Shown here: positions 1-64,000 of the stretch, piece after piece
How positions within the stretch are numbered: position 1 is the stretch's first letter
How the letters are laid out: each line of letters begins with the position of its first letter
Assembly (NCBI RefSeq): GCF_029581195.1
Contig: NZ_CP120737.1
Coordinates: 2,108,001 to 2,172,000 of the forward strand
DNA: 64,000 nt
Source of the DNA: Solwaraspora sp. WMMD791
Lineage (GTDB): Bacteria; Actinomycetota; Actinomycetes; Mycobacteriales; Micromonosporaceae
Direction: 5' to 3'
Notes under the pieces: model-generated
The model's input: the letters and a program-made list of their open reading frames with translations, nothing else
The model's database searches: none
What the model was told of the DNA's origin: nothing
Made by a program: the position numbers and the translations under genes

Positions 1-813
1 GCCCCGGCGGCCACCACCCGATTCGACTCGACCAGATGCTCCATCGCCAGGTGCACCCCGCGCAGCGCCCGGCCCGGCGTCGCCGGGGTGTCCCGGCCGG
101 CGAGCGCGCCGCAGGCCAGCAGCACCGCGTCGTGGTCGGCCCGCAGCTGCGCGGCGGTGACGTCGACCCCGACGTTCACCCCGGTCTGGAACTGCACGCC
201 CTCGGCCGCCAACTGGGCCAACCGCAGGTCGATGTGCTGCTTTTCCAACTTGAAGTCGGGGATGCCGTAGCGCAGCAGCCCACCGATCGCGTCGTCACGT
301 TCGAAGACGGTCACCGCGTGCCCGGCCCGGGCCAGCTGCTGCGCGGCGGCCAGCCCGGCCGGGCCGGAGCCGACCACAGCGACCCGCCTACCCGACGGCG
401 CCGGCACCTCCTGCGGAGTGATCAGCCCGGCGTCGACCGCCCGGTTGATGATCTCCACCTCGACCTGCTTGATGGTCACCGGCGCGCCACCGCCAATGCC
501 CAGTACGCAGGCCGCCTCACACGGAGCCGGGCAGAGCCGGCCGGTGAACTCCGGGAAGTTGTTGGTGGCGTGCAGCGACTCGATCGCCGCTGCCCAGCCG
601 CCGGTGCGGACCAGGTCGTTCCAGTCCGGGATGCGGTTGCCCAGCGGGCAGCCGTCGTGGCAGAACGGGATCCCGCAGTCCATGCAGCGGGTCGCCTGCT
701 CGCGGATCAGCTCGTCGGTGGCCGGCGGGTAGACCTCCCGCCAGTCGGAGATCCGCACCGGTACGGGGCGGCGCTGCGGCAGTCGCCGGTCGAACCGCAG
801 GAATCCGGTCGGG

Positions 814-821
<8 letters not shown>
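1..821 (-). CDS. gltD: Glutamate synthase small subunit (partial, 3' end cut by window)
   Basis: NADPH-dependent small subunit of glutamate synthase; it feeds electrons to the large subunit GltB for making glutamate from glutamine and 2-oxoglutarate. About 273 N-terminal residues are visible. They start [10 protein letters not shown], carry two clusters of Fe-S cysteines ([14 protein letters not shown] near residue 40 and CPAPCEAAC near 95), then a dinucleotide-binding motif [12 protein letters not shown] near 145. The start is a GTG at 821 that overlaps the end of gltB by 8 bp, so the two are probably co-translated. The rest of the FAD/NADPH domain lies beyond the left edge. Confidence 0.95.
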
Positions 822-5466
<4,645 letters not shown>

Positions 5467-5593
5467 TCGCGCATGAACAGATTCGGGACGACGTCGGCCC
5501 TGGAGAGTTTATTGAGTCTACGTGAGGGGCCACCGGACATCACCAGTGCGAATTGATCACACGTCCACAGTATGGGACGTGTAGTCTCACAAG

Positions 5594-6646
5594 GTGGCCA
5601 ACCAGGAAGACCGACTCCTCGATCGGCTGGACCGGTTCTGCGATGCCGTACCGCGTGCCGCCGCCCGCCCCGAAGAGCTGGGCGATTATGTACTTTTCGT
5701 GCGGCGGGAGGAAGGCGGGTGGCCGTTCTACGCTCGCCCCCGCCGGGGTGCCGCCGCCCCGCCGGCCGCCGCCGACATCACCACCGTACGCGCTCGACAG
5801 CGCGAACTGGGGCTTCCCGAGTCGTTCGAATGGATCCACGAGATCCGGCCCGACCTGCTCGCCGTGGCCCGCGCCGCCGGCCTGGGGGTCCACCAGGCAC
5901 CGCTGATGGTGCTCGACCCGGCGGCCCTGCCCGCCGACTCCCCTGCCGACTCCCCTGCCGACCCGCCGGCCGTACGGCTGCTCGATCCGGATTCGCCCGG
6001 TTTCGAGACCGACCTGGCGGCCTGGTTCGCGGTCGCCCAGGCCGCCTTCAACCCCGTTTCGACCGCCGACGGACCGCTGCCGACCACGAGTGCAGATGCC
6101 CCCGAGATTGTTACAGTGACATTTCCCACTGTCGATAGTGGTGATCGGGCACCGGGTACGGAATGGCCGACAACCGGCGCGACGGCCGCTGTGCTCGCCA
6201 CCGCCGCCAACGGCCCGGATGCCGCGTCAGCCGCAGCGCAGGCACCTGCCACGGAGGCCACGCAGACCGCAGCGGCCACTCACACCACGACAGCCACCGA
6301 CCTGCTGCCGGCGACGCTGGTCCGCCACGAAGGTGACGCGATCCGCTCCGGCATCCACCGGATCGCGCTGGCCACCCTGCCTGGGCGGACCGACCCGGTC
6401 GCGGTCGGCTCGGTCAACCGGGTCGACGACGTGGCCGAGATCGTCGGGGTCGGCACCCTGCCGGCGGCCCGCCGGCAGGGCCTCGCCTCCGCCGTCACCG
6501 TCACCCTGGCCCGGCAGGCCCTCGCCGACGGCGTCGACCTGGTCTTCCTGGCAGCCGGCAGCGACGACGTCGCGATGCTCTACCACCGGCTCGGGTTCCG
6601 CCGCGTCGGCACCGCCTGCATCGCCAGCCCGACAGCCACCGTCTGA
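5594..6646 (+). CDS. GNAT-family N-acetyltransferase with long N-terminal extension
   Basis: Predicted acetyl-CoA-dependent N-acyltransferase of unknown substrate. The 350-residue product has its GNAT fold at the C-terminus (about residues 230-345), with the acetyl-CoA loop RRQGLAS near 290 and the typical LYHRLGFRRVG end. The first 220 residues are unusual: they hold a conserved-looking N-terminal module and then a low-complexity Ala/Thr/Pro linker that includes a 12-bp repeat unit encoding ADSPADSPAD. The start is a GTG with no ribosome site but a TAGTCT hexamer at 5582-5587, 6 nt upstream, so the mRNA is probably leaderless. The gene diverges from gltB. Confidence 0.85.
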   Translation: MANQEDRLLDRLDRFCDAVPRAAARPEELGDYVLFVRREEGGWPFYARPRRGAAAPPAAADITTVRARQRELGLPESFEWIHEIRPDLLAVARAAGLGVHQAPLMVLDPAALPADSPADSPADPPAVRLLDPDSPGFETDLAAWFAVAQAAFNPVSTADGPLPTTSADAPEIVTVTFPTVDSGDRAPGTEWPTTGATAAVLATAANGPDAASAAAQAPATEATQTAAATHTTTATDLLPATLVRHEGDAIRSGIHRIALATLPGRTDPVAVGSVNRVDDVAEIVGVGTLPAARRQGLASAVTVTLARQALADGVDLVFLAAGSDDVAMLYHRLGFRRVGTACIASPTATV

Positions 6647-6689
6647 GCCGACAGCCAGAGGTCGGGGCGGCCGGGACCGGCTCCACCGG

Positions 6690-7889
6690 TCACGACGGTG
6701 GCGGACTCCACCGGTCGGCGGTGGCCGCGACGCTGCCCAGCAGCCGGGGGCTGATCGTGCCGAGCGTGGCGTCGCGGGCCCGCAGCGCCAACCGGCCCCG
6801 GGCCTGCAACACCGCCGCCATCCGCCGGCTCTGCCGCACCATCGCCACCGTCCGGGGCCGCCGCAGCCTGCTGTACGCGGCCACCGCGTCGGCCAACCGC
6901 GGGCCCGGCACCGCGTCCCGGACCACCGCGCAGAGCGTCGCCGCGTCCTCGAACGCCAGGCAGGCACCCTGACCGAGATGGTGCGACATGGCATGCGCCG
7001 CGTCGCCGAGCAGGACCACGCCGCCCGGACCGGTCGGGAACCCGTACGACGGAGGCAGTGGCCGCAACTCGCGGACCTCGGCCTGGACCAGGTCCGCCGG
7101 TTCGGTCGCGGCGAGCAACTCCCCGACCGGGCTCGGCCAGCCGGCGAACCAGCGGCGCAGCAACGTCAACTGGGTCGCCGGCGGCTCCGGCCGGGACGCG
7201 CCGGCCGCCGTCGCCACCCAGTAGATGCCGCCCCGGCTGGAGCCGCCGGCCGAGCCCCGCTCGCCCAGCGACGCCGACACGAACCGGTACCCGGCACCGA
7301 GGATCTCCCCCGAGATACGCTCCGGCGGCAACTGCGGCGCCCGGTACCAGGGGACCACCGCCCGCCAGGCGGCGCACCCCGAGCTGACCACCGTACTGGC
7401 CGGGGCCAACGCGGGGCGCAGCGTGCTCTGCGCGCCATCCGCCGCGACCACCAGGTCGGCCTCGACCACGCCCCGGCCGGTGGTCACCGCCGGCCGGTCC
7501 GTCGAGGCCGGTCGCAGGCCGCGCACCGCCACCCCGGTACGGATCTCCACCTGCTCACCCAGACCGGCGATCAGGGCGTCGTGCAGATCCTCCTGATGGA
7601 CCACCACCGGGACCCGCTCACCGGCCTGCGGCCGCGGCTGCACCAGCCACTGCCCGTCGGGCCGGCGGACACCGTGGTACGCCAGCCCGGTCGCGATCGC
7701 GTCCAGCCCGCCGCCGAGTCCGAGCGCCTGCAACGCGCGGATCCCGTTCGGCCAGAGCACCAGAGCGGTGCCGGCCGACCGGATCCGGTCCTGCCGCTCC
7801 AGCAGGGTGACCCGCCACCCCGACCGGGCCAGCGCGCCCGCGACCGCCAGCCCACCGACACCGGCCCCCACCACGACGGCAGTACGCAT
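6690..7889 (-). CDS. FAD-dependent monooxygenase (class A flavoprotein)
   Basis: Aromatic-ring hydroxylase type of flavin monooxygenase, 399 residues. It opens with the FAD Rossmann motif VVGAGVGGLAVAGAL (residues 6-20) and an acidic ribose-binding residue in LLERQ; the second FAD motif VVLLGDAAHAM is near residue 293 and is followed by GQGACLAFEDA. These are hallmarks of the UbiH/PHBH family. The substrate cannot be read from sequence. ATG start with a GGCGGGG ribosome site close upstream. It lies between the convergent GNAT gene and lgt; no pathway partner is nearby, so the role is open. Confidence 0.85.
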   Translation of the reverse strand: MRTAVVVGAGVGGLAVAGALARSGWRVTLLERQDRIRSAGTALVLWPNGIRALQALGLGGGLDAIATGLAYHGVRRPDGQWLVQPRPQAGERVPVVVHQEDLHDALIAGLGEQVEIRTGVAVRGLRPASTDRPAVTTGRGVVEADLVVAADGAQSTLRPALAPASTVVSSGCAAWRAVVPWYRAPQLPPERISGEILGAGYRFVSASLGERGSAGGSSRGGIYWVATAAGASRPEPPATQLTLLRRWFAGWPSPVGELLAATEPADLVQAEVRELRPLPPSYGFPTGPGGVVLLGDAAHAMSHHLGQGACLAFEDAATLCAVVRDAVPGPRLADAVAAYSRLRRPRTVAMVRQSRRMAAVLQARGRLALRARDATLGTISPRLLGSVAATADRWSPPPS

Positions 7890-7940
7890 CCGCCCCGCCT
7901 TCCCGGATCGATCGTCAGGCCACCCGATGCGGTGGCCCGG

Positions 7941-9191
7941 TCAGCGCCCGGACGTGTCCGGCTTGTTCTCCGTGGCGGCCACGGTCTCCGCAGCCACCGC
8001 CGGCTCGTCAGCCGGCTCCTCCGCCGCCACCGGCTCCTCCGCCACCGGCTCCTTGGTCGGTGCCGGCTCGGCAGCCGGAACCGGTTCCTCGGCAGCCGGA
8101 GCGTCCCCGGCCGGCGCGGTACCGGTACGCAGGTATTCGGCGTACTGCGGCTCGTCGACCACCTGGTAACCGCCGACGGCCTCGGCACCCGCCGGCCTGG
8201 CGGAGACATCGACCTGCGACACCCCACCGGTGGCGGCACCGGAGCCCCCGGGCTGCCCCGAGCCGGGCGTGTCCGCTCCGGCCGACCCGCCGGACGTGCC
8301 AGCCGTCCCACCAGCGGACAGCGGCGGCAACGGTTCGCCGGCGGCGTCCAGCGGGATCAGGAACTGCTGCGGGCCACGGACCCGGACCAGGTACGCCAAC
8401 GCGCCGAGGAAGACCAGCAGCGAGGTCCACACGTTCAGCCGGACCCCGAGGATCTCGTTGGCGGTGTCGGTACGCATCATCTCGATCCAGAACCGGCCGG
8501 CGGTGTAACCCATCACGTACACCGCGAACGCCCGCCCGGCACCGAGCTTCCAGCGGCGCTCGGCCAGGATCACCAGACCGGCGACACCGACGTTCCAGAG
8601 CGCCTCGTACAGGAACGTCGGGTGGTACAGCCCCGGCTCCAGCACCGGGTTGCCCTCCGGATCCCGCAGGGCCTGGCCCGGATTGGCCCGGTCCATCTGG
8701 TGCACCTGCAGCCCCCACGGCAACGTGGTCGGGCCGCCGTACAGCTCGTTGTTGAACCAGTTGCCGAATCTCCCGACCGCCTGGGCCAGCGGCAGCCCCG
8801 GGGCCAGCGCGTCGGCGACCACGGTCAGCGGGATACCGAGCTGGCGGGCGGCGAGCCAGGCACCCACCGCGCCACCGGCGACCGCGCCCCAGATGCCGAG
8901 CCCGCCCTGCCAGATGTAGAGGGCCTCGATCGGGTTGCCGCCGGCGCCGAAGTACTCCTGCGGCGAGCTGACGACGTGGTAGAGCCGGGCACCGATGATG
9001 CCGGCCGGCACCGCCCAGATGGCGATGTCCAGCACCGCCCAGGGTCGGGCCCCGCGCTGGCGGAGGCGGTACTCGGTGACCACGCAGGCCACGACGATGC
9101 CGGCGACGATGCAGAGCGCGTACGCCCGGATGGGTATCGGACCAAGCTGCCAGACCGCAGTGGCCGGGCTGGGGATAGCGGCGAGAGTCAC
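7941..9191 (-). CDS. lgt: Prolipoprotein diacylglyceryl transferase
   Basis: Membrane enzyme that moves a diacylglyceryl group from phosphatidylglycerol to the lipobox Cys of prolipoproteins. It carries the Lgt signature GRFGNWFNNELYG and several hydrophobic helices. From the GTG at 9191 the product is about 416 residues. An upstream in-frame start at 9365 would run into trpA and is unlikely; a TAGCGT hexamer at 9200-9205 (minus strand) 8 nt before the chosen GTG supports a leaderless start. The C-terminal 130 residues are a low-complexity Ala/Glu/Pro tail common in actinobacterial Lgt. It lies downstream of trpCBA. lspA, the next enzyme of the same pathway, is also in this window. Confidence 0.94.
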   Translation of the reverse strand: MTLAAIPSPATAVWQLGPIPIRAYALCIVAGIVVACVVTEYRLRQRGARPWAVLDIAIWAVPAGIIGARLYHVVSSPQEYFGAGGNPIEALYIWQGGLGIWGAVAGGAVGAWLAARQLGIPLTVVADALAPGLPLAQAVGRFGNWFNNELYGGPTTLPWGLQVHQMDRANPGQALRDPEGNPVLEPGLYHPTFLYEALWNVGVAGLVILAERRWKLGAGRAFAVYVMGYTAGRFWIEMMRTDTANEILGVRLNVWTSLLVFLGALAYLVRVRGPQQFLIPLDAAGEPLPPLSAGGTAGTSGGSAGADTPGSGQPGGSGAATGGVSQVDVSARPAGAEAVGGYQVVDEPQYAEYLRTGTAPAGDAPAAEEPVPAAEPAPTKEPVAEEPVAAEEPADEPAVAAETVAATENKPDTSGR

Positions 9192-9298
9192 GGATGCACA
9201 CGCTACCGTCGCGACCCGTCGACCCGGCACCCCGGTCAGGGTGGGAAAACCGCGTGTCTCGCTCCGGCACCGCTGGCCGGGTCGATGGATGACGGCCC

Positions 9299-9344
9299 GG
9301 GTCAGCGGCTGACTGCCCGGCGGGTCAGCGGCTGACGGCCCGGA
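9299..9344. repeat. Tandem 23-bp repeat over the trpA stop codon
   Basis: Two adjacent 23-bp units, at 9299-9321 and 9322-9344, differ at only two positions. The right-hand unit contains the trpA stop codon (9325-9327) and the last codons; the left-hand unit is a copy lying downstream of the gene. A further partial copy of the unit end sits just left of 9299. Confidence 0.8.
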
Positions 9345-10124
9345 CCCCGGCGGCGAGCTCGCCACTGAGCTGACGCAGGGCGGCCAGCCCGGAAGCCAGG
9401 TCGGGGGCGTCGAGCAGGCAGCGGATCAACGCGCTGCCGACGATCACCCCGTCGGCGAAGGAGCCGACCTGCGCCGCCTGGGCGCCGTTGCCGACCCCGA
9501 GGCCGACCCCGACCGGCAGGTCGGTGACCGCGCGCAGCCGGCGGACCAGCGTCGGCGCCGCGTCGGAGGACTGCTCCCGGGCGCCGGTGACCCCCATCAG
9601 GGCGGTGGCGTAGACGAAGCCCCGGCAGTGCCGGACCGTCATCGCCAACCGCTCGTCGGTCGACGACGGTGAGACCAGGAAGGTCCGGTCCAGGCCGTAC
9701 GTGTCCGACGCCGCCAGCCAGTCGTCGGCCTCGTCCGGGATCAGGTCCGGGGTGATCAGGCCGGTCCCGCCGGCGGCGGCCAGGTCTCGAGCGAACGTGT
9801 CGACCCCGTACCGCTCGATCGGGTTCCAGTAGGTCATCGTGACCACCGGGGCACCGGTGGCGGCGACCGCCTCGATGATCCGCAGGGCATCGGCGATGCG
9901 CACCCCACCGGCCAGCGCGATGTCGCTGGCCCGCTGGATCACCGGGCCGTCCATCACCGGATCGGAGTACGGCAGCTCGACCTCGATGACGTCGACCCCG
10001 GCGTCGACCATCGCCCGCATCGCCGTGATGCTGTCGTCGACCGTCGGGAAGCCGGCCGGCATGCAGCCGACCAGGACCGCCCGGCCCTCGGCGCGGGCCT
10101 TGTCGAACGCGACCGTGATGCTCA

Positions 10125-10125
<1 letters not shown>
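9325..10125 (-). CDS. trpA: Tryptophan synthase alpha chain
   Basis: Cleaves indole-3-glycerol phosphate to indole and glyceraldehyde 3-phosphate; indole is passed to TrpB. The product is 266 residues, the normal length. Catalytic acids are seen in ELPYSDPVMDGPVIQ (family Glu49 and Asp60 equivalents), and the C-terminal phosphate-binding glycines are in VGVGLGVGNG and IVGSALI. The ATG at 10125 overlaps the trpB stop by one base (TGATG). A duplicated copy of the 3' end follows the gene. Confidence 0.96.
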
Positions 10126-11368
<1,243 letters not shown>

Positions 11369-11372
<4 letters not shown>

Positions 11373-12223
11373 CGGACCGGCCGTGGGGTCGCCGGGTGGT
11401 TGCCCGCGTTGACCAGCTCCGCGACCGCGTCCCGGGGGCTCTTCTGGGTGACCAGGCCCTCGCCGACCAGGACGGCGTCGGCGCCGGCCGACGCGTACCT
11501 GATCAGGTCGTGCGGCCCCCGCACCCCCGATTCGGCGATCTTGACGACGCTGTTGGGCAGCCCGGGGGCGATCCGTTCGAAGACCGACCGGTCGACCTCC
11601 AGGGTGCGCAGGTCCCGGGCGTTGACCCCGATGACCTGGGCACCGGCCTCCAGGGCCCGATCGGCCTCCTCCTCGGTGTGCACCTCGACCAGCGCGGTCA
11701 TGCCCAGCGACTCGATCCGCTCCAGCAGACCGACCAGGACGTTCTGCTCCAACGCGACGACCATCAGCAGCACCAGGTCGGCACCGTGCGCACGGGCCTC
11801 GTGCACCTGGTAGCTGGAGACGATGAAGTCCTTGCGCAGCACCGGCACGTCCACCGCGGCCCGCACGGCGGTCAGGTCGTCCAGCGAGCCACCGAACCAC
11901 CGGCCCTCGGTGAGCACGCTGATGCAGCGGGCACCGCCGGCGGCGTACTCGGTCGCCAGGTCCGCCGGATCCGGGATGTCGGCCAGCGCGCCCTTCGACG
12001 GCGACGACCGCTTGACCTCGGCGATCACCCCGACCCCGGGCTTACGCAGCGCGGCGCACGCGTCGATCGGCGGCGGTGCCGCGGCGGCGAGCTCACGGAT
12101 CCGGCTCAGCGGCACCAGCTCCTCGCGACGCTTCAGGTCGGCCCGGACGCCAGCAAGGATCTCATCGAGAACGCTGAGTGCCGGCGCCGCCGGTCCCGCG
12201 CTGTCTTCCTGGTCAGCAGTCAC
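11369..12223 (-). CDS. trpC: Indole-3-glycerol phosphate synthase
   Basis: Makes indole-3-glycerol phosphate from CdRP, the step before TrpAB. The TIM barrel carries [13 protein letters not shown] (catalytic Lys), [16 protein letters not shown] and IAESGV, all family motifs. I place the start at the GTG at 12223 ([10 protein letters not shown], 284 residues) because GAGAGGGGAG lies a suitable distance upstream. An ATG at 12250 is an alternative that would add nine residues but has no ribosome site. It is the first gene of trpCBA and diverges from the small gene at 12638. Confidence 0.94.
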
Positions 12224-12637
12224 CAACGGACTCCCCTCTCCGGGTGTCATGCGCCCGATGCTAGGCGGCGGCGCAGGGTAACCAGAGCCGGGGGTATGGC
12301 GCGCCTCACGAATTGGACTGGGGCATAATGTCCAACCTTTTGTGTCAACGGCATCACCCACCGTACTCAAGTGCCGACCCGACGGACCCATGCCTGCGGA
12401 ATCTCCGCGATTCCATCGACATTGATCTTAGCCTGCCGGACGGTGGGGGCGCGCTGTGGCACAGATCAACACCGGCGGTACGGACGACACCGGTGCACCG
12501 GGGCGATAGTTGACACAGGCGTCACCGCCGACAGTTGACCTGCGGGTCACCGTCGCGAAACAGGCCCCGGTCAGCATGGAGTTCGGGCAGACTGGTCGGC
12601 GGTAGCCGCCGGCCGTGCAACCACCCTGGGGGGCACC
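12224..12637. other. Intergenic region between trpC and the 12638 gene
   Basis: A 414-bp gap. Facing trpC there is a TTGACA (minus strand, 12343-12348) next to a dyad TTGGAC-N11-GTCCAA at 12313-12335; a CATTAT is only 12 bp from TTGACA, too close for a standard sigma-70 promoter, so the promoter is uncertain. Facing right there is an imperfect 20-bp direct repeat beginning AGTTGAC at 12508 and at 12533. I see no convincing Trp-rich leader peptide or attenuator. Confidence 0.4.
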
Positions 12638-12943
12638 ATGAGCACCGCGCCACGCGACACGACCGTCGACCTGATCGCCATCCCCCGCGCCGTCGTCGCC
12701 CTGGCCGCCGAGGTCGCGCACTCGGTCGAACGCGCCGTGGTGGGCGACCACCGGGTGCGTACCGCGCAGGGCAACGCCTGGGAGGCGATCTGCGCCGACC
12801 GGGCCCGCGCCCACCAGCGTGACGAGATCCGCCGGCTGGTCGCGACGCTGGCGAGCAGCCGGCCGGTCGAGACGCAGACCGCCGACGCCCGCCGGGAGAC
12901 CAGGCCGACCACCACCCGACGGGAGACCGGCGCGGCGGCGTGA
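12638..12943 (+). CDS. Small hypothetical protein inside the trp region
   Basis: A 101-residue product without a domain I recognise. It has an amphipathic helical middle (LIAIPRAVVALAAEVAHSVE, then RDEIRRLVATLASS) and a charged Arg/Thr-rich tail; no signal peptide or membrane segment. The ATG has a strong GGGGGG ribosome site and the frame has normal high-GC codon bias, so it looks real. It sits on the strand opposite trpM and trpC, ending 4 bp from the trpM stop, and so splits what is usually one continuous trp region. Confidence 0.7.
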   Translation: MSTAPRDTTVDLIAIPRAVVALAAEVAHSVERAVVGDHRVRTAQGNAWEAICADRARAHQRDEIRRLVATLASSRPVETQTADARRETRPTTTRRETGAAA

Positions 12944-12947
12944 CGGG

Positions 12948-13640
12948 CTAACGCGGCCCGTCGTCGACGGTCGGATCCTCACCCCGGTCGAGCGCGGCCC
13001 AGGTGTCGAGCGTCGACCTCGGTGCCGACGTCGCCCGGCGGTCGGCCGCCGGGCGGGTCGACGTCGCCCCAGGTGCCGTCGTCCCGGGCGCCGTCCGCTC
13101 GTACCGGGCCCCCATCGCCGGCCAGCCACCCGACCGCAGGACCGTCACCAGCCCACCGGCGGTCGACAGCAGCGCCCCCGCCATCGCCAGGGCCGGCCAG
13201 TGCGGCGCGGTCGACGCCGTTTCCGCCGCCGCCCGACCCACCGGGGTCACCCCGACCAGCACCGCCGCCGCGCCCGCCAGCACCGCCACACCGACGACGG
13301 CGAGCAACGCCCCGATCAGCCGCCTGACCAGTCCCCGGCTGGCCAGCACCGCCCCCGCGCCGGCCAGCCCGACCAGGGCCAGCGCCGGTAACCACGGCAG
13401 TACGTCGGCCCCGGTGCGTACCACCTCCACGGCAGGCAGCGGCTCCGGCCGTACCGTCACCTCCACCCCCCACGCCTGCCGGGCGGCGTACCAGGTCAGG
13501 CCGGCGCCGACCAGGCAGGCACCGACGGCACCGGCCAGCTCCCGACGGACGCCGGGCGCCCGCGAGCCGGCCCCGCCGGCGGCCGTCGGGCCCGGTGCGC
13601 CCGCGGCAGGTCCGATGCCGTCCGGCCCGTTGCCGGTCAC
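12948..13640 (-). CDS. Trp biosynthesis-associated membrane protein
   Basis: A 230-residue protein of the Trp_oprn_chp family (TIGR02234), found next to trpE in many actinobacteria; its biochemical role is unknown. Four hydrophobic segments can be seen: about residues 32-48, 83-100, 106-128 and 148-165, with a periplasmic-type loop between the first two. The N- and C-termini are Gly/Pro/Thr-rich and disordered. The GTG start overlaps the trpE stop by 4 bp, so it is translated with trpE. It is convergent with the small gene ending at 12943. Confidence 0.88.
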   Translation of the reverse strand: MTGNGPDGIGPAAGAPGPTAAGGAGSRAPGVRRELAGAVGACLVGAGLTWYAARQAWGVEVTVRPEPLPAVEVVRTGADVLPWLPALALVGLAGAGAVLASRGLVRRLIGALLAVVGVAVLAGAAAVLVGVTPVGRAAAETASTAPHWPALAMAGALLSTAGGLVTVLRSGGWPAMGARYERTAPGTTAPGATSTRPAADRRATSAPRSTLDTWAALDRGEDPTVDDGPR

Positions 13641-15190
13641 CGGGCCGGGCGCAGGGTCTCGGCGGCGGCGATCGCGACCAGCACCGCCGCAGCCTTGCTC
13701 TGGGTCTCCCGCTCCTCGGCGGCCGGATCGGAGTCGGCCACGATCCCCGCGCCCGCCTGCACGTAGGCGCGACCGCCCCGGATCACCGCGGTCCGGATCG
13801 CGATCGCCATGTCGAGGTCGCCGCCGAAGCCGAAGTAGCCGACGGTGCCGCCGTAGATGCCCCGGCGGGTCGGCTCCAGCTCCTCGATGATCTCCATCGC
13901 CCGTACCTTCGGCGCACCGGACAGGGTTCCGGCCGGGAAGCTCGCCGCCAGCGCGTCGAACGCGGTACGGTCCGCGCGCAGCTCGCCCACCACCGTCGAC
14001 ACGATGTGCATGACATGGCTGTACCGCTCGACCGTGGCGAACTCCGGCACCTCCACGGTGCCGGGCCGGCAGACCCGGCCCAGGTCGTTACGGCCCAGGT
14101 CGACGAGCATGACGTGTTCGGCCCGTTCCTTCGGGTCGGCCAGCAGCTCGGCGGCGAGCGCCGCGTCCTCCTCCGGGGTCGCCCCCCGCCGCCGGGTGCC
14201 GGCGATCGGGTGCAGCAACGCGCGCCGGGTGCCCTCCTCGGTGACGGTCACCTTCAGATGCGCCTCCGGCGACGACCCGACCACGTCGAAGTCGTCGAAC
14301 CGCAGCAGGTACATGTAGGGGCTCGGGTTGGTGGCCCGCAGCACCCGGTAGACGTCCAACGGGTCGGCGGTGGTGTCCCGCTCGAACCGCTGCGCCAGCA
14401 CGATCTGGAAGCACTCGCCGGCCCGGATCGCCTCCTTGGCCTGCTCGACCGCCTTCGGGTACTCCCCCGGTGCGGTACGGCTGCGAACCGCGCCCGCGTC
14501 GGCCGGAGTGTCGATCATGGACACCATCGGCGGGTTGGGCCGCGACAGCGCGGTGGTCATCGCGTCCAGCCGGCCGATCGCGTGGTGGTAGGCGGCGGCG
14601 ACCGTGGCGGGATCGGCGGACTCCGGCAGTACCGCGTTGGCGACCAGGATCGCCGTACCGTCGTAGTGGTCGAGTACCACCAGGTCGGTGGCGAGCAGCA
14701 GACCGAACTCGGGCAGTCCCAGCTCGTCGGCGGTCAGCTCGGGCAGCCGCTCCAGCCGGCGCACGAAGTCGTAACTCAGGTAGCCGACCAGGCCACCGGT
14801 CAGCGGCGGCAGCCCGGCGGTGGCATCGGGCACTGGTGGCGGGCCGGTCAGCGCGGCGACCGTCGACCGCAGCACGTCCACCGGGTCGCCGCCGCCGGGC
14901 AGCCCGTCCGGTGGGTCGCCGAGCCAACGGGCGACACCGCCGGACTCGGTCAACGTCGCCGCGCTGCGCACCCCGACGAACGAGTAGCGCGACCAGGCGG
15001 TGCCGGCCGACCCGGCGCCCTGTTCGGCGGACTCCAGCAGGAAGGTCCCCGGCCCACCGGCGAGTTTGCGGTACACCCCGACCGGGGTCTCGCCGTCGGC
15101 CAACAGCCGACGGGTGACCGGCACCACCCGGCGTTGCCGGGCCAGGTTGGCGAAGGTCTGCGCGTCCGGGCTGACCGTTCCGGTCGTCAT
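13637..15190 (-). CDS. trpE: Anthranilate synthase component I
   Basis: Chorismate-binding large subunit that makes anthranilate, first step to tryptophan. The 517-residue product keeps the tryptophan feedback element LLESAE near residue 51 and chorismate-site motifs [19 protein letters not shown] and [15 protein letters not shown]. The glutamine amidotransferase partner (TrpG) is not in the window. The ATG overlaps the hisI stop by 4 bp (ATGA), linking histidine and tryptophan synthesis in one transcript, and trpM follows with another overlap. Confidence 0.96.
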
Positions 15191-15633
15191 CGGCCCCCCT
15201 CGGTGGCGGTGATCGTGCCGGTCACCGGCAGTTCGTCGAAGAAGCAGTTCGGTGCACCGGTGTGGCAGGCGGCACCGACCTGCTCCACGGCGACCAGGAC
15301 GGCGTCACCGTCGCAGTCCAGCCGCACCGACCGCACGTACTGGTGGTGCCCGGAGGTGGCCCCCTTGACCCAGTATTCCTGCCGGCTGCGCGACCAGTAG
15401 GTGGCCCGGCCGGTGGTCAGCGTCCGGTGCAGCGCCTCGTCGTCCATCCACGCCATCATCAGCACCTCGCCGGTGCCGTGCCGCTGCACGACGGCGGCGA
15501 CCAGGCCGTCGGCGGTGCGGCGCAACCGGGCCGCGATGGCGGGATCGAGGGCGGACGCGCGGGCGGGGGCGCCGTCGCCGGGCCGCCGCCGGGCGGCTGC
15601 GGGGTCGGCGTGCGGTTCATCGGGTACGGGCAC
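15187..15633 (-). CDS. hisI: Phosphoribosyl-AMP cyclohydrolase
   Basis: Third step of histidine synthesis; opens the purine ring of phosphoribosyl-AMP. The 148-residue product has an Ala/Arg-rich extension of about 30 residues, then the family core: [24 protein letters not shown] and the metal-site region LDCDGDAVL ... [13 protein letters not shown]. The start is a GTG; a GACAAT hexamer lies 8 nt upstream (15642-15647, minus strand), so a leaderless mRNA is possible. It heads the hisI-trpE-trpM operon and is separated from hisF by 25 kb. Confidence 0.95.
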
Positions 15634-16001
15634 AGTGACCGATTGTCCCGTACGGCCGAACCGGCGTGCTGCCGCGTCCCGTCACCGGTGTCGTAAGCCC
15701 GACAGCGGTCGGCCGGATCCGACGGTTCGGGGGCTGTGCCGTCGCGGCCGGAGGGGTACCTTGACGGTGCGCCGCCACGGTCGAGGTCTGCGGGCACGTC
15801 CCATGCCCCGCACCGGTTCCGGCACCTGTCGACAGCACCGCGCCCGGGGCCTGCCCGGCGCGGTCGACGTACGTCCGGCCGGGTCCGTCGGCCTCGTCCG
15901 GTGCGGCGAGTCGGCGCACCACCCCAGCCACACGCCCGTGCGGGTGACGACCCGGTTGCACCGCCGACCGGGCACCCGCCGACGCGGACGGAGGATTCTC
16001 G
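15634..16001. other. Divergent intergenic region hisI / acidic protein
   Basis: A 368-bp gap between divergent genes. It holds the likely hisI -10 element near 15642 and the ribosome site GGAGGA just before 16002. A TTGACG at about 15760 could be a -35 element for the right-hand gene but has no good -10. No repeat, RNA gene or long hairpin is obvious. Confidence 0.4.
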
Positions 16002-17072
16002 ATGCAGCCCATGGCCACCCCTCAGCCTTCGGGGGCGGTGGAGTCGGGGGACGCCGCCCCCGCCCCCGTTCCCGTGCACGGCAGACCGATCCCGGCACCC
16101 CGGCCGATGGCCGCCGGACATGTGATCAACGAAGCGACGACCGAGATGCCGGTGATCGCGCCACCTTCGGCGGACCGGCAGAACCCGAGCCCGCTGCCCC
16201 CGATCGCCACGCAGTTGCTCGGTGGCACCCCGACCGACGAACGGGAGTCGGACGAGGTGCCGTCGGCCACCGCCCAGGGGCCGACGGACACCGCACCGGA
16301 GTCCCCCGGTCACAAGCCCGCCGACGCGGCGTCAGCGGCGCATGTCGCCGACACGTCCCTGCCGGCGGATACCGATTCACCCGCTGACTCCGACTCCGAC
16401 GACTCCTCCGACTCTTCCGATGGGCCGGCGGGCGACAACGCGACGGCCACGCAGCCCGAGCCGGCGGCGGAGGCAGAGCCGGCGGGCTCCGCCGACGATG
16501 CCGACCCGCACGACGCCGACGACCCGGCCGAGGACGACGACGACCCAGAGGCCGTCACCGCACACGGCGACGCCGGTGACCTCTCCTTCGACGACGACGA
16601 CCTCGAGGACGAGGACGACGAGGACGAGGAGGACGACGACCTCGAGGATGACGATGACGACGAGGAGGACGACCTCGACGATGACGATGACGACGGGGAT
16701 GAGGATGACGACGAAGACGAGGAGCCGGCTGACTTGCTGACCTCAGTGGATGACGCGCAGCCGGAAGCGGTGTCGGCGCGGCGGCCGGGCGACGTGTCGT
16801 TGCCGCCGATCACGATCTGGACCGAGGCCGCCGCCGACGATCTGCGCGACGAGTGGCACGAGATCAAGGCCCGGTTCGTCGACGAACCGGACGTCGCCCT
16901 GGCGCAGGCCCAGGCGCTGGTCGGGCACACCGTCCGGACGCTGGCCGAACGTCTCCTCGCCGAACAGAACGAACTCGACCCGCACCGGCACAGCGAGACG
17001 CCGGACACCGAGTCGATGCGGGTGGCGTTGCGCCAGTACCGCGAGTTCCTCGACCGCCTGCTGGCCATCTGA
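16002..17072 (+). CDS. Extremely acidic low-complexity protein with short C-terminal domain
   Basis: A 356-residue protein of unknown function. Residues 1-100 are Pro/Ala-rich, 125-245 are dominated by Asp and Glu with long uninterrupted acidic runs, and the last 90 residues (from about 265, LPPITIWTEAAADDLRDEWHE) look like a folded helical domain ending RQYREFLDRLLAI. No signal peptide or membrane helix, so it is probably cytoplasmic. GGAGGA 8 nt before the ATG supports the start. The acidic stretch could act as a nucleic-acid mimic, a cation sink or a flexible tether; the sequence does not decide. It ends at a strong shared terminator with merR. Confidence 0.8.
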   Translation: MQPMATPQPSGAVESGDAAPAPVPVHGRPIPAPRPMAAGHVINEATTEMPVIAPPSADRQNPSPLPPIATQLLGGTPTDERESDEVPSATAQGPTDTAPESPGHKPADAASAAHVADTSLPADTDSPADSDSDDSSDSSDGPAGDNATATQPEPAAEAEPAGSADDADPHDADDPAEDDDDPEAVTAHGDAGDLSFDDDDLEDEDDEDEEDDDLEDDDDDEEDDLDDDDDDGDEDDDEDEEPADLLTSVDDAQPEAVSARRPGDVSLPPITIWTEAAADDLRDEWHEIKARFVDEPDVALAQAQALVGHTVRTLAERLLAEQNELDPHRHSETPDTESMRVALRQYREFLDRLLAI

Positions 17073-17076
17073 CGTG

Positions 17077-17119
17077 GGTGAGGTTGGCGTGGCGGGGTAC
17101 CCGCCACGCCCACCTCACC
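17077..17119. terminator. Long bidirectional hairpin terminator
   Basis: Arms 17077-17096 and 17100-17119 pair over 20 bp with one mismatch and a 3-nt loop. It lies between the convergent acidic-protein and MerR genes and overlaps the end of the latter. There is no T-run, as is usual in this kind of genome. Confidence 0.8.
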
Positions 17120-17498
17120 GCTCGTCCACGAGTTTCCGGTAAGCGTCGATCTTGTGGTCGAGGACGGCCAGGTCCTCCTGCAACTGCCCGATCCGGGCGA
17201 GGACAAGTGCCCGGTGCCGCTCGAACAGGTCGATGCGTTGCGGCAGCGTGCCGTCGCCCTGCCGGGCGAGTTCGGTGTACCGGCGCATGTCACGCACCGA
17301 CATCCCGGTGCGCCGCAGTCGGGTCAGCAGGATCAGCCAGCCGATGTCGGTTTCGGTGTAGCGGCGGCGACCCGCCGCGTCCCGCCCGACCGGGGCGACC
17401 AGCCCTTCCTGCTCGTACCACCGCAGGGTGTGCGGGCTGAGCCCGACCCGCGCGGCGGCCGCACCGACGGTCAGGGAGCCGCTGGCCGATGTGGTCAT
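17115..17498 (-). CDS. MerR-family transcriptional regulator
   Basis: A 127-residue MerR-type regulator. The winged-helix part opens with LTVGAAAARVGLSPHTLRWYEQEGL and continues AGRRRYTETDIGWLILLTRLRRTGMSV, the family pattern; a coiled-coil dimer helix follows (RIDLFERHRALVLARIGQLQEDL). There is no large effector-binding domain and no Cys, so metal or thiol sensing is unlikely; it belongs with the small organic-signal or stress MerR types. I choose the ATG at 17498 because the upstream extension is Arg-rich and non-conserved in character. It diverges from tetR with a shared 160-bp control region. Confidence 0.88.
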   Translation of the reverse strand: MTTSASGSLTVGAAAARVGLSPHTLRWYEQEGLVAPVGRDAAGRRRYTETDIGWLILLTRLRRTGMSVRDMRRYTELARQGDGTLPQRIDLFERHRALVLARIGQLQEDLAVLDHKIDAYRKLVDER

Positions 17499-17575
17499 GA
17501 CGCCCAGGGTGACAGGCGGACGCCAGCAGCGCCGCGCACCGGACGCGGCCCTCCGGCGCAACCGGCGGCGACCAC

Positions 17576-17628
17576 TTGACACCCGCTAGGACGGATGCCC
17601 TAGAGTGCCGCGTAGGACAACCGTCCTA
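17576..17628 (+). promoter_or_regulatory. tetR promoter with two palindromic operators
   Basis: TTGACA (17576-17581) and TAGAGT (17601-17606) form a promoter with a long 19-bp spacer. Two dyads overlap or follow it: CTAGG-N8-CCTAG at 17586-17603 and TAGGAC-N4-GTCCTA at 17613-17628, both containing TAGGAC, with centres 26 bp apart. This is the layout expected for an autoregulated TetR repressor; the merR promoter may share it. Confidence 0.65.
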
Positions 17629-17660
17629 GCGATCCGGCCAGCTGAGGGAGAGTGCGGTCG

Positions 17661-18236
17661 ATGGCAGCGAGCGCGACCCGCGCCCAGATCGTCGCAGCGG
17701 CCGACCGGCTCTTCTACGAACAGGGTTTCGAACACACCTCGTTCACGACGATCGCCGAGGTGGTGGGACTGTCGAGAGGCAACTTCTACTACCACTTCAA
17801 GACCAAGAACGAGATCCTGGCGGCGGTGATCGCGTCCCGGATCGACGCCACCCGCGCGATGCTGCGGCAGTGGGAGGACGAGACGGCCGAGCCCACGGAG
17901 CGGATCCGGCGCTTCATCCGCATCGTGCAGACCAACCGGGCGGACATCCGCGACTTCGGCTGCCCGGTCGGCACCCTGACCGCAGAGCTGACAAAACTGC
18001 GACACCCGTCCCGGCCGGAGGCAACCGCCCTGTTCACGGTGTTCCGTGACTGGCTGACCGCGCAGTTCGCGACGCTCGGCCATGGGGAGGGCTCGGACGC
18101 GATGGCGCTCCATGTGCTGGCCTTCAGCCAGGGCGTCGCCACCCTGACGAATGCCTTCGGCGACGAGGACTTCGTCCATCGCGAGGTCGCCCGGATGGAA
18201 GCCTGGCTGGCCACCTGCGGCACCCGACCGAGCTGA
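17661..18236 (+). CDS. TetR-family transcriptional regulator
   Basis: A 191-residue repressor-type protein. The N-terminal helix-turn-helix reads FTTIAEVVGLSRGNFYYHFKTKNEIL, a textbook TetR DNA-binding domain; the rest is the helical ligand domain, with DFGCPVGTLTAEL like the TetR_C type that follows the FYYHFK group. The ATG at 17661 has a GGGAGAG 8 nt upstream, better than the GTG at 17652. Palindromes in its own promoter suggest autoregulation. The downstream YciI-like and TPR-like genes are on the same strand after a 45-bp gap and are possible targets. Confidence 0.9.
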   Translation: MAASATRAQIVAAADRLFYEQGFEHTSFTTIAEVVGLSRGNFYYHFKTKNEILAAVIASRIDATRAMLRQWEDETAEPTERIRRFIRIVQTNRADIRDFGCPVGTLTAELTKLRHPSRPEATALFTVFRDWLTAQFATLGHGEGSDAMALHVLAFSQGVATLTNAFGDEDFVHREVARMEAWLATCGTRPS

Positions 18237-18281
18237 CCGCACCGGCGGATCCCCTTACCCTGCCGTCACGAGAGAGAGCCG

Positions 18282-18575
18282 ATGTTCATCGTGTTGCTCC
18301 GGTTCACCGGGAACAAGGCCGCCGCCGGCGAGTACCTGTCCGAGCATCAGCAGTGGATCACGCAGGGCCTGGATGATCAGGTGTTCCTCCTGGTCGGCGG
18401 GATCCAGCCCGGACTCGGGGGCGCGGTGCTGGCGCACAACGTGACGCTGCCGCAGTTGCAGCAGCGGGTGGCGGCGGACCCGTTCGTCATCCACCGGGTC
18501 GTCGACGCCGAGATCCTGGAGATCGCACCGGGCATGGCCGATCCACGGCTGGACTTTCTGGTGCCGGCCCGGTGA
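18282..18575 (+). CDS. YCII-related small protein
   Basis: A 97-residue protein of the YciI-like dimeric alpha-beta fold (DGPF/YCII group): it starts with the hydrophobic strand MFIVLLRF, has the mid His in YLSEHQQWI, and ends FVIHRVVDAEILEIAP as in that family. The exact activity is unknown; relatives are small ligand-binding proteins or hydrolases. A GAGAGAGAG ribosome site precedes the ATG. The next gene starts inside its stop codon (GTGA), so the two are coupled. Confidence 0.75.
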   Translation: MFIVLLRFTGNKAAAGEYLSEHQQWITQGLDDQVFLLVGGIQPGLGGAVLAHNVTLPQLQQRVAADPFVIHRVVDAEILEIAPGMADPRLDFLVPAR

Positions 18576-19033
18576 CCTCCGACGGGATGCTCGCCCGGAT
18601 CAACGAGGGCGTCCAGTTGCACCACCGGCAGGGCCAGCCGGCCGCCGCCCGCGACCTGTTCGCGCGGATCTGGGCCGAGATCTGCGGCGAGCGGGGCGAT
18701 CCGTTGCACGTCTGCGTCCTCGCGCACGCGATGGCCGACGTGCAGGACGACGTCGGTCAGGAACTGCTCTGGGACGAGCGGGCCCTGGTTGCGGCCGACC
18801 GGCTCACCGACGGCCGGGTCGCGCAGGCCGGGGTGCCGCTGTCGGTGGCCGCCCTGTATCCGTCGTTGCACCTCAACATCGGCGAGTGCTACCGCAGGCT
18901 CGGTGATCTCGACCGGGCCAGGGAGCACCTGCGCCAGGCGCGGGCCGGGATCGACGCGCTCGGCCACGACGCGTACGGGCAGCTGATCCGCGACGGTCTG
19001 GACCGACTGACGCAGCTGCTGGGCGAGGGGTGA
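18572..19033 (+). CDS. Tetratricopeptide-like helical protein
   Basis: A 153-residue, all-helical protein. It has TPR-like helix pairs: LHHRQGQPAAARDLFARIWAEI near residues 17-37 and LHLNIGECYRRLGDLDRAREHLRQA near 98-123, the latter close to the TPR consensus. The middle LAHAMADVQDDVGQELLWDERAL resembles actinobacterial TPR-type proteins of unknown role. GTG start overlapping the YCII gene stop by 4 bp. It ends at a strong hairpin shared with the convergent M23 peptidase gene. Confidence 0.75.
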   Translation: MTSDGMLARINEGVQLHHRQGQPAAARDLFARIWAEICGERGDPLHVCVLAHAMADVQDDVGQELLWDERALVAADRLTDGRVAQAGVPLSVAALYPSLHLNIGECYRRLGDLDRAREHLRQARAGIDALGHDAYGQLIRDGLDRLTQLLGEG

Positions 19034-19034
19034 G

Positions 19035-19072
19035 CGTCGGCTGCCGGGCGGCGGTCCGCCCGGCAGCCGACG
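19035..19072. terminator. Perfect 17-bp bidirectional hairpin
   Basis: Arms 19035-19051 and 19056-19072 pair perfectly over 17 bp around a CGGT loop, between the convergent TPR-like and M23 genes. It is well placed to end both transcripts; there is no T-run. Confidence 0.85.
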
Positions 19073-19091
19073 GTGTCGACAACCGGCCGGT

Positions 19092-19658
19092 TCAGCAGCC
19101 GAGATCCACGCCCCGGGCGGCCATCCACGGGCCGGGATCGATCTGGTTCCACAGCCCGGCGTGCACCTCGAAGTGCAGGTGCGGACCGGTCGAGTCACCG
19201 GTGGACCCCTCGTCGCCGACGCGTTGCCCGGCGGCCACCACGTCACCGGCGGAGACTGACGCCGTACGCAGGTGCGCGTAGTGGGTCAGGTGCCCGTCGC
19301 CGTGGTCGATCAGCACGGAGATGCCGTACCCGGAGTAGAGCCAGCCGCTGTCGACGACCGTTCCGGCTCCGGCGGCGTACACCGGGGTGCCCTCGTCGGC
19401 GGCGAGGTCCAGCCCGGCGTGCTGGGTGCCCCAGCGCGGCCCGAAGCAGGAGGTGGTCTCGGCGCCGGGCATCGGATGCGCCCAGCCGGTGCCCGCCGCG
19501 TGCGCGGCGGTGGCGGCACCGGCCACCCCGCCGAGGGCCATCGTCGCGGTCAGCGCGACCCGGCCCAGCAGGGTCCGGCGTAGCAGGGTCCGTACGCCGG
19601 CGCGACGGGTACGGCGGGCTCGACGGTCACGGCCACGGTCAGTAGGGGGTTTCATCAC
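19092..19658 (-). CDS. Secreted M23 family metallopeptidase (LytM-like)
   Basis: Predicted peptidoglycan endopeptidase of 188 residues. It has an Arg-rich N-terminus, a hydrophobic export segment (LGRVALTATMALGGVAGAATAAHA, cleavage expected after AHA near 54) and a compact M23 domain with metal ligands in HAGLDLAA, YAHL and GPHLHFEV. The twin-Arg-like basic start could also suggest Tat export, but a clean RRxFLK motif is missing. GGAGG lies just before the ATG. A structured 5' leader precedes it. It would act in the cell wall during growth or remodelling. Confidence 0.92.
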   Translation of the reverse strand: MMKPPTDRGRDRRARRTRRAGVRTLLRRTLLGRVALTATMALGGVAGAATAAHAAGTGWAHPMPGAETTSCFGPRWGTQHAGLDLAADEGTPVYAAGAGTVVDSGWLYSGYGISVLIDHGDGHLTHYAHLRTASVSAGDVVAAGQRVGDEGSTGDSTGPHLHFEVHAGLWNQIDPGPWMAARGVDLGC

Positions 19659-19833
19659 ACCTCCGTAGCGAACTGCGGTTTGTGACGGGACACGGCGTTT
19701 GCCGCTATCCGCGCCAGCTGCTGGTGATGGACCTGAGCGATTCCAACGATCAGCAGCTCAGCGACCATGCCGGGCAGCGGCGGTGAGCCGCGCCACGGAC
19801 CCCGCCGGAAATAGCCCCTGGCGTCACGGTCGG
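19659..19833 (-). promoter_or_regulatory. Structured leader region upstream of the M23 peptidase gene
   Basis: The region between the M23 start and the ABC operator contains two overlapping, mutually exclusive stems: 19716-19723 with 19751-19758 (8 bp) and 19733-19738 with 19756-19761 (6 bp), which share bases 19756-19758. M23 wall-hydrolase genes of actinobacteria often carry c-di-AMP riboswitches, but I cannot match that consensus here. A switching leader is possible; unproven. Confidence 0.35.
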
Positions 19834-19871
19834 TAATTCATCTACCGTTGAGTTCAACGCATGATGAATTA
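19834..19871. promoter_or_regulatory. 38-bp dyad operator before the ABC-2 exporter
   Basis: An outer inverted repeat TAATTCATC / GATGAATTA (19834-19842, 19863-19871) and an inner one CGTTGA / TCAACG (19846-19851, 19854-19859) share the same centre at 19852.5. The right arm ends 12 nt before the ABC ATPase start. The nearby TetR gene at 21474 is the obvious candidate to bind it. Confidence 0.7.
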
Positions 19872-19883
19872 CTGGAGGCAACC

Positions 19884-20624
19884 ATGGAGCCCGTCATCGA
19901 GGTCACCGACCTCGTGGTCGACCGGGGCCGCCGCCGCGTGCTGCACGGGATCTCGTGCACCGTCGGCCGTGGCAGCGTCACCGGCCTGCTCGGCCCGAGC
20001 GGCAGCGGCAAGAGCACCCTGATGCGGGCGGTCGTCGGGGTGCAGACCGTCCGGTCCGGGCAGGTCCGCGTCTTCGGCCGACCGGCCGGAGCACCCGCCC
20101 TGCGGCGTACCGTCGGGTATCTCACCCAGGCACCCAGCGTCTACGCCGACCTCACCGTCCGGGAGAACGCCCGGTACTTCGCCGCGTTGTACGGCCTGTC
20201 GGCGGCCGACGCCGACCGGGCCGTCGCCGACGTCGGCCTGGCGTCCGCCGCCGGGCAACTGGTGGCCGACCTCTCCGGCGGTCAACGCAGCCGCGCCTCG
20301 CTGGCCTGCGCCCTGGTCGGCCGCCCCGACCTGGTCGTCCTCGACGAGCCGACGGTCGGCCAGGACCCCGTCCTGCGGGCCGAACTGTGGGCCCGGTTCC
20401 ACGCCCTCGCCGCCGCCGGCACCACCCTGCTGGTCTCCAGTCACGTGATGGACGAGGCCGGCCGGTGCGACCGACTGCTGCTGATCCGCGACGGACGGCT
20501 GATCGCCGACGACACCCCGGCGGCGGTACGCGCCGCCGCCGGCACCGACGACCTGGACGAGGCGTTCCTGCGGCTCATCCGCCAGCACCAGTCGACCGAC
20601 GCTACCCGAGGAGCAGACCGGTGA
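19884..20624 (+). CDS. ABC-2 exporter ATP-binding protein
   Basis: ATPase subunit (246 residues) of an ABC-2 type exporter. Walker A GPSGSGKST near residue 38, signature LSGGQRSRASLACAL near 137, Walker B LVVLDEPTVGQD near 158 and H-loop SSHVMDEA are all intact. The start is the ATG at 19884 with GGAGG 7 nt upstream; earlier frame codons fall in the operator. The permease gene begins inside its stop codon (GTGA), and a tetR follows on the same strand, a standard drug-efflux arrangement. Confidence 0.92.
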   Translation: MEPVIEVTDLVVDRGRRRVLHGISCTVGRGSVTGLLGPSGSGKSTLMRAVVGVQTVRSGQVRVFGRPAGAPALRRTVGYLTQAPSVYADLTVRENARYFAALYGLSAADADRAVADVGLASAAGQLVADLSGGQRSRASLACALVGRPDLVVLDEPTVGQDPVLRAELWARFHALAAAGTTLLVSSHVMDEAGRCDRLLLIRDGRLIADDTPAAVRAAAGTDDLDEAFLRLIRQHQSTDATRGADR

Positions 20625-21376
20625 ACCCGACGATCCTGGCCGCCACGGTCGGCCGCGTCCTGCGTCAGCTGCGCCACGACCGGCGTACCGTCGCACTGCT
20701 GGTCGTCGTGCCGGCGCTGCTGCTGACCCTGCTCTACTACATGTACGGCGACCAGGACCCGGCCACCGGTGGGCCGGCGCTGTTCAACCGGGTCGCGCTG
20801 GTGATGCTCGGCGTCTTCCCATTCGTGATCATGTTCCTGGTGACCAGCATCGCTATGCTGCGCGAACGTACCAGCGGCACCCTGGAACGACTGCTCACCA
20901 CCCCGCTGGGAAAACTGGACCTGCTGTTCGGCTACGGCATCGCGTTCGGGCTCGCGGCGGCGGTGCAGGCCACCGTGGCCAGCGCGGCCGCCTACTGGCT
21001 GTTCGACCTGACCACCGCCGGCTCCGCCGCCCTGGTGATCGCCATCGCGGTGCTCAACGCGCTGCTCGGGGTGGCGCTCGGCCTGCTGTGCAGCGCTTTC
21101 GCCCGCACCGAGTTCCAGGCCGTACAGTTCATGCCGGTGGTGGTGATCCCGCAACTGCTGCTCTGCGGGTTGTTCGTCGCCCGTGACCAGATGGCCGGTT
21201 GGCTGGAGGCGATCAGCAACGTCCTGCCGCTGTCCTACGCCGTGTCGGCGTTGACGGAGGTCGGGGCGCATCCGGAGCCGACCGCGACGCTCTGGCGCGA
21301 CCTGGGCGTGGTCGCTGGGGCGGTGGTCGCCGCGCTGGTGCTGGCCGCCGCTACCTTGCGCCGACGAAGCGGCTGA
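20621..21376 (+). CDS. ABC-2 exporter permease
   Basis: Membrane subunit (251 residues) paired with the ATPase just upstream. Six hydrophobic segments are visible, beginning VALLVVVPALLLTLLYYMY and ending LGVVAGAVVAALVLAAATL, with the ABC-2 loop MLRERTSGTLERLLTTPLGKLDLLFGYG after helix 2. GTG start overlapping the ATPase stop by 4 bp. The substrate is unknown; lipophilic drugs or antibiotics are usual for this family when linked to a TetR gene. Confidence 0.9.
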   Translation: MNPTILAATVGRVLRQLRHDRRTVALLVVVPALLLTLLYYMYGDQDPATGGPALFNRVALVMLGVFPFVIMFLVTSIAMLRERTSGTLERLLTTPLGKLDLLFGYGIAFGLAAAVQATVASAAAYWLFDLTTAGSAALVIAIAVLNALLGVALGLLCSAFARTEFQAVQFMPVVVIPQLLLCGLFVARDQMAGWLEAISNVLPLSYAVSALTEVGAHPEPTATLWRDLGVVAGAVVAALVLAAATLRRRSG

Positions 21377-21378
21377 GT

Positions 21379-21448
21379 GCGGCGCGGCAACTGGGTGTGC
21401 GGCTGCGGGCGGCGCGGCAGCTGGGTGTGCGGCTGCGGGCGGCGCGGC
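21379..21448. repeat. 30-bp tandem repeat, two copies plus a partial third
   Basis: Units at 21379-21408 and 21409-21438 differ at a single base; a third copy of the first ten bases follows at 21439-21448. It fills the short gap between the permease stop and the tetR start and lies close to the tetR ribosome site. Confidence 0.85.
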
Positions 21449-21473
21449 GACGGCGACAGGAGTGACAGGACCG

Positions 21474-22088
21474 ATGGCACGACGCACCGGGCGGCGACCG
21501 GGCAATCCCGACACCCGCGAGGCGATCCTGACCGCCGCCCGGCAGACCTTCGGTGAGCGCGGCTTCGACCAGGCGTCGGTACGGGCGATCGCGGCCGCCG
21601 CCGGCGTCGACCCGGCGCTGGTGCACCACTACTTCGGCACCAAGGACAACCTGTTCCTGGCCGCGATGAACGCGCCGGTGGACCCGGCCGAGCTGCTGCC
21701 GCAGGCGTTCGCCGGCGGCCGCGAGGAGGTCGGGCAGCGGCTGGTCCGGCTGGTCCTGGGAGTCTGGGACTCACCAGCCGGGGTGGCCGCCCTGGCGTTG
21801 CTGCGCTCGGCGTTGAGCAACGACTGGACCGCCCGGCTGATGCGCGAGTTCGTCACCACCCAGATCGTCCGTCGGGTACTGGGCCAGCTCGACCTCGACC
21901 CGGCGGAGCTGCCGCTGCGCACCGCGCTGGTGGTGTCGCAGATGGCTGGCCTGCTCGTGACCCGCTACGTGCTGCGGCTGTCGCCGCTGTCCACCATGGC
22001 GGCCGACGAGGTGGCGGCGGCGGTCGGGCCGACGATCCAGCGTTACCTCACCGGCACCGTCACCACGGCGTCGCCGCCCGACCACTGA
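21474..22088 (+). CDS. TetR-family regulator of the ABC-2 exporter
   Basis: A 204-residue TetR protein, third gene after the exporter pair. DNA-binding domain: REAILTAARQTFGERGFDQASVRAIAAAAGVDPALVHHYFGTKDNLF. The ligand domain matches the TetR_C type seen with ABC exporters (ALLRSALSNDWTARLMREF). Start is uncertain: ATG at 21474 (used here) or GTG at 21462; AGGAG at 21458-21462 is 11 nt from the ATG. It probably represses the operon through the 38-bp dyad at 19834-19871. Confidence 0.88.
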   Translation: MARRTGRRPGNPDTREAILTAARQTFGERGFDQASVRAIAAAAGVDPALVHHYFGTKDNLFLAAMNAPVDPAELLPQAFAGGREEVGQRLVRLVLGVWDSPAGVAALALLRSALSNDWTARLMREFVTTQIVRRVLGQLDLDPAELPLRTALVVSQMAGLLVTRYVLRLSPLSTMAADEVAAAVGPTIQRYLTGTVTTASPPDH

Positions 22089-22112
22089 CCGCCGGTGGGT
22101 GCGCACCCCGTG

Positions 22113-22193
22113 TCAAGCGGCGGTGGGTGCGCAGGCGTCAGGCGGCGGTTGGTGCGCGGCGGTCGGTGGGTATCAGGCGGCGGCCGGTGGGGC
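22113..22193. repeat. Three imperfect copies of the DUF2470 gene 3' end
   Basis: Imperfect 21-bp units begin at 22113, 22138 and 22173. The last is the genuine end of the DUF2470 gene (stop codon plus final Ala/Pro codons); the other two lie beyond the stop. Each unit begins TCA followed by the AGCGGCGG or GGCGGCGG core. Confidence 0.65.
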
Positions 22194-22925
22194 GCAGCAG
22201 CGTCGGCAGAGCACCGGGTGCAGCAGCCGGGCGAGTTCGGCGCGGTCGCGGACCGGGGCGGGAAAGGCGAGCCGGGCGCGGGGGCCCTGCGGGCCGAGCG
22301 CGACCACGAAGCCGTACCGGTCCATCCGGACGACCTGCGGGTCACCGGCGAGCGACCGGTGGCCGGCGTCGCGCAGCTGCCGACGGATGAACGCGGTCAT
22401 CTCGGTCCGGTGGTGGTCGGCGAGGTCGACGAGCAGCTGCGACTCGATGCCGCCGAGCGGATCGGGTTCGGCGGCGGCGTACTCGTCGGGGTCCACCTCG
22501 GTGGTGACGCCGCACCGCTGCAGCCGGACCTCGGCCACCTCCATCCGGAACATGGTGGCGCCGTGGCCGACGTCGAGCAGGTCGGGGCAGGCGTGCACGT
22601 CGGCGAAGTCCAACGCGGCCATCCGGGCGGCCGCGCCGTCGAGCGGGCTGACCCAACCGGATACCCAGACCTGGCCGTGGGTGGGCGAACCGGCCACCGG
22701 CGGCACGTCGGTCGCCTCCAGTACGACCGCGACGTCGTCGGCGCCGTCGACCGGACGCAGGGCACCGGCGATCGGGTCCGACCCGGTCGCCAGCAGCAGG
22801 ATCCGTCCCATCGGGTCGGTCGCGTGCCGTACGGCGAGTGGGCCGGGCCGGCAGGCGACGTGCGCCGTGCCGGGCAGCCGGCCCGCGGCCAGGGTCCGGG
22901 CGATCTCTGCGGGGCTGGGCTGCAT
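22173..22925 (-). CDS. DUF2470-domain protein, likely iron/haem related
   Basis: A 250-residue protein with an N-terminal split-barrel-like part (residues 1-145) and a C-terminal DUF2470 domain (HHRTEMTAFIRRQL ... VVRMDRYGFVVAL near 170-220). DUF2470 is found attached to haem-utilisation proteins of the HugZ type, but the catalytic role of this version is unknown. The C-terminal CRRCC is Cys-rich. The ATG lies 17 nt from two abutting iron boxes shared with the divergent rpsD-like gene, so iron repression of both is likely. Confidence 0.82.
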   Translation of the reverse strand: MQPSPAEIARTLAAGRLPGTAHVACRPGPLAVRHATDPMGRILLLATGSDPIAGALRPVDGADDVAVVLEATDVPPVAGSPTHGQVWVSGWVSPLDGAAARMAALDFADVHACPDLLDVGHGATMFRMEVAEVRLQRCGVTTEVDPDEYAAAEPDPLGGIESQLLVDLADHHRTEMTAFIRRQLRDAGHRSLAGDPQVVRMDRYGFVVALGPQGPRARLAFPAPVRDRAELARLLHPVLCRRCCAPPAAA

Positions 22926-22941
22926 GACACGGACCTCCGAG

Positions 22942-22980
22942 ATCAGTTAGGCTCACCTTAGTGAGGGCAGGCTAACCTAC
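22942..22980. promoter_or_regulatory. Two abutting iron boxes (DmdR/IdeR type)
   Basis: Two 19-bp sites, 22942-22960 and 22962-22980, have centres exactly 20 bp apart. The second, TGAGGGCAGGCTAACCTAC, matches 15 of 19 positions of the IdeR consensus TTAGGTTAGGCTAACCTAA; the first matches 15 of 19 of the Streptomyces form ending GGCTCACCTAA. They lie between divergent genes, so one bound regulator could control both. Confidence 0.7.
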
Positions 22981-22998
22981 TAATCCGGAGTCGTCCAC

Positions 22999-23610
22999 GT
23001 GAACCACCCACGACCCAAGGCGCGAATCTCCCGCGCCCTCGGCATCCCGCTGACCCGCAAGTGCACCAAGTACTTCGAGCGCCGCCCGTACCCGCCCGGC
23101 GTACACGGCCGCGCCCGACGCAAGCCCTCGGACTACCAGGTCCGGCTGCTGGAGAAGCAGCGGCTGCGCCACCAGTACAACGTCAGCGAGACCCAGCTGC
23201 GCCGCGCCTTCGACGACGCCGTACGGGGTGCCGGCAAGACCGGCGACACGTTGGTCAGCCTGCTGGAACGCCGCCTCGACGCGGTGGTGCACCGGGCCGG
23301 GCTGGCCCGCACCGTCTACCAGGCCCGCCAACTGGTCGCGCACGGCCACTTCAGCGTCGACGGGGTCAAGGTGGACCGGCCGTCCTACCGGCTGCGCCCC
23401 GGCCAGGTGGTCGAAGTCCGCGAGCGCAGCCGCACCAAGCCGCCGTTCCAGCTGGCCGCCGCCGGCGCACACACCGGCGACGGGCCGACCGCGCCGTACC
23501 TGTCGGTCAGCCTGAGCGAGCTGACCGCGACGCTGCTGCGCGAACCGGCCCGAAGCGAAGTGCCGATCATCTGCGACGAGCAGCTCGTGGTCGAGTTCTA
23601 CTCCCGCTGA
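22999..23610 (+). CDS. rpsD: 30S ribosomal protein S4, Cys-poor paralogue type
   Basis: A 203-residue S4 protein that binds 16S rRNA early in small-subunit assembly. The S4 RNA-binding domain is clear (LLERRLDAVVHRAGLARTVYQARQLVAHGHFSVDGVKV) and the C-terminus is the usual VEFYSR type. The N-terminus resembles the Streptomyces stand-alone S4 and lacks the zinc-binding Cys cluster; only one Cys is left there. GTG start with GGAG 8 nt upstream. Stand-alone location outside the ribosomal operons and the iron boxes in front suggest a conditional paralogue rather than the main copy. Confidence 0.92.
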   Translation: MNHPRPKARISRALGIPLTRKCTKYFERRPYPPGVHGRARRKPSDYQVRLLEKQRLRHQYNVSETQLRRAFDDAVRGAGKTGDTLVSLLERRLDAVVHRAGLARTVYQARQLVAHGHFSVDGVKVDRPSYRLRPGQVVEVRERSRTKPPFQLAAAGAHTGDGPTAPYLSVSLSELTATLLREPARSEVPIICDEQLVVEFYSR

Positions 23611-23650
23611 GCCCGGAGCGGCCCGACGCGACGCCGCCCGCCCGTCAGGC

Positions 23651-23682
23651 CCGGTCGGTGCCGCGACGCGGGCACCGACCGG
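23651..23682. terminator. Perfect 12-bp bidirectional hairpin
   Basis: Arms 23651-23662 and 23671-23682 pair perfectly over 12 bp with an 8-nt loop, between the convergent rpsD and ABC exporter genes. Confidence 0.8.
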
Positions 23683-23691
23683 AACGGGTGG

Positions 23692-25554
23692 TCAGCGGGT
23701 CTGCTCCAACCAGGACGCGAACAGCCGTGCGTAGACCGAATCGGGGTCGGCGAGCAACTGCTCGTGCGGACCCCGCTGCACCACCCGCCCCCGGTCGACG
23801 ACGATCACCTCGTCGGCGGCCTGCGCGGTGGACAGCCGGTGGGCGATCGTCAACGTGGTCCGCCCCCGGGTCACCGCGTCCAACGTACGCTGCAGCCGGA
23901 CCTCAGTCGCAGGGTCGACGGCGCTGGTCGCCTCGTCGAGCACCAGCAGATCGGGGTCGGCGACGTAGGCCCGGACCAACGCCACCAGCTGACGCTCCCC
24001 GACGCTCAACGCCTCGCCCCGCTCGCCGACCGGCGTGTCCAGCCCAGCCGGCAGCCCGGCCACCCAGTCCGACAGACCCAGCTCGCCGAAGGCGGCGGCG
24101 AGCCGCTGGTCGGTCAGCTCCGGCCGGGCGAACCGGACGTTCTGCGCCACCGTCGCGTCGAACAGGAACCCGTCCTGCGGCACCATCACCACCCGGGACC
24201 GCAACGACTCGAACCGGACCTGGTCCAACGGCACCCCGGAGAGCAGCACCCGACCGGTGGCCGGATCCATCAACCGGGTGAGCAGCTTCGCGAAGGTCGT
24301 CTTGCCACTTCCGGTCTCCCCGACCACCGCCACCCGCGTCTTCGCCGGAATCTCCAGGCGCACGTCGGCCAGCACCGTCGGACCACCGGGGTACGCGAAG
24401 CTGACATCGTCGAACCGCACGTCCAGCGCGCCCCGGGGCAGATCCACCCCCTCGTGACCGGGGTCGGCCACGTCGGGCGCGATGTCGAGCACGTCGAGCA
24501 CCCGACGCCAGCCGGCGATGGCGTTCTGCGCCTCGTTGAGCACCTCGGTGGCGATCTGGACCGGCTGGATGAACAGCGTCACCAGGAACAGGAACGCGGT
24601 CAGCTGGCCGACGGTCAGGTCACCGTCGACGCCCATCCGTACCCCGACCACCACCACCCCGGCCAGGGCCAGCCCGGCGGCGATCTCCCCGACGGAGAAG
24701 CCGATCACGCTGGTCCGCAGCGCCCGCTGCTGGGCCCGCCGCTGGCCCTCGATCGCCTCGTCGAGGCGACGCGCGGTGCGGCCGGACACCCCGTACGCGC
24801 GGATCACGGCCGCGCCGACGACGCTCTCGGCGACCGCCGCCAGCAGGGCCCCGGTCCGTTGGCGGACCACGCCGTACGCGGCGGCGAGCCGTCGTTGGAA
24901 CGCCCGGATGATCAGCAACGCCGGGATGAAGGCCGCCAGGACCACCAGGGTGAGCTGCCACGAGTACACGGCCATCACGGTCGCGGTGACCACCACCTGC
25001 CCACCACTGATCAGCAGGATCACCCCGCCCCACTGCAGGAACTGGGTGATCTGGTCGACGTCGCTGGTGACCCGGCTGACCAGCGAACCGCGCCGTTCCG
25101 ACTGCTGGTGCAGCATCGACAGGTCGTGCACATGGCGGAACGCCCTGGTCCGCACCGCGGCGAGCGCGGTCTCGCTGACGGTGAACAGCCGCCGCATCAT
25201 GAAGTACCCGGCGACGGTCGTCCCGGCCAGCACCGTGGCGGTCAACGCCACGATCAGCCCGACCACGCCGAGGTCCGGGCCGCCCGGGGCGCGCAGGCCG
25301 TTGTCGATGGCCTGCTGTACGGCGACCGGGATGGCGGCCCGGCCGACCATCGACGCCAGGGCCAGGGCGAGGGTCCCGGCCAGTCCGGTACGCAGCTCCG
25401 GCGACAGGGCCAGCCCGCGCCGCAGGGTCCGCCAGGTCGACTCGGCCGGTGGCTCCCCGGCACCGCCGGGTGCCGGAGCCGTACCGCCGGCGCCGGGCGT
25501 CCCCGCTGGCTGCGGGCGTCGCCGGCCGCTCTGGTCCATCGTGGGGGCACTCAC
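23692..25554 (-). CDS. Heterodimeric ABC exporter, catalytically competent subunit
   Basis: Type I ABC exporter half (620 residues): six-helix membrane domain (about 55-340) then the nucleotide-binding domain. Walker A GETGSGKTT, Walker B VLDEATSAVD with the catalytic Glu, and H-loop TIAHR are canonical, while the signature is degenerate (LSVGE in place of LSGGQ). Its partner upstream shows the opposite pattern, so together they make one full and one degenerate ATP site. GTG start overlapping the partner stop by 4 bp. Substrate unknown. Confidence 0.92.
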   Translation of the reverse strand: MSAPTMDQSGRRRPQPAGTPGAGGTAPAPGGAGEPPAESTWRTLRRGLALSPELRTGLAGTLALALASMVGRAAIPVAVQQAIDNGLRAPGGPDLGVVGLIVALTATVLAGTTVAGYFMMRRLFTVSETALAAVRTRAFRHVHDLSMLHQQSERRGSLVSRVTSDVDQITQFLQWGGVILLISGGQVVVTATVMAVYSWQLTLVVLAAFIPALLIIRAFQRRLAAAYGVVRQRTGALLAAVAESVVGAAVIRAYGVSGRTARRLDEAIEGQRRAQQRALRTSVIGFSVGEIAAGLALAGVVVVGVRMGVDGDLTVGQLTAFLFLVTLFIQPVQIATEVLNEAQNAIAGWRRVLDVLDIAPDVADPGHEGVDLPRGALDVRFDDVSFAYPGGPTVLADVRLEIPAKTRVAVVGETGSGKTTFAKLLTRLMDPATGRVLLSGVPLDQVRFESLRSRVVMVPQDGFLFDATVAQNVRFARPELTDQRLAAAFGELGLSDWVAGLPAGLDTPVGERGEALSVGERQLVALVRAYVADPDLLVLDEATSAVDPATEVRLQRTLDAVTRGRTTLTIAHRLSTAQAADEVIVVDRGRVVQRGPHEQLLADPDSVYARLFASWLEQTR

Positions 25555-27467
25555 CGGTTCACCTCCACCGGGCGTGACACGCCGTCGACCGGCCCGGTCG
25601 GGTCGACGCCGCCGGCCCGGTCCCGTTCCCGTTGCGCCTCGGCCTGCTCGTACGCGGTGACCAGGTCGGCGTAGCCGGGGCAGCGGGCGAGCAGTTGCTG
25701 GTGCGTACCGGTGTCGACGACCCGCCCCTGGTCGAGGAAGACGACCTCGTCGGCGAGGGCAATGGTGGCGCGGCGGTAGGCGACCACCAGGATCGAGGTG
25801 GCGATCTCCGAGGTCCGCAGCGCGGCCAGGATCGCCGCCTCCACCCGGGGGTCGACGGCGCTGGTCGCGTCGTCGAGCACCAGCAGCCGGGGTCGGCCGG
25901 CCAGGGCCCGGGCCAGGGTGAGGCGCTGGCGCTGCCCGCCGGACAGCGTGGTGCCCCGTTCCCCGACCATCGTGTCGAGCCCGTCGGGCAGCGCCGCGAT
26001 GAACCCGTCCGCCTCGGCCAGCCGCAGCGCCGCCCACACCGACTCGTCGGTCACCCCGTCGCGGTCCAGTGCGACGTTGGCCCGGACCGTGTCGTCGAAG
26101 ACGAAGGGCACCTGGGCGACCAGGGAGATCGTCCGGGCCAGCGATTCCGCTGTCAGTTCCCGCAGGTCGACGCCGTCGACGGTCACCGTACCGGCGGTCG
26201 GGTCGACCAGCCGGGCGGCGAGCGCCGCGATGGTCGACTTACCGGAGCCGGTCGGCCCGACCAGGGCGACCGTGCGCCCGGCCGGCACCGTGAACGACAC
26301 GTCGTGCAGAACCTGCGGCGCGGGCCCGGACGCCGCGTCGTCGGTGCCGCGCGCCGTGGTGTCCGGTGTGTCCGGGGAGTCCGGCCCGTAGCTGAAGCGG
26401 ACCCGGTCCAGGACCAGGCTCGCCGCGTCGGTCGCGGCCGCCGGCAGCCCGTCGGTGCCGTACGGCATCTGCCCGCTCGCGGTCAGCACCCGGTGCACGC
26501 GGTCCCAGCCGGCGACGCTGCGCGGCAGTTCGGCGAGCACCCAGCCGATGGCCCGGACCGGGAACGCCAGCACGGTGAACAGGAACGCGACGCTCACCAG
26601 GTCGGCGACGCTGATCGCACCCTGCCGCAGCCGGTATGTGCCGACCAGGAGCACCGCCAGGGTGCCGAGACTGGGCAGCGTCTCCAGCAACGGGTCGAAC
26701 ATGCCCCGGAGCCGACCGACGGCGATCAGCGCGTCGCGCAGCTCGGCGGCCCGGGCGGCGAAGCGGACCGTCTCCTGGCCTTCCCGGCCCATCGTCTTGA
26801 CCACCAACGCGCCGTCGAAGCTCTCGTGCGCGATCGCGCTGACCTCGGCCCGCAGCTGCTGGGCGCGGACCTGCCGGGGGGCCATCCGGCGGGAGTAGAC
26901 GACGTTGAGGGTGAACAGCGCGGGGAACACCGCCAGCCCGACCAGGGCCAGGACCCAGTCGGTGACGAACAGGGCGCCGATCGCGGCCACCAGCATCACC
27001 ACCGTGCCGACGGCGAACGGCAGCGGCGCCACCGGGAACCAGGTCGCCTCGACATCGGAGTTCGCGTTCGACAGCAGGGTGCCGGTCGGATGCCGCTGAT
27101 GCCACGCCATCGGCAGTTCGAGGTAGCGGCGGGTGACCCGACGCCGGTACGACGCCTGCAGGCGGTACTGCATGAACCCGGCACCGAGCCGACGGCCGAA
27201 GATCCCGCCCACCTTGACGACGCTCACCGCCAGCAGGGCGGCCGCACCGGCGGCGAGCAGACCGGTCTCGGCCTGCCCGGACTCGATCGAGGGCACGACC
27301 ACCTCACCGACGATCGCCCCGACGACGTACGCGCTGGCGATGGTGAGCAGCCCGAACACGACGCTGCCGCCGACCCCGACGGTGAACAGCCCCGGCTGCT
27401 CCCGGATGCCCTGGCCGAGCACCCACAGCCCACGCAGCAGCACGTCACGGCTTGTCCTATTGGCCAC
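25551..27467 (-). CDS. Heterodimeric ABC exporter, degenerate-site subunit
   Basis: First half-transporter of the pair (638 residues). Membrane domain about residues 20-320; nucleotide-binding domain with Walker A GPTGSGKST and a perfect signature LSGGQRQRL, but Walker B reads VLDDATSAVD (Asp for the catalytic Glu) and the H-loop His is replaced by Tyr (VVAYRRA). This is the asymmetry known from TM287/288-type exporters. GTG start with GGGGGAA close upstream. An inverted repeat GGTAAG / CTTACC lies upstream and may be an operator. Confidence 0.92.
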   Translation of the reverse strand: MANRTSRDVLLRGLWVLGQGIREQPGLFTVGVGGSVVFGLLTIASAYVVGAIVGEVVVPSIESGQAETGLLAAGAAALLAVSVVKVGGIFGRRLGAGFMQYRLQASYRRRVTRRYLELPMAWHQRHPTGTLLSNANSDVEATWFPVAPLPFAVGTVVMLVAAIGALFVTDWVLALVGLAVFPALFTLNVVYSRRMAPRQVRAQQLRAEVSAIAHESFDGALVVKTMGREGQETVRFAARAAELRDALIAVGRLRGMFDPLLETLPSLGTLAVLLVGTYRLRQGAISVADLVSVAFLFTVLAFPVRAIGWVLAELPRSVAGWDRVHRVLTASGQMPYGTDGLPAAATDAASLVLDRVRFSYGPDSPDTPDTTARGTDDAASGPAPQVLHDVSFTVPAGRTVALVGPTGSGKSTIAALAARLVDPTAGTVTVDGVDLRELTAESLARTISLVAQVPFVFDDTVRANVALDRDGVTDESVWAALRLAEADGFIAALPDGLDTMVGERGTTLSGGQRQRLTLARALAGRPRLLVLDDATSAVDPRVEAAILAALRTSEIATSILVVAYRRATIALADEVVFLDQGRVVDTGTHQQLLARCPGYADLVTAYEQAEAQRERDRAGGVDPTGPVDGVSRPVEVNR

Positions 27468-27633
27468 ACTTCCCCCGCAGGTAAGTTCCGAACATCAAAT
27501 CTTGTCCTTACCAACCGACGACGCCAGCCGACGGCGACGACTGTGGCGACCGCCACACCGACGGCGACGGCGGGACAGGACGGATCGCCCGGCTCCCCCG
27601 CCACCGGCTCACGCCTGCACCTAGGATCGGTTC

Positions 27634-28263
27634 ATGGCGCGGTTCGCACAGATGGAACGTCAAGCCCTTGCCGACCTGTTCCTCACCATCGGTCCGGATG
27701 CACCGACGGTCAACGAGGGCTGGACCACCCGCGACCTCGCGGCGCACCTGGTGGTGCGGGAGCGCCGGCCCGACGCCGGGCCCGGGATCTGGCTGCCGGT
27801 GCTGCGCGGATACAGCGAACGGGTCCGCACCGAGTACGCCCGCCGGCCATTCCCGGAGCTGGTCGCGCTGGTCCGGCAACCACCGGTGTGGAGCCCGCTG
27901 AGCAACCCGCTCACCGACGAACTCGCCAACCTCATGGAGTTCTTCATCCACCACGAGGACGTCCGCCGCGCCGTACCCGACTGGGCCCCCCGGGAACTCC
28001 CGCCCGGCGAGCAGGCGGCGCTGTGGAAGCGGGTCGCCGCGTTGAGCCGGCTGCACCTGCGCCGGTTCACCGGGGCGGTCCGGGTCGTCGCCGACGGCTA
28101 CGGCGAGGTGAGCACCGGCGGCGGTGGCGAGCCGGTACTGATCAGCGCCCCGCCCGGTGAGCTCGTGCTGTTCCTGACCGGTCGGCAACGGGTCGCCCGG
28201 GTGCAGATCGACTGCCCCGCGGTGCTCGAAGAACGATTGCGTAACGCCGGGTTCGGCTTCTGA
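27634..28263 (+). CDS. TIGR03085-type mycothiol-dependent isomerase-like protein
   Basis: A 209-residue member of the DinB-like/mycothiol maleylpyruvate isomerase superfamily (TIGR03085 type). The N-terminal four-helix bundle shows the metal-binding His pattern: GWTTRDLAAHLVVRERRPDA near residue 30-50 and FFIHHEDVRRAVPDW near 110. These proteins are thought to be metal-dependent and to use mycothiol, the actinobacterial thiol; the substrate here is unknown. TAGGAT at 27622-27627 lies 6 nt before the ATG with no ribosome site, so translation is probably leaderless. It diverges from the ABC exporter. Confidence 0.85.
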   Translation: MARFAQMERQALADLFLTIGPDAPTVNEGWTTRDLAAHLVVRERRPDAGPGIWLPVLRGYSERVRTEYARRPFPELVALVRQPPVWSPLSNPLTDELANLMEFFIHHEDVRRAVPDWAPRELPPGEQAALWKRVAALSRLHLRRFTGAVRVVADGYGEVSTGGGGEPVLISAPPGELVLFLTGRQRVARVQIDCPAVLEERLRNAGFGF

Positions 28264-28350
28264 GGGCGGCACTCGCCGCCACGGGCGCGGACCGCGATGA
28301 TGATCACACCGGTGCGCCACCCCTCCCCCCGGCGCCCGCCCGGAGGTCAC

Positions 28351-29295
28351 ATGCCCGCGTTCGCGCCGACATCGGTGGTGGCACCGCCGTTCCGTCCCCG
28401 GACGAACCCGCATCTGCCGACCCTCGCCGAGCAGTCGATCCAGTGGGCCGAACGGTTCGCGCTGACCGCCAACGCCTCCACCGCGGCCCGGCTGCGTCGG
28501 GCCAACGCGGCCGAGTTGGCGGCCCGCGCCGCGCCCAGCGCCGAACTCGCCCACGCCCAACTGCTCAGCGATCTGATCACCTGGCTGTTCGCACTGGACG
28601 ACGTCTGTGACGAAGACGGTGGCGGTGCCGACCCGTGCCGGGTCTCGCCCCTGATCAGTCCACTGATGCAGGTGCTGGAGCGGTACGGCGTACCGGCTGC
28701 CGGTCCGGTGGCGGACCAGGAGCCGCTGTCGGCGGCGCTGGCCGACCTGTGTCACCGGGTCCGCCGGCTGCGCCGGCCCGGAGCCCTGTTGCGCTTCACC
28801 GCTTCGCTGCACCACTACCTCTTCGCGCTGCTCTGGGAGGCCAGCAACCGCCAGCAGGGTCGGGTGCCGGCGGTGGCCGAGTACATCCAGATGCGCCGGC
28901 ACACCGGCGCCGTACTGCCCAGTTTCGCGCTCACCGACCTCGCGGAAAACGGACTGCCGCATTCCCGTCACCGGGTTGACCCACGGCTAGCGGAATTGAA
29001 CACTGTCGCGGCGGATCTGGTCTGCTGGTGCAACGACCTGTTCTCCTACGCCAAGGAACACCACCAGGATCCGCACAACCTGGCCGTCGTCATCGCGCAC
29101 GAGACCGGCCAGAGCGCGGCGGCGGGGCTGGCCGAGGCCAGCAGCCGGTTCACCGACAGCCTGGCGCTCTACCTGCGGTTGGAGGCGGAGGTGCTGGTCG
29201 ACGCGCCGCCTGCGGTGGAGCGCCTCGTCGCCGCCCGGCGGCACTGGATCCGGGGCACCTACGACTGGTCGGTCAACTCCCAGCGCTACCGGTGA
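28351..29295 (+). CDS. Class I terpene synthase
   Basis: A 314-residue class I terpene cyclase that should ionise a prenyl diphosphate (probably farnesyl or geranyl type) and cyclise it. Metal motifs are complete: aspartate-rich DDVCDE at about 83 and the NSE triad NDLFSYAKE at about 228; the diphosphate-sensing Arg region MRRHTG lies near 181 and the terminal RY pair is present. I use the ATG at 28351 because CGGAGGT lies just upstream; an ATG at 28297 has no ribosome site. No P450, prenyltransferase or methyltransferase neighbours it, so the product is unknown and may be unmodified. Confidence 0.93.
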   Translation: MPAFAPTSVVAPPFRPRTNPHLPTLAEQSIQWAERFALTANASTAARLRRANAAELAARAAPSAELAHAQLLSDLITWLFALDDVCDEDGGGADPCRVSPLISPLMQVLERYGVPAAGPVADQEPLSAALADLCHRVRRLRRPGALLRFTASLHHYLFALLWEASNRQQGRVPAVAEYIQMRRHTGAVLPSFALTDLAENGLPHSRHRVDPRLAELNTVAADLVCWCNDLFSYAKEHHQDPHNLAVVIAHETGQSAAAGLAEASSRFTDSLALYLRLEAEVLVDAPPAVERLVAARRHWIRGTYDWSVNSQRYR

Positions 29296-29329
29296 GGGCT
29301 CCGGCCGGCGACGCGCCGGGAGGCGGGCG

Positions 29330-29836
29330 TCAGTCGTCCAGTTCCCAGCTGACCTGCGGACGACCGGCGACACAGATCACGGTCACCTCGTACTCGCCAG
29401 CCGCGCCGACGAAGCTCACCTCGGCGTCGTCGTCGGGACCACGGTCCACATCGCTCGCGGTGTAACCCTGCGCGGGCGCCCAGGAGACCAGGCGGGCCAA
29501 CGCGCCGTCGCAGGCGGCGACCACGGTGCCGCCGGGGGTCGCCGCGACCTGCCGCACAGCGGTGTCGGTCGGCGACGGCGACGGCGGGTCAGGGCTGGTC
29601 GCCGGCGACGCCGGTGCCGACGTCGGTGACGGCGCTGGCGGCACCATGGCCGTGGCCGAGGGCGACACCGAGGCGGCCGCGAGCTGGCGGGCGATCTCCT
29701 GCTGGTCGAGCACCTCACCGGCCGGGCCACCGGTCAGCCCTTCACCGACCACCCGCAGCGCGGCCAGTCCGATCATGGTCGCCGCGCCGACGGCTAGGCA
29801 CCAGCCGGCGACGGTGAGCAGCACACGACGGGTCAC
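29330..29836 (-). CDS. Membrane-anchored secreted protein of unknown function
   Basis: A protein of about 168 residues from the GTG at 29836: short basic start (TRRVLLTVAG), one hydrophobic segment (CLAVGAATMIGLAALRVV), a Ser/Pro/Thr-rich linker, and a small C-terminal globular part (VVAACDGALARLVSWAPAQGY ... YEVTVICVAGRPQVSWELDD) with two Cys that could form a disulfide outside. A longer frame to 29911 would cross the response-regulator control sites and is less likely. It diverges from the two-component system, sharing its promoter region, so it may sense or respond to the same signal. Confidence 0.7.
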   Translation of the reverse strand: MTRRVLLTVAGWCLAVGAATMIGLAALRVVGEGLTGGPAGEVLDQQEIARQLAAASVSPSATAMVPPAPSPTSAPASPATSPDPPSPSPTDTAVRQVAATPGGTVVAACDGALARLVSWAPAQGYTASDVDRGPDDDAEVSFVGAAGEYEVTVICVAGRPQVSWELDD

Positions 29837-29860
29837 CCTGGTGACTATGCCCGCCGGTGG

Positions 29861-29899
29861 GTTAACGGCAGCGCCGGGGGACCCTAAAGAACCGTTAAC
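29861..29899. promoter_or_regulatory. Response-regulator control region
   Basis: An inverted repeat GTTAACGG / CCGTTAAC (29861-29868, 29892-29899) frames the divergent promoter. On the minus strand 29884-29898 reads TTAACGGTTCTTTAG, a TTAAC-N5-YTTAG motif that recurs before the PepSY gene at 31933. The 11-bp half-site period fits tandem OmpR-type regulator binding. Confidence 0.6.
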
Positions 29900-29940
29900 G
29901 GGTGCCGTCACCAGCGACGGCGCCAGGTAGCGTGCCTGTC

Positions 29941-30626
<686 letters not shown>

Positions 30627-30630
<4 letters not shown>

Positions 30631-31913
30631 GACGCCGGCTCACCCTGCTGGTCGCCGCCACCACGACCCTGGTGCTGGTGGCCTTCCTGGTGCCGCTGGC
30701 GCTGCTGCTGCGCACCGTGGCGCAGGACCGGGCGATCATCGCCGCCACCGCCGACGTGCAGTCGATCGTCTCGCTGGTCGGCACCGCCGACGTCGCCACC
30801 CTGCGGCTGACCGTCGAGCAGCTGGCCGCCACCGCCGACCGGCCGGTCACCGTCTACCTGCCCGACGGCACGGTCCTCGGTGACCAGGTCGCGGCGACGC
30901 CGGCGGTCCGGCTGGCCGGCACCGGCCGCAGCCTCACCGCCGCCGACGCCCAGGGCCGGGAGATCCTGGTCGCGGTGCAGGGCCGCCCCGACGGTACGGC
31001 GGTGATCCGTACCTTCGTCTCCGCCGCCGAGCTGGACCGGGGGGTCGGCCGGGCCTGGACGGTGTTGGCCGGGCTCGGCCTGGGTCTGATCCTGGTCGGG
31101 GTCCTCGTCGCCGACCGGCTGGCCCGCCGGCTGGTCGCGCCGATCACCGAGCTGTCGGCGGTGTCGCACCGGTTGGCCGGCGCCGAACTGTCGGCCCGGG
31201 CGCAGCCCGGTGGCCCGCCGGAGGTGCGGGAGGTGGCCGGGGCGTTGAACCACCTGGCCGGGCGGATCCAGGAACTGCTGCGTGACGAACGTGAACGCAT
31301 CGCCGATTTGTCACACCGGCTCCGCACGCCGCTGACCGCGCTGCGGCTGGAGGCCGAGTCGCTGCCCGACCCGGCGGAGGCGGCCCGGGTCACCGCCGCG
31401 GTGGACTCCCTCGAACGGGCCGTCACCGGTCTGATCCAGCAGGCCCGCCGGCGCAGCGCCGCTCCGACCGGGCCGGGCGGGCAGCCTGCGGTCGCCGACG
31501 CCGCCGTGGTGGTCCGCGACCGGGTCGAGTTCTGGTCGGTGCTGGCCGAGGACACCGGGCGTACCGTCCGACTCGAGCTGGCCGCCGGCCCGCTGCCGGT
31601 CGCCGTCGACGCGGAGGAGCTGGCTGCCGCGGTGGACGCCCTGCTGGGCAACGTCTTCGCGCACACCCCGGACGGCACCGGGTTCGCGGTCGCCCTGGCC
31701 GCGACCGCCGAGGACGTGGCACTCACCGTCGCCGACACCGGCCCCGGCCTGCCCGACGGGCTGGCCCGGCGCGGGGTGTCCCAGGCCGGTTCGACCGGGC
31801 TGGGCCTGGACATCGCCGCCCGGGTGGCCCGGGCCAGCGGTGGCCGGCTGACGGTGGTGGACGGATCGCCGGGCGCGGTGGTGACGCTGCGGCTCGGCCG
31901 GCCACGGACCTGA
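30627..31913 (+). CDS. Sensor histidine kinase
   Basis: A 428-residue membrane kinase paired with the regulator upstream. TM1 at residues 5-28, an extracytoplasmic sensor of about 115 residues, TM2 at 147-170, a HAMP linker, the phospho-accepting His near 229 in LSHRLRTPLTALRLEAESL, and an ATPase domain with LLGNVFAHTPDGTG, VADTGPGLP and GSTGLGLDIAARVARASGG. GTG start overlapping the regulator stop by 4 bp. Signal unknown; the PepSY-domain protein downstream is a likely modulator or target. Confidence 0.94.
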
Positions 31914-31932
31914 CCGGCGCGGACCCACGGTC

Positions 31933-31947
31933 TTAACCCGCCCTTAG
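31933..31947 (+). promoter_or_regulatory. Likely response-regulator site before the PepSY gene
   Basis: TTAACCCGCCCTTAG fits TTAAC-N5-YTTAG, the same motif as at 29884-29898. It lies about 70 bp before the PepSY-domain gene, in the gap after the kinase gene, and suggests that this gene is part of the system's regulon. Confidence 0.6.
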
Positions 31948-32018
31948 CGCTCGCACAGCGCGCCGCTATCCGGCGGTGGACGAACCTTGCTGTCAACGAC
32001 GACAACAGGAGGTGCGAG

Positions 32019-32528
32019 ATGGCTCGCAGGTCAGTGATCGTAATGGCCGGAGTGGGTGCGGTGGCCGCGTTGGCGGTGGCCGGTACGGCGGTCGGCTCGG
32101 CCGCCCAGAACGTGACCGGTACGGCCAAGGCGGTCAGCGCCACCAGTGGCACCGGTCCGGCCACGGCATCGCAGCCGGCCACCACCGGCACCCCGACCGC
32201 CCCGGCGACCGGGTCCGGTGACGCCGGTGCCACCGACGTGGTCGGGGTCGAGCAGGCGAAGCGGATCGCGCTGGCGCACGTCGGCGAGGGTCGGGTCACC
32301 GAGATCGAGCGGGACCAGGAGCACGGCCGGCCGGTCTGGGAGGTCGAGGTCAGGGCCGAGCGCGTCGAGTGGGACCTGGACATCGACCGGGAGACCGGGG
32401 GGATCCTCGACGTCGACCGGGACGACGACGATGACGATGACGGCCGGGACGACGACGGCCACGACGACGACCGGCGTGACCGGGACGACGACCACGACGA
32501 CGACCGGGACGACCGACGCGACGACTGA
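32019..32528 (+). CDS. Secreted PepSY-domain protein with acidic Asp/His/Arg tail
   Basis: A 169-residue exported protein. Signal peptide about residues 1-28 (RRSVIVMAGVGAVAALAVAGTAVGSAAQ), a Thr/Ala/Pro linker, a PepSY domain at 73-130 (GVEQAKRIALAHVGEGRVTEIE ... VWEVEVRAERVEWDLDIDRETGGIL), and a tail of almost pure Asp, Arg and His. AGGAGG 7 nt before the ATG. PepSY domains often inhibit or modulate proteases or act with two-component systems; the charged tail could bind divalent cations. It follows the kinase gene and carries the shared regulator motif. Confidence 0.88.
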   Translation: MARRSVIVMAGVGAVAALAVAGTAVGSAAQNVTGTAKAVSATSGTGPATASQPATTGTPTAPATGSGDAGATDVVGVEQAKRIALAHVGEGRVTEIERDQEHGRPVWEVEVRAERVEWDLDIDRETGGILDVDRDDDDDDDGRDDDGHDDDRRDRDDDHDDDRDDRRDD

Positions 32529-32551
32529 CCGGTCGTCACGCCGGACAGGGT

Positions 32552-32586
32552 GCGGCCCCCGGGCGCTGGGGGTTCCCGGGGGCCGC
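32552..32586. terminator. Perfect 12-bp bidirectional hairpin
   Basis: Arms 32552-32563 and 32575-32586 pair perfectly over 12 bp around an 11-nt loop, between the convergent PepSY and subtilase genes. Confidence 0.8.
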
Positions 32587-32629
32587 GCGCACTGCTCAGT
32601 TCGTCGGGTTGGTCGAGCTGGTCACCAGC

Positions 32630-33844
32630 TCAGTTGACCACGAAGAGCAGGCGGTTCGGGGAGCCGCTGCCCGCGCTGGTCACCACACCGGTGGTGGCGT
32701 TGCTCACCAGCGAGCTGGTGACCTGGGCCGGGCTGTAGGACGGGTTGGCGGCGAGCACCAGGGCGGCGGCACCGGCCACGTGCGGCGAGGCCATCGAGGT
32801 GCCGCTGATGGTGTTGGTCGCGGTGTTGCTGGTGTACCAGGGCGCGGTGATCGACGAACCCGGCGCGAAGATGTCCAGGCAGCTGCCGTAGTTGGAGTAG
32901 GACGCACGGGCGTCGGTGCTGGTGGTGGCACCGACGGTGATCGCGTTGGCGACCCGGGCCGGCGAGTAGCTGCAGGCGTTGCGGTTGGAGTTGCCGGCGG
33001 CGACGGCGTAGCTGACGCCGGAGGAGATCGAGTTGGCCACCGCGCTGTCCAGCGTGCTGCTGGCGCCGCCGCCGAGGCTCATGTTGGCCACGGCCGGCTT
33101 GCGGGCGTTGGAGGTGACCCAGTTGACCCCGGCGATGACGCCGGCGGTGGTGCCGCTGCCGGAGCAGTTGAGCACCCGGACGGCGACCAGCCGCACGCCC
33201 TTGGCCACCCCGTACGCGCTGCCGCCCACGGTGCCGGCGACGTGGGTGCCGTGGCCGTTGCAGTCCTCGGAGGTGCCACCGAACGCGTCGTAGCCACGGC
33301 TGGCCCGCCCACCGAAGTCGTTGTGGGTGGTCCGGATGCCGGTGTCGATGATGTACGCGGTGACGTTGCTGGCCGTGCTGGGGTACGTGTAGGCGCTGTT
33401 CAGCGGGCGGTTGCGCTGGTCGATGCGGTCCAGACCCCAGGACGGCGGGTTGGTCTGGGTGGCGGCGATCGACACGACGTGGTTCTGCTCGACGTACGCC
33501 ACCGAGGAGTGGGCGGCCAGCCGGCGGGCCTGCGAGGCGGTGAGGGTGGCCTCGAAGCCGTTGACGGCGGCGCCGAACACCCGCTCGACGGATCCGCCGT
33601 ACTGGCCGGCGAGGCTGCCGGCGCGGTCGGCGACGGCGGCGGTGCGTGCCGAGGTCGCCTTGGCCGCGACGGCGGAGTCCTTGAGCACCACGATGTAGCT
33701 GTCCGCGACCGCGGTGGCACCACCGGCGAGCTGGATCTCGCCGGCGGGCGCGGCGGCGGCCGGGTTGCCGATCAGCGCGGTGGCGACCGCAGCGGCACAG
33801 CCGGTCAGCAGCAGCCGTCGGCTGTGTGTACGGAGAACGGTCAT
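32630..33844 (-). CDS. Secreted S8 serine protease (subtilase)
   Basis: A 404-residue pre-pro-subtilisin. Signal peptide to about residue 32 (LLLTGCAAAVATALIGNPAAAA), an I9-type inhibitor propeptide at 48-125 (SYIVVLKD ... VAYVEQNHVV), then the catalytic domain with Asp in AYIIDTG near 165, His in GHGTHVAGTVGG near 198 and Ser in GTSMASPHVAGAAA near 348. It matches the proteinase K/aqualysin group in length and ends soon after the catalytic core, with no C-terminal cell-wall domain. It should work outside the cell on proteins. Promoter lies in the 259-bp AT-richer gap shared with the acyl-CoA synthetase gene. Confidence 0.95.
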   Translation of the reverse strand: MTVLRTHSRRLLLTGCAAAVATALIGNPAAAAPAGEIQLAGGATAVADSYIVVLKDSAVAAKATSARTAAVADRAGSLAGQYGGSVERVFGAAVNGFEATLTASQARRLAAHSSVAYVEQNHVVSIAATQTNPPSWGLDRIDQRNRPLNSAYTYPSTASNVTAYIIDTGIRTTHNDFGGRASRGYDAFGGTSEDCNGHGTHVAGTVGGSAYGVAKGVRLVAVRVLNCSGSGTTAGVIAGVNWVTSNARKPAVANMSLGGGASSTLDSAVANSISSGVSYAVAAGNSNRNACSYSPARVANAITVGATTSTDARASYSNYGSCLDIFAPGSSITAPWYTSNTATNTISGTSMASPHVAGAAALVLAANPSYSPAQVTSSLVSNATTGVVTSAGSGSPNRLLFVVN

Positions 33845-34103
33845 CCCTGTCCCTTCCTCAATCTGGACACCCGCGTCGGCTTGTGGCCGTCGGTCACGGG
33901 TGGACGATCGGGATATCGATCGATGGGATCGTATGCGGGGATAGTGGTCAGGTTTCTATACCGTTATGGCCATACCGTCGACGTCCGGTCGGCCGACGCT
34001 CGGGCACGACCGGTGGATGGCGGGGCGGGAACCGCAGCGTGCGACCCGGCGGGACTAGCCGAAGGGCGGCCGTGCCACTACTGTTCGGTAACACGGAATT
34101 AAC
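33845..34103. other. Divergent promoter region, subtilase / acyl-CoA synthetase
   Basis: A 259-bp gap that is more AT-rich than the surroundings around 33905-33980. It contains the perfect palindrome TATGGCCATA (33965-33974) within ATACCGT-like flanks and an ATCGATCGAT palindrome further left. These may be operators; no partner regulator is adjacent. Confidence 0.4.
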
Positions 34104-35972
34104 GTGACGGCGCTCACTATCACATATGCGGAGGCGACGCACCCGATGGCTCTCCACGTACCATATCGGTCGATTCCCGACATGTTCCTGCAGCGGGTCG
34201 CCGCGACCCCCGACAAGAACGCCTTTGCCTCGCCCGCTCCGGGCGACTCGGGTCTGACCTGGTTGACCTGGAGTCAGGTCGCCGCGCGGACCAAGGCGAT
34301 CGCCGCCGGCCTGTACGGCCTCGGAGTCGGCAACGAGGACCGGGTGGCCATCCTGGCGGGCACCCGGCTCGAGTGGGTGCTCGCCGACCTGGGGATCATG
34401 TGCGCCGCCGGGGCGACCACCACGGTCTACCCCACCACCGAACCGACCGACGCCACCTTCATCATCGGCGACTCGGGATCCAAGGTCCTCATCGCCGAGA
34501 ACCCCACCCAGGCCGGCAAGATCGCCGGCACTGACCTGCCCGCGCTGACCCATGTGGTGCTGATGGACGGCGAGCCCGACCCGGCTGCGGCCGTCCCCCA
34601 ACTGACGTTGGCGCAGTTGGAGGAACGTGGCACCCAGGCGCTGGCCGACGAACCCGGGCTGATCGAGCGGATCGCCACCACGATCGAGCCGGAGCATCTG
34701 GCAACGCTGATCTACACCTCCGGCACCACCGGCCGCCCCAAGGGCGTCGAACTGCTGCACCGGGGCTGGTGCTGGGAGGCGGTGGCCCAGGCCGACCTGG
34801 GCATCATGAACCCCGACGACCTGCAGTACCTCTGGCTGCCGCTGTCACACTCGTTCGGCAAGACCCTGCTCTGCAGCATCATCCACGTCGGACTTCCCAC
34901 CTACGTGGACGGCCGGGTGGACAAGCTGGTCGAGATGCTGGCGGTGGTCCGGCCCACACTGATGTGCGCCGCCCCCCGGATCTTCGAGAAGGTCTACAAC
35001 AAGGCGGTCACCACCGCCCGCGACGCCGGCGGCGCCAAGGCCAGGATCTTCAACTGGGCGGTCGGCGTCGGCCGGCAGCGGGTCGCCCTGCAACAGGCCG
35101 GCACACCGGTGCCGGGCGGGCTGAAGCTCAAGTACGCCATCGCCGAGAAACTGGTGTTCAGCAAGCTCCAGGCCCGCCTCGGCGGGCACATCCGGGTGCT
35201 GGTCTCCGGCTCCGCGCCACTGAGTCCGGACATCGCCGAGTTCTTCGCCGCCGCGAACCTGCCGATCTGCGAAGGGTACGGGTTGACCGAGGCGAGCGCC
35301 GCGAACTTCGTCAACCGACCGGTCCAGATCAAGATCGGTACGGTCGGTCAGCCCCTCGGTGACCTGGAGTGCCGCATCGACGACGACGGCGAGGTCCTGC
35401 TGCGCGGCGCGCCGGTGATGCGCGGCTACCACAACCTGCCGCAGGAGACGGCCGAGGCGTTCACCGAGGGCGGCTACTTCCGCACCGGCGACATCGGCGT
35501 GCTCGACGACGACGGCTTCCTCACCATCACCGACCGCAAGAAGGATCTGGTCAAGACCTCCGGCGGCAAGTACGTCGCGCCGTCGCACATCGAGGGCCTG
35601 TTCAAGGCCACCTGCCCGTACACCTCGCAGGCGGTGGTGATCGGGCAGGCGCGCAACTACTGCACGATGCTGGTGACCCTGGATCCGGACGCCATCGCCG
35701 GCTGGGCCGCCGGTGGCCCGCTGGCCGGCCGCCCGTACGCCGAGATCGTCGCCTCGCCGCAGGCGCACGCGCTCGTCGAGGGGTACGTGGCCGAACTCAA
35801 CAGCAAGCTGAACCGCTGGGAAACCATCAAGAAATTCACTATCCTCAATCGGGACCTGACCATCGAGGACGGCGAGATGACGCCGTCACTCAAGATCAAG
35901 CGCCGGATCGTGGAGAGCAACTTCGCCGCGGAGATCGACCGGATGTACGCCGGTCAACTCGCCGAGATCTGA
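34104..35972 (+). CDS. Long-chain fatty-acid--CoA ligase (AMP-binding)
   Basis: Activates a fatty acid with ATP and CoA. The 622-residue product has the adenylate-forming motifs: P-loop LIYTSGTTGRPKG near 205, the GYGLTEASA motif near 393, and YFRTGDIGVLDDDGFLTITDRKKDLVKTSGGKYVAP near 455-490, typical of the FadD15/long-chain branch. The start may be the GTG at 34104 or the ATG at 34146 (MALHVPYRS), which has a GGAGG 11 nt upstream. It is monocistronic and convergent with yczR. Chain-length preference cannot be read from sequence. Confidence 0.93.
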   Translation: MTALTITYAEATHPMALHVPYRSIPDMFLQRVAATPDKNAFASPAPGDSGLTWLTWSQVAARTKAIAAGLYGLGVGNEDRVAILAGTRLEWVLADLGIMCAAGATTTVYPTTEPTDATFIIGDSGSKVLIAENPTQAGKIAGTDLPALTHVVLMDGEPDPAAAVPQLTLAQLEERGTQALADEPGLIERIATTIEPEHLATLIYTSGTTGRPKGVELLHRGWCWEAVAQADLGIMNPDDLQYLWLPLSHSFGKTLLCSIIHVGLPTYVDGRVDKLVEMLAVVRPTLMCAAPRIFEKVYNKAVTTARDAGGAKARIFNWAVGVGRQRVALQQAGTPVPGGLKLKYAIAEKLVFSKLQARLGGHIRVLVSGSAPLSPDIAEFFAAANLPICEGYGLTEASAANFVNRPVQIKIGTVGQPLGDLECRIDDDGEVLLRGAPVMRGYHNLPQETAEAFTEGGYFRTGDIGVLDDDGFLTITDRKKDLVKTSGGKYVAPSHIEGLFKATCPYTSQAVVIGQARNYCTMLVTLDPDAIAGWAAGGPLAGRPYAEIVASPQAHALVEGYVAELNSKLNRWETIKKFTILNRDLTIEDGEMTPSLKIKRRIVESNFAAEIDRMYAGQLAEI

Positions 35973-35997
35973 CCGTGGGGTCGGGCACCAGCCGCCG

Positions 35998-37458
35998 TCA
36001 GGCGATCATGGCGGGCTCCCGCCACTGGCGGCGGCTGGTGCGGTCGAGGTCGTAGCGCACCGCGGCGATCCGGCGCACCGCGTCGGTCAGCACCGGTACC
36101 GGCAGGGTGAACGGCAGCCGCAGGAAGCGCTCGAGGGTGCCGTCGATGCCGAACCGGGGTCCCGGTGCCAGCCGGACCCCGGCCTCCTCGGCGGCCCGGG
36201 CCAGGGCGCTGGAGATCGGACCGTCCAGCTCCGCCCAGAGGGTCACCCCGCCGTGCGGCACGGTGACCCGCCACTCCGGTAGCGCGGTGGCCAACTCGGC
36301 CAGCAGCGCGTCTCGCTGCGCGGTCAGTTGCGCCAACCGCGCCGGCACGATCTGGTCGGCGGCGGCCAGCAGGTGCACCCCGACCAGTTGGTCGAGCACC
36401 GGCCCGGCCATGTCGACGCCGACCCGCAGGGCCGCGAGCCGTTGCACCAGCGGTGCCGAGGCCCGCACCCACCCGATCCGCAGGCCGCCCCAGTACGGCT
36501 TGCTCATCCCGCCGATGGAGATCACCCGGGAGTGCCGGTCGAAGACCGCGGTCGGCGGCGGGACCACGGTGCCGTCCAACGGAAGGTCCACGAACGACTC
36601 GTCCACCACCAGGTCGGTGCCGCTGGCGTGGGCCGCCGCGACGACCCGTTCCCGCAGCTCGGTCGACATCAGGTGGCCGGTCGGGTTCTGGAACTCCGGA
36701 ATCAGGTAGGCCAGCCGGGGGCGCTCCTGCCGGATCGCGCCGAGCAGCAGGTCCGCGTCCCAGCCGCCGTCCGGTCCGGTGGCCAGCCCGTGGGTGGCGA
36801 TCCGGGCCCGGCGGGCGGCCAACGCGGCGAGCGCGTTCGGGTACGTCGGCGACTCCACCAGCGCCGGCGCACCGGCCGGCAGCAGCAGCCGCAGCACCAG
36901 GTCGAGAGCGTGCTGGGTGCCACCGGTCACCATGATCTGCTCGGCGCTGGTGGTAAGTCCGCGCCGGGTGTAGCCCTGCGCGATCGCCGCCCGCAGTTCG
37001 GCGAGGCCGGTCGGGAAGTAGCCGGCGTGCTGCAGGTAGCGGGGCAGGTCCTCGGCGGCGGCCCGGGCCGCCGGGACCAGCTCGGGCGGCGCGGCCAACG
37101 CCGCGTACCCCAGGTCGATCATGTCCAGGTCGGTCTCGGCGGTCCACAACCCCGTGCTGGCGACCTGGTGGCCGCTGGGCAGCGTGGTCCAGCTACCGGC
37201 CCCCCGCCGGCTGGTCAGGTGCCCGCTCTCGCGCAGACTGCGGTACGCGGCGGTGACCGTGGTCCGGCTGACCCGTAGCGCTTCGGCCAGCTCCCGCTCG
37301 GCCGGTAGCCGGACGCCGAGGGAGAGCCGCCCGTCGGCGAGCAGACCCCGGACCGCACTGGCGAGGGCGGCGTAGTCCGGATTGCGGCGCCGACCCGGTA
37401 GGGCATGCCAATGCCCGAGCAGCCGCGCCAATTGGCTACCCCGAACGATCACTGCCAT
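35998..37458 (-). CDS. yczR: MocR-type PLP-dependent transcriptional regulator (YczR)
   Basis: A 486-residue fusion of a GntR winged-helix domain (residues 30-95, LPAERELAEALRVSRTTVTAAYRSLRESGHL) to an aminotransferase-like domain with the PLP lysine in SIGGMSKPYWGGLRIGW and the NPTGH motif. This is the MocR subfamily; divergence from a YczE-type membrane gene is the known YczR-yczE pairing, so the protein probably controls yczE. ATG at 37458 has GGAGG 9 nt upstream. The AAT-like domain is likely a ligand sensor rather than an enzyme. Confidence 0.9.
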   Translation of the reverse strand: MAVIVRGSQLARLLGHWHALPGRRRNPDYAALASAVRGLLADGRLSLGVRLPAERELAEALRVSRTTVTAAYRSLRESGHLTSRRGAGSWTTLPSGHQVASTGLWTAETDLDMIDLGYAALAAPPELVPAARAAAEDLPRYLQHAGYFPTGLAELRAAIAQGYTRRGLTTSAEQIMVTGGTQHALDLVLRLLLPAGAPALVESPTYPNALAALAARRARIATHGLATGPDGGWDADLLLGAIRQERPRLAYLIPEFQNPTGHLMSTELRERVVAAAHASGTDLVVDESFVDLPLDGTVVPPPTAVFDRHSRVISIGGMSKPYWGGLRIGWVRASAPLVQRLAALRVGVDMAGPVLDQLVGVHLLAAADQIVPARLAQLTAQRDALLAELATALPEWRVTVPHGGVTLWAELDGPISSALARAAEEAGVRLAPGPRFGIDGTLERFLRLPFTLPVPVLTDAVRRIAAVRYDLDRTSRRQWREPAMIA

Positions 37459-37502
37459 AGCCACCTACCTCCAATTGGCCCTAGGTATCCGCCGGATTGG
37501 CC
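37428..37502. promoter_or_regulatory. YczR operator region with three phased repeats
   Basis: ATTGGC occurs at 37431, 37474 and 37496; the last two are full ATTGGCC copies 22 bp apart and the first is 43 bp from the second, about four helical turns. The first two are within CCAATTGG palindromes. Direct repeats two turns apart are typical of MocR binding sites. The leftmost copy lies inside the yczR coding start. Confidence 0.65.
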
Positions 37503-37520
37503 ACCAGAGTGGCATGCGTG

Positions 37521-38231
37521 ATGAAAATTGGCAACGGGCATGGCACAGGCCGCCGGCTCCCCCGCAGACTCGGCCAGCTCTACCTCGGTCTGGTCCTGTA
37601 CGGCGTCAGCATGGCGATGATGATCGAGTCCCAACTCGGGCTGAACCCGTGGGACGTTCTACACCAGGGCCTCGCCGGGCAGACCGGGCTCAGCTTCGGC
37701 ACCGTCACCGTGATCACCGGGGCGTTCGTGCTGCTGCTGTGGATCCCGCTGCGGCAACGCCCCGGCCTCGGCACCGTGAGCAACGTGCTGGTCATCGGGA
37801 TCGCCGTGGACGTCAGCCTGGCCCTGCTGCCCAGCCCGGCGGCGATCGCCGTCCGGGTGCCGCTGCTGGTCGGCGGCATCGTGCTCAACGGCCTGGCCAC
37901 CGGCCTGTACGTCGGGGCACGACTCGGCCCGGGCCCTCGCGACGGGCTGATGACCGGCTGGGTGGCCCGGCACCCCAGGCACTCGGTCCGGCTGGTCCGT
38001 ACGGTGATCGAGCTCACCGTCCTCGGCGCCGGCTGGCTGCTCGGCGGCACCGCCGGGCTCGGCACCGTGCTCTACGCCGTCGCGATCGGGCCACTGGTGC
38101 AGCTGTTCCTCCCGCTGTGCACGGTGCCGGCGGTGTCACCCGCCGCCGACCCGCCGCCGGCGGCGGAGCCGCTCAGTCCAGTGGCCGGTAGCCCACCCCG
38201 AGCTGATCGAGCCGGCGCAGGTGGACGGTGA
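37521..38231 (+). CDS. yczE: YczE/YyaS/YitT family membrane protein
   Basis: A 236-residue integral membrane protein with five or so hydrophobic helices (LYLGLVLYGVSMAMMIESQLGLNPWDVLHQGLA, FGTVTVITGAFVLLLWIPL, VPLLVGGIVLNGLATGLYVGARLGPGPRDGLMTG and others). The NPWDVLHQG and GPGPRDGLM motifs are typical of the YczE family, a putative transporter linked to MocR regulators. The start is the ATG at 37521 (MKIGNGHG); TTG 37497 is less likely because it falls in the operator. Its 3' end overlaps the convergent GH20 gene by 59 bp. Substrate unknown. Confidence 0.88.
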   Translation: MKIGNGHGTGRRLPRRLGQLYLGLVLYGVSMAMMIESQLGLNPWDVLHQGLAGQTGLSFGTVTVITGAFVLLLWIPLRQRPGLGTVSNVLVIGIAVDVSLALLPSPAAIAVRVPLLVGGIVLNGLATGLYVGARLGPGPRDGLMTGWVARHPRHSVRLVRTVIELTVLGAGWLLGGTAGLGTVLYAVAIGPLVQLFLPLCTVPAVSPAADPPPAAEPLSPVAGSPPRADRAGAGGR

Positions 38232-39690
38232 GCCGGTCGCGGAACTCCGCCCACGGACCGGTCGGCACCACCCCGTCGACGTCCACCGCCGTCGGCCCGG
38301 ACCAGCCCACCTCGGCCAGGGCCGCCAGCCGGGGAAACGCCCGCCACAGCACCCGCTGCGGCGTCGGAAGGTACTCGCTCCACAACTGCCCCTGCACCCC
38401 GAGCACGTCGCCGGGCTGGAACCCGTACACCGTCTCCAGCGGGACCGTGCCCGCGATCGCCAGTGGCTCGGCCGGGTCGTCGGACTCGGCCCAGTCGAAG
38501 TAGGTGTGGGTGTACGGCGCGGCGACCACCGGCAGCCCGGCCGCTTGGGCGGCGTCGATGCGGTCGGTGCCCCGCCAGGCGAAGACCGTCGCCCCGGCCG
38601 GGGCACCCCGGTCGAGCAGCTCGTCCCAGACCGCGATGCGCCGTCGGTGGCCGGCCAGGTGCGCGGCGAGCTGCCCGGTCCACCAGCCCTGCAGGTCGGC
38701 GACCCGGGGCAGCCCGAGCTCGACGGCCCGGGCGGTCGCCGCCGGGCTGGCCGCCCATTCGGCGCTGGGCACCTCGTCACCGCCGACGTGCACGTACTCG
38801 AACGGGAAGACGTCGACCACCTCGTCGAGGATGTCGCAGACGGCGGCCAGGGTGGCCGGCTCGAGGTTGAGCACGTGGGTGGAGATGCCCCAGGTGGTAC
38901 GGACCGCCAGCTGGCGGGTGGGGTCGTTGCCGAACTCGGGATAGGCGGCGATCGCCGCCTGGGCGTGGCCGGGCAGGTCGATCTCCGGCATGACCCGTAC
39001 GCCGCGCCGGTGCGCGTACGCCACCAGGTCACGCAGGTCGGCCTGCCGGTACCAGCCGCCGTGGGGTACCCCGTCACCGCGACCGTCGCGGGCGTGGCCG
39101 GCCGGCGAGGCGGCCCGGTACCCGCCGACCTCGGTCAGCCGGGGGTAGCGACGCACCTCGAACCGCCAGCCCTGGTCGTCGGTCAGATGCAGGTGCAGGG
39201 TGTTGAGCTTGTGCGCCGCCAGCAGATCGACGTAGCGGTAGAGGAACGGCAGCGGATGGCACCAGCGGGCAACGTCCAGCAGGGAGCCTCGCCAGGCGTA
39301 CCTCGGCACGTCGACGATCTGGACCGCCGGCAGTCGCCACGGCACCCCGCGCACCGGCGCGGCGGCGTACACCTGCTCGGGCAGCAACTGGCGCAGCGTC
39401 TGCACCGCCCAGCGGAGCCCGACCTCGGTGGCGGCCTCCGCCCGTACCCCGGATTCGTCGACGGTGAGCCGGTAGCCTTCCGCGCCGAGCTGCGCGGCGT
39501 CCACCGTCCGCATGCTGATCACCCCTCCGGCACCGGCCGCCGGACCGTCCGGCAACGGCAGGCCGGTGGCCGGGGTGACCAGCTCCCGCAGCAGGTCAGC
39601 GATGCCGTCGGGGGCCTGTACGCCGGTCGTCGCGGTGAGCGTGAAGTCCCCGGCCGCACGGATCAGCCGGGTAGGGCGCGGCAACAACAT
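38173..39690 (-). CDS. Beta-N-acetylhexosaminidase (GH20)
   Basis: Glycoside hydrolase that removes terminal GlcNAc or GalNAc. From the ATG at 39690 it is 505 residues: a GH20b-like N-terminal domain, then the catalytic barrel with the retained Asp-Glu pair in HVGGDEVPS near 303 and substrate-contact motifs HLHLTDDQGWR and EIDLPGHAQAA. A start at the GTG at 39732 would add a weakly hydrophobic stretch but sits almost on the divergent gene. No convincing signal peptide, so it may act inside the cell on imported or recycled amino sugars. Confidence 0.93.
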   Translation of the reverse strand: MLLPRPTRLIRAAGDFTLTATTGVQAPDGIADLLRELVTPATGLPLPDGPAAGAGGVISMRTVDAAQLGAEGYRLTVDESGVRAEAATEVGLRWAVQTLRQLLPEQVYAAAPVRGVPWRLPAVQIVDVPRYAWRGSLLDVARWCHPLPFLYRYVDLLAAHKLNTLHLHLTDDQGWRFEVRRYPRLTEVGGYRAASPAGHARDGRGDGVPHGGWYRQADLRDLVAYAHRRGVRVMPEIDLPGHAQAAIAAYPEFGNDPTRQLAVRTTWGISTHVLNLEPATLAAVCDILDEVVDVFPFEYVHVGGDEVPSAEWAASPAATARAVELGLPRVADLQGWWTGQLAAHLAGHRRRIAVWDELLDRGAPAGATVFAWRGTDRIDAAQAAGLPVVAAPYTHTYFDWAESDDPAEPLAIAGTVPLETVYGFQPGDVLGVQGQLWSEYLPTPQRVLWRAFPRLAALAEVGWSGPTAVDVDGVVPTGPWAEFRDRLTVHLRRLDQLGVGYRPLD

Positions 39691-39746
39691 GTCCACAGCC
39701 AAGCACAGGAGTACCGTCCGCGCGGCTGACACGGCATCATGGTCCG

Positions 39747-40223
39747 ATGACGGACGAGGGGTGGGCGTGGTCCGACGCGTGGATCTTCGTCTCGCTGGTC
39801 ATCGCGGGCAAGGTCGGCCGGCACCGGCGGTCGCCGGGCAGTCGCCGGCCCGAGGGGGTCCGCCTGGTCGACGTGCTGGCCACCGCGGAGCATCTCAACC
39901 AGGCGATCCCCAGCCGCGAGGAGATCGAGACCGGCGTACGGCGACTGCTCGGCGCGGACCTCGTGTCGGTGCGCGACGGCTGGTTCCAGGTCACCGCCGC
40001 CGGCGAGCGACTGTGGCGTGACCGGCCACGCAGCGGGCTGACCACGACGGTGGACAGTGTGCACGGCGTGCTGAACCGCCGGTACGCCACGACCGACGGT
40101 GACTGGCGGCTCGACGACCAGGACCATACCGCAGCGATGGTCGAGTACACCGGGCGGTTCCTGCCGCCCGCGCCCCGGCGGTCGGTGGAGAACCAGACCA
40201 CCATCCAACCCGGACCCGCCTGA
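39747..40223 (+). CDS. Hypothetical protein, winged-helix-like
   Basis: A 158-residue protein I do not recognise. The first 90 residues resemble a winged-helix layout (WIFVSLVIAGKVG, LVDVLATAEHLNQAIPSREEIETGVRRLLGADLVSVRDGWFQVTAAGERLW); this pattern is seen in small actinobacterial proteins of unknown function. The C-terminus is Pro/Arg-rich. No signal peptide. It diverges from the GH20 gene and is followed by the tandem repeat at the hisF end. Confidence 0.6.
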   Translation: MTDEGWAWSDAWIFVSLVIAGKVGRHRRSPGSRRPEGVRLVDVLATAEHLNQAIPSREEIETGVRRLLGADLVSVRDGWFQVTAAGERLWRDRPRSGLTTTVDSVHGVLNRRYATTDGDWRLDDQDHTAAMVEYTGRFLPPAPRRSVENQTTIQPGPA

Positions 40224-40277
40224 CCGCGACCGGCCACCGGGTGCGCCGGCGCACTTGTCGGCGCACCGGGTGTACGG

Positions 40278-40333
40278 GGAGCGTCAGCGCACCGGGTGGC
40301 CGGCGGGAGCGTCAGCGCACCGGGTGGCCGGCG
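40278..40333. repeat. Perfect 28-bp tandem repeat over the hisF stop codon
   Basis: Two identical 28-bp units, 40278-40305 and 40306-40333. The right-hand unit holds the hisF stop codon and last codons; the left-hand one lies beyond the gene. Diverged fragments (GCGCACCGGGTG) extend further left to about 40250. Confidence 0.9.
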
Positions 40334-41094
40334 GCGCGCAGCTCCTGCTTGACGGCCCCGATGGTCAGCTCACCGAAGTGGAAGACGCTGGCGGCGAGGA
40401 CCGCGTCCGCGCCGGCCGCGACCGCCGGTGGGAAATGCCCGGTCGCACCGGCCCCGCCGCTGGCGATCACCGGGATGTCGACCACCGCCCGGACCGCTGC
40501 GATCAGCTCGACGTCGAAACCGCTCTTGGTGCCGTCGGCGTCCATCGAGTTCAGCAGGATCTCCCCGGCGCCCAGTTCGGCACCCCGCCGCGCCCAGGCC
40601 ACCGCGTCGATGGCGGTGCCCCGTCGCCCGCCGTGGGTGGTGACCTCGAAGCCGCTGGGCGTGTCGCCGCTGGCCACCGTGGCCGCGCCAGCGCGCCGGA
40701 CGTCCAGCGAGAGCACCAGCACCTGCCGGCCGAACCGGTCGGCGATCTCCGCGATCAGCTCCGGTCGGGCGATCGCCGCCGTGTTGACGCCCACCTTGTC
40801 CGCACCCGCGCGCAGCAGCGTGTCCACGTTGGCCACGGACCGCACGCCGCCGCCGACGGTGAGCGGGATGAACACCGACTCGGCGGTACGCCGGACCACG
40901 TCGAGCATGGTCCCCCGGTCGTCGGAGGAGGCGGTCACGTCGAGGAAGGTCAGCTCGTCGGCCCCGGCGGCGTCGTAGGCGGCCGCCAGCTCGACCGGGT
41001 CGCCGGCGTCGCGCAGATCGACGAAGTTGACCCCCTTGACCACCCGGCCGGCGTCGACGTCGAGGCAGGGGATCACCCGGACGGCGACGGTCAC
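40312..41094 (-). CDS. hisF: Imidazole glycerol phosphate synthase subunit HisF
   Basis: Cyclase subunit that, with HisH, makes imidazole glycerol phosphate and AICAR. The 260-residue barrel has catalytic Asp residues in [15 protein letters not shown] (about 11) and [10 protein letters not shown] (about 130), plus phosphate-binding loops VGGGVRS and ASGGAG. GTG start overlaps the priA stop by 4 bp. It ends the histidine operon here; hisI, its usual near neighbour in actinobacteria, is 25 kb away. Confidence 0.96.
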
Positions 41095-41837
41095 GACCGG
41101 CCGCCCGTGGCGTCGGCCTCCCGCAGGGTGGCGAGCGCCTCGGCGACGGTGAACGCGCCGGCGTAGAGCGCCTTGCCGGCGATCACCCCTTCCACCCCGA
41201 CCGGTTCCAGCGTCGCCAACGCCCGCAGGTCGTCCAGGGTCGACACGCCACCGGAGGCGATCACCGGCGCGTCGGTGCGGGAACACACCTCCCGCAGCAG
41301 GTCCAGGTTCGGCCCGCGCATCGTGCCGTCCTTGGTGATGTCGGTCACCACGTACCGGGCGGCACCCGCCTTGTCCAGCCGTTCGAGGACCTCGAACAGG
41401 TCACCGCCGTCGCGGGTCCAGCCCCGGGCGGCGAGGGTACGGCCCCGCACGTCCAGCCCGATCGCCACCCGGTCGCCGTACTCGGCGACGACCCGGTCGC
41501 ACCAGAGCGGATCCTCCAACGCGGCGGTGCCGATGTTGACCCGCGCCGCGCCGGTGCCCAGGGCGGCGGCCAGTGACTCGTCGTCACGGATCCCGCCGGA
41601 CAGCTCCACCGCCACGTCGATCTGCCGGACCACCTCGGCCAGCAGGTGGGCGTTGCTGCCCCGACCGAACGCGGCGTCCAGGTCCACCAGGTGGATCCAC
41701 TGCGCCCCGTCGCGCTGCCAGGCCAGCGCCGCCTCCAACGGGTCGCCGTAGGAGGTCTCACTGCCGGCGGCGCCCTGGACCAGGCGGACCGCCTGGCCGT
41801 CGGCGACATCGACGGCGGGAAGCAGGGCAAGCGTCAC
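41091..41837 (-). CDS. priA: Phosphoribosyl isomerase A (HisA/TrpF bifunctional type)
   Basis: Isomerises ProFAR in histidine synthesis and, in actinobacteria lacking trpF, also phosphoribosyl anthranilate in tryptophan synthesis. The 248-residue barrel has the catalytic Asp in [10 protein letters not shown], the Asp in [11 protein letters not shown], the Arg in QAVRLVQG and the Trp in [10 protein letters not shown]; the last two match residues used for dual substrates in PriA. No trpF is in the window. GTG start with GAGGAG 7 nt upstream; the hisF start overlaps the stop. Confidence 0.93.
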
Positions 41838-41863
41838 GGAGATCTCCTCGAATGATGATGGAA

Positions 41864-42190
41864 TCAGGTACGCCGGCCGAGGGCGATCACCACGACGGCC
41901 GGCGCGACGAGTAGCAGTACGGCGATCAACAACAGACGCAACGCCGGGTCCGGCACGGCCAACCAGATCACGGCCAGCACCGCCACGGTCAGCACCGCGA
42001 TCCCGGCCCGCTCGGCGCGGCTGCGCCGAACGAACAACCGTCCGGTACGGCCACCCGGCCGGCGCGGGGTGAGCCGCTGCAGCGCCGCCCGGCGACGCTG
42101 CCGACGCGCGGTACGGCGGGCCTGCGCCGCCCGCTCCCGCTGCGCCTCGGCCAGCCGCTGCTCGCGGCGCCGGGCCCGCTCCTTACTCAC
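41864..42190 (-). CDS. Small two-helix membrane protein in the his operon
   Basis: A 108-residue protein with a very basic first half ([23 protein letters not shown] and more Arg) and two hydrophobic helices at the end ([18 protein letters not shown], then [21 protein letters not shown]). The GTG at 42190 lies 8 bp inside the hisH end, so it is co-translated. It belongs to a position conserved in actinobacterial his operons by type, but its function is unknown. The basic part is probably cytoplasmic. Confidence 0.8.
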
Positions 42191-42854
42191 CGGACGCCCC
42201 GGATGGGCCGTCCGGCGCCGACGTGAGCGTGGCCAGCCAGTTGACCAGCAGGGTGGCACCGGTCCCGGCGGACTTCTCCGGGTGGAACTGGGTCGCCGAC
42301 AGTGGACCGTGCTCGACCGCCGCCACGAACCGCCCCTCGTGGTCGGCCGTGGTGACCAGGGCACCCACCGCGTCGAGCGGGTCGGTGGCCAGCGCCGCGT
42401 ACGAGTGCACGAAGTAGAACCGGGCGTCGTCGGGCAACCCGGCGAACAGCCCGCTGCCGGCCGGCACCGCCACGGTGTTCCAACCCATGTGCGGCACCCG
42501 CTGGGCGGGCAGCCGCCGCACCGCGCCCGGCAGCAGACCCAGGCCCTTGGTGACCACGCCGTGCTCCTCCCCGTACTCGAAGAGGATCTGCATGCCCACG
42601 CAGATGCCCAGCACCGGCCGGCCGGCGGCGACCCGCCGGGCGATCACCGGGGCGGCCCCCAGGTCGTCGATGCCGGCCATGCAGGCGGCGTACGCACCCA
42701 CGCCCGGCACCACCAGGCCGTCGGCGGCCTCGGCGGCGGCCAGGTCGGGCGTCACCGTCACCTCGGCACCGGCGGCGGCCAACGCCCGCTCGGCGGAGCG
42801 CAGATTGCCGGAGCCGTAGTCGAGCACCACGACACGCGGCGGACGCGGGGTCAT
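42183..42854 (-). CDS. hisH: Imidazole glycerol phosphate synthase subunit HisH
   Basis: Glutaminase subunit that supplies ammonia to HisF. The 223-residue protein has the nucleophile Cys85 in GICVGMQ and the His/Glu pair in ATQFHPEKS, plus the oxyanion region VPGVGAY. ATG start shares a base with the stop of the small upstream gene (TGATG). It ends in TAA and the next gene begins 8 bp before that end. Confidence 0.95.
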   Translation of the reverse strand: MTPRPPRVVVLDYGSGNLRSAERALAAAGAEVTVTPDLAAAEAADGLVVPGVGAYAACMAGIDDLGAAPVIARRVAAGRPVLGICVGMQILFEYGEEHGVVTKGLGLLPGAVRRLPAQRVPHMGWNTVAVPAGSGLFAGLPDDARFYFVHSYAALATDPLDAVGALVTTADHEGRFVAAVEHGPLSATQFHPEKSAGTGATLLVNWLATLTSAPDGPSGASGE

Positions 42855-43024
42855 CAGTCACCTCCGGGAAGCAGCCAGAACACCCCGCCGGCGGCGGCCA
42901 GCACGGCGAGGACAGCCGCCAGGGCGACGGTACCCCGACCGGCGCCCTGGCGGTGCAGCGACCAGGCACCACCGACGAGGACCCCGGCGAGCGCGAACAG
43001 CGCCACCGGCAGGAAGCCGCCCAC
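42854..43024 (-). CDS. 56-residue membrane protein between hisB and hisH
   Basis: A very short reading frame (MGGFLPVALFALAGVLVGGA, then a basic turn SLHRQGAGRG, then TVALAAVLAVLAAAGGVFWLL and PGGD). Two membrane helices joined by a short loop. The GTG starts one base after the hisB stop and the TGA shares a base with the hisH ATG, so it sits tightly in the operon and has normal codon bias. Function unknown. Confidence 0.8.
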   Translation of the reverse strand: MGGFLPVALFALAGVLVGGAWSLHRQGAGRGTVALAAVLAVLAAAGGVFWLLPGGD

Positions 43025-43025
43025 G

Positions 43026-43637
43026 TTACAACGCGCCCTTGGTGCTGGGCACCGTTCCGGCGGCGCGGGGGTCGATGGACACGGCCTCCCGCAGCGCCCG
43101 GGACACCGCCTTGAACTGCGTCTCGACGACGTGGTGGGCGTCCGGGTGTCCGCCGTCGCGGGCCGCCCGCAGCACCGACACGTGCAGGGTGATCAGCGCG
43201 GAGTGCCCCAGCGACTCCCAGATGTGCCGGGTCATGCTGGTCGGGTAGACCGGCCCGATGTACGGCGCCAGCGCCGGCTCGTCGTGCACCACGTACGGCC
43301 GGCCGGACAGGTCGACCGCAGCGCGGACGAGGACCTCGTCCATCGGGATCGTGGCCGAGCCGTACCGGCGGATGCCCGCCTTGTCGCCCAACGCCTGACG
43401 CAGCGCCGTGCCCAGAGCGATGGCGGTGTCCTCCATCGTGTGGTGCGCGTCGATTTCCAGGTCGCCGACGGTCTGCACGGTCAGGTCGAAGCCGCCGTGC
43501 CGGGCGATCTGGTGCAGCATGTGGTCGTAGAAGCCGACCCCGGTGCTGATGTCGGCCGCGCCGGTGCCGTCCAGGTCCAGCTCGACCAGTACCTTCGTCT
43601 CGGCCGTGGTGCGTTCCACCCGCGCGGTGCGGCTCAT
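43026..43637 (-). CDS. hisB: Imidazoleglycerol-phosphate dehydratase
   Basis: Dehydrates imidazole glycerol phosphate. This is the single-domain 203-residue form usual in actinobacteria. Metal-binding His/Glu motifs are [29 protein letters not shown] and [24 protein letters not shown] overlaps the hisC stop by 4 bp (ATGA). Confidence 0.96.
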
Positions 43638-44797
43638 CGGGTCACTCCGTTCCCAGTCGTGGCGGTCAGGTCCCTCGCCGCCGTCAGGTCTGTGGTAGCG
43701 GCCAGTTCGGTCGTCGCGGCCAGTTCGGTCATCGCCGCCAGGAAGGCGTCGGTCTCGTCCGGGGTGCCTGCCGTCACCCGCAACCAGCCGGCCAGCCCGA
43801 CGTCGCGCACCAGCACGCCCCGCTCCAGCAGCGCCTGCCACGCGTCGCGCTGGTCACCACCGACGGAGAACAGCACGAAGTTGGCGTCGCTGTCGGCCAC
43901 GGTCGACCCGAGCTGACGCAGCCGCGTCACGATCCGGTCCCGCTCCTGCTTGATCGCCGCGACGGTGCCCAGCAGCAGGTCCCGGTGCGCCAGCGCCGCC
44001 CGCGCCGCCGCCTGGGTCAGCGCCGACAGGTGGTACGGCAGCCGGACCAGCTGCACCGCGTCCACCACCGCCGGGTGCGCCGCCAGGTAGCCGAGCCGGC
44101 CACCGGCGAAGCCGAACGCCTTGCTCATCGTCCGGGTCACCACCAGCCGGGGGTGCGCCGGCAGCAGCTCCAGGGCGCTGCGGGTGCCGGGGCGAGCGAA
44201 CTCGGCGTACGCCTCGTCCACCACCACCATGCCCGGCGCGGCCGCGAGCACCGCGTCCACCACCGCCGGATCCAGCGCGGTGCCGGTCGGGTTGTTCGGC
44301 GAGCAGAGGAAGACCAGGTCCGGCCGGTGGGCGGCGATCTGCTCGGCGGCGTCGGCGGCGGTCAGCCCGAAGTCTGGACCGCGCCGGCCGTCGACCCACC
44401 GGGTGCCGGTGCCCAGCGCCAGCAGCGGGTGCATCGAGTACGCCGGGGTGAACCCGAGCGCCACCCGCCCGGCACCGGCGAAGACCTGCAGCAGCTGCTG
44501 CTGGATCTCGTTGGACCCGTTGGCGGCCCACACCCCGGCGGTGCTCACCCCGTGGCCGAGGTAGTCGGCCAGCTCACCGCGCAGCGCCACCGCGTCGCGG
44601 TCCGGATAGCGGTTCAGCTCCCGCAGCTGGGCGGTGACCGCCGCGCTGATCGCCTCGACCACCACGTCCGGCAGCGGGTAGGAGTTCTCGTTGGTGTTCA
44701 GCCGCACCGGCACGTCCAGCTGCGGGGCGCCGTACGGGCTGCGGCCGCGCAACTCGTCGCGGATCGGCAGATCGTCCAGGCTGACCGGGCCGCTCAT
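43634..44797 (-). CDS. hisC: Histidinol-phosphate aminotransferase
   Basis: PLP enzyme converting imidazole acetol phosphate to histidinol phosphate. The 387-residue protein has the fold-type I motifs: [34 protein letters not shown] and PLP lysine in [13 protein letters not shown] overlaps the hisD stop. The last 30 residues are a repeated low-complexity tail ([24 protein letters not shown]) that HisC normally lacks; it comes from a roughly 21-bp repeat near 43660-43735. Confidence 0.95.
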
Positions 44798-46200
44798 GCC
44801 GGCACCTCCGGACCGTCGGCGCCGGCCGTGGCCACGGTGGCCGTACCCGCCGCCCCCGCGCCCGCCGTCGCCGCCCCGGCCTGGACCGGATCGGTGAACC
44901 GGGCCTGGACAGCCTGGCCGTGCGCCGGCAGGTCCTCGGCCCGCGCCAGGGTCACCACGTGACCGGCCACCTCCCGCAGCGCGTCGGCGTCGTACTCGAC
45001 GAGATGCACGCCCCGCAGGAACGACTGCACGCTCAGCCCGGAGGAGTGCCGGGCACAGCCGCCGGTCGGCAGCACGTGGTTGGAGCCGGCGCAGTAGTCG
45101 CCGAGCGAAACCGGCGAGTACGCCCCGACGAAGATCGCCCCGGCGTTGCGGACCCGCAGCGCCCACTGCCGGGCGTCGCGGGTCTGGATCTCCAGGTGCT
45201 CGGCGGCGTACGCGTCGACCACGGCGAGGCCGGCGTCGAGGTCGTCGACGAGCACCGTCCCGGACTGGGTACCGCCCAGCGCGGTGGTGATCCGGTCGGC
45301 GTGCCGGGTCGCGGGCACCTGCCGGGCCAGTTCCCGGTCGACCGCGTCGGCCAGCTCGACCGACGGGGTGACCAGCACGCTGGCGGCCAGCGGGTCGTGC
45401 TCGGCCTGGCTGATCAGGTCGGCGGCGACGTGCACCGGGTCGGCAGTGTCGTCGGCGAGGATCGCGATCTCCGTCGGGCCGGCCTCGGCGTCGATGCCGA
45501 CCACCCCGCGCAGCAGCCGCTTCGCGGCGGTGACCCAGATGTTGCCGGGCCCGGTGATCACGTCGACCGGGGCGCACCGGTCGGCGCCGTCCGGGTCGAC
45601 GGCGGCACCGTAGCCGAGCATCGCGACGGCCTGGGCGCCGCCGACGGCGTACACCTCGTCGACGCCGAGCAGGGCGCAGGCGGCCAGCACCCGGGCGTCG
45701 GGCAACCCGTCGTTGTCGCGCTGCGGCGGGCTCGTCACCACCAGCGAGGTGACCCCCGCGACCTGGGCGGGGACCACGTTCATCACCACCGTCGACGGGT
45801 ACACCGCCAGGCCGCCGGGCACGTACAGCCCGACCCGGCCGACCGGCAGCCACCGCTCGGTGACGGTGCCGCCGGGTACCACCTGGGTGGTGACGTCGGT
45901 ACGCCGTTGGTCGGCGTGCACCCGCCGGGCCCGGTCGATGCACTCCAGCAGCGCGGCCCGCACGTCGTCGTCGAGGTCGCGTTCGGCGGCGGCCAGCGCC
46001 TCGGCCGGCACCCGCAGCCGGGCCGGGCTGACCCCGTCGAACCGCTGGGCCGCGTCCCGGATCGCCGGGTAACCATGGTCCCGGACCGCCTCGACCAGCG
46101 GGCGGATGCGCTCGACCGCCACGGAGACGTCGAGCTGGGCACGGGGCAGCAGGTCACGCGGGTCACGTGACCCGCCGCGCAGGTCGATCCGGTTCAGCAC
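44794..46200 (-). CDS. hisD: Histidinol dehydrogenase
   Basis: Zinc enzyme for the last two oxidations to histidine. Start at the GTG at 46200 gives [10 protein letters not shown], the usual actinobacterial N-terminus, and 468 residues; TAGACT at 46208-46213 (minus strand) 7 nt upstream indicates a leaderless transcript. Motifs include [36 protein letters not shown] and AAEHLEIQT. The extra C-terminal Ala/Gly-rich tail is low complexity. First gene of the his operon; divergent from the Lon-N-like gene. Confidence 0.95.
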
Positions 46201-46207
46201 GCCTGCG

Positions 46208-46281
46208 AGTCTAGGCCGCCTCCCAACCATCGGACGCTGGCCGTCCAGCCGACGGGACGGTGAGGGTCACCACGCTACGCT
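46208..46281. promoter_or_regulatory. Divergent leaderless promoters, hisD / Lon-N-like gene
   Basis: TAGACT (46208-46213, minus strand) lies 7 nt before the hisD GTG and TACGCT (46276-46281, plus strand) 6 nt before the right-hand GTG. Neither gene has a ribosome site, so both mRNAs probably begin at the start codon. Confidence 0.6.
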
Positions 46282-46287
46282 CGACCA

Positions 46288-46989
46288 GTGGGCCAGCGGC
46301 TGCCGATCTTTCCGCTCGGGACGGTGCTCTTCCCCGGGCTGGTGCTGCCTCTGCACGTCTTCGAGGAGCGCTACCGGGCGCTGGTCCGCCATCTGACGAG
46401 CCTGCCCGACGGGGTCACGCGGGAGTTCGGGGTGGTGGCGATCCGGCGCGGCTGGGAGGTGCTGCCGACGGCCGGGCCACCGGGAGCGCCCACCCCGACG
46501 GCGGTCAGCCTGCACGACGTCGGCTGCACCGCCGAGCTGCGACAGGTCACCGAGCTGCCGAACGGCCGGTACGACATCGTCACGGTGGGCCGGCGACGGT
46601 TCCGGGTCACCGAGCTGGCCGACGAGGGCACGCCGTACCTGACCGCGTCGGTGCGGTGGCTGCCGGAACCGGCCGGTCAGGAGATGCTGGCCGACCGGCT
46701 CGCGCCGCAGGTCCTGGCGCTGTTCCGGCAGTACCTGGAGCTGGTGCGCACCGACTCCGCGGAGATCACCGAACAGTTGCCGGAGCAGCCGACGGTCCTG
46801 TCCCACCTGGTCGCGGCAACTGCCGCGTTGACCATCGGGGAGCGGCAGGCGCTGCTGGCGGAGCCGGACACCGCCCGGCGGCTGAGGGCCGAGCTGCGGA
46901 TGCTCAATCGGGAGGTGTCGCTGCTGCGCCGGGTGCGGGCGGTGCCGGTTCCGCTGCCGGAGCTCGCGGTGCCGGCGAGCCCGAACTGA
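46288..46989 (+). CDS. Lon N-terminal (substrate-binding) domain protein
   Basis: A 233-residue stand-alone LON_substr_bdg protein: opening LPIFPLGTVLFPGLVLPLHVFEERYRALV, then VGCTAELRQVTELPNGRYDIVTVGRRRFRV, as in the PUA-like N domain of Lon; a helical part follows. There is no ATPase or protease domain. Such proteins are widespread in actinobacteria; the role is uncertain, perhaps a protein-quality adaptor. Leaderless GTG start. Its last 86 bp overlap the convergent DUF2567-like gene. Confidence 0.88.
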   Translation: MGQRLPIFPLGTVLFPGLVLPLHVFEERYRALVRHLTSLPDGVTREFGVVAIRRGWEVLPTAGPPGAPTPTAVSLHDVGCTAELRQVTELPNGRYDIVTVGRRRFRVTELADEGTPYLTASVRWLPEPAGQEMLADRLAPQVLALFRQYLELVRTDSAEITEQLPEQPTVLSHLVAATAALTIGERQALLAEPDTARRLRAELRMLNREVSLLRRVRAVPVPLPELAVPASPN

Positions 46990-47773
46990 CCGACGGTGTG
47001 CCCGGACCGGGCGGGCTGCCCGCCGCCGCCGGCGGCTCCGCGACGGCGGCGGTGTCCGACTGGTCCGCGACCGCCGCGTCCGGCGGGTCAGCCACGACGG
47101 CGGCTCCCGACGGGTCGGGGCGCAGGTCCGGGTAACGGGACCAGCCGGCCAGCATCGTGTAGACCAGGGCGGCGCCGAACGCCGGTGCGAAGAAGGCACC
47201 GTTGAGCGCGGGGAGCACCCCGAACCACAGCTCGATGTCGCCAGCGTGCAGATCCGGGGGGCGGCTCAACGTCGCCCCGATCTCGGCGGCCTCCAGCGCC
47301 CGCCGGTAGCCGGCCAGCCCGATCTGTCGACCGAGGGCCCAGGCCACCGCCGCCGCGCCGAGCCCACCGATGGTCACCGCCAGCAGCCCGGCCGGTCCAC
47401 GCCGACGTGGTGACAGCGCCCAGGCGCAGATCCCGGCGAGGATGCCGAACCCGAGCCCGAGCAGAGCGAACCAGCCGTCGGCGGCCACGAAGTACTCCGG
47501 GTCGCCACCGCGTACCGCCGCGCCCTGCTCGGTCTTGATCACCGGCACCCAGGGCGTCAGCGTCGACCAGGCGAGCCCCAGCAGTACGCCGCCGAGCACC
47601 ATCGCCACGACGACGAGGACCGCCGGCCGCCGCCACGGTGCCGCTCGGCCGGTGGTGGCCGCGACCGGGGCCCCGGGCTCCGTCGGCGTCGGCGTCGGCA
47701 GGTCGACGGGCTGACCGGGCTGCTCGGGCTGCTCGGGCTGCTCGGACTGGCCGGGTTCGGACGGGGAACTCAC
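46904..47773 (-). CDS. DUF2567-like membrane protein
   Basis: A 289-residue membrane protein. After a Pro/Gln-rich start with a short repeat (EQPEQPEQPGQP) there are four hydrophobic helices (residues 50-70, 98-117, 127-144 and 190-210) and a long Ala/Pro/Ser-rich disordered tail. The pattern SRPPDLHAGDIELWFGVLPALNGAFFAPAF fits the DUF2567 family of actinobacterial membrane proteins. Function unknown. It follows dnaE by 19 bp and its end overlaps the Lon-N-like gene. Confidence 0.7.
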   Translation of the reverse strand: MSSPSEPGQSEQPEQPEQPGQPVDLPTPTPTEPGAPVAATTGRAAPWRRPAVLVVVAMVLGGVLLGLAWSTLTPWVPVIKTEQGAAVRGGDPEYFVAADGWFALLGLGFGILAGICAWALSPRRRGPAGLLAVTIGGLGAAAVAWALGRQIGLAGYRRALEAAEIGATLSRPPDLHAGDIELWFGVLPALNGAFFAPAFGAALVYTMLAGWSRYPDLRPDPSGAAVVADPPDAAVADQSDTAAVAEPPAAAGSPPGPGTPSVSSGSPAPRAPAAEPAPPAPGAAATPPD

Positions 47774-47792
47774 CCGGTGATCCTCTCAGGTC

Positions 47793-50700
47793 TCAGCCGG
47801 CCACGGCGGCAGGCCCGAGCAGCGCCTTGAGGTCGGCCATCAACGCCGTGGTGGGGGCGACCCGGTGCGGTCCGAGGCGCAGCAGGGTGGCGCGGCTGCC
47901 GTTGACGAGTTTGACGTGGACCTCGGCCGAGCCGGGATGGCTGGTGAGGACGTCGCGCAGGCTGTCCACCAGGGGCGGGGTGCAGCGGGCCGGCGACAAC
48001 GCGATCACGATGGGCTTGATCTCGTCCGCGGCGGTGATCTCCGGCACGGACAGGTCCATCGCCATCAACCGGGGCTGGTCGTCACGCCGGTCCACCCGGC
48101 CCTTCACCACGACGATGGCGTCCTCGGCGATGTACTGGCCGACGACCTCGTAGGTGTTGGGGAAGAACAGCACCTCGACCGCGCCGCCGAGGTCCTCCAG
48201 GGTCGCCGACGCCCAGGCCCGGCCCTGCTTGGTGATCCGGCGTTGCACCCCGGACAGGATGCCGGCGAGGTTGACCACGCTGCCGTCGGCGACGGCACCC
48301 TCCTCAGCCAGAGCGGCGATGGACATGTCCGCCGCGGCGGCCAGGACGTGTTCGACGCCGAACAGCGGGTGGTCGGAGACGTAGAGGCCGAGCATCTCAC
48401 GCTCGAAGGTGAGCAGGTCGGTCTTGTCCCACTCGCCCTCCGGGATCGGTGGGGTGACCACCATCGCGCCCCCGGCGGCGGGATCCGCAGCCCCGAAAGC
48501 GTCACCGAACAGGTCGTACTGGCCCACCGCCTCGTTGCGTTTGAGGTCCATGAACGAGTCGATCGCGTCGGCGTGCACGGTCAACAGGGCTTTGCGGGGG
48601 TGACCGAGGGAGTCGAACGCACCGGCCTTGATCAGCGATTCGACCGTACGTTTGTTGCAGGCCACCGCGTCGACCTTGCGCAGGAAGTCGTAGAAGTCGG
48701 TGTAGGCGCCCTTCTCCTTGCGGGCACGGGCGATCGCGTCGACGACGTTCGTGCCGACGTTGCGGACGGCGGCCAGACCGAAGCGGATGTCGGAGCCGAC
48801 CGCGGTGAACCGGGCACCGGAGGCGTTGACGTCCGGCGGCAGCACCTTGATCTTCATCCGGCGGCACTCCGCCAGGTAGACGGCGGCCTTGTCCTTGTCG
48901 TCACCGACGCTGGTCAACAGGGCGGCCATGTACTCGGCCGGGTAGTTGGCCTTCAGGTACGCGGTCCAGTAGGAGACCAGCCCGTAGCCGGCGGTGTGCG
49001 CCTTGTTGAACGCGTAGTCGGAGAACGGGACCAGGATGTCCCACAGCGTCTTGATCGCCTCGTCGGAGTAGCCGTTGTCCCGCATGCCCTGGGAGAACGG
49101 CACGTACTCCTTGTCCAGGATCTCCTTCTTCTTCTTGCCCATCGCCCGACGCAGCAGGTCGGCCGCGCCCAGCGTGTAGCCGGCCAACTGCTGGGCGATC
49201 GCCATGACCTGTTCCTGGTAGACGATCAGGCCGTAGGTGTCGCCCAGGATGTCGGCGAGGGGTTCGGCGAGCTCGGGGTGGATCGGCACCACCGGTTTGC
49301 GGTTGTTCTTGCGGTCGGCGTACTCGTTGTGCGCGTTGGCGCCCATCGGACCGGGCCGGTACAGCGCCAGAACGGCGGAGATGTCCTCGAAGTTGTCCGG
49401 CACCATCGAGCGCAGCAGCGAGCGCATCGGCCCGCCGTCGAGCTGGAACACCCCCAGCGTGTCGCCCCGGGCCAGCAACTCGTAGGCACGTTTGTCGTCC
49501 AGTGGCAGCTCTTCGAGCACCAGGTCCAGGCCCCGGTTGTCCTTGATCCCGGCCAGGCAGTCGTCCATCACGGTCAGGTTGCGTAGGCCGAGGAAGTCCA
49601 TCTTCAGCAGGCCGATGGACTCGCACGCGCCCATGTCCCACTGGGTGATGATCGCCCCGTCCTGCTCCCGCTTCTGGATCGGCAGCACGTCCACCAGCGG
49701 GTCGCGGGACAGGATCACCCCGGCGGCGTGCACCCCCCACTGCCGTTTGAGCCCTTCCAGCCCCTTGGCCGTATCGACGATCTTGCGAACCTCGCCGTCG
49801 GACTCGTACAACGACCGGAACTCGACCGCCTCCGGGTAGCGCGGGTGTTTCGGGTCGAAGATCCCCGACAACGGGATGTCCTTGCCCATCACCGGCGGCG
49901 GCATCGCCTTGGTGATGCGGTCACCCATCGCGAACGGGTAGCCGAGCACGCGCGCCGCGTCCTTGATCGCCGCCTTCGCCTTGATCGTGCCGTAGGTGAT
50001 GATCTGTGCGACGCGTTCCTCGCCGTAGCGCTCGGTCGCGTACCGGATCATGTCGCCGCGGCGACGCTCGTCGAAGTCCATGTCGATGTCCGGCATCGAC
50101 ACCCGGTCCGGGTTGAGGAAGCGTTCGAACAGCAGGCCGTGCGGGATCGGGTCCAGTTCGGTGATACCCAGGGCGTACGCGATCAGCGCCCCGGCCGCCG
50201 ACCCACGACCCGGGCCGACCCGGATCCCTTCCCGTTTGGCGTAGTCCACCAGGTCGGCGGTGACCAGGAAGTACCCCGGGAACCCCATCTTGATGATCAC
50301 GTCGAGCTCGTACTCGGCCTGCTTGCGGTGTCCCTCGGGCACCCCGCCCGGGAACCGGCGCTCCAGTCCGCGCAGCACCTCGGCCCGCAGGAAGGACTCC
50401 TCGGTCTCCCCCGCCGGTACGGGGAACTGCGGCATCAGGTCCCGCGAGGCGAACAACGCCGAATAGTCGCCGATCTTCTCGGCGATTTCCAGGGTGTTGT
50501 CGCACGCCCCGGGCACCTCGGAGTCCCACAGTTTCCGCATCTCTGCGGCCGATTTCAGGTAGAAGTCACGCGCGTCGAACTTGAACCGTTTCGGATCCGC
50601 CATGGTCGACCCGGACTGGACACACAGCAGCACCTCATGCGCGTCCGCGTCCCGCTCGTGCGTGTAGTGCAGATCGTTGGTCGCGATCGGCTTGAGGTTG

Positions 50701-51329
50701 AGTCGCTTACCGAGCCGTATGAGGTCTTCCCGGATCCGGGTCTCGATGTCGAGACCGTGATCCATCAGCTCCAGATAGAAATTGTCCGCACCGAAGATGT
50801 CACGGAATTCCGCCGCCGACGCGCACGCCTTTTCGAAGTCACCGATCCGCAACCAGGTCTGCACCTCGCCGGACGGGCATCCGGTCGTCGCGATGATACC
50901 CTTGGCGTACTCGTGCAGCAGCTCACGGTCAGCACGGGGCTTGTAGAAGTAACCCTCCAAGCTGGACCGCGAGCCCAGACGGAACAGGTTTCGCAGACCG
51001 TCGGCGTCCGCCGCCAGCATGGTCATGTGCGTGTACGCACCACCACCGGAAACGTCGTTCTCTCCGCCGTCGGCCCACCGCACCCGGGTCCGGTCGCGCC
51101 GGTCCGTCCCCGGTGTCAGGTACGCCTCCAAGCCGATGATCGGCTTCACTCCGGCACCGGTCGCCTGCTTGAAGAAATCGTACGCACCGAAGAGGTTCCC
51201 GTGGTCGGTCATCGCCAACGCCGGCATTTCCAGCCGATTCGCCTCGGCGAACAGTTCTTTCAGGCGGGCCGCACCGTCGAGCATTGAATACTCTGTGTGC
51301 ACATGCAGATGCACGAAGGAATCGGACAC
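47793..51329 (-). CDS. dnaE: DNA polymerase III alpha subunit
   Basis: Replicative polymerase of the DnaE1 type, 1178 residues from the GTG at 51329 ([19 protein letters not shown]). N-terminal PHP domain keeps the metal-binding His ([15 protein letters not shown]), so it may have proofreading activity as known for actinobacterial DnaE1. The polymerase active site has [14 protein letters not shown]; the middle carries [16 protein letters not shown] and [10 protein letters not shown]; the C-terminus has an OB fold and beta-clamp region. GAAGGGGG precedes the start by 9 nt. Monocistronic or with the DUF2567-like gene. Confidence 0.97.
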
Positions 51330-51514
51330 CGACCGGCCCCCTTCTCCCGTCCCGGCGACAACCACGCGACCTTACCCGACCATCTCCGGCCCGCCGCGAC
51401 GGCGCACCGCACCCGCAGGTCGTCGCGGCGATCCTCAACCTCAGATGACGACAGGCCGGGCAACGCGGGGGACACCGGACACCGAACCGACACCCCAGGC
51501 ATTACGGTCTGTGT

Positions 51515-53173
51515 GTGAGTGATTACCCCCAGAAGAGGCCGCTTCTCGCCCGCGTCGCGGCGATCGGCGCCGAGGTGCTGGTCAGCGTCGGCACCGCAGG
51601 CGGGTTCCTGGCCTGGAGCAGAACCATAGAAGTCGATCCACTGGATCGCAAGGGCCAGGTCGCCGGCCTGGCCGCCCTGCAGTTGCGGTTCGCCGTACTG
51701 GCCGCGCTGCTGGTCGTGGCGATGGTGGTGGCACACCGGCTGCTGACCCACGCCCACCACGGGTACGCGGTACGGATCGGCTGCGCCGCCGTGGCCGGGC
51801 TCGGCACCGGCCTCGTCGCCGGCGGCATCGCCGTCGCGCTGAACGGCACCGAGATGTCGCTGTGGGCCGGCGGCGGTGACTACGGCTGGATCCTCGCGTG
51901 GACCGCCGACCTGTGGTCCGGGCGCGAAATCTCCGACCACTACCCGCCCGTGGTCTTCTGGTTGATCGGTGCCTGGGCCCGGATGACCGACCAGCCGCAC
52001 GTACTGGCCCTGCAGGACCTGCAACTCGCCGGCACTGCGCTGTTCGGCCCGGCCGCGTACCTGGCGTGGCGGCTCGTCCTGCGCCCGGTCTGGGCGGTGA
52101 CCATCGGCATGCTGGCCATGCTGCCACTGATCGAGCCGGTCAAGCCGTACCCGCAGATCACCCTGGTGATGCTCGTCCCGGTGCTGGTCGCCTTCCTCTC
52201 GGCGGTCCGCCGCGCCGACACCATGGGCCTGCGACGGGCGGCGCTGACCGGCCTGTTCGCCGGAGTCGGCTTCGGCCTGCTCTTCCTGCTCTACTCCGGC
52301 TGGTACGTCTGGTGCGCCGGCGGAATGTTGCTGGCAGTGCTGCTGCTGGCCCCCTGGCGACGCGGCTGGCGCTCGGTGCTCGTCCTCGGCGGCACCACCG
52401 TCGTCGCCTTCGTCGCAGTCTCCTGGGTACATCTGCGAGGGCTGCTCGCGCCCACCGGCGGGACCTCCGACAACTACTTCTACTTCGACACCGACACCGA
52501 GCCGGCGTACATCGCGATGTGGCGCAACGACCGCCCGGCCGATGTCGGCCCGGTCTGGCCTCCGGTCGGGGAACTCGGCGGTGTCGGCCTGTTCACCCTG
52601 CTGCTCGCCGCCGGCCTGGCGCTGGCTCTGGCACTGGGCTGGCGACGCAGCATCGTCGTCGCTGTCGGTGCCTGCGCGGCCAGCGCCTGGTTCATGCGGA
52701 TGTGGCTGGCCAGCGAGCAGTGGCAGACCCAGACGGTACGGCTGTACCCGCGGACCACCGCCGTGGTGCTCTACTGCCTGCTGATCCTCACCGGCTTCGG
52801 GGTGCTGCTCGCCGTCCGCCAGTGGCGTCGGCGTAGCGCCACCGCCGGCACCGCCGGCACCGCCACCGCCGGAACCGCCACCGCCAGCACCGCCGGAACC
52901 GCCGGAACCGCGACTGCCGGCGAGCCCGACGCCGGCCGCTCGACGGCACCGGTCGGGCTGCTCCTCGTGCCGTTGCTGTTCGTGCTCGCCTCCGCCGGCT
53001 CCGCCACCGTGGACCGCTACATGCCGGACGAACGCTCCGACCATGCCGGCTTCTTCTCCTGGACGGCCCACACGGAGAACTACCCGGACGGCCGCTGCTC
53101 CCGCTGGGGCGTGGCGCACGGTTGCGTACCGGCAACCGAAGGCACGGCAACCGAGCCGCCGGCGACCGACTGA
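51515..53173 (+). CDS. GT-C type membrane glycosyltransferase, AftA-like
   Basis: A 552-residue polytopic membrane protein with 10 or more hydrophobic segments. The loop DYGWILAWTADLWSGREISDHYPPVVFW after helix 3 resembles the acidic catalytic loop of GT-C enzymes and the arabinofuranosyltransferase AftA family, which adds the first arabinose to galactan from polyprenyl phosphate arabinose. The C-terminal soluble part (TVDRYMPDERSDHAGFFSWTAHTENYPDGRCSRWG) fits an extracytoplasmic end. A repeat-encoded Thr/Ala/Gly linker separates two helices near 445-475. TACGGT 6 nt before the GTG suggests a leaderless mRNA. Assignment to AftA is moderate. Confidence 0.6.
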   Translation: MSDYPQKRPLLARVAAIGAEVLVSVGTAGGFLAWSRTIEVDPLDRKGQVAGLAALQLRFAVLAALLVVAMVVAHRLLTHAHHGYAVRIGCAAVAGLGTGLVAGGIAVALNGTEMSLWAGGGDYGWILAWTADLWSGREISDHYPPVVFWLIGAWARMTDQPHVLALQDLQLAGTALFGPAAYLAWRLVLRPVWAVTIGMLAMLPLIEPVKPYPQITLVMLVPVLVAFLSAVRRADTMGLRRAALTGLFAGVGFGLLFLLYSGWYVWCAGGMLLAVLLLAPWRRGWRSVLVLGGTTVVAFVAVSWVHLRGLLAPTGGTSDNYFYFDTDTEPAYIAMWRNDRPADVGPVWPPVGELGGVGLFTLLLAAGLALALALGWRRSIVVAVGACAASAWFMRMWLASEQWQTQTVRLYPRTTAVVLYCLLILTGFGVLLAVRQWRRRSATAGTAGTATAGTATASTAGTAGTATAGEPDAGRSTAPVGLLLVPLLFVLASAGSATVDRYMPDERSDHAGFFSWTAHTENYPDGRCSRWGVAHGCVPATEGTATEPPATD

Positions 53174-53179
53174 GCCGGG

Positions 53180-54715
53180 TCAGCGTACGAAAGGCTCCAG
53201 CATGATCGAGGCAGCCTGCAGCCAGGCCTGCCGCGTCTCCGGCTGCAGCTGCGGGTACTCGATCGACGACCCGGTCTCCAGGGCCGGGTCGTAGGGCACC
53301 ACGGCGACCGCACGGGTACGGGTGGCGAAGTGCCGACGCAGGTCCTCCAGCAGCGGCGCCGGCCCCGGAGTGGGGCAGGAGAGCAGGGTGACCGCGTTCT
53401 CCACCAGATCACCCATCCCGACGTCGTGGAGCAGATCGAGCATCCAGTCGGCGGTGAACGCCGCGTCCTCGCGGGGCACGCAGGTGACCACCAGCTGGTC
53501 AGCGGCCTGCAGCACCGTCTGCCAGTTGGCGCTCTCCACGTTGTTGCCGGTGTCCACACAGATCACGTCGTGGGTACGGCGTAGCAGCTCCAGCACCCGC
53601 CGTACGGTCTGCGGGTCGAGCCGCTGCGCGAACCGCGGGCTCTCCTCGCCGGCCAGTACGTCGTACGAGCCGTCGGAGGCGTGCCGCAGGTAGTCGTCGA
53701 GCCGGTCGGTCAGCTCGTAGCCGTGCGCGGACTCGATCTCCACCAGGTCGCTGATCAGGTGCCGGATGGTCCGGGCGTGCCGGGCGCTGCCCGCGCGCAA
53801 ACCCAGCGTGCCACGCAGCTCGTTGTCGTCCCAGGCGAGAACTCCGCGTCCGCGCACACTGCCGATGGTCGCCGCCGCCAGCACCGTCGCCGTGGTCTTG
53901 TGCACACCGCCCTTGGGGTTGGCGAACGCCAGCACCCGGGGCATCCCGAGGTTACGCCGCAGGACGCTGGCCGCCCGGTCGACCTCGGCGTCCGGCTGGC
54001 TCTCCCGCCACTCGATCCGGGCCGGGTAGCCGCCGTCGGCACCGCTGGGCGGGCCGGGATCGGGTCGACCGCGTACCGGTCCGGGCGGGGTGGGCGTGAA
54101 TCCTGGCTGCGACCGCCCCGGATGGGTGGACGGTGGACCCGGTGGCGGGCCCGGACGCCCCGGCGGCGGGCCGACGACCTGACCGGGCCGAGGTCCGACC
54201 TGGCCCGGTGGTGGGCCGGGCTCGGGCGGAGCGGGCCGAGCCGGCTGCACCGGGACGGCACCCCGGTCCGGCACGGTGCCGGGTACCACCGGATAGGCCG
54301 GCGCGTAACCCGCCGGTGCCCCGCCGGGCGCGAGCGCGGCGTAGCGGCCGGCCCCCGGCATTGGCGGTCCGGCGTCGTACGGGTAGCCGCCCACCGACGG
54401 TGGACCCGGGTCGTAGGGGCGGCCCCCAGCCGGCGGTGGGACCGGTTCGAACAGACTCGGAGTCGACGGGCGGCTCGGCTCGGCCGGCCGGTCCGGGCCG
54501 CCGGACCCGCCGTCGGGGCGTCGGCCAGGACCCGACCCGTGCGGTACCTGCGCCGCGGCCTGCCCGTTGTCCTGGGGTCGGGCACCGGTGCCGTTGCGGT
54601 CGTCCACCTCGGGATGCTCGCCGGTACGGCCACCGAGACGGGCGCGGTCGAGCAGCGCGCGCCAGCGCGGCGGTGGTTCCGCAGGACGGCCCCAGCCGTT
54701 CTCGGTGCCCTCCAC
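53180..54715 (-). CDS. ParA/MinD-like ATPase with Pro-rich N-terminus and variant Walker A
   Basis: A 511-residue protein: residues 1-245 are a Pro/Gly-rich disordered region, then a ParA/MinD-type ATPase. The deviant Walker A reads NPKGGVHKTT; both lysines are kept but the usual Gly before the second Lys is His. WDDNELRGTLGLR is the A' motif and VICVDTGNN the Walker B. The C-terminus ends WLQAASIMLEPFVR. The layout recalls EspI-like proteins of type VII secretion, but no ESX gene is near. GGGAGGG 8 nt before the GTG. It follows a membrane protein gene, its likely partner. Confidence 0.8.
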   Translation of the reverse strand: MEGTENGWGRPAEPPPRWRALLDRARLGGRTGEHPEVDDRNGTGARPQDNGQAAAQVPHGSGPGRRPDGGSGGPDRPAEPSRPSTPSLFEPVPPPAGGRPYDPGPPSVGGYPYDAGPPMPGAGRYAALAPGGAPAGYAPAYPVVPGTVPDRGAVPVQPARPAPPEPGPPPGQVGPRPGQVVGPPPGRPGPPPGPPSTHPGRSQPGFTPTPPGPVRGRPDPGPPSGADGGYPARIEWRESQPDAEVDRAASVLRRNLGMPRVLAFANPKGGVHKTTATVLAAATIGSVRGRGVLAWDDNELRGTLGLRAGSARHARTIRHLISDLVEIESAHGYELTDRLDDYLRHASDGSYDVLAGEESPRFAQRLDPQTVRRVLELLRRTHDVICVDTGNNVESANWQTVLQAADQLVVTCVPREDAAFTADWMLDLLHDVGMGDLVENAVTLLSCPTPGPAPLLEDLRRHFATRTRAVAVVPYDPALETGSSIEYPQLQPETRQAWLQAASIMLEPFVR

Positions 54716-54893
54716 GGCTCACCCTCCCCAGCGCTATCGGTCCCCGCCTGACAGGCTACGAACCAAATCCCGTCAAGGCCACACCGCCGGAGGCTATTGG
54801 TGCCTCGGCATGACAACTCCATCGGGCGCCGGTGACCGTCCGTCACGGTCGCCAGGCCGCGATGCCCCTGCGGCACCCCGGGGTAGCGTACGG

Positions 54894-55733
54894 TCACCCA
54901 CCGGCCGGTCGCGCACCGGCAGGTGTCTCGGCCGGCACCACCTCGTCGTGCTCGGGCAGCGGCGGCAGGAAGACGGTGCGTTCCAGCCGTCGGACCTCGG
55001 GCGCGGGATCGACCGCCCGTACCTCCGCATGCCCGGTCAGGTCCCGCAGGACGTCCGGGCCGCCCCGGACCACCGCCGCGTACACGCACGCGCAGTACCG
55101 CCGGTAGGCCTCGGCCTCGGCGGTGGCGACCCGCGCACCGGTGTCGTAGAGCTTCCACAGATCCAACTCGGCTGCCCGACCCAGTTCGGCCACCCGGCGC
55201 CGGTAGTCGGCGGCCTCGCGGCTCTTGCGCTGCGCGACCTGGTCCATGCCGGTCAGCACATCCTCCGGCAACCGGTACGCCGGCATCCGGACGACCTGAG
55301 TCTGTTCCGGCCCCAGCGGCACCCGCAGGTACACCTCCACGACCGACACTCCGGACAGGACCGATGCCAGCCGCCTCGGCGGCAGATACTCACTGAAGGT
55401 GACCAATGCGTACCCTTCGCCCTGCGTCGCCGTCGGTGCCGGACCGGCGTCCAGGGTCGCGAGTTCGCTGCGGGCCGCCTGCAGGTAGTCCGTGATGGAC
55501 TCGCCCTCGGCCACTCCGACCTGGACGACGTCGTTGACGGCCGGCAGTGCCGCCGCGCCCGGATCGTGGTCGACCGCCCACAGCGCCGTGGCGGCCACGA
55601 CGCTGACCGACGCCGCGGCCACCCCGGCCAGCAGGTGCGGCCGTACCGGTCGGTGCGCCAGTCCGGCCACGGCCTCCGCCAGCACCGGCAGCAGCCTCCG
55701 GTCGATCCCCCGCAACAGGTCGCCGGCACGCAC
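54894..55733 (-). CDS. Single-pass membrane protein paired with ParA-like ATPase
   Basis: A 279-residue protein I do not recognise. Basic N-terminus (about 35 residues), one TM helix (LLAGVAAASVSVVAATALWAV, 35-55), then a 220-residue part expected outside the membrane with strands (GYALVTFSEYLPPRRLASVLSGVSVVEVYLRVP), a long charged helix (REAADYRRRVAELGRAAELDLWKLYDTGARVATAEAEAYRRYC) and a Pro-rich end. GGGAGGGA 9 nt before the GTG. Between rluD and the ParA-like gene on the same strand, with a 178-bp gap to the latter; probably a membrane partner or sensor for it. Confidence 0.65.
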   Translation of the reverse strand: MRAGDLLRGIDRRLLPVLAEAVAGLAHRPVRPHLLAGVAAASVSVVAATALWAVDHDPGAAALPAVNDVVQVGVAEGESITDYLQAARSELATLDAGPAPTATQGEGYALVTFSEYLPPRRLASVLSGVSVVEVYLRVPLGPEQTQVVRMPAYRLPEDVLTGMDQVAQRKSREAADYRRRVAELGRAAELDLWKLYDTGARVATAEAEAYRRYCACVYAAVVRGGPDVLRDLTGHAEVRAVDPAPEVRRLERTVFLPPLPEHDEVVPAETPAGARPAGG

Positions 55734-55790
55734 GGACGACTCCCTCCCGATGGTGGGATGGACAGTGGACAGGCGCGTGCGCAGGCAGTC

Positions 55791-56732
55791 TCACTCGCCG
55801 AGCACGGCGAGAGCACGCTTCAAGTCGTCAGGATAGTCGCTGTGGAAGCGAACTTCCTCCGCCGTACGGGGGTGTAGGAAACTGAGCGCACGGGCATGCA
55901 GCCACTGGCGGGTCAGTCCGAGTCGGGCGGCGAGTGTCGGATCGGCACCGTACGTCAGGTCACCCACGCACGGGTGTCGCAGGGCGGAGAAGTGCACCCG
56001 GATCTGGTGGGTGCGACCGGTCTCCAGCCGGATGCCGACCAGGCTGGCGGCGGGAAACGCCTCGATCGTCTCGTAGTGGGTGACGCTGGGTTTGCCGCCG
56101 GACACGACGGCCCACCGGTAGTCGTGGTGGGGGTGCCGGTCGATCGGCGCGTCGATCGTGCCCCGCAGCGGATCGAGATGGCCCTGCACGACGGCGTGGT
56201 AGCGCTTGTCCACCTCGCGTTCCTTGAACGCGCGTTTGAGCACCGAGTAGGCGTGCTCACTCTTGGCCACCACCATCAGTCCGCTGGTGCCGACGTCGAG
56301 CCGGTGCACGATGCCCTGGCGTTCGGCGGCGCCGCTGGTGGCGATGGTGTGCCCGGCCGCCGCGAGCCCGGCGAGCACCGTCGGGCCGGTCCAGCCCGGG
56401 CTCGGATGCGCCGCGACGCCCACCGGCTTGTCCACCACGACGATGTCCTCGTCGGCGTGAACCACGGCAAGGCCGTCCACCGGTTGCGCGACCACGGTCG
56501 GCGCGAGGGCGGGTGCCGGTAGCACCACCTCCAACCAGGCGCCGGCGCTCACCCGGTCGGCCTTCTGCCGGGTCACCCCGTCCAGCGCCGCGTCGCCCGA
56601 CTCCACCAGGGCGGCCGCCGCCGTCCGGGAGAGCCCGAACAGCCGGGAGACTGCCTGGTCCAGCCGGAATCCGTCGAGGCCCTCGGGCACCGGCAGGCTC
56701 CGGCGCTCGCCGGATCGGGCGGAAATGGTCAT
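55791..56732 (-). CDS. rluD: 23S rRNA pseudouridine synthase, RluD family
   Basis: RluA/RluD-type pseudouridine synthase, 313 residues. N-terminal S4 RNA-binding domain ([30 protein letters not shown]), then the catalytic domain with Asp near 146 in [17 protein letters not shown] and the RTHQIRVHF motif. ATG at 56732 lies 2 nt after the lspA stop, the gene pair usual in many bacteria. Likely target: helix 69 of 23S rRNA, by family. Confidence 0.93.
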
Positions 56733-56734
56733 CG

Positions 56735-57229
56735 TCAGGCCCCTCGCGTCAGTCGTCGGCCGTCGCGTTGGCGGCCGGTCAGTTCCAGCAGTACGGCGAG
56801 GGCCACTCCGACCACCAGGGCGCTGTCGGCGACGTTGAAGATCGGAAACACCTGGCCGCGCGGGTCGAAGACGCTGAACATGTCGACCACGTGGCCGATG
56901 AACGGACCGGGTGCCCGGAACATCCGATCGAGGAAGTTGCCGAGCGCGCCACCGAGGATCAGTCCGAGCGCCACCGCCCACGGTGTCGACCGCAGTCCTC
57001 GGGCCAGCCAGCCGATCCAGCCGACCACGACGCCGGTGACCAGGGAGAAGATCCAGGTGTAGTCGGCACCGAGGCTGAACGCCGCGCCGGGGTTGCGGAT
57101 GAGCGTCAGGTAGAGAACGCCGCTGACGACCTCGACCGGCTGGCGGCCGGTGAGCGCGCTGAGTGCCCACTGTTTGCTACCGAGGTCGACGAGCAGGGCG
57201 ACAACCGCCACCATCGTGAGAAGTCCCAC
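56735..57229 (-). CDS. lspA: Lipoprotein signal peptidase
   Basis: Aspartic signal peptidase II that cuts prolipoproteins after Lgt has modified them. From the GTG at 57229 it is 164 residues with four TM helices and catalytic Asp in GNFLDRMF and FNVADSALV. No ribosome site precedes this GTG; a CTG at 57289 in the same frame (LTADPQQRPAV) has GGGGAG 6 nt upstream and would add 20 residues, giving the longer N-terminus common in this group. The start is therefore uncertain. Confidence 0.94.
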
Positions 57230-57361
57230 CGCACGCCGGGTGCCGTGGGTGTCAGCGACAGCGGGTCGCTGCTGCGGATCCGCGGTCAGCTGCCTCTCCC
57301 CTCGGTCACGTCGGCGACGTCCGCCGAGCGGCCCCCGGGGTCGATCGACCGCTCCGCCCGA

Positions 57362-57781
57362 CTAGCGCCGCTCCTCAAGTTGCTTGCAGGTCACACAGAG
57401 GGTCGCCGAGGGGAAGGCCGCGAGCCGTTCGACCGGGATGTCCGTGCCGCACCGCTCACACCAGCCGTAGTTCCCCTCGTCCAACCGCTCCAGCGCCCGC
57501 TCCACCTGGTTGATGCGGTCCAGGATGTTCCTGGCGAGAGATATCTCCTGCTCCCGCTCGAACGTCTTGGTGCCGGTGTCGGCCTGGTCGTCGCCGGCCG
57601 AGTCGGTCAGCCGCTCCCGCTGCAGCTCGGTGATCTCGCTCAACGTCTGATCATACTCGGTGCGCAACTCGTCCCGTCGGGCCTGCAGCGCGCTACGGAT
57701 CTTGGTGGTCTCCGCCGCGCTGCGCGCCGGCCGGGCCGCCGGCCTGCGGGCGGCGGTCTTCGTGTCGACTGGCTTGGCCAT
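57362..57781 (-). CDS. DksA/TraR-family zinc-finger protein
   Basis: A 139-residue protein of the DksA/TraR family: coiled-coil region (RSALQARRDELRTEYDQTLSEITELQ ... ISLARNILDRINQVERALERL) and the C4 zinc finger CERCGTD ... LCVTCK. The acidic tip residues used by E. coli DksA are not clearly conserved, so it may bind RNA polymerase in a different way. ATG at 57781 with GAGGGAG upstream; the region before that is a long leader with inverted repeats. Together with lspA and rluD it is a conserved actinobacterial neighbourhood. Confidence 0.88.
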   Translation of the reverse strand: MAKPVDTKTAARRPAARPARSAAETTKIRSALQARRDELRTEYDQTLSEITELQRERLTDSAGDDQADTGTKTFEREQEISLARNILDRINQVERALERLDEGNYGWCERCGTDIPVERLAAFPSATLCVTCKQLEERR

Positions 57782-57963
57782 CGTCGCTCCCTCGGCCGCG
57801 TCACCGGCGGCAATCGGCAGTGCTCCGGCGGACCGTCGGACCCGCTGCCGACGCCCGGCCGCGGAGCACCGTCGGGTGCACAACGGGTACGTTGCACACT
57901 CCGGAGATTCGCAAGGATACGGAACGTGAAGGCTTCCGACAACAATGCCGCCTTCTTCACACC

Positions 57964-58025
57964 GTTTCGTACGGATTTGCCTGCCGTACAAAACGTTTGT
58001 TCTTCTCTATAGATCCACAAAACGT
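57964..58025. promoter_or_regulatory. Inverted and direct repeats upstream of the DksA-like gene
   Basis: GTTTCGTACGG (57964-57974) and CCGTACAAAAC (57984-57994) pair at 10 of 11 positions with a 9-nt loop; CAAAACGT occurs at 57989-57996 and again at 58018-58025. The region (57890-58050) is clearly more AT-rich than its surroundings. It may be a regulator site or a hairpin in the leader of the DksA-like mRNA. Confidence 0.5.
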
Positions 58026-58067
58026 GCATATCGGGATGAAAGCTCCGCACCCCTGATGGTCCGACCG

Positions 58068-58424
58068 TCAACCGTCCCGCAGTTGCGTGACGCGGGCAGT
58101 GAGCCGGTCGGCGTCGTCCGCCACCGCGACGGCGAAGATCTTGTCGCGGCTGGTCGCACCGGTGTGCACCGTGACCCGGCGGGCCGGTACGTCGAGCGCG
58201 GCCGCGAGCGCACGGCGGGCGGCCTCGGTGGCGCGACCGTCCACCGCCGGTGCCGAGACGGCGATCACCAACGCGGGACCGCGCGGGCCGGGATGGGACC
58301 CGCCGACACGGGACCGCGACGACCCGGGCTTGACCCGTACGGCGATCGACAGGCTGGTCGACGCGCGATCAGCGCGACGACCGCCACGGTCAGGCGGGGA
58401 CGGCATGGACCCGACGCGGCCCAC
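58068..58424 (-). CDS. DUF167 family protein (YggU-like)
   Basis: A 118-residue protein with the DUF167/YggU core: LSIAVRVKPGSSRSRVGG, ALVIAVSAPAVDGRATEAARRALAAALDVPARRVTVHTGATSRDKIFAV. The family is conserved and small but its function is not known. Start could be the GTG at 58424, three bases after the stop of the upstream gene, or the ATG at 58406. It ends the division-linked block before the DksA leader. Confidence 0.88.
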   Translation of the reverse strand: MGRVGSMPSPPDRGGRRADRASTSLSIAVRVKPGSSRSRVGGSHPGPRGPALVIAVSAPAVDGRATEAARRALAAALDVPARRVTVHTGATSRDKIFAVAVADDADRLTARVTQLRDG

Positions 58425-58427
58425 CGG

Positions 58428-59165
58428 TCAGACCCGGCCGGCCTCGGTCAGCAGGGCCCGGTCCGGCCCGCACAGACTGCACGGGGTGAAGCCGAGCTCC
58501 AACGCCTCCCGTACGGGCAACGGCTCCCCCGGACGGGCCAGCAGGTGCACGCAGTCGGACAGGTGGTACCGGGGCCGGCCGTCGACGACGATCACCTCGG
58601 CCTCGATCCGGGCCAGGACGGCCCGCTCGGCCTCGCTCGTCTGCTCGGCGGCTGGTTCGTCGGGCGGGTCGACGTCGACCTCGCCCGGATCGTCGCCCAC
58701 CGCCCCGATGGCCGGTGACGCGCCCGGCCCCGAACCGTCGGTCGGCTGTCGGCTGGCCGGCACCGTCGCCGTGGCATCCGGCACCGCAGCACCCGGAACC
58801 GTGTCATCCGGCAGCGTGACCGACACTGGTGGGAAGGTGGCCGCCGGGTCCGGGGCCGGTCGCGCCGCATCCGCGGACGTGGCCGACGGCGGGAACCCGG
58901 ACCGCGCCTGGTCCGGATCGGCGACGTAGGGCTCGTCGTATCCGACCGGCCAACCGCCGGCACCGGGCGTACCCACCTCGGCGTCAGCCGCGTCGGCCTC
59001 GGCCGCGCGGGCCGCAGCCGCCTGGCGGGCACCGATGACGAGGGCGACCGCGGCGAGCAGACTCGCCACGATCGAACCGACCAGCAACATGCTGGAACCG
59101 CTCGCCAGGCCGAGCACGAGCAGCGTGACGGCGACGAGGATGAGCAGCAAGCTTGCAACGATCAC
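58428..59165 (-). CDS. Membrane protein with C-terminal zinc-clip-like motif
   Basis: A 245-residue protein. Two hydrophobic helices at residues 3-22 and 26-46, a 130-residue disordered Pro/Ala/Asp linker, and a compact C-terminal motif VVDGRPRYHLSDCVHLLARPGE ... EALELGFTPCSLCGPD. The His/Cys spacing (H, C, then CxxC) resembles a small zinc-binding fold like that at the N-terminus of Ada-type proteins. Function unknown. Between divIVA and the DUF167 gene; position next to divIVA suggests a link to polar growth or division. Confidence 0.7.
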   Translation of the reverse strand: MIVASLLLILVAVTLLVLGLASGSSMLLVGSIVASLLAAVALVIGARQAAAARAAEADAADAEVGTPGAGGWPVGYDEPYVADPDQARSGFPPSATSADAARPAPDPAATFPPVSVTLPDDTVPGAAVPDATATVPASRQPTDGSGPGASPAIGAVGDDPGEVDVDPPDEPAAEQTSEAERAVLARIEAEVIVVDGRPRYHLSDCVHLLARPGEPLPVREALELGFTPCSLCGPDRALLTEAGRV

Positions 59166-59217
59166 GGCTCACCCCCGCCGCACTGTCCCTGGCGTATCCC
59201 CCGCAGCCGAGTCGGCC

Positions 59218-60021
59218 TCAGCGGCCGGCCTCGAGAGCGCTCGACCGGCTGCCGCCGTACGAGCTGGCCAACCCGGCGGCGGCCAGACCACCGGAGCCAG
59301 CGGCGGAGCGACCGCCCTCGACCCGACCCATCTCGGCCTCGAGGCCCTGGCCGCGACCGTCGAGGTCACGCAGCTGGCTCTCCAGGTAGGCCTTGAGCCG
59401 GGTCCGGTACTCGCGCTCGAACTGCTTGAGCTCCTCGATGTGCTTCTGCAGCGCGGTCCGCTTGGCGTCGAGCCCGCCCATCGCCTCCTGGTGGCGCTGC
59501 CGCGCGTCACGCTCCAGCGCGTCGGCCTTGGCCCGCGCCTCGCGGGTGACCTCCTCGGCCTTGGTCCGGGCGTCGGTGAGCAGCTTGTCGGCTTCCCGGC
59601 GCGCGTCGGAGACGTGGTCGTCGGCGGTCCGCTGGGCCATCATCAGCACCCGCAGCGCCTGCTGCTCGCCGTCGCCGCCGACACCGCCGGGGCCACCGGT
59701 CGACCGGACCTGCTCCAGCTCGGCCTGCATCGCGCGGGCGGCCTGCTCGGCGGCGGCCTTGTCCCGCTGCACGCGGTCGAGCTGCGCCTTGAGGTCGTTC
59801 AGCTCCGCCGCGAGCCGTGGATCGCCGCCGGGACCGGCCGGGCCGCCCCGCCCGCCCCGCTCCACCTGGGCGCGCAGCTCGTTGTTCTCCTCGATCAGAC
59901 GGGCGAGCTCACGCTCGACCTCGTCCAGGAAGGCGTCGACCTCCTCCTCGTCGTACCCCCGCTTGCCGATCGGAGGTTTTTTGAAGGCGACGTTGTGGAC
60001 GTCGGCCGGGGTTAGCGGCAT
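59218..60021 (-). CDS. divIVA: DivIVA (Wag31-like polar growth protein)
   Basis: Coiled-coil protein that marks cell poles and septa and directs wall growth in actinobacteria. 267 residues: N-terminal DivIVA domain [36 protein letters not shown] with membrane-binding residues, a Gly/Pro linker, a long coiled coil ([44 protein letters not shown]) and a Gly/Ala/Ser tail. GAGG shortly before the ATG. Same strand as yggT and sepF. Confidence 0.95.
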
Positions 60022-60061
60022 CGAAACTCCTCGGGTCAGTTGCGGCCGCGTAGCGCGCCGG

Positions 60062-60367
60062 TCAGTTGGTTGCCCTGATCAGCGGCTCCACCACGAACGT
60101 GATCAGCACGAACAGGATAACCAGGAGCACAAGGGAGGCCAGGTCGAAGCTCACGGTACCAATTCGCAGTGGTGGGATCACCCGCCTCAACGCTTTGAGG
60201 GGGGGATCAGTGACGCTCCACACCGATTCCATTCCGGCGGCGGCCCCCCGCCCGGGTTGCCACCGCCGACCGTACTGAAGCACCGCACTCAGGACAAACC
60301 TCGCCAACAGGGTCAGCAGAAACACGTACAGCAGCAGATACAGGACTTGGAACAAGATCGACAACAC
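60062..60367 (-). CDS. yggT: YggT family membrane protein (SepG-like)
   Basis: A 101-residue protein with two membrane helices: residues 3-26 ([24 protein letters not shown]) and 76-96 ([20 protein letters not shown]), and the family motif [27 protein letters not shown] between them. In Streptomyces the gene at this place (sepG) helps position SsgB and FtsZ. GTG start; its ribosome site is weak. Between sepF and divIVA. Confidence 0.93.
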
Positions 60368-60391
60368 GGCAGGCCAGGTCCTCGTCTGGGG

Positions 60392-61105
60392 TTAGCTCAA
60401 GCTGAAAAATCCACCCTCGGCTATCTTGGCCTTGTCCTCGGCGGTGACCTGGACGTTGGCCGGTGAGAGCAGAAACACCCGGTTGGTGACGCGCTCGATC
60501 GTACCGCGCAGACCGAAGGCCAGTCCGGCAGCGAAATCAACCAGTCGGCGGGCATCCGCCTCGTCCATCTCGGTGAGGTTGATGATCACCGGGGTGCCGT
60601 CGCGGAAGTGCTCGCCGATCGTGCGGGCCTCCCGGTAGGTCGTGGGGTGCAGCGTGGTGATCTGGTAGCGCTGCTCCTCCTCGGCGACGACCACCCGCTC
60701 GCGCACCACCGGCTGTGGCGCGAGAGCCAGGTTGTCCCGGGTCTGATAGGTAGGAGTCGACGCCTGGTCGGCACCGCCCCGGGTGATCGAACGCACACTG
60801 GACCGTTCGGACCGTTCCGGCCGCTCCGGCTCGCCGCCCCGGGCGTCCCGGTCGGCCAGCCGGTGCTCCCGCTCGGCGGCGCGGGCATGCAGCCGGTCCG
60901 ACGGCCGCAGCCGCTCCACCGTCGGGCGGGCGCGTGGCGGCGGATCGTCCGGCTCTTCGTCGTCGGCGAACTCGTCGGCGTACCTACTGTCGCGGTATCG
61001 CGACTCACGGTAACTGGCTTTGTCGTACCCGCCGTCGTCGTAGCCCCGGTCGTCGTCCTCCTCGACCAGGCCTAGCCAGACCCCCGCCTTGCGCAGTGCA
61101 CCCAT
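60392..61105 (-). CDS. sepF: Cell division protein SepF
   Basis: FtsZ-binding septum protein, the only membrane anchor for the Z-ring in many actinobacteria. 237 residues: N-terminal amphipathic membrane-targeting helix MGALRKAGVWLGLVEE, an acidic and Arg-rich disordered linker with a small repeat (SYRESRYRDSRY), and the C-terminal SepF domain (TIGEHFRDGTPVIINLTEMDEADARRLVDFAAGLAFGLRGTIERVTNRVFLLSPANV). GGAGGGG 7 nt before the ATG at 61105. Confidence 0.95.
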   Translation of the reverse strand: MGALRKAGVWLGLVEEDDDRGYDDGGYDKASYRESRYRDSRYADEFADDEEPDDPPPRARPTVERLRPSDRLHARAAEREHRLADRDARGGEPERPERSERSSVRSITRGGADQASTPTYQTRDNLALAPQPVVRERVVVAEEEQRYQITTLHPTTYREARTIGEHFRDGTPVIINLTEMDEADARRLVDFAAGLAFGLRGTIERVTNRVFLLSPANVQVTAEDKAKIAEGGFFSLS

Positions 61106-61296
61106 GCCGCGCCCCTCCGTCCGCCGTACGGCACGCGCCCCCGCCGTGCCGCTGTCGCGCGTGAACACCGCTGCGTGCCCACCGGTCCGAGTCGTCCCCC
61201 CGCCGGTGTCCCTCTTACCCGGTCACCGACGTCGACCCCCGACTACGAGGGGTCCGCCTCGAACAACACTGATGTAGTTTGGTACCCGCCGTCAGG

Positions 61297-62070
61297 CTAC
61301 CGTAGCGTTGGGCGGTTTCCGAGCAACGCACTTCCGACACGGACGTGTGTCGCACCGGCGGCGACCGCCGCTTCGAGGTCCCCGCTCATCCCTGCCGAGA
61401 TCACCCGTGCCTGCGGCACCCTTGCGATGAGCTGGGCGGACAGCTCGGCCAGCCGGGCGAACGCCGGCTCGGGCGGCTGACCCAGCGGTGCCACCGCCAT
61501 CAGGCCGGCGAGTCGCAGATGCGACTGCGCCGTGACAGCGTCGACCACCGGCCAGAAGCCGTGTTCGGAGTCGGTGGAGTCGATCAGCACCCCACCACGG
61601 CCCGCGACGCCGTCCAGACTGACCTGCACGAGTACGTCGAGCCGCCGGGGCGCCGTCCGGCCAGCGGCGGCGGATTCGGCAGCCGCGGCGGCGTCGAGTG
61701 CCCGGGCCAGCGCCACCCGGTCCACCGACTGCACCACGTCGGCGTACCGGACGACCGACCGGCACTTGTTGCGCTGCAGCTGACCGATGAAGTGCCAGCG
61801 CGGGGTCGGCACCGACGGGTCGGCGGCGAGCGCCGCCGCCTTCGGCGCCGCCTCCTGGTCGCGGTTCTCACCCACGTCGGTGACGCCGAGTTCGGCGAGC
61901 AGCCGCACGTCGCTCGCGGGACAGGTCTTGGTCACCGCGATCAAGGTCACCTCGGCGGGGTCACGCCCGGCCGCCAGGGCGGCGGCGGTGAGCCGGGCCC
62001 GGACCGCGACGAGCGCGTCGGCCAGCTCGGCCCGCCGGTCCCCGTCGGTACGCCGGTCGTGGGTCGTCAC
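61297..62070 (-). CDS. PLP homeostasis protein YggS/YlmE
   Basis: PLP-binding barrel protein of the YggS/PROSC/YlmE family that regulates free PLP. The 257-residue protein has the PLP lysine in LIAVTKT, the motif [11 protein letters not shown], and the phosphate-binding end [30 protein letters not shown] start overlaps the ftsZ stop by 4 bp. In Streptomyces a laccase-like ylmD gene lies between ftsZ and ylmE; it is absent here. Confidence 0.94.
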
Positions 62071-63176
62071 GAGCCGTTCTTCAGGAAGTCCGGAACGTCC
62101 ACGTCGTCGAAGAGCACCCGGCGGGTCTGCGGGGTCGGCGGCTGGGGCGCCGGCGCCACCGCCGGGGCGGCCGGCGACACCGGGCTCGCGGGTACCTTGC
62201 GCGGGCCTTCGGCCGGCTTGTACGCCGGTGCACCGCCGTCGAACCCGGCGGCGATGACGGTCACCCGCACCTCGTCGCCGAGCGCGTCGTCGATGACCGC
62301 ACCGAAGATGATGTTGGCGTCGGCGTGTGCGGCGTCGGTGACCAGCTGGGCCGCGTCGTTGATCTCGAACAGCCCGAGGTCGGAGCCGCCGGCGATGGAC
62401 AGCAGCACCCCTCGGGCACCGTCCATGCTCTGTTCCAGCAGTGGGCTGGAGATGGCGGCCTCGGCGGCCTCGACGGCACGGTTCTCGCCCCGGGCGCTGC
62501 CGATTCCCATCAGCGCGCTGCCGGCCCCACTCATGACGCTCTTCACGTCGGCGAAGTCCAGGTTGATCAGACCCGGCGTGGTGATCAGATCGGTGATCCC
62601 CTGGACACCGGAGAGCAGCACCTGGTCGGCCTGGCGGAAGGCGTCCATCATGCTGATCCCCCGGTCACCGAGGGCCAGCAGCCGGTCGTTCGGGATGACG
62701 ATCAGGGTGTCGCACTGGTTGCGTAGTTCCTCGATGCCGGCCTCGGCCTGCACCTGCCGGCGCTTGCCCTCGAACGAAAACGGTCGGGTCACGACGCCGA
62801 TGGTCAGCGCACCGAGCTTGCGGGCGATGTTGGCGACCACCGGAGCGCCGCCGGTGCCCGTACCGCCGCCCTCGCCACAGGTGACGAAGACCATGTCGGC
62901 GCCCTTGAGCACCTCCTCGATCTCGTCGCGGTGGTCCTCGGCGGCGTTCTTGCCGACATCGGGGTTGGCCCCCGCGCCGAGGCCCCGGGTCAGCTCGCGG
63001 CCGACGTCGAGCTTGACGTCCGCGTCACTCATCAGCAACGCCTGGGCGTCGGTGTTGATCGCGATGAACTCGACGCCCTTGAGGCCAACCTCGATCATCC
63101 GGTTGACGGCGTTGACGCCGCCTCCGCCGATGCCGACGACCTTGATGACCGCCAGGTAGTTGTGCGGAGGTGTCAT
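62067..63176 (-). CDS. ftsZ: Cell division protein FtsZ
   Basis: Tubulin-like GTPase forming the Z-ring. 369 residues: [17 protein letters not shown] at the start, tubulin signature [10 protein letters not shown] near 105, the T7 loop [11 protein letters not shown], and a conserved C-terminal tail [11 protein letters not shown] that binds SepF and other partners. ATG at 63176 has AAGG 8 nt upstream. Promoter at 63276-63304. The next gene (yggS) starts inside its stop. Confidence 0.97.
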
Positions 63177-63275
63177 CGGGGTGCCTTCCCTTCGAGATTG
63201 GCGGGCGCCGGCCTGACCCGGTTGGACCACGGAGGACAGACCCGTCGTACACGAGAGCGCGGGCGGAACCCTAAC

Positions 63276-63304
63276 CCTCTACTAGAGGCTCAGGGCTATG
63301 TCAA
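63276..63304 (-). promoter_or_regulatory. Predicted ftsZ promoter
   Basis: On the minus strand TTGACA (63299-63304) and TAGAGG (63276-63281) are spaced by 17 bp, about 100 bp before the ftsZ ATG. The -10 sits in a short palindrome CCTCTACTAGAGG that could bind a regulator or form a small hairpin. Confidence 0.6.
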
Positions 63305-63460
63305 CCACTGCGCCTCTCGTGGCAACGTAAGCGCACGTACGGCGTGATCCAAGGACCACGACGGCGTGTCGCCCGGCGCACCGCACCGAGTCCGACCCGG
63401 CACCCCGTAATGTACCTTCTGCACGGAGCCGTCCTGAAATCACGCGAACGGCACGCCGGG

Positions 63461-64000
63461 TCAGCGGATCGTCACCACATCCGGTGCGCTGACGTCCATG
63501 ACGGTGCCCGCACGTTCCAACAGCGCGTCCGCCACCTGTGCCTTGACCTCATTGTCGGTGGCGTCACCCCAGATCACCACCCGGTCGTCGGCGAGGCGCA
63601 ACTGGATCCCGGCCGGGCCGCTCACCTCGAGCTCGACGAGCAGCTCCCGCAGCGGAGCGGTCAGCGCGCCGAGCACACTCACCGCGTCACGCGCCAGCCC
63701 CTGGTCGAACTCCGCAGCCGTCAACCGGATCACCGCCAGCCCGTCCGGACGGGTCGTCACCGTCCGAAATCCCACCCCGGCGGCGTCGACGACCAGGTAC
63801 GCGTCGCCCTGCGGCACCACGGCCGCCGGCACCCGCTCCACCACGGTGATCACCAACGTACCGGGCCAGTCGCGGCTGGCCACCGCGCGCTCCACCGCCG
63901 CCAGGGCGGCGACCCGGTCGGCCACCGCGGTCAGGTCCACCCGGGCCAACGGCGTGCCGACCGGCACGTCCGCAGCGTCCCGTACGGCGTCCTCCGTGGT
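63461..64000 (-). CDS. ftsQ: Cell division protein FtsQ (partial, 5' end outside window)
   Basis: C-terminal 179 residues of a FtsQ/DivIB protein. Visible are the end of the POTRA domain (AALAAVERAVASRDWPGTLVITVVERVPAAVV) and the beta domain (GDAYLVVDAAGVGFRTV ... LRELLVELEVSGPAGIQLRLADDRVVIWGD) that binds FtsB and FtsL outside the membrane. The N-terminal cytoplasmic part and TM helix lie beyond the right edge. It sits just upstream of ftsZ as in other actinobacterial dcw clusters. Confidence 0.93.
   Translation of the reverse strand, partial: TTEDAVRDAADVPVGTPLARVDLTAVADRVAALAAVERAVASRDWPGTLVITVVERVPAAVVPQGDAYLVVDAAGVGFRTVTTRPDGLAVIRLTAAEFDQGLARDAVSVLGALTAPLRELLVELEVSGPAGIQLRLADDRVVIWGDATDNEVKAQVADALLERAGTVMDVSAPDVVTIR

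Follow-up and report, generated by a model that had tools for sequence, protein, structure and literature searches.

Metal-sparing remodelling of the ribosome is known for zinc. For the ribosomal protein uS4, the metal motif has been given as (CXXC)-(CXXXXC) with an iron-sulfur cluster as its ligand (available part of PMC10450194), and the uS4 protein of Thermus is reported to bind Fe4S4 (available text of PMC6555806). DUF2470 has been described as a haem-binding domain that is often found near iron genes (PMC11014987, in the part available). The accessible text of PMC13258150 presents the M. tuberculosis DUF2470 gene Rv3839 as IdeR-dependent and its protein as acting when nitric oxide stress is combined with low iron. 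For S. griseus, a DUF2470 gene with a DmdR1-like motif appears in the accessible text of PMC8914203. The DmdR1 sites of S. coelicolor are described in PMC12161575, the available main text of which mentions neither rpsD nor SCO1505, and the available part of PMC10502375 holds nothing on S4 and iron. Among the papers listed, only PMC524172 brings S4 or rpsD terms together with IdeR or DtxR terms; the part available places C. diphtheriae rpsD within a predicted secY-to-truA operon and not as a spare paralogue. A sequence-only reading of the locus studied here had taken its arrangement, in which an S4 paralogue and a DUF2470 gene share iron boxes, to be undescribed. Given the published IdeR- and DmdR1-type sites at DUF2470 genes and the haem and iron links of this domain, the DUF2470 half of the arrangement is unsurprising; the claim holds for the S4 half in so far as no paper among the matches listed describes an iron-controlled spare S4 in its title or at the start of its abstract.

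Iron-type boxes and two S4 proteins

The window, by which we mean the whole 64,000-nucleotide stretch of DNA that was analysed, is part of a 6.93-Mb single-contig genome. A gene for a DUF2470 (DRI)-like protein (22173..22925, minus strand, 250 amino acids, ATG start) and a divergent rpsD paralogue for a Cys-poor uS4 (22999..23610, plus strand, 203 amino acids, GTG start) have their starts separated by 73 bp. This gap contains two putative iron boxes, one base apart and with centres 20 bp apart: box 1, proximal to the DUF2470-like gene (22942..22960, ATCAGTTAGGCTCACCTTA), and box 2, proximal to S4 (22962..22980, TGAGGGCAGGCTAACCTAC), the end of which lies 18 bp from the S4 start. Each matches, at 15 of 19 positions, the IdeR/DmdR iron-box consensus TTAGGTTAGSCTMACCTAA, and the abutting pair of 15/19 sites between divergent starts is as the sequence-only reading had reported it. 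Zinc-type sites were scored against a Zur-type consensus of 15 positions. All seven sampled genomes of the genus have a 15-16/19 site at the box 1 position and an identical 15/19 site at the box 2 position.

No other site of at least 14/19 occurs in the 64-kb window, and none reaches 16. First-order Markov sequence gave a mean of 0.017 sites of at least 15 per 64 kb, with no pair of sites within 60 bp in 60 runs, and shuffles of the 73-bp gap gave at least one site of at least 15 in 4 of 20000 cases and two spaced sites never. By these Markov and shuffle controls, a chance origin of the boxes is very unlikely and was rejected. Across the genome, ten other places reach at least 16/19 (none with a reversed control pattern), and the window boxes are weaker than the best iron boxes of the genome. 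A family search of the neighbours of five of these ten stronger places gave iron or siderophore-type matches at three, namely a FecE-like ATPase, an enterobactin-type binding protein and a diaminobutyrate-decarboxylase-like protein, all below curated cut-offs, and no match at the other two. The genome encodes one DtxR-family iron repressor (a single PF02742 match), which passes NCBIfam NF053665 with 307 bits against a cut-off of 290. Two of the features expected of a DtxR/IdeR/DmdR regulon are present: a DtxR-type repressor, and a 19-bp box that exceeds chance and is conserved, at a putative promoter position.

The window S4 is a bacterial uS4 of full length (TIGR01017, 207.6 bits against a cut-off of 177.2, positions 4-200 of 200) and is similar to uS4 chains in ribosome structures (best E 5.4e-51). 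When used as a query it finds two S4 places in the genome, itself and one other. The second rpsD lies in the ribosomal alpha operon between rpsK and rpoA, as anticipated when the locus was first noticed, and encodes a protein that is 42% identical to the window S4 and carries CRRC...CDGPKC, which is the published C+ pattern. The window S4 has a single Cys in the CxxC...CxxxxC region and falls outside the C+ (four-Cys) type to which the alpha-operon copy belongs. The pairing that marks a metal-sparing switch, a primary protein with a metal-type motif and a paralogue without it, is present, with the metal inferred from Thermus. By analogy, the four-Cys S4 of actinobacteria would hold an iron-sulfur cluster, and the metal absent from the window S4 is probably iron-sulfur and not zinc. 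The paralogue had been proposed to be an alternative ribosomal protein of the zinc-free kind for which Zur control is expected; a Cys-poor spare copy is indeed what is found, but the zinc part has to be corrected, since the available parts of PMC6555806 and PMC10450194 assign an iron-sulfur cluster, Fe4S4 in Thermus, to these cysteines. As the cysteines of Thermus uS4 hold Fe4S4, iron control is the expected kind for a Cys-poor S4, and if the missing metal is likely iron-sulfur, the puzzle of why the control is by iron and not by Zur becomes a prediction.

The DUF2470 name is marginal for the window protein, which scores 18.7 bits against PF10615 (cut-off, 22). One of five homologues passes (G130, 28.4 bits), G104 reaches 21.3 and three have no Pfam match at E<=0.05.

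Distribution of the Cys-poor S4 and of the boxes

We examined 150 genomes of Micromonosporaceae, taking at least 60% identity as the mark of a Cys-poor S4 of the window type. Such an S4 occurs in 111 genomes, in 94 together with the four-Cys type and in 17 alone; 37 genomes have only the four-Cys type, and two incomplete genomes with neither (G005, G063) were left out of the family counts. In 60 genes we read the four-Cys motif itself, and elsewhere "four-Cys type" means a match to the genome's own four-Cys S4 from the first residue. About 200 bp upstream of all 111 Cys-poor S4 genes was scanned for boxes of at least 13/19. Among two-copy genomes a box of at least 13 was found in 90 of 94 and of at least 15 in 88 of 94, and where the Cys-poor S4 is the sole S4 a box of at least 13 within 200 bp was found in 0 of 17; related genomes are not independent events, and these counts are not significance tests. 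Among 926 background windows of 200 bp from these loci, 11 scored at least 13 and 3 at least 15. No box of at least 13 lies upstream of any of the 60 four-Cys S4 genes scanned. In a scan of named loci, which overlap in part with the sampled genomes, every Cys-poor S4 of the window type has a box of at least 13 (37 of 37, of which 36 carry Micromonosporaceae genus names and one is Actinomadura), against 0 of 43 other S4 loci; the Actinomadura locus (L184, box 18/19) enters this count only. The abutting pair of boxes is present at 50 of 110 family loci and 7 of 47 loci of the wider class sample.

The unboxed two-copy exceptions in the family are three genomes of genus g23, which are all of its two-copy genomes, and G074. 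In G022, a member of g23, a ferritin-like (PF00210, Dps-like) gene is the divergent neighbour of the Cys-poor S4, which has no iron box (L233 3806-5066); the box is likewise missing in G053 and G089, where the upstream sequence is similar to that of G022. For G091 and G112 we rejected a loss of the four-Cys S4. Both alpha-operon genes show the same single-base difference within a run of G, and the resulting frameshift, which follows the Cys cluster and leaves the four Cys intact, is the only reason why the match began late. The shared difference is likely a sequencing error, and both genomes were counted as two-copy with their sequence unaltered. Extra weak S4-like matches in G008, G012, G015, G140 and G149 stand outside the counts; the one inspected, in G008, is a third, diverged S4-like ORF (L236 about 2496-3062, minus strand) with a best iron-box match of 10/19 in 300 bp upstream.

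The class sample comprised 296 genomes, from which 25 two-copy genomes of six families and 22 single-S4 genomes outside Micromonosporaceae were examined; the two-copy count excludes G270 and G223, which have extra S4 matches. Every one of the 25 two-copy genomes has a box of at least 15 before the Cys-poor S4, with scores of 15-18/19. The observation is real and is conserved well beyond the genus. Among the 22 single-S4 genomes, ten have a box of at least 17/19, one (G258) has a box of 14/19 and 11 have 12 or less. The ten strongly boxed genomes, in which TIGR01017 found no second full-length S4, comprise three of family f14 and seven of f20/g66, a group that we take to be Streptomyces-like; their box lies about 44-48 bp before the sole S4. 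A general law that a sole S4 means no box was therefore rejected, with 10 of 22 single-S4 genomes outside the family strongly boxed.

Which gene the boxes serve

A profile of the window protein served to find DUF2470-like ORFs. Where such an ORF is divergent from S4, 112 of 112 two-copy loci are boxed, against 3 of the 7 two-copy genomes without one (boxed, G014, G017 and G150; unboxed, G022, G053, G089 and G074); DUF2470 adjacency is therefore a better predictor of a box than having two S4 types. At single-copy loci, a box lies near S4 in 10 of 11 cases with an adjacent DUF2470-like ORF and in 1 of 28 without (G258, 14/19). Among loci lacking a DUF2470-like gene, the difference between 3/7 and 1/28 boxed has a Fisher p of 0.019 if the loci are taken as independent. 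In genus g4, the DUF2470-like gene was not found (E<=1e-6) in nine of ten genomes with only the four-Cys S4 (G082, G096, G107, G116, G130, G133, G140, G143, G146 and G149), as if the pair of genes comes and goes together.

We lean, with some reserve, towards the reading that the boxes are operators for both genes and that the Cys-poor uS4 replaces the Fe-S-type uS4 at low iron, thereby sparing iron. A DtxR/IdeR/DmdR-type repressor would bind both abutting boxes and control the DUF2470-like gene, by analogy a haem- or iron-linked partner, together with the Cys-poor uS4. With ample iron, the repressor would occupy the boxes and ribosomes would contain the alpha-operon uS4, in which the CxxC...CxxxxC cluster probably binds Fe4S4. 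Under iron scarcity the repressor would come off and the Cys-poor uS4 would be made, and its replacement of the Fe-S form would spare iron and free ribosome assembly from Fe-S supply. Iron control is very likely for the DUF2470-like gene and, on sequence evidence, likely for S4 in two-copy genomes; that lack of iron derepresses S4, and that one S4 then replaces the other, is what we infer from these parts.

It is possible, although we consider it unlikely, that the boxes serve the DUF2470-like gene only and that S4 is a bystander in the shared gap, transcribed independently of iron. In six of six sampled g33 genomes without a Cys-poor S4, both box positions (13-16/19) are kept before the DUF2470-like gene alone (in one, G104, an ABC-transporter ORF occupies the place of S4), and DUF2470 therefore explains most of the conservation of the box pair. 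The ten single-S4 genomes with a strong box all have a divergent DUF2470-like gene, and published work already includes an IdeR-dependent Rv3839 and a DUF2470 gene with a DmdR1-like motif (available parts of PMC13258150 and PMC8914203). However, the boxes of G014 and G017, as judged from gene order, can serve only S4. The boxes of G014 lie between a same-strand methyltransferase gene and the downstream S4, and no DUF2470-like gene was found in that genome at E<=1e-6. In G017 S4 keeps a 15/19 box and follows directly on a TetR gene of the same orientation. A DUF2470-like gene of this genome, whose product is 49% identical to the window protein and has no Pfam match, is on a different contig and has a separate 17/19 box. 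The upstream neighbour of the boxed S4 in G150 is another divergent ORF. Also against a bystander role, occupancy of an S4-proximal box 18 bp from the S4 start in a 73-bp gap should touch S4 transcription, and the box is missing within 200 bp in all 17 family genomes with a sole Cys-poor S4, lying 442 bp away in G030. The proposed tie of the S4 paralogue to iron limitation together with DUF2470 is thus strengthened by boxes that can serve only S4 and weakened by DUF2470-like genes that keep both boxes without it.

In a tree, G014, which has both S4 types and the boxes, groups with G013 and g12 (100/97; 2 of 15 g12 genomes in the tree), which have the Cys-poor S4 only and lack both the four-Cys S4 and the box. 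In G014 itself the boxed Cys-poor S4 lies immediately ahead of the alpha operon, with the four-Cys S4 about 2 kb further downstream (L235 4284-7559). In G030 the gene order is as in the window and the sole S4 is Cys-poor, with a TTG start; the box lies at 58 bp from the DUF2470-like gene, and S4, at 442 bp, seems from this spacing to have moved out of the reach of the box. Both the G014 group and G030 are as expected if iron repression was relieved when the spare took over as the sole S4. The ten boxed single-copy genomes are at odds with such relief unless there is a second S4 promoter or repression is partial. An essential sole S4 should not tolerate tight iron repression, yet ten are boxed; a strict on/off switch therefore cannot be universal, and these ten genomes are the strongest evidence against a simple switch.

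A further reading, to which we give rather little credence, is that the S4 paralogue is iron-regulated for some other reason, for instance as an S4 that withstands damage to Fe-S clusters by oxidative or nitrosative stress, or as one that alters translation in stressed cells. Sole boxed S4 genes would suit graded tuning better than a swap, the unboxed Cys-poor S4 of G022 faces a Dps-like gene, and the M. tuberculosis DUF2470 protein works under combined nitric oxide and low-iron stress (PMC13258150, available text); on the other hand, it is just the Fe-S-type cluster that is missing from the paralogue, which co-occurs with a four-Cys S4 in 94 of 111 genomes of the family sample, as expected for replacement. 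Control of the paralogue by zinc through Zur is highly improbable and was rejected, because, although mycobacterial Cys-free alternative ribosomal proteins are under zinc control (PMC8866557) and C- isoforms in general have been treated as zinc-starvation forms (PMC10450194, both in the parts available), a search for a better Zur match gave at best 7/15 in the 73-bp gap, which does not qualify as a Zur box, and no more than 10/15 at any of the 25 two-copy loci outside the family, where iron boxes reach 15-18/19, which bears out the original view that the boxes are iron-type and not zinc-type. Elsewhere in the genome (L353, G000:C1:3465000-3469000), a Cys-poor L28 (TIGR00009) and an MRF/ZigA-like GTPase (below cut-offs) flank a weak Zur-like site with 3 mismatches of 15 (a backward control gave 2 matches per strand against 18), and this locus is perhaps a zinc-type counterpart in the same genome.

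Comparison with described systems

Whether our favoured reading, replacement of an Fe-S-type uS4 at low iron, extends across the Actinomycetes seems to us evenly balanced; if so, an Fe-S-free uS4 controlled by IdeR/DmdR would replace the Fe4S4-type protein throughout, and loss of the four-Cys form would have left the spare as the sole S4 in some lineages. If the reading is true, the Fe4S4 cluster of uS4 gains physiological meaning outside thermophiles, ribosome composition is tied to Fe-S supply, and ribosome remodelling has an iron version as the counterpart of the Zur-controlled zinc-free ribosomal proteins.

Like the S. griseus motif group, the locus has a DUF2470-like gene of an actinomycete with a motif of the DmdR1 type, but no S4 partner is named there and rpsD is absent from the available text (PMC8914203). 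As with M. tuberculosis rv3839-rv3840, an IdeR-type site lies upstream of a DUF2470-like gene, a gene that in M. tuberculosis is induced by iron limitation; rv3839, however, adjoins rv3840 and bfrB, and the word "ribosomal" is absent from the available text of PMC13258150. The CxxC...CxxxxC motif of Thermus uS4 (PMC6555806, available part) is also found in the alpha-operon S4 of this genome, whereas the window S4 lacks it and Fe-S in the actinobacterial four-Cys form is putative. With the mycobacterial AltRP operon, as described in the available text of PMC8866557, the locus has in common a Cys-free or Cys-poor paralogue of a metal-binding ribosomal protein, metal-responsive control and a primary copy elsewhere. 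The regulator of that operon is Zur, whereas here the boxes are of the DtxR/IdeR/DmdR type, the protein is uS4, the cluster of which is Fe4S4 in Thermus, and the partner is a DUF2470-like gene.
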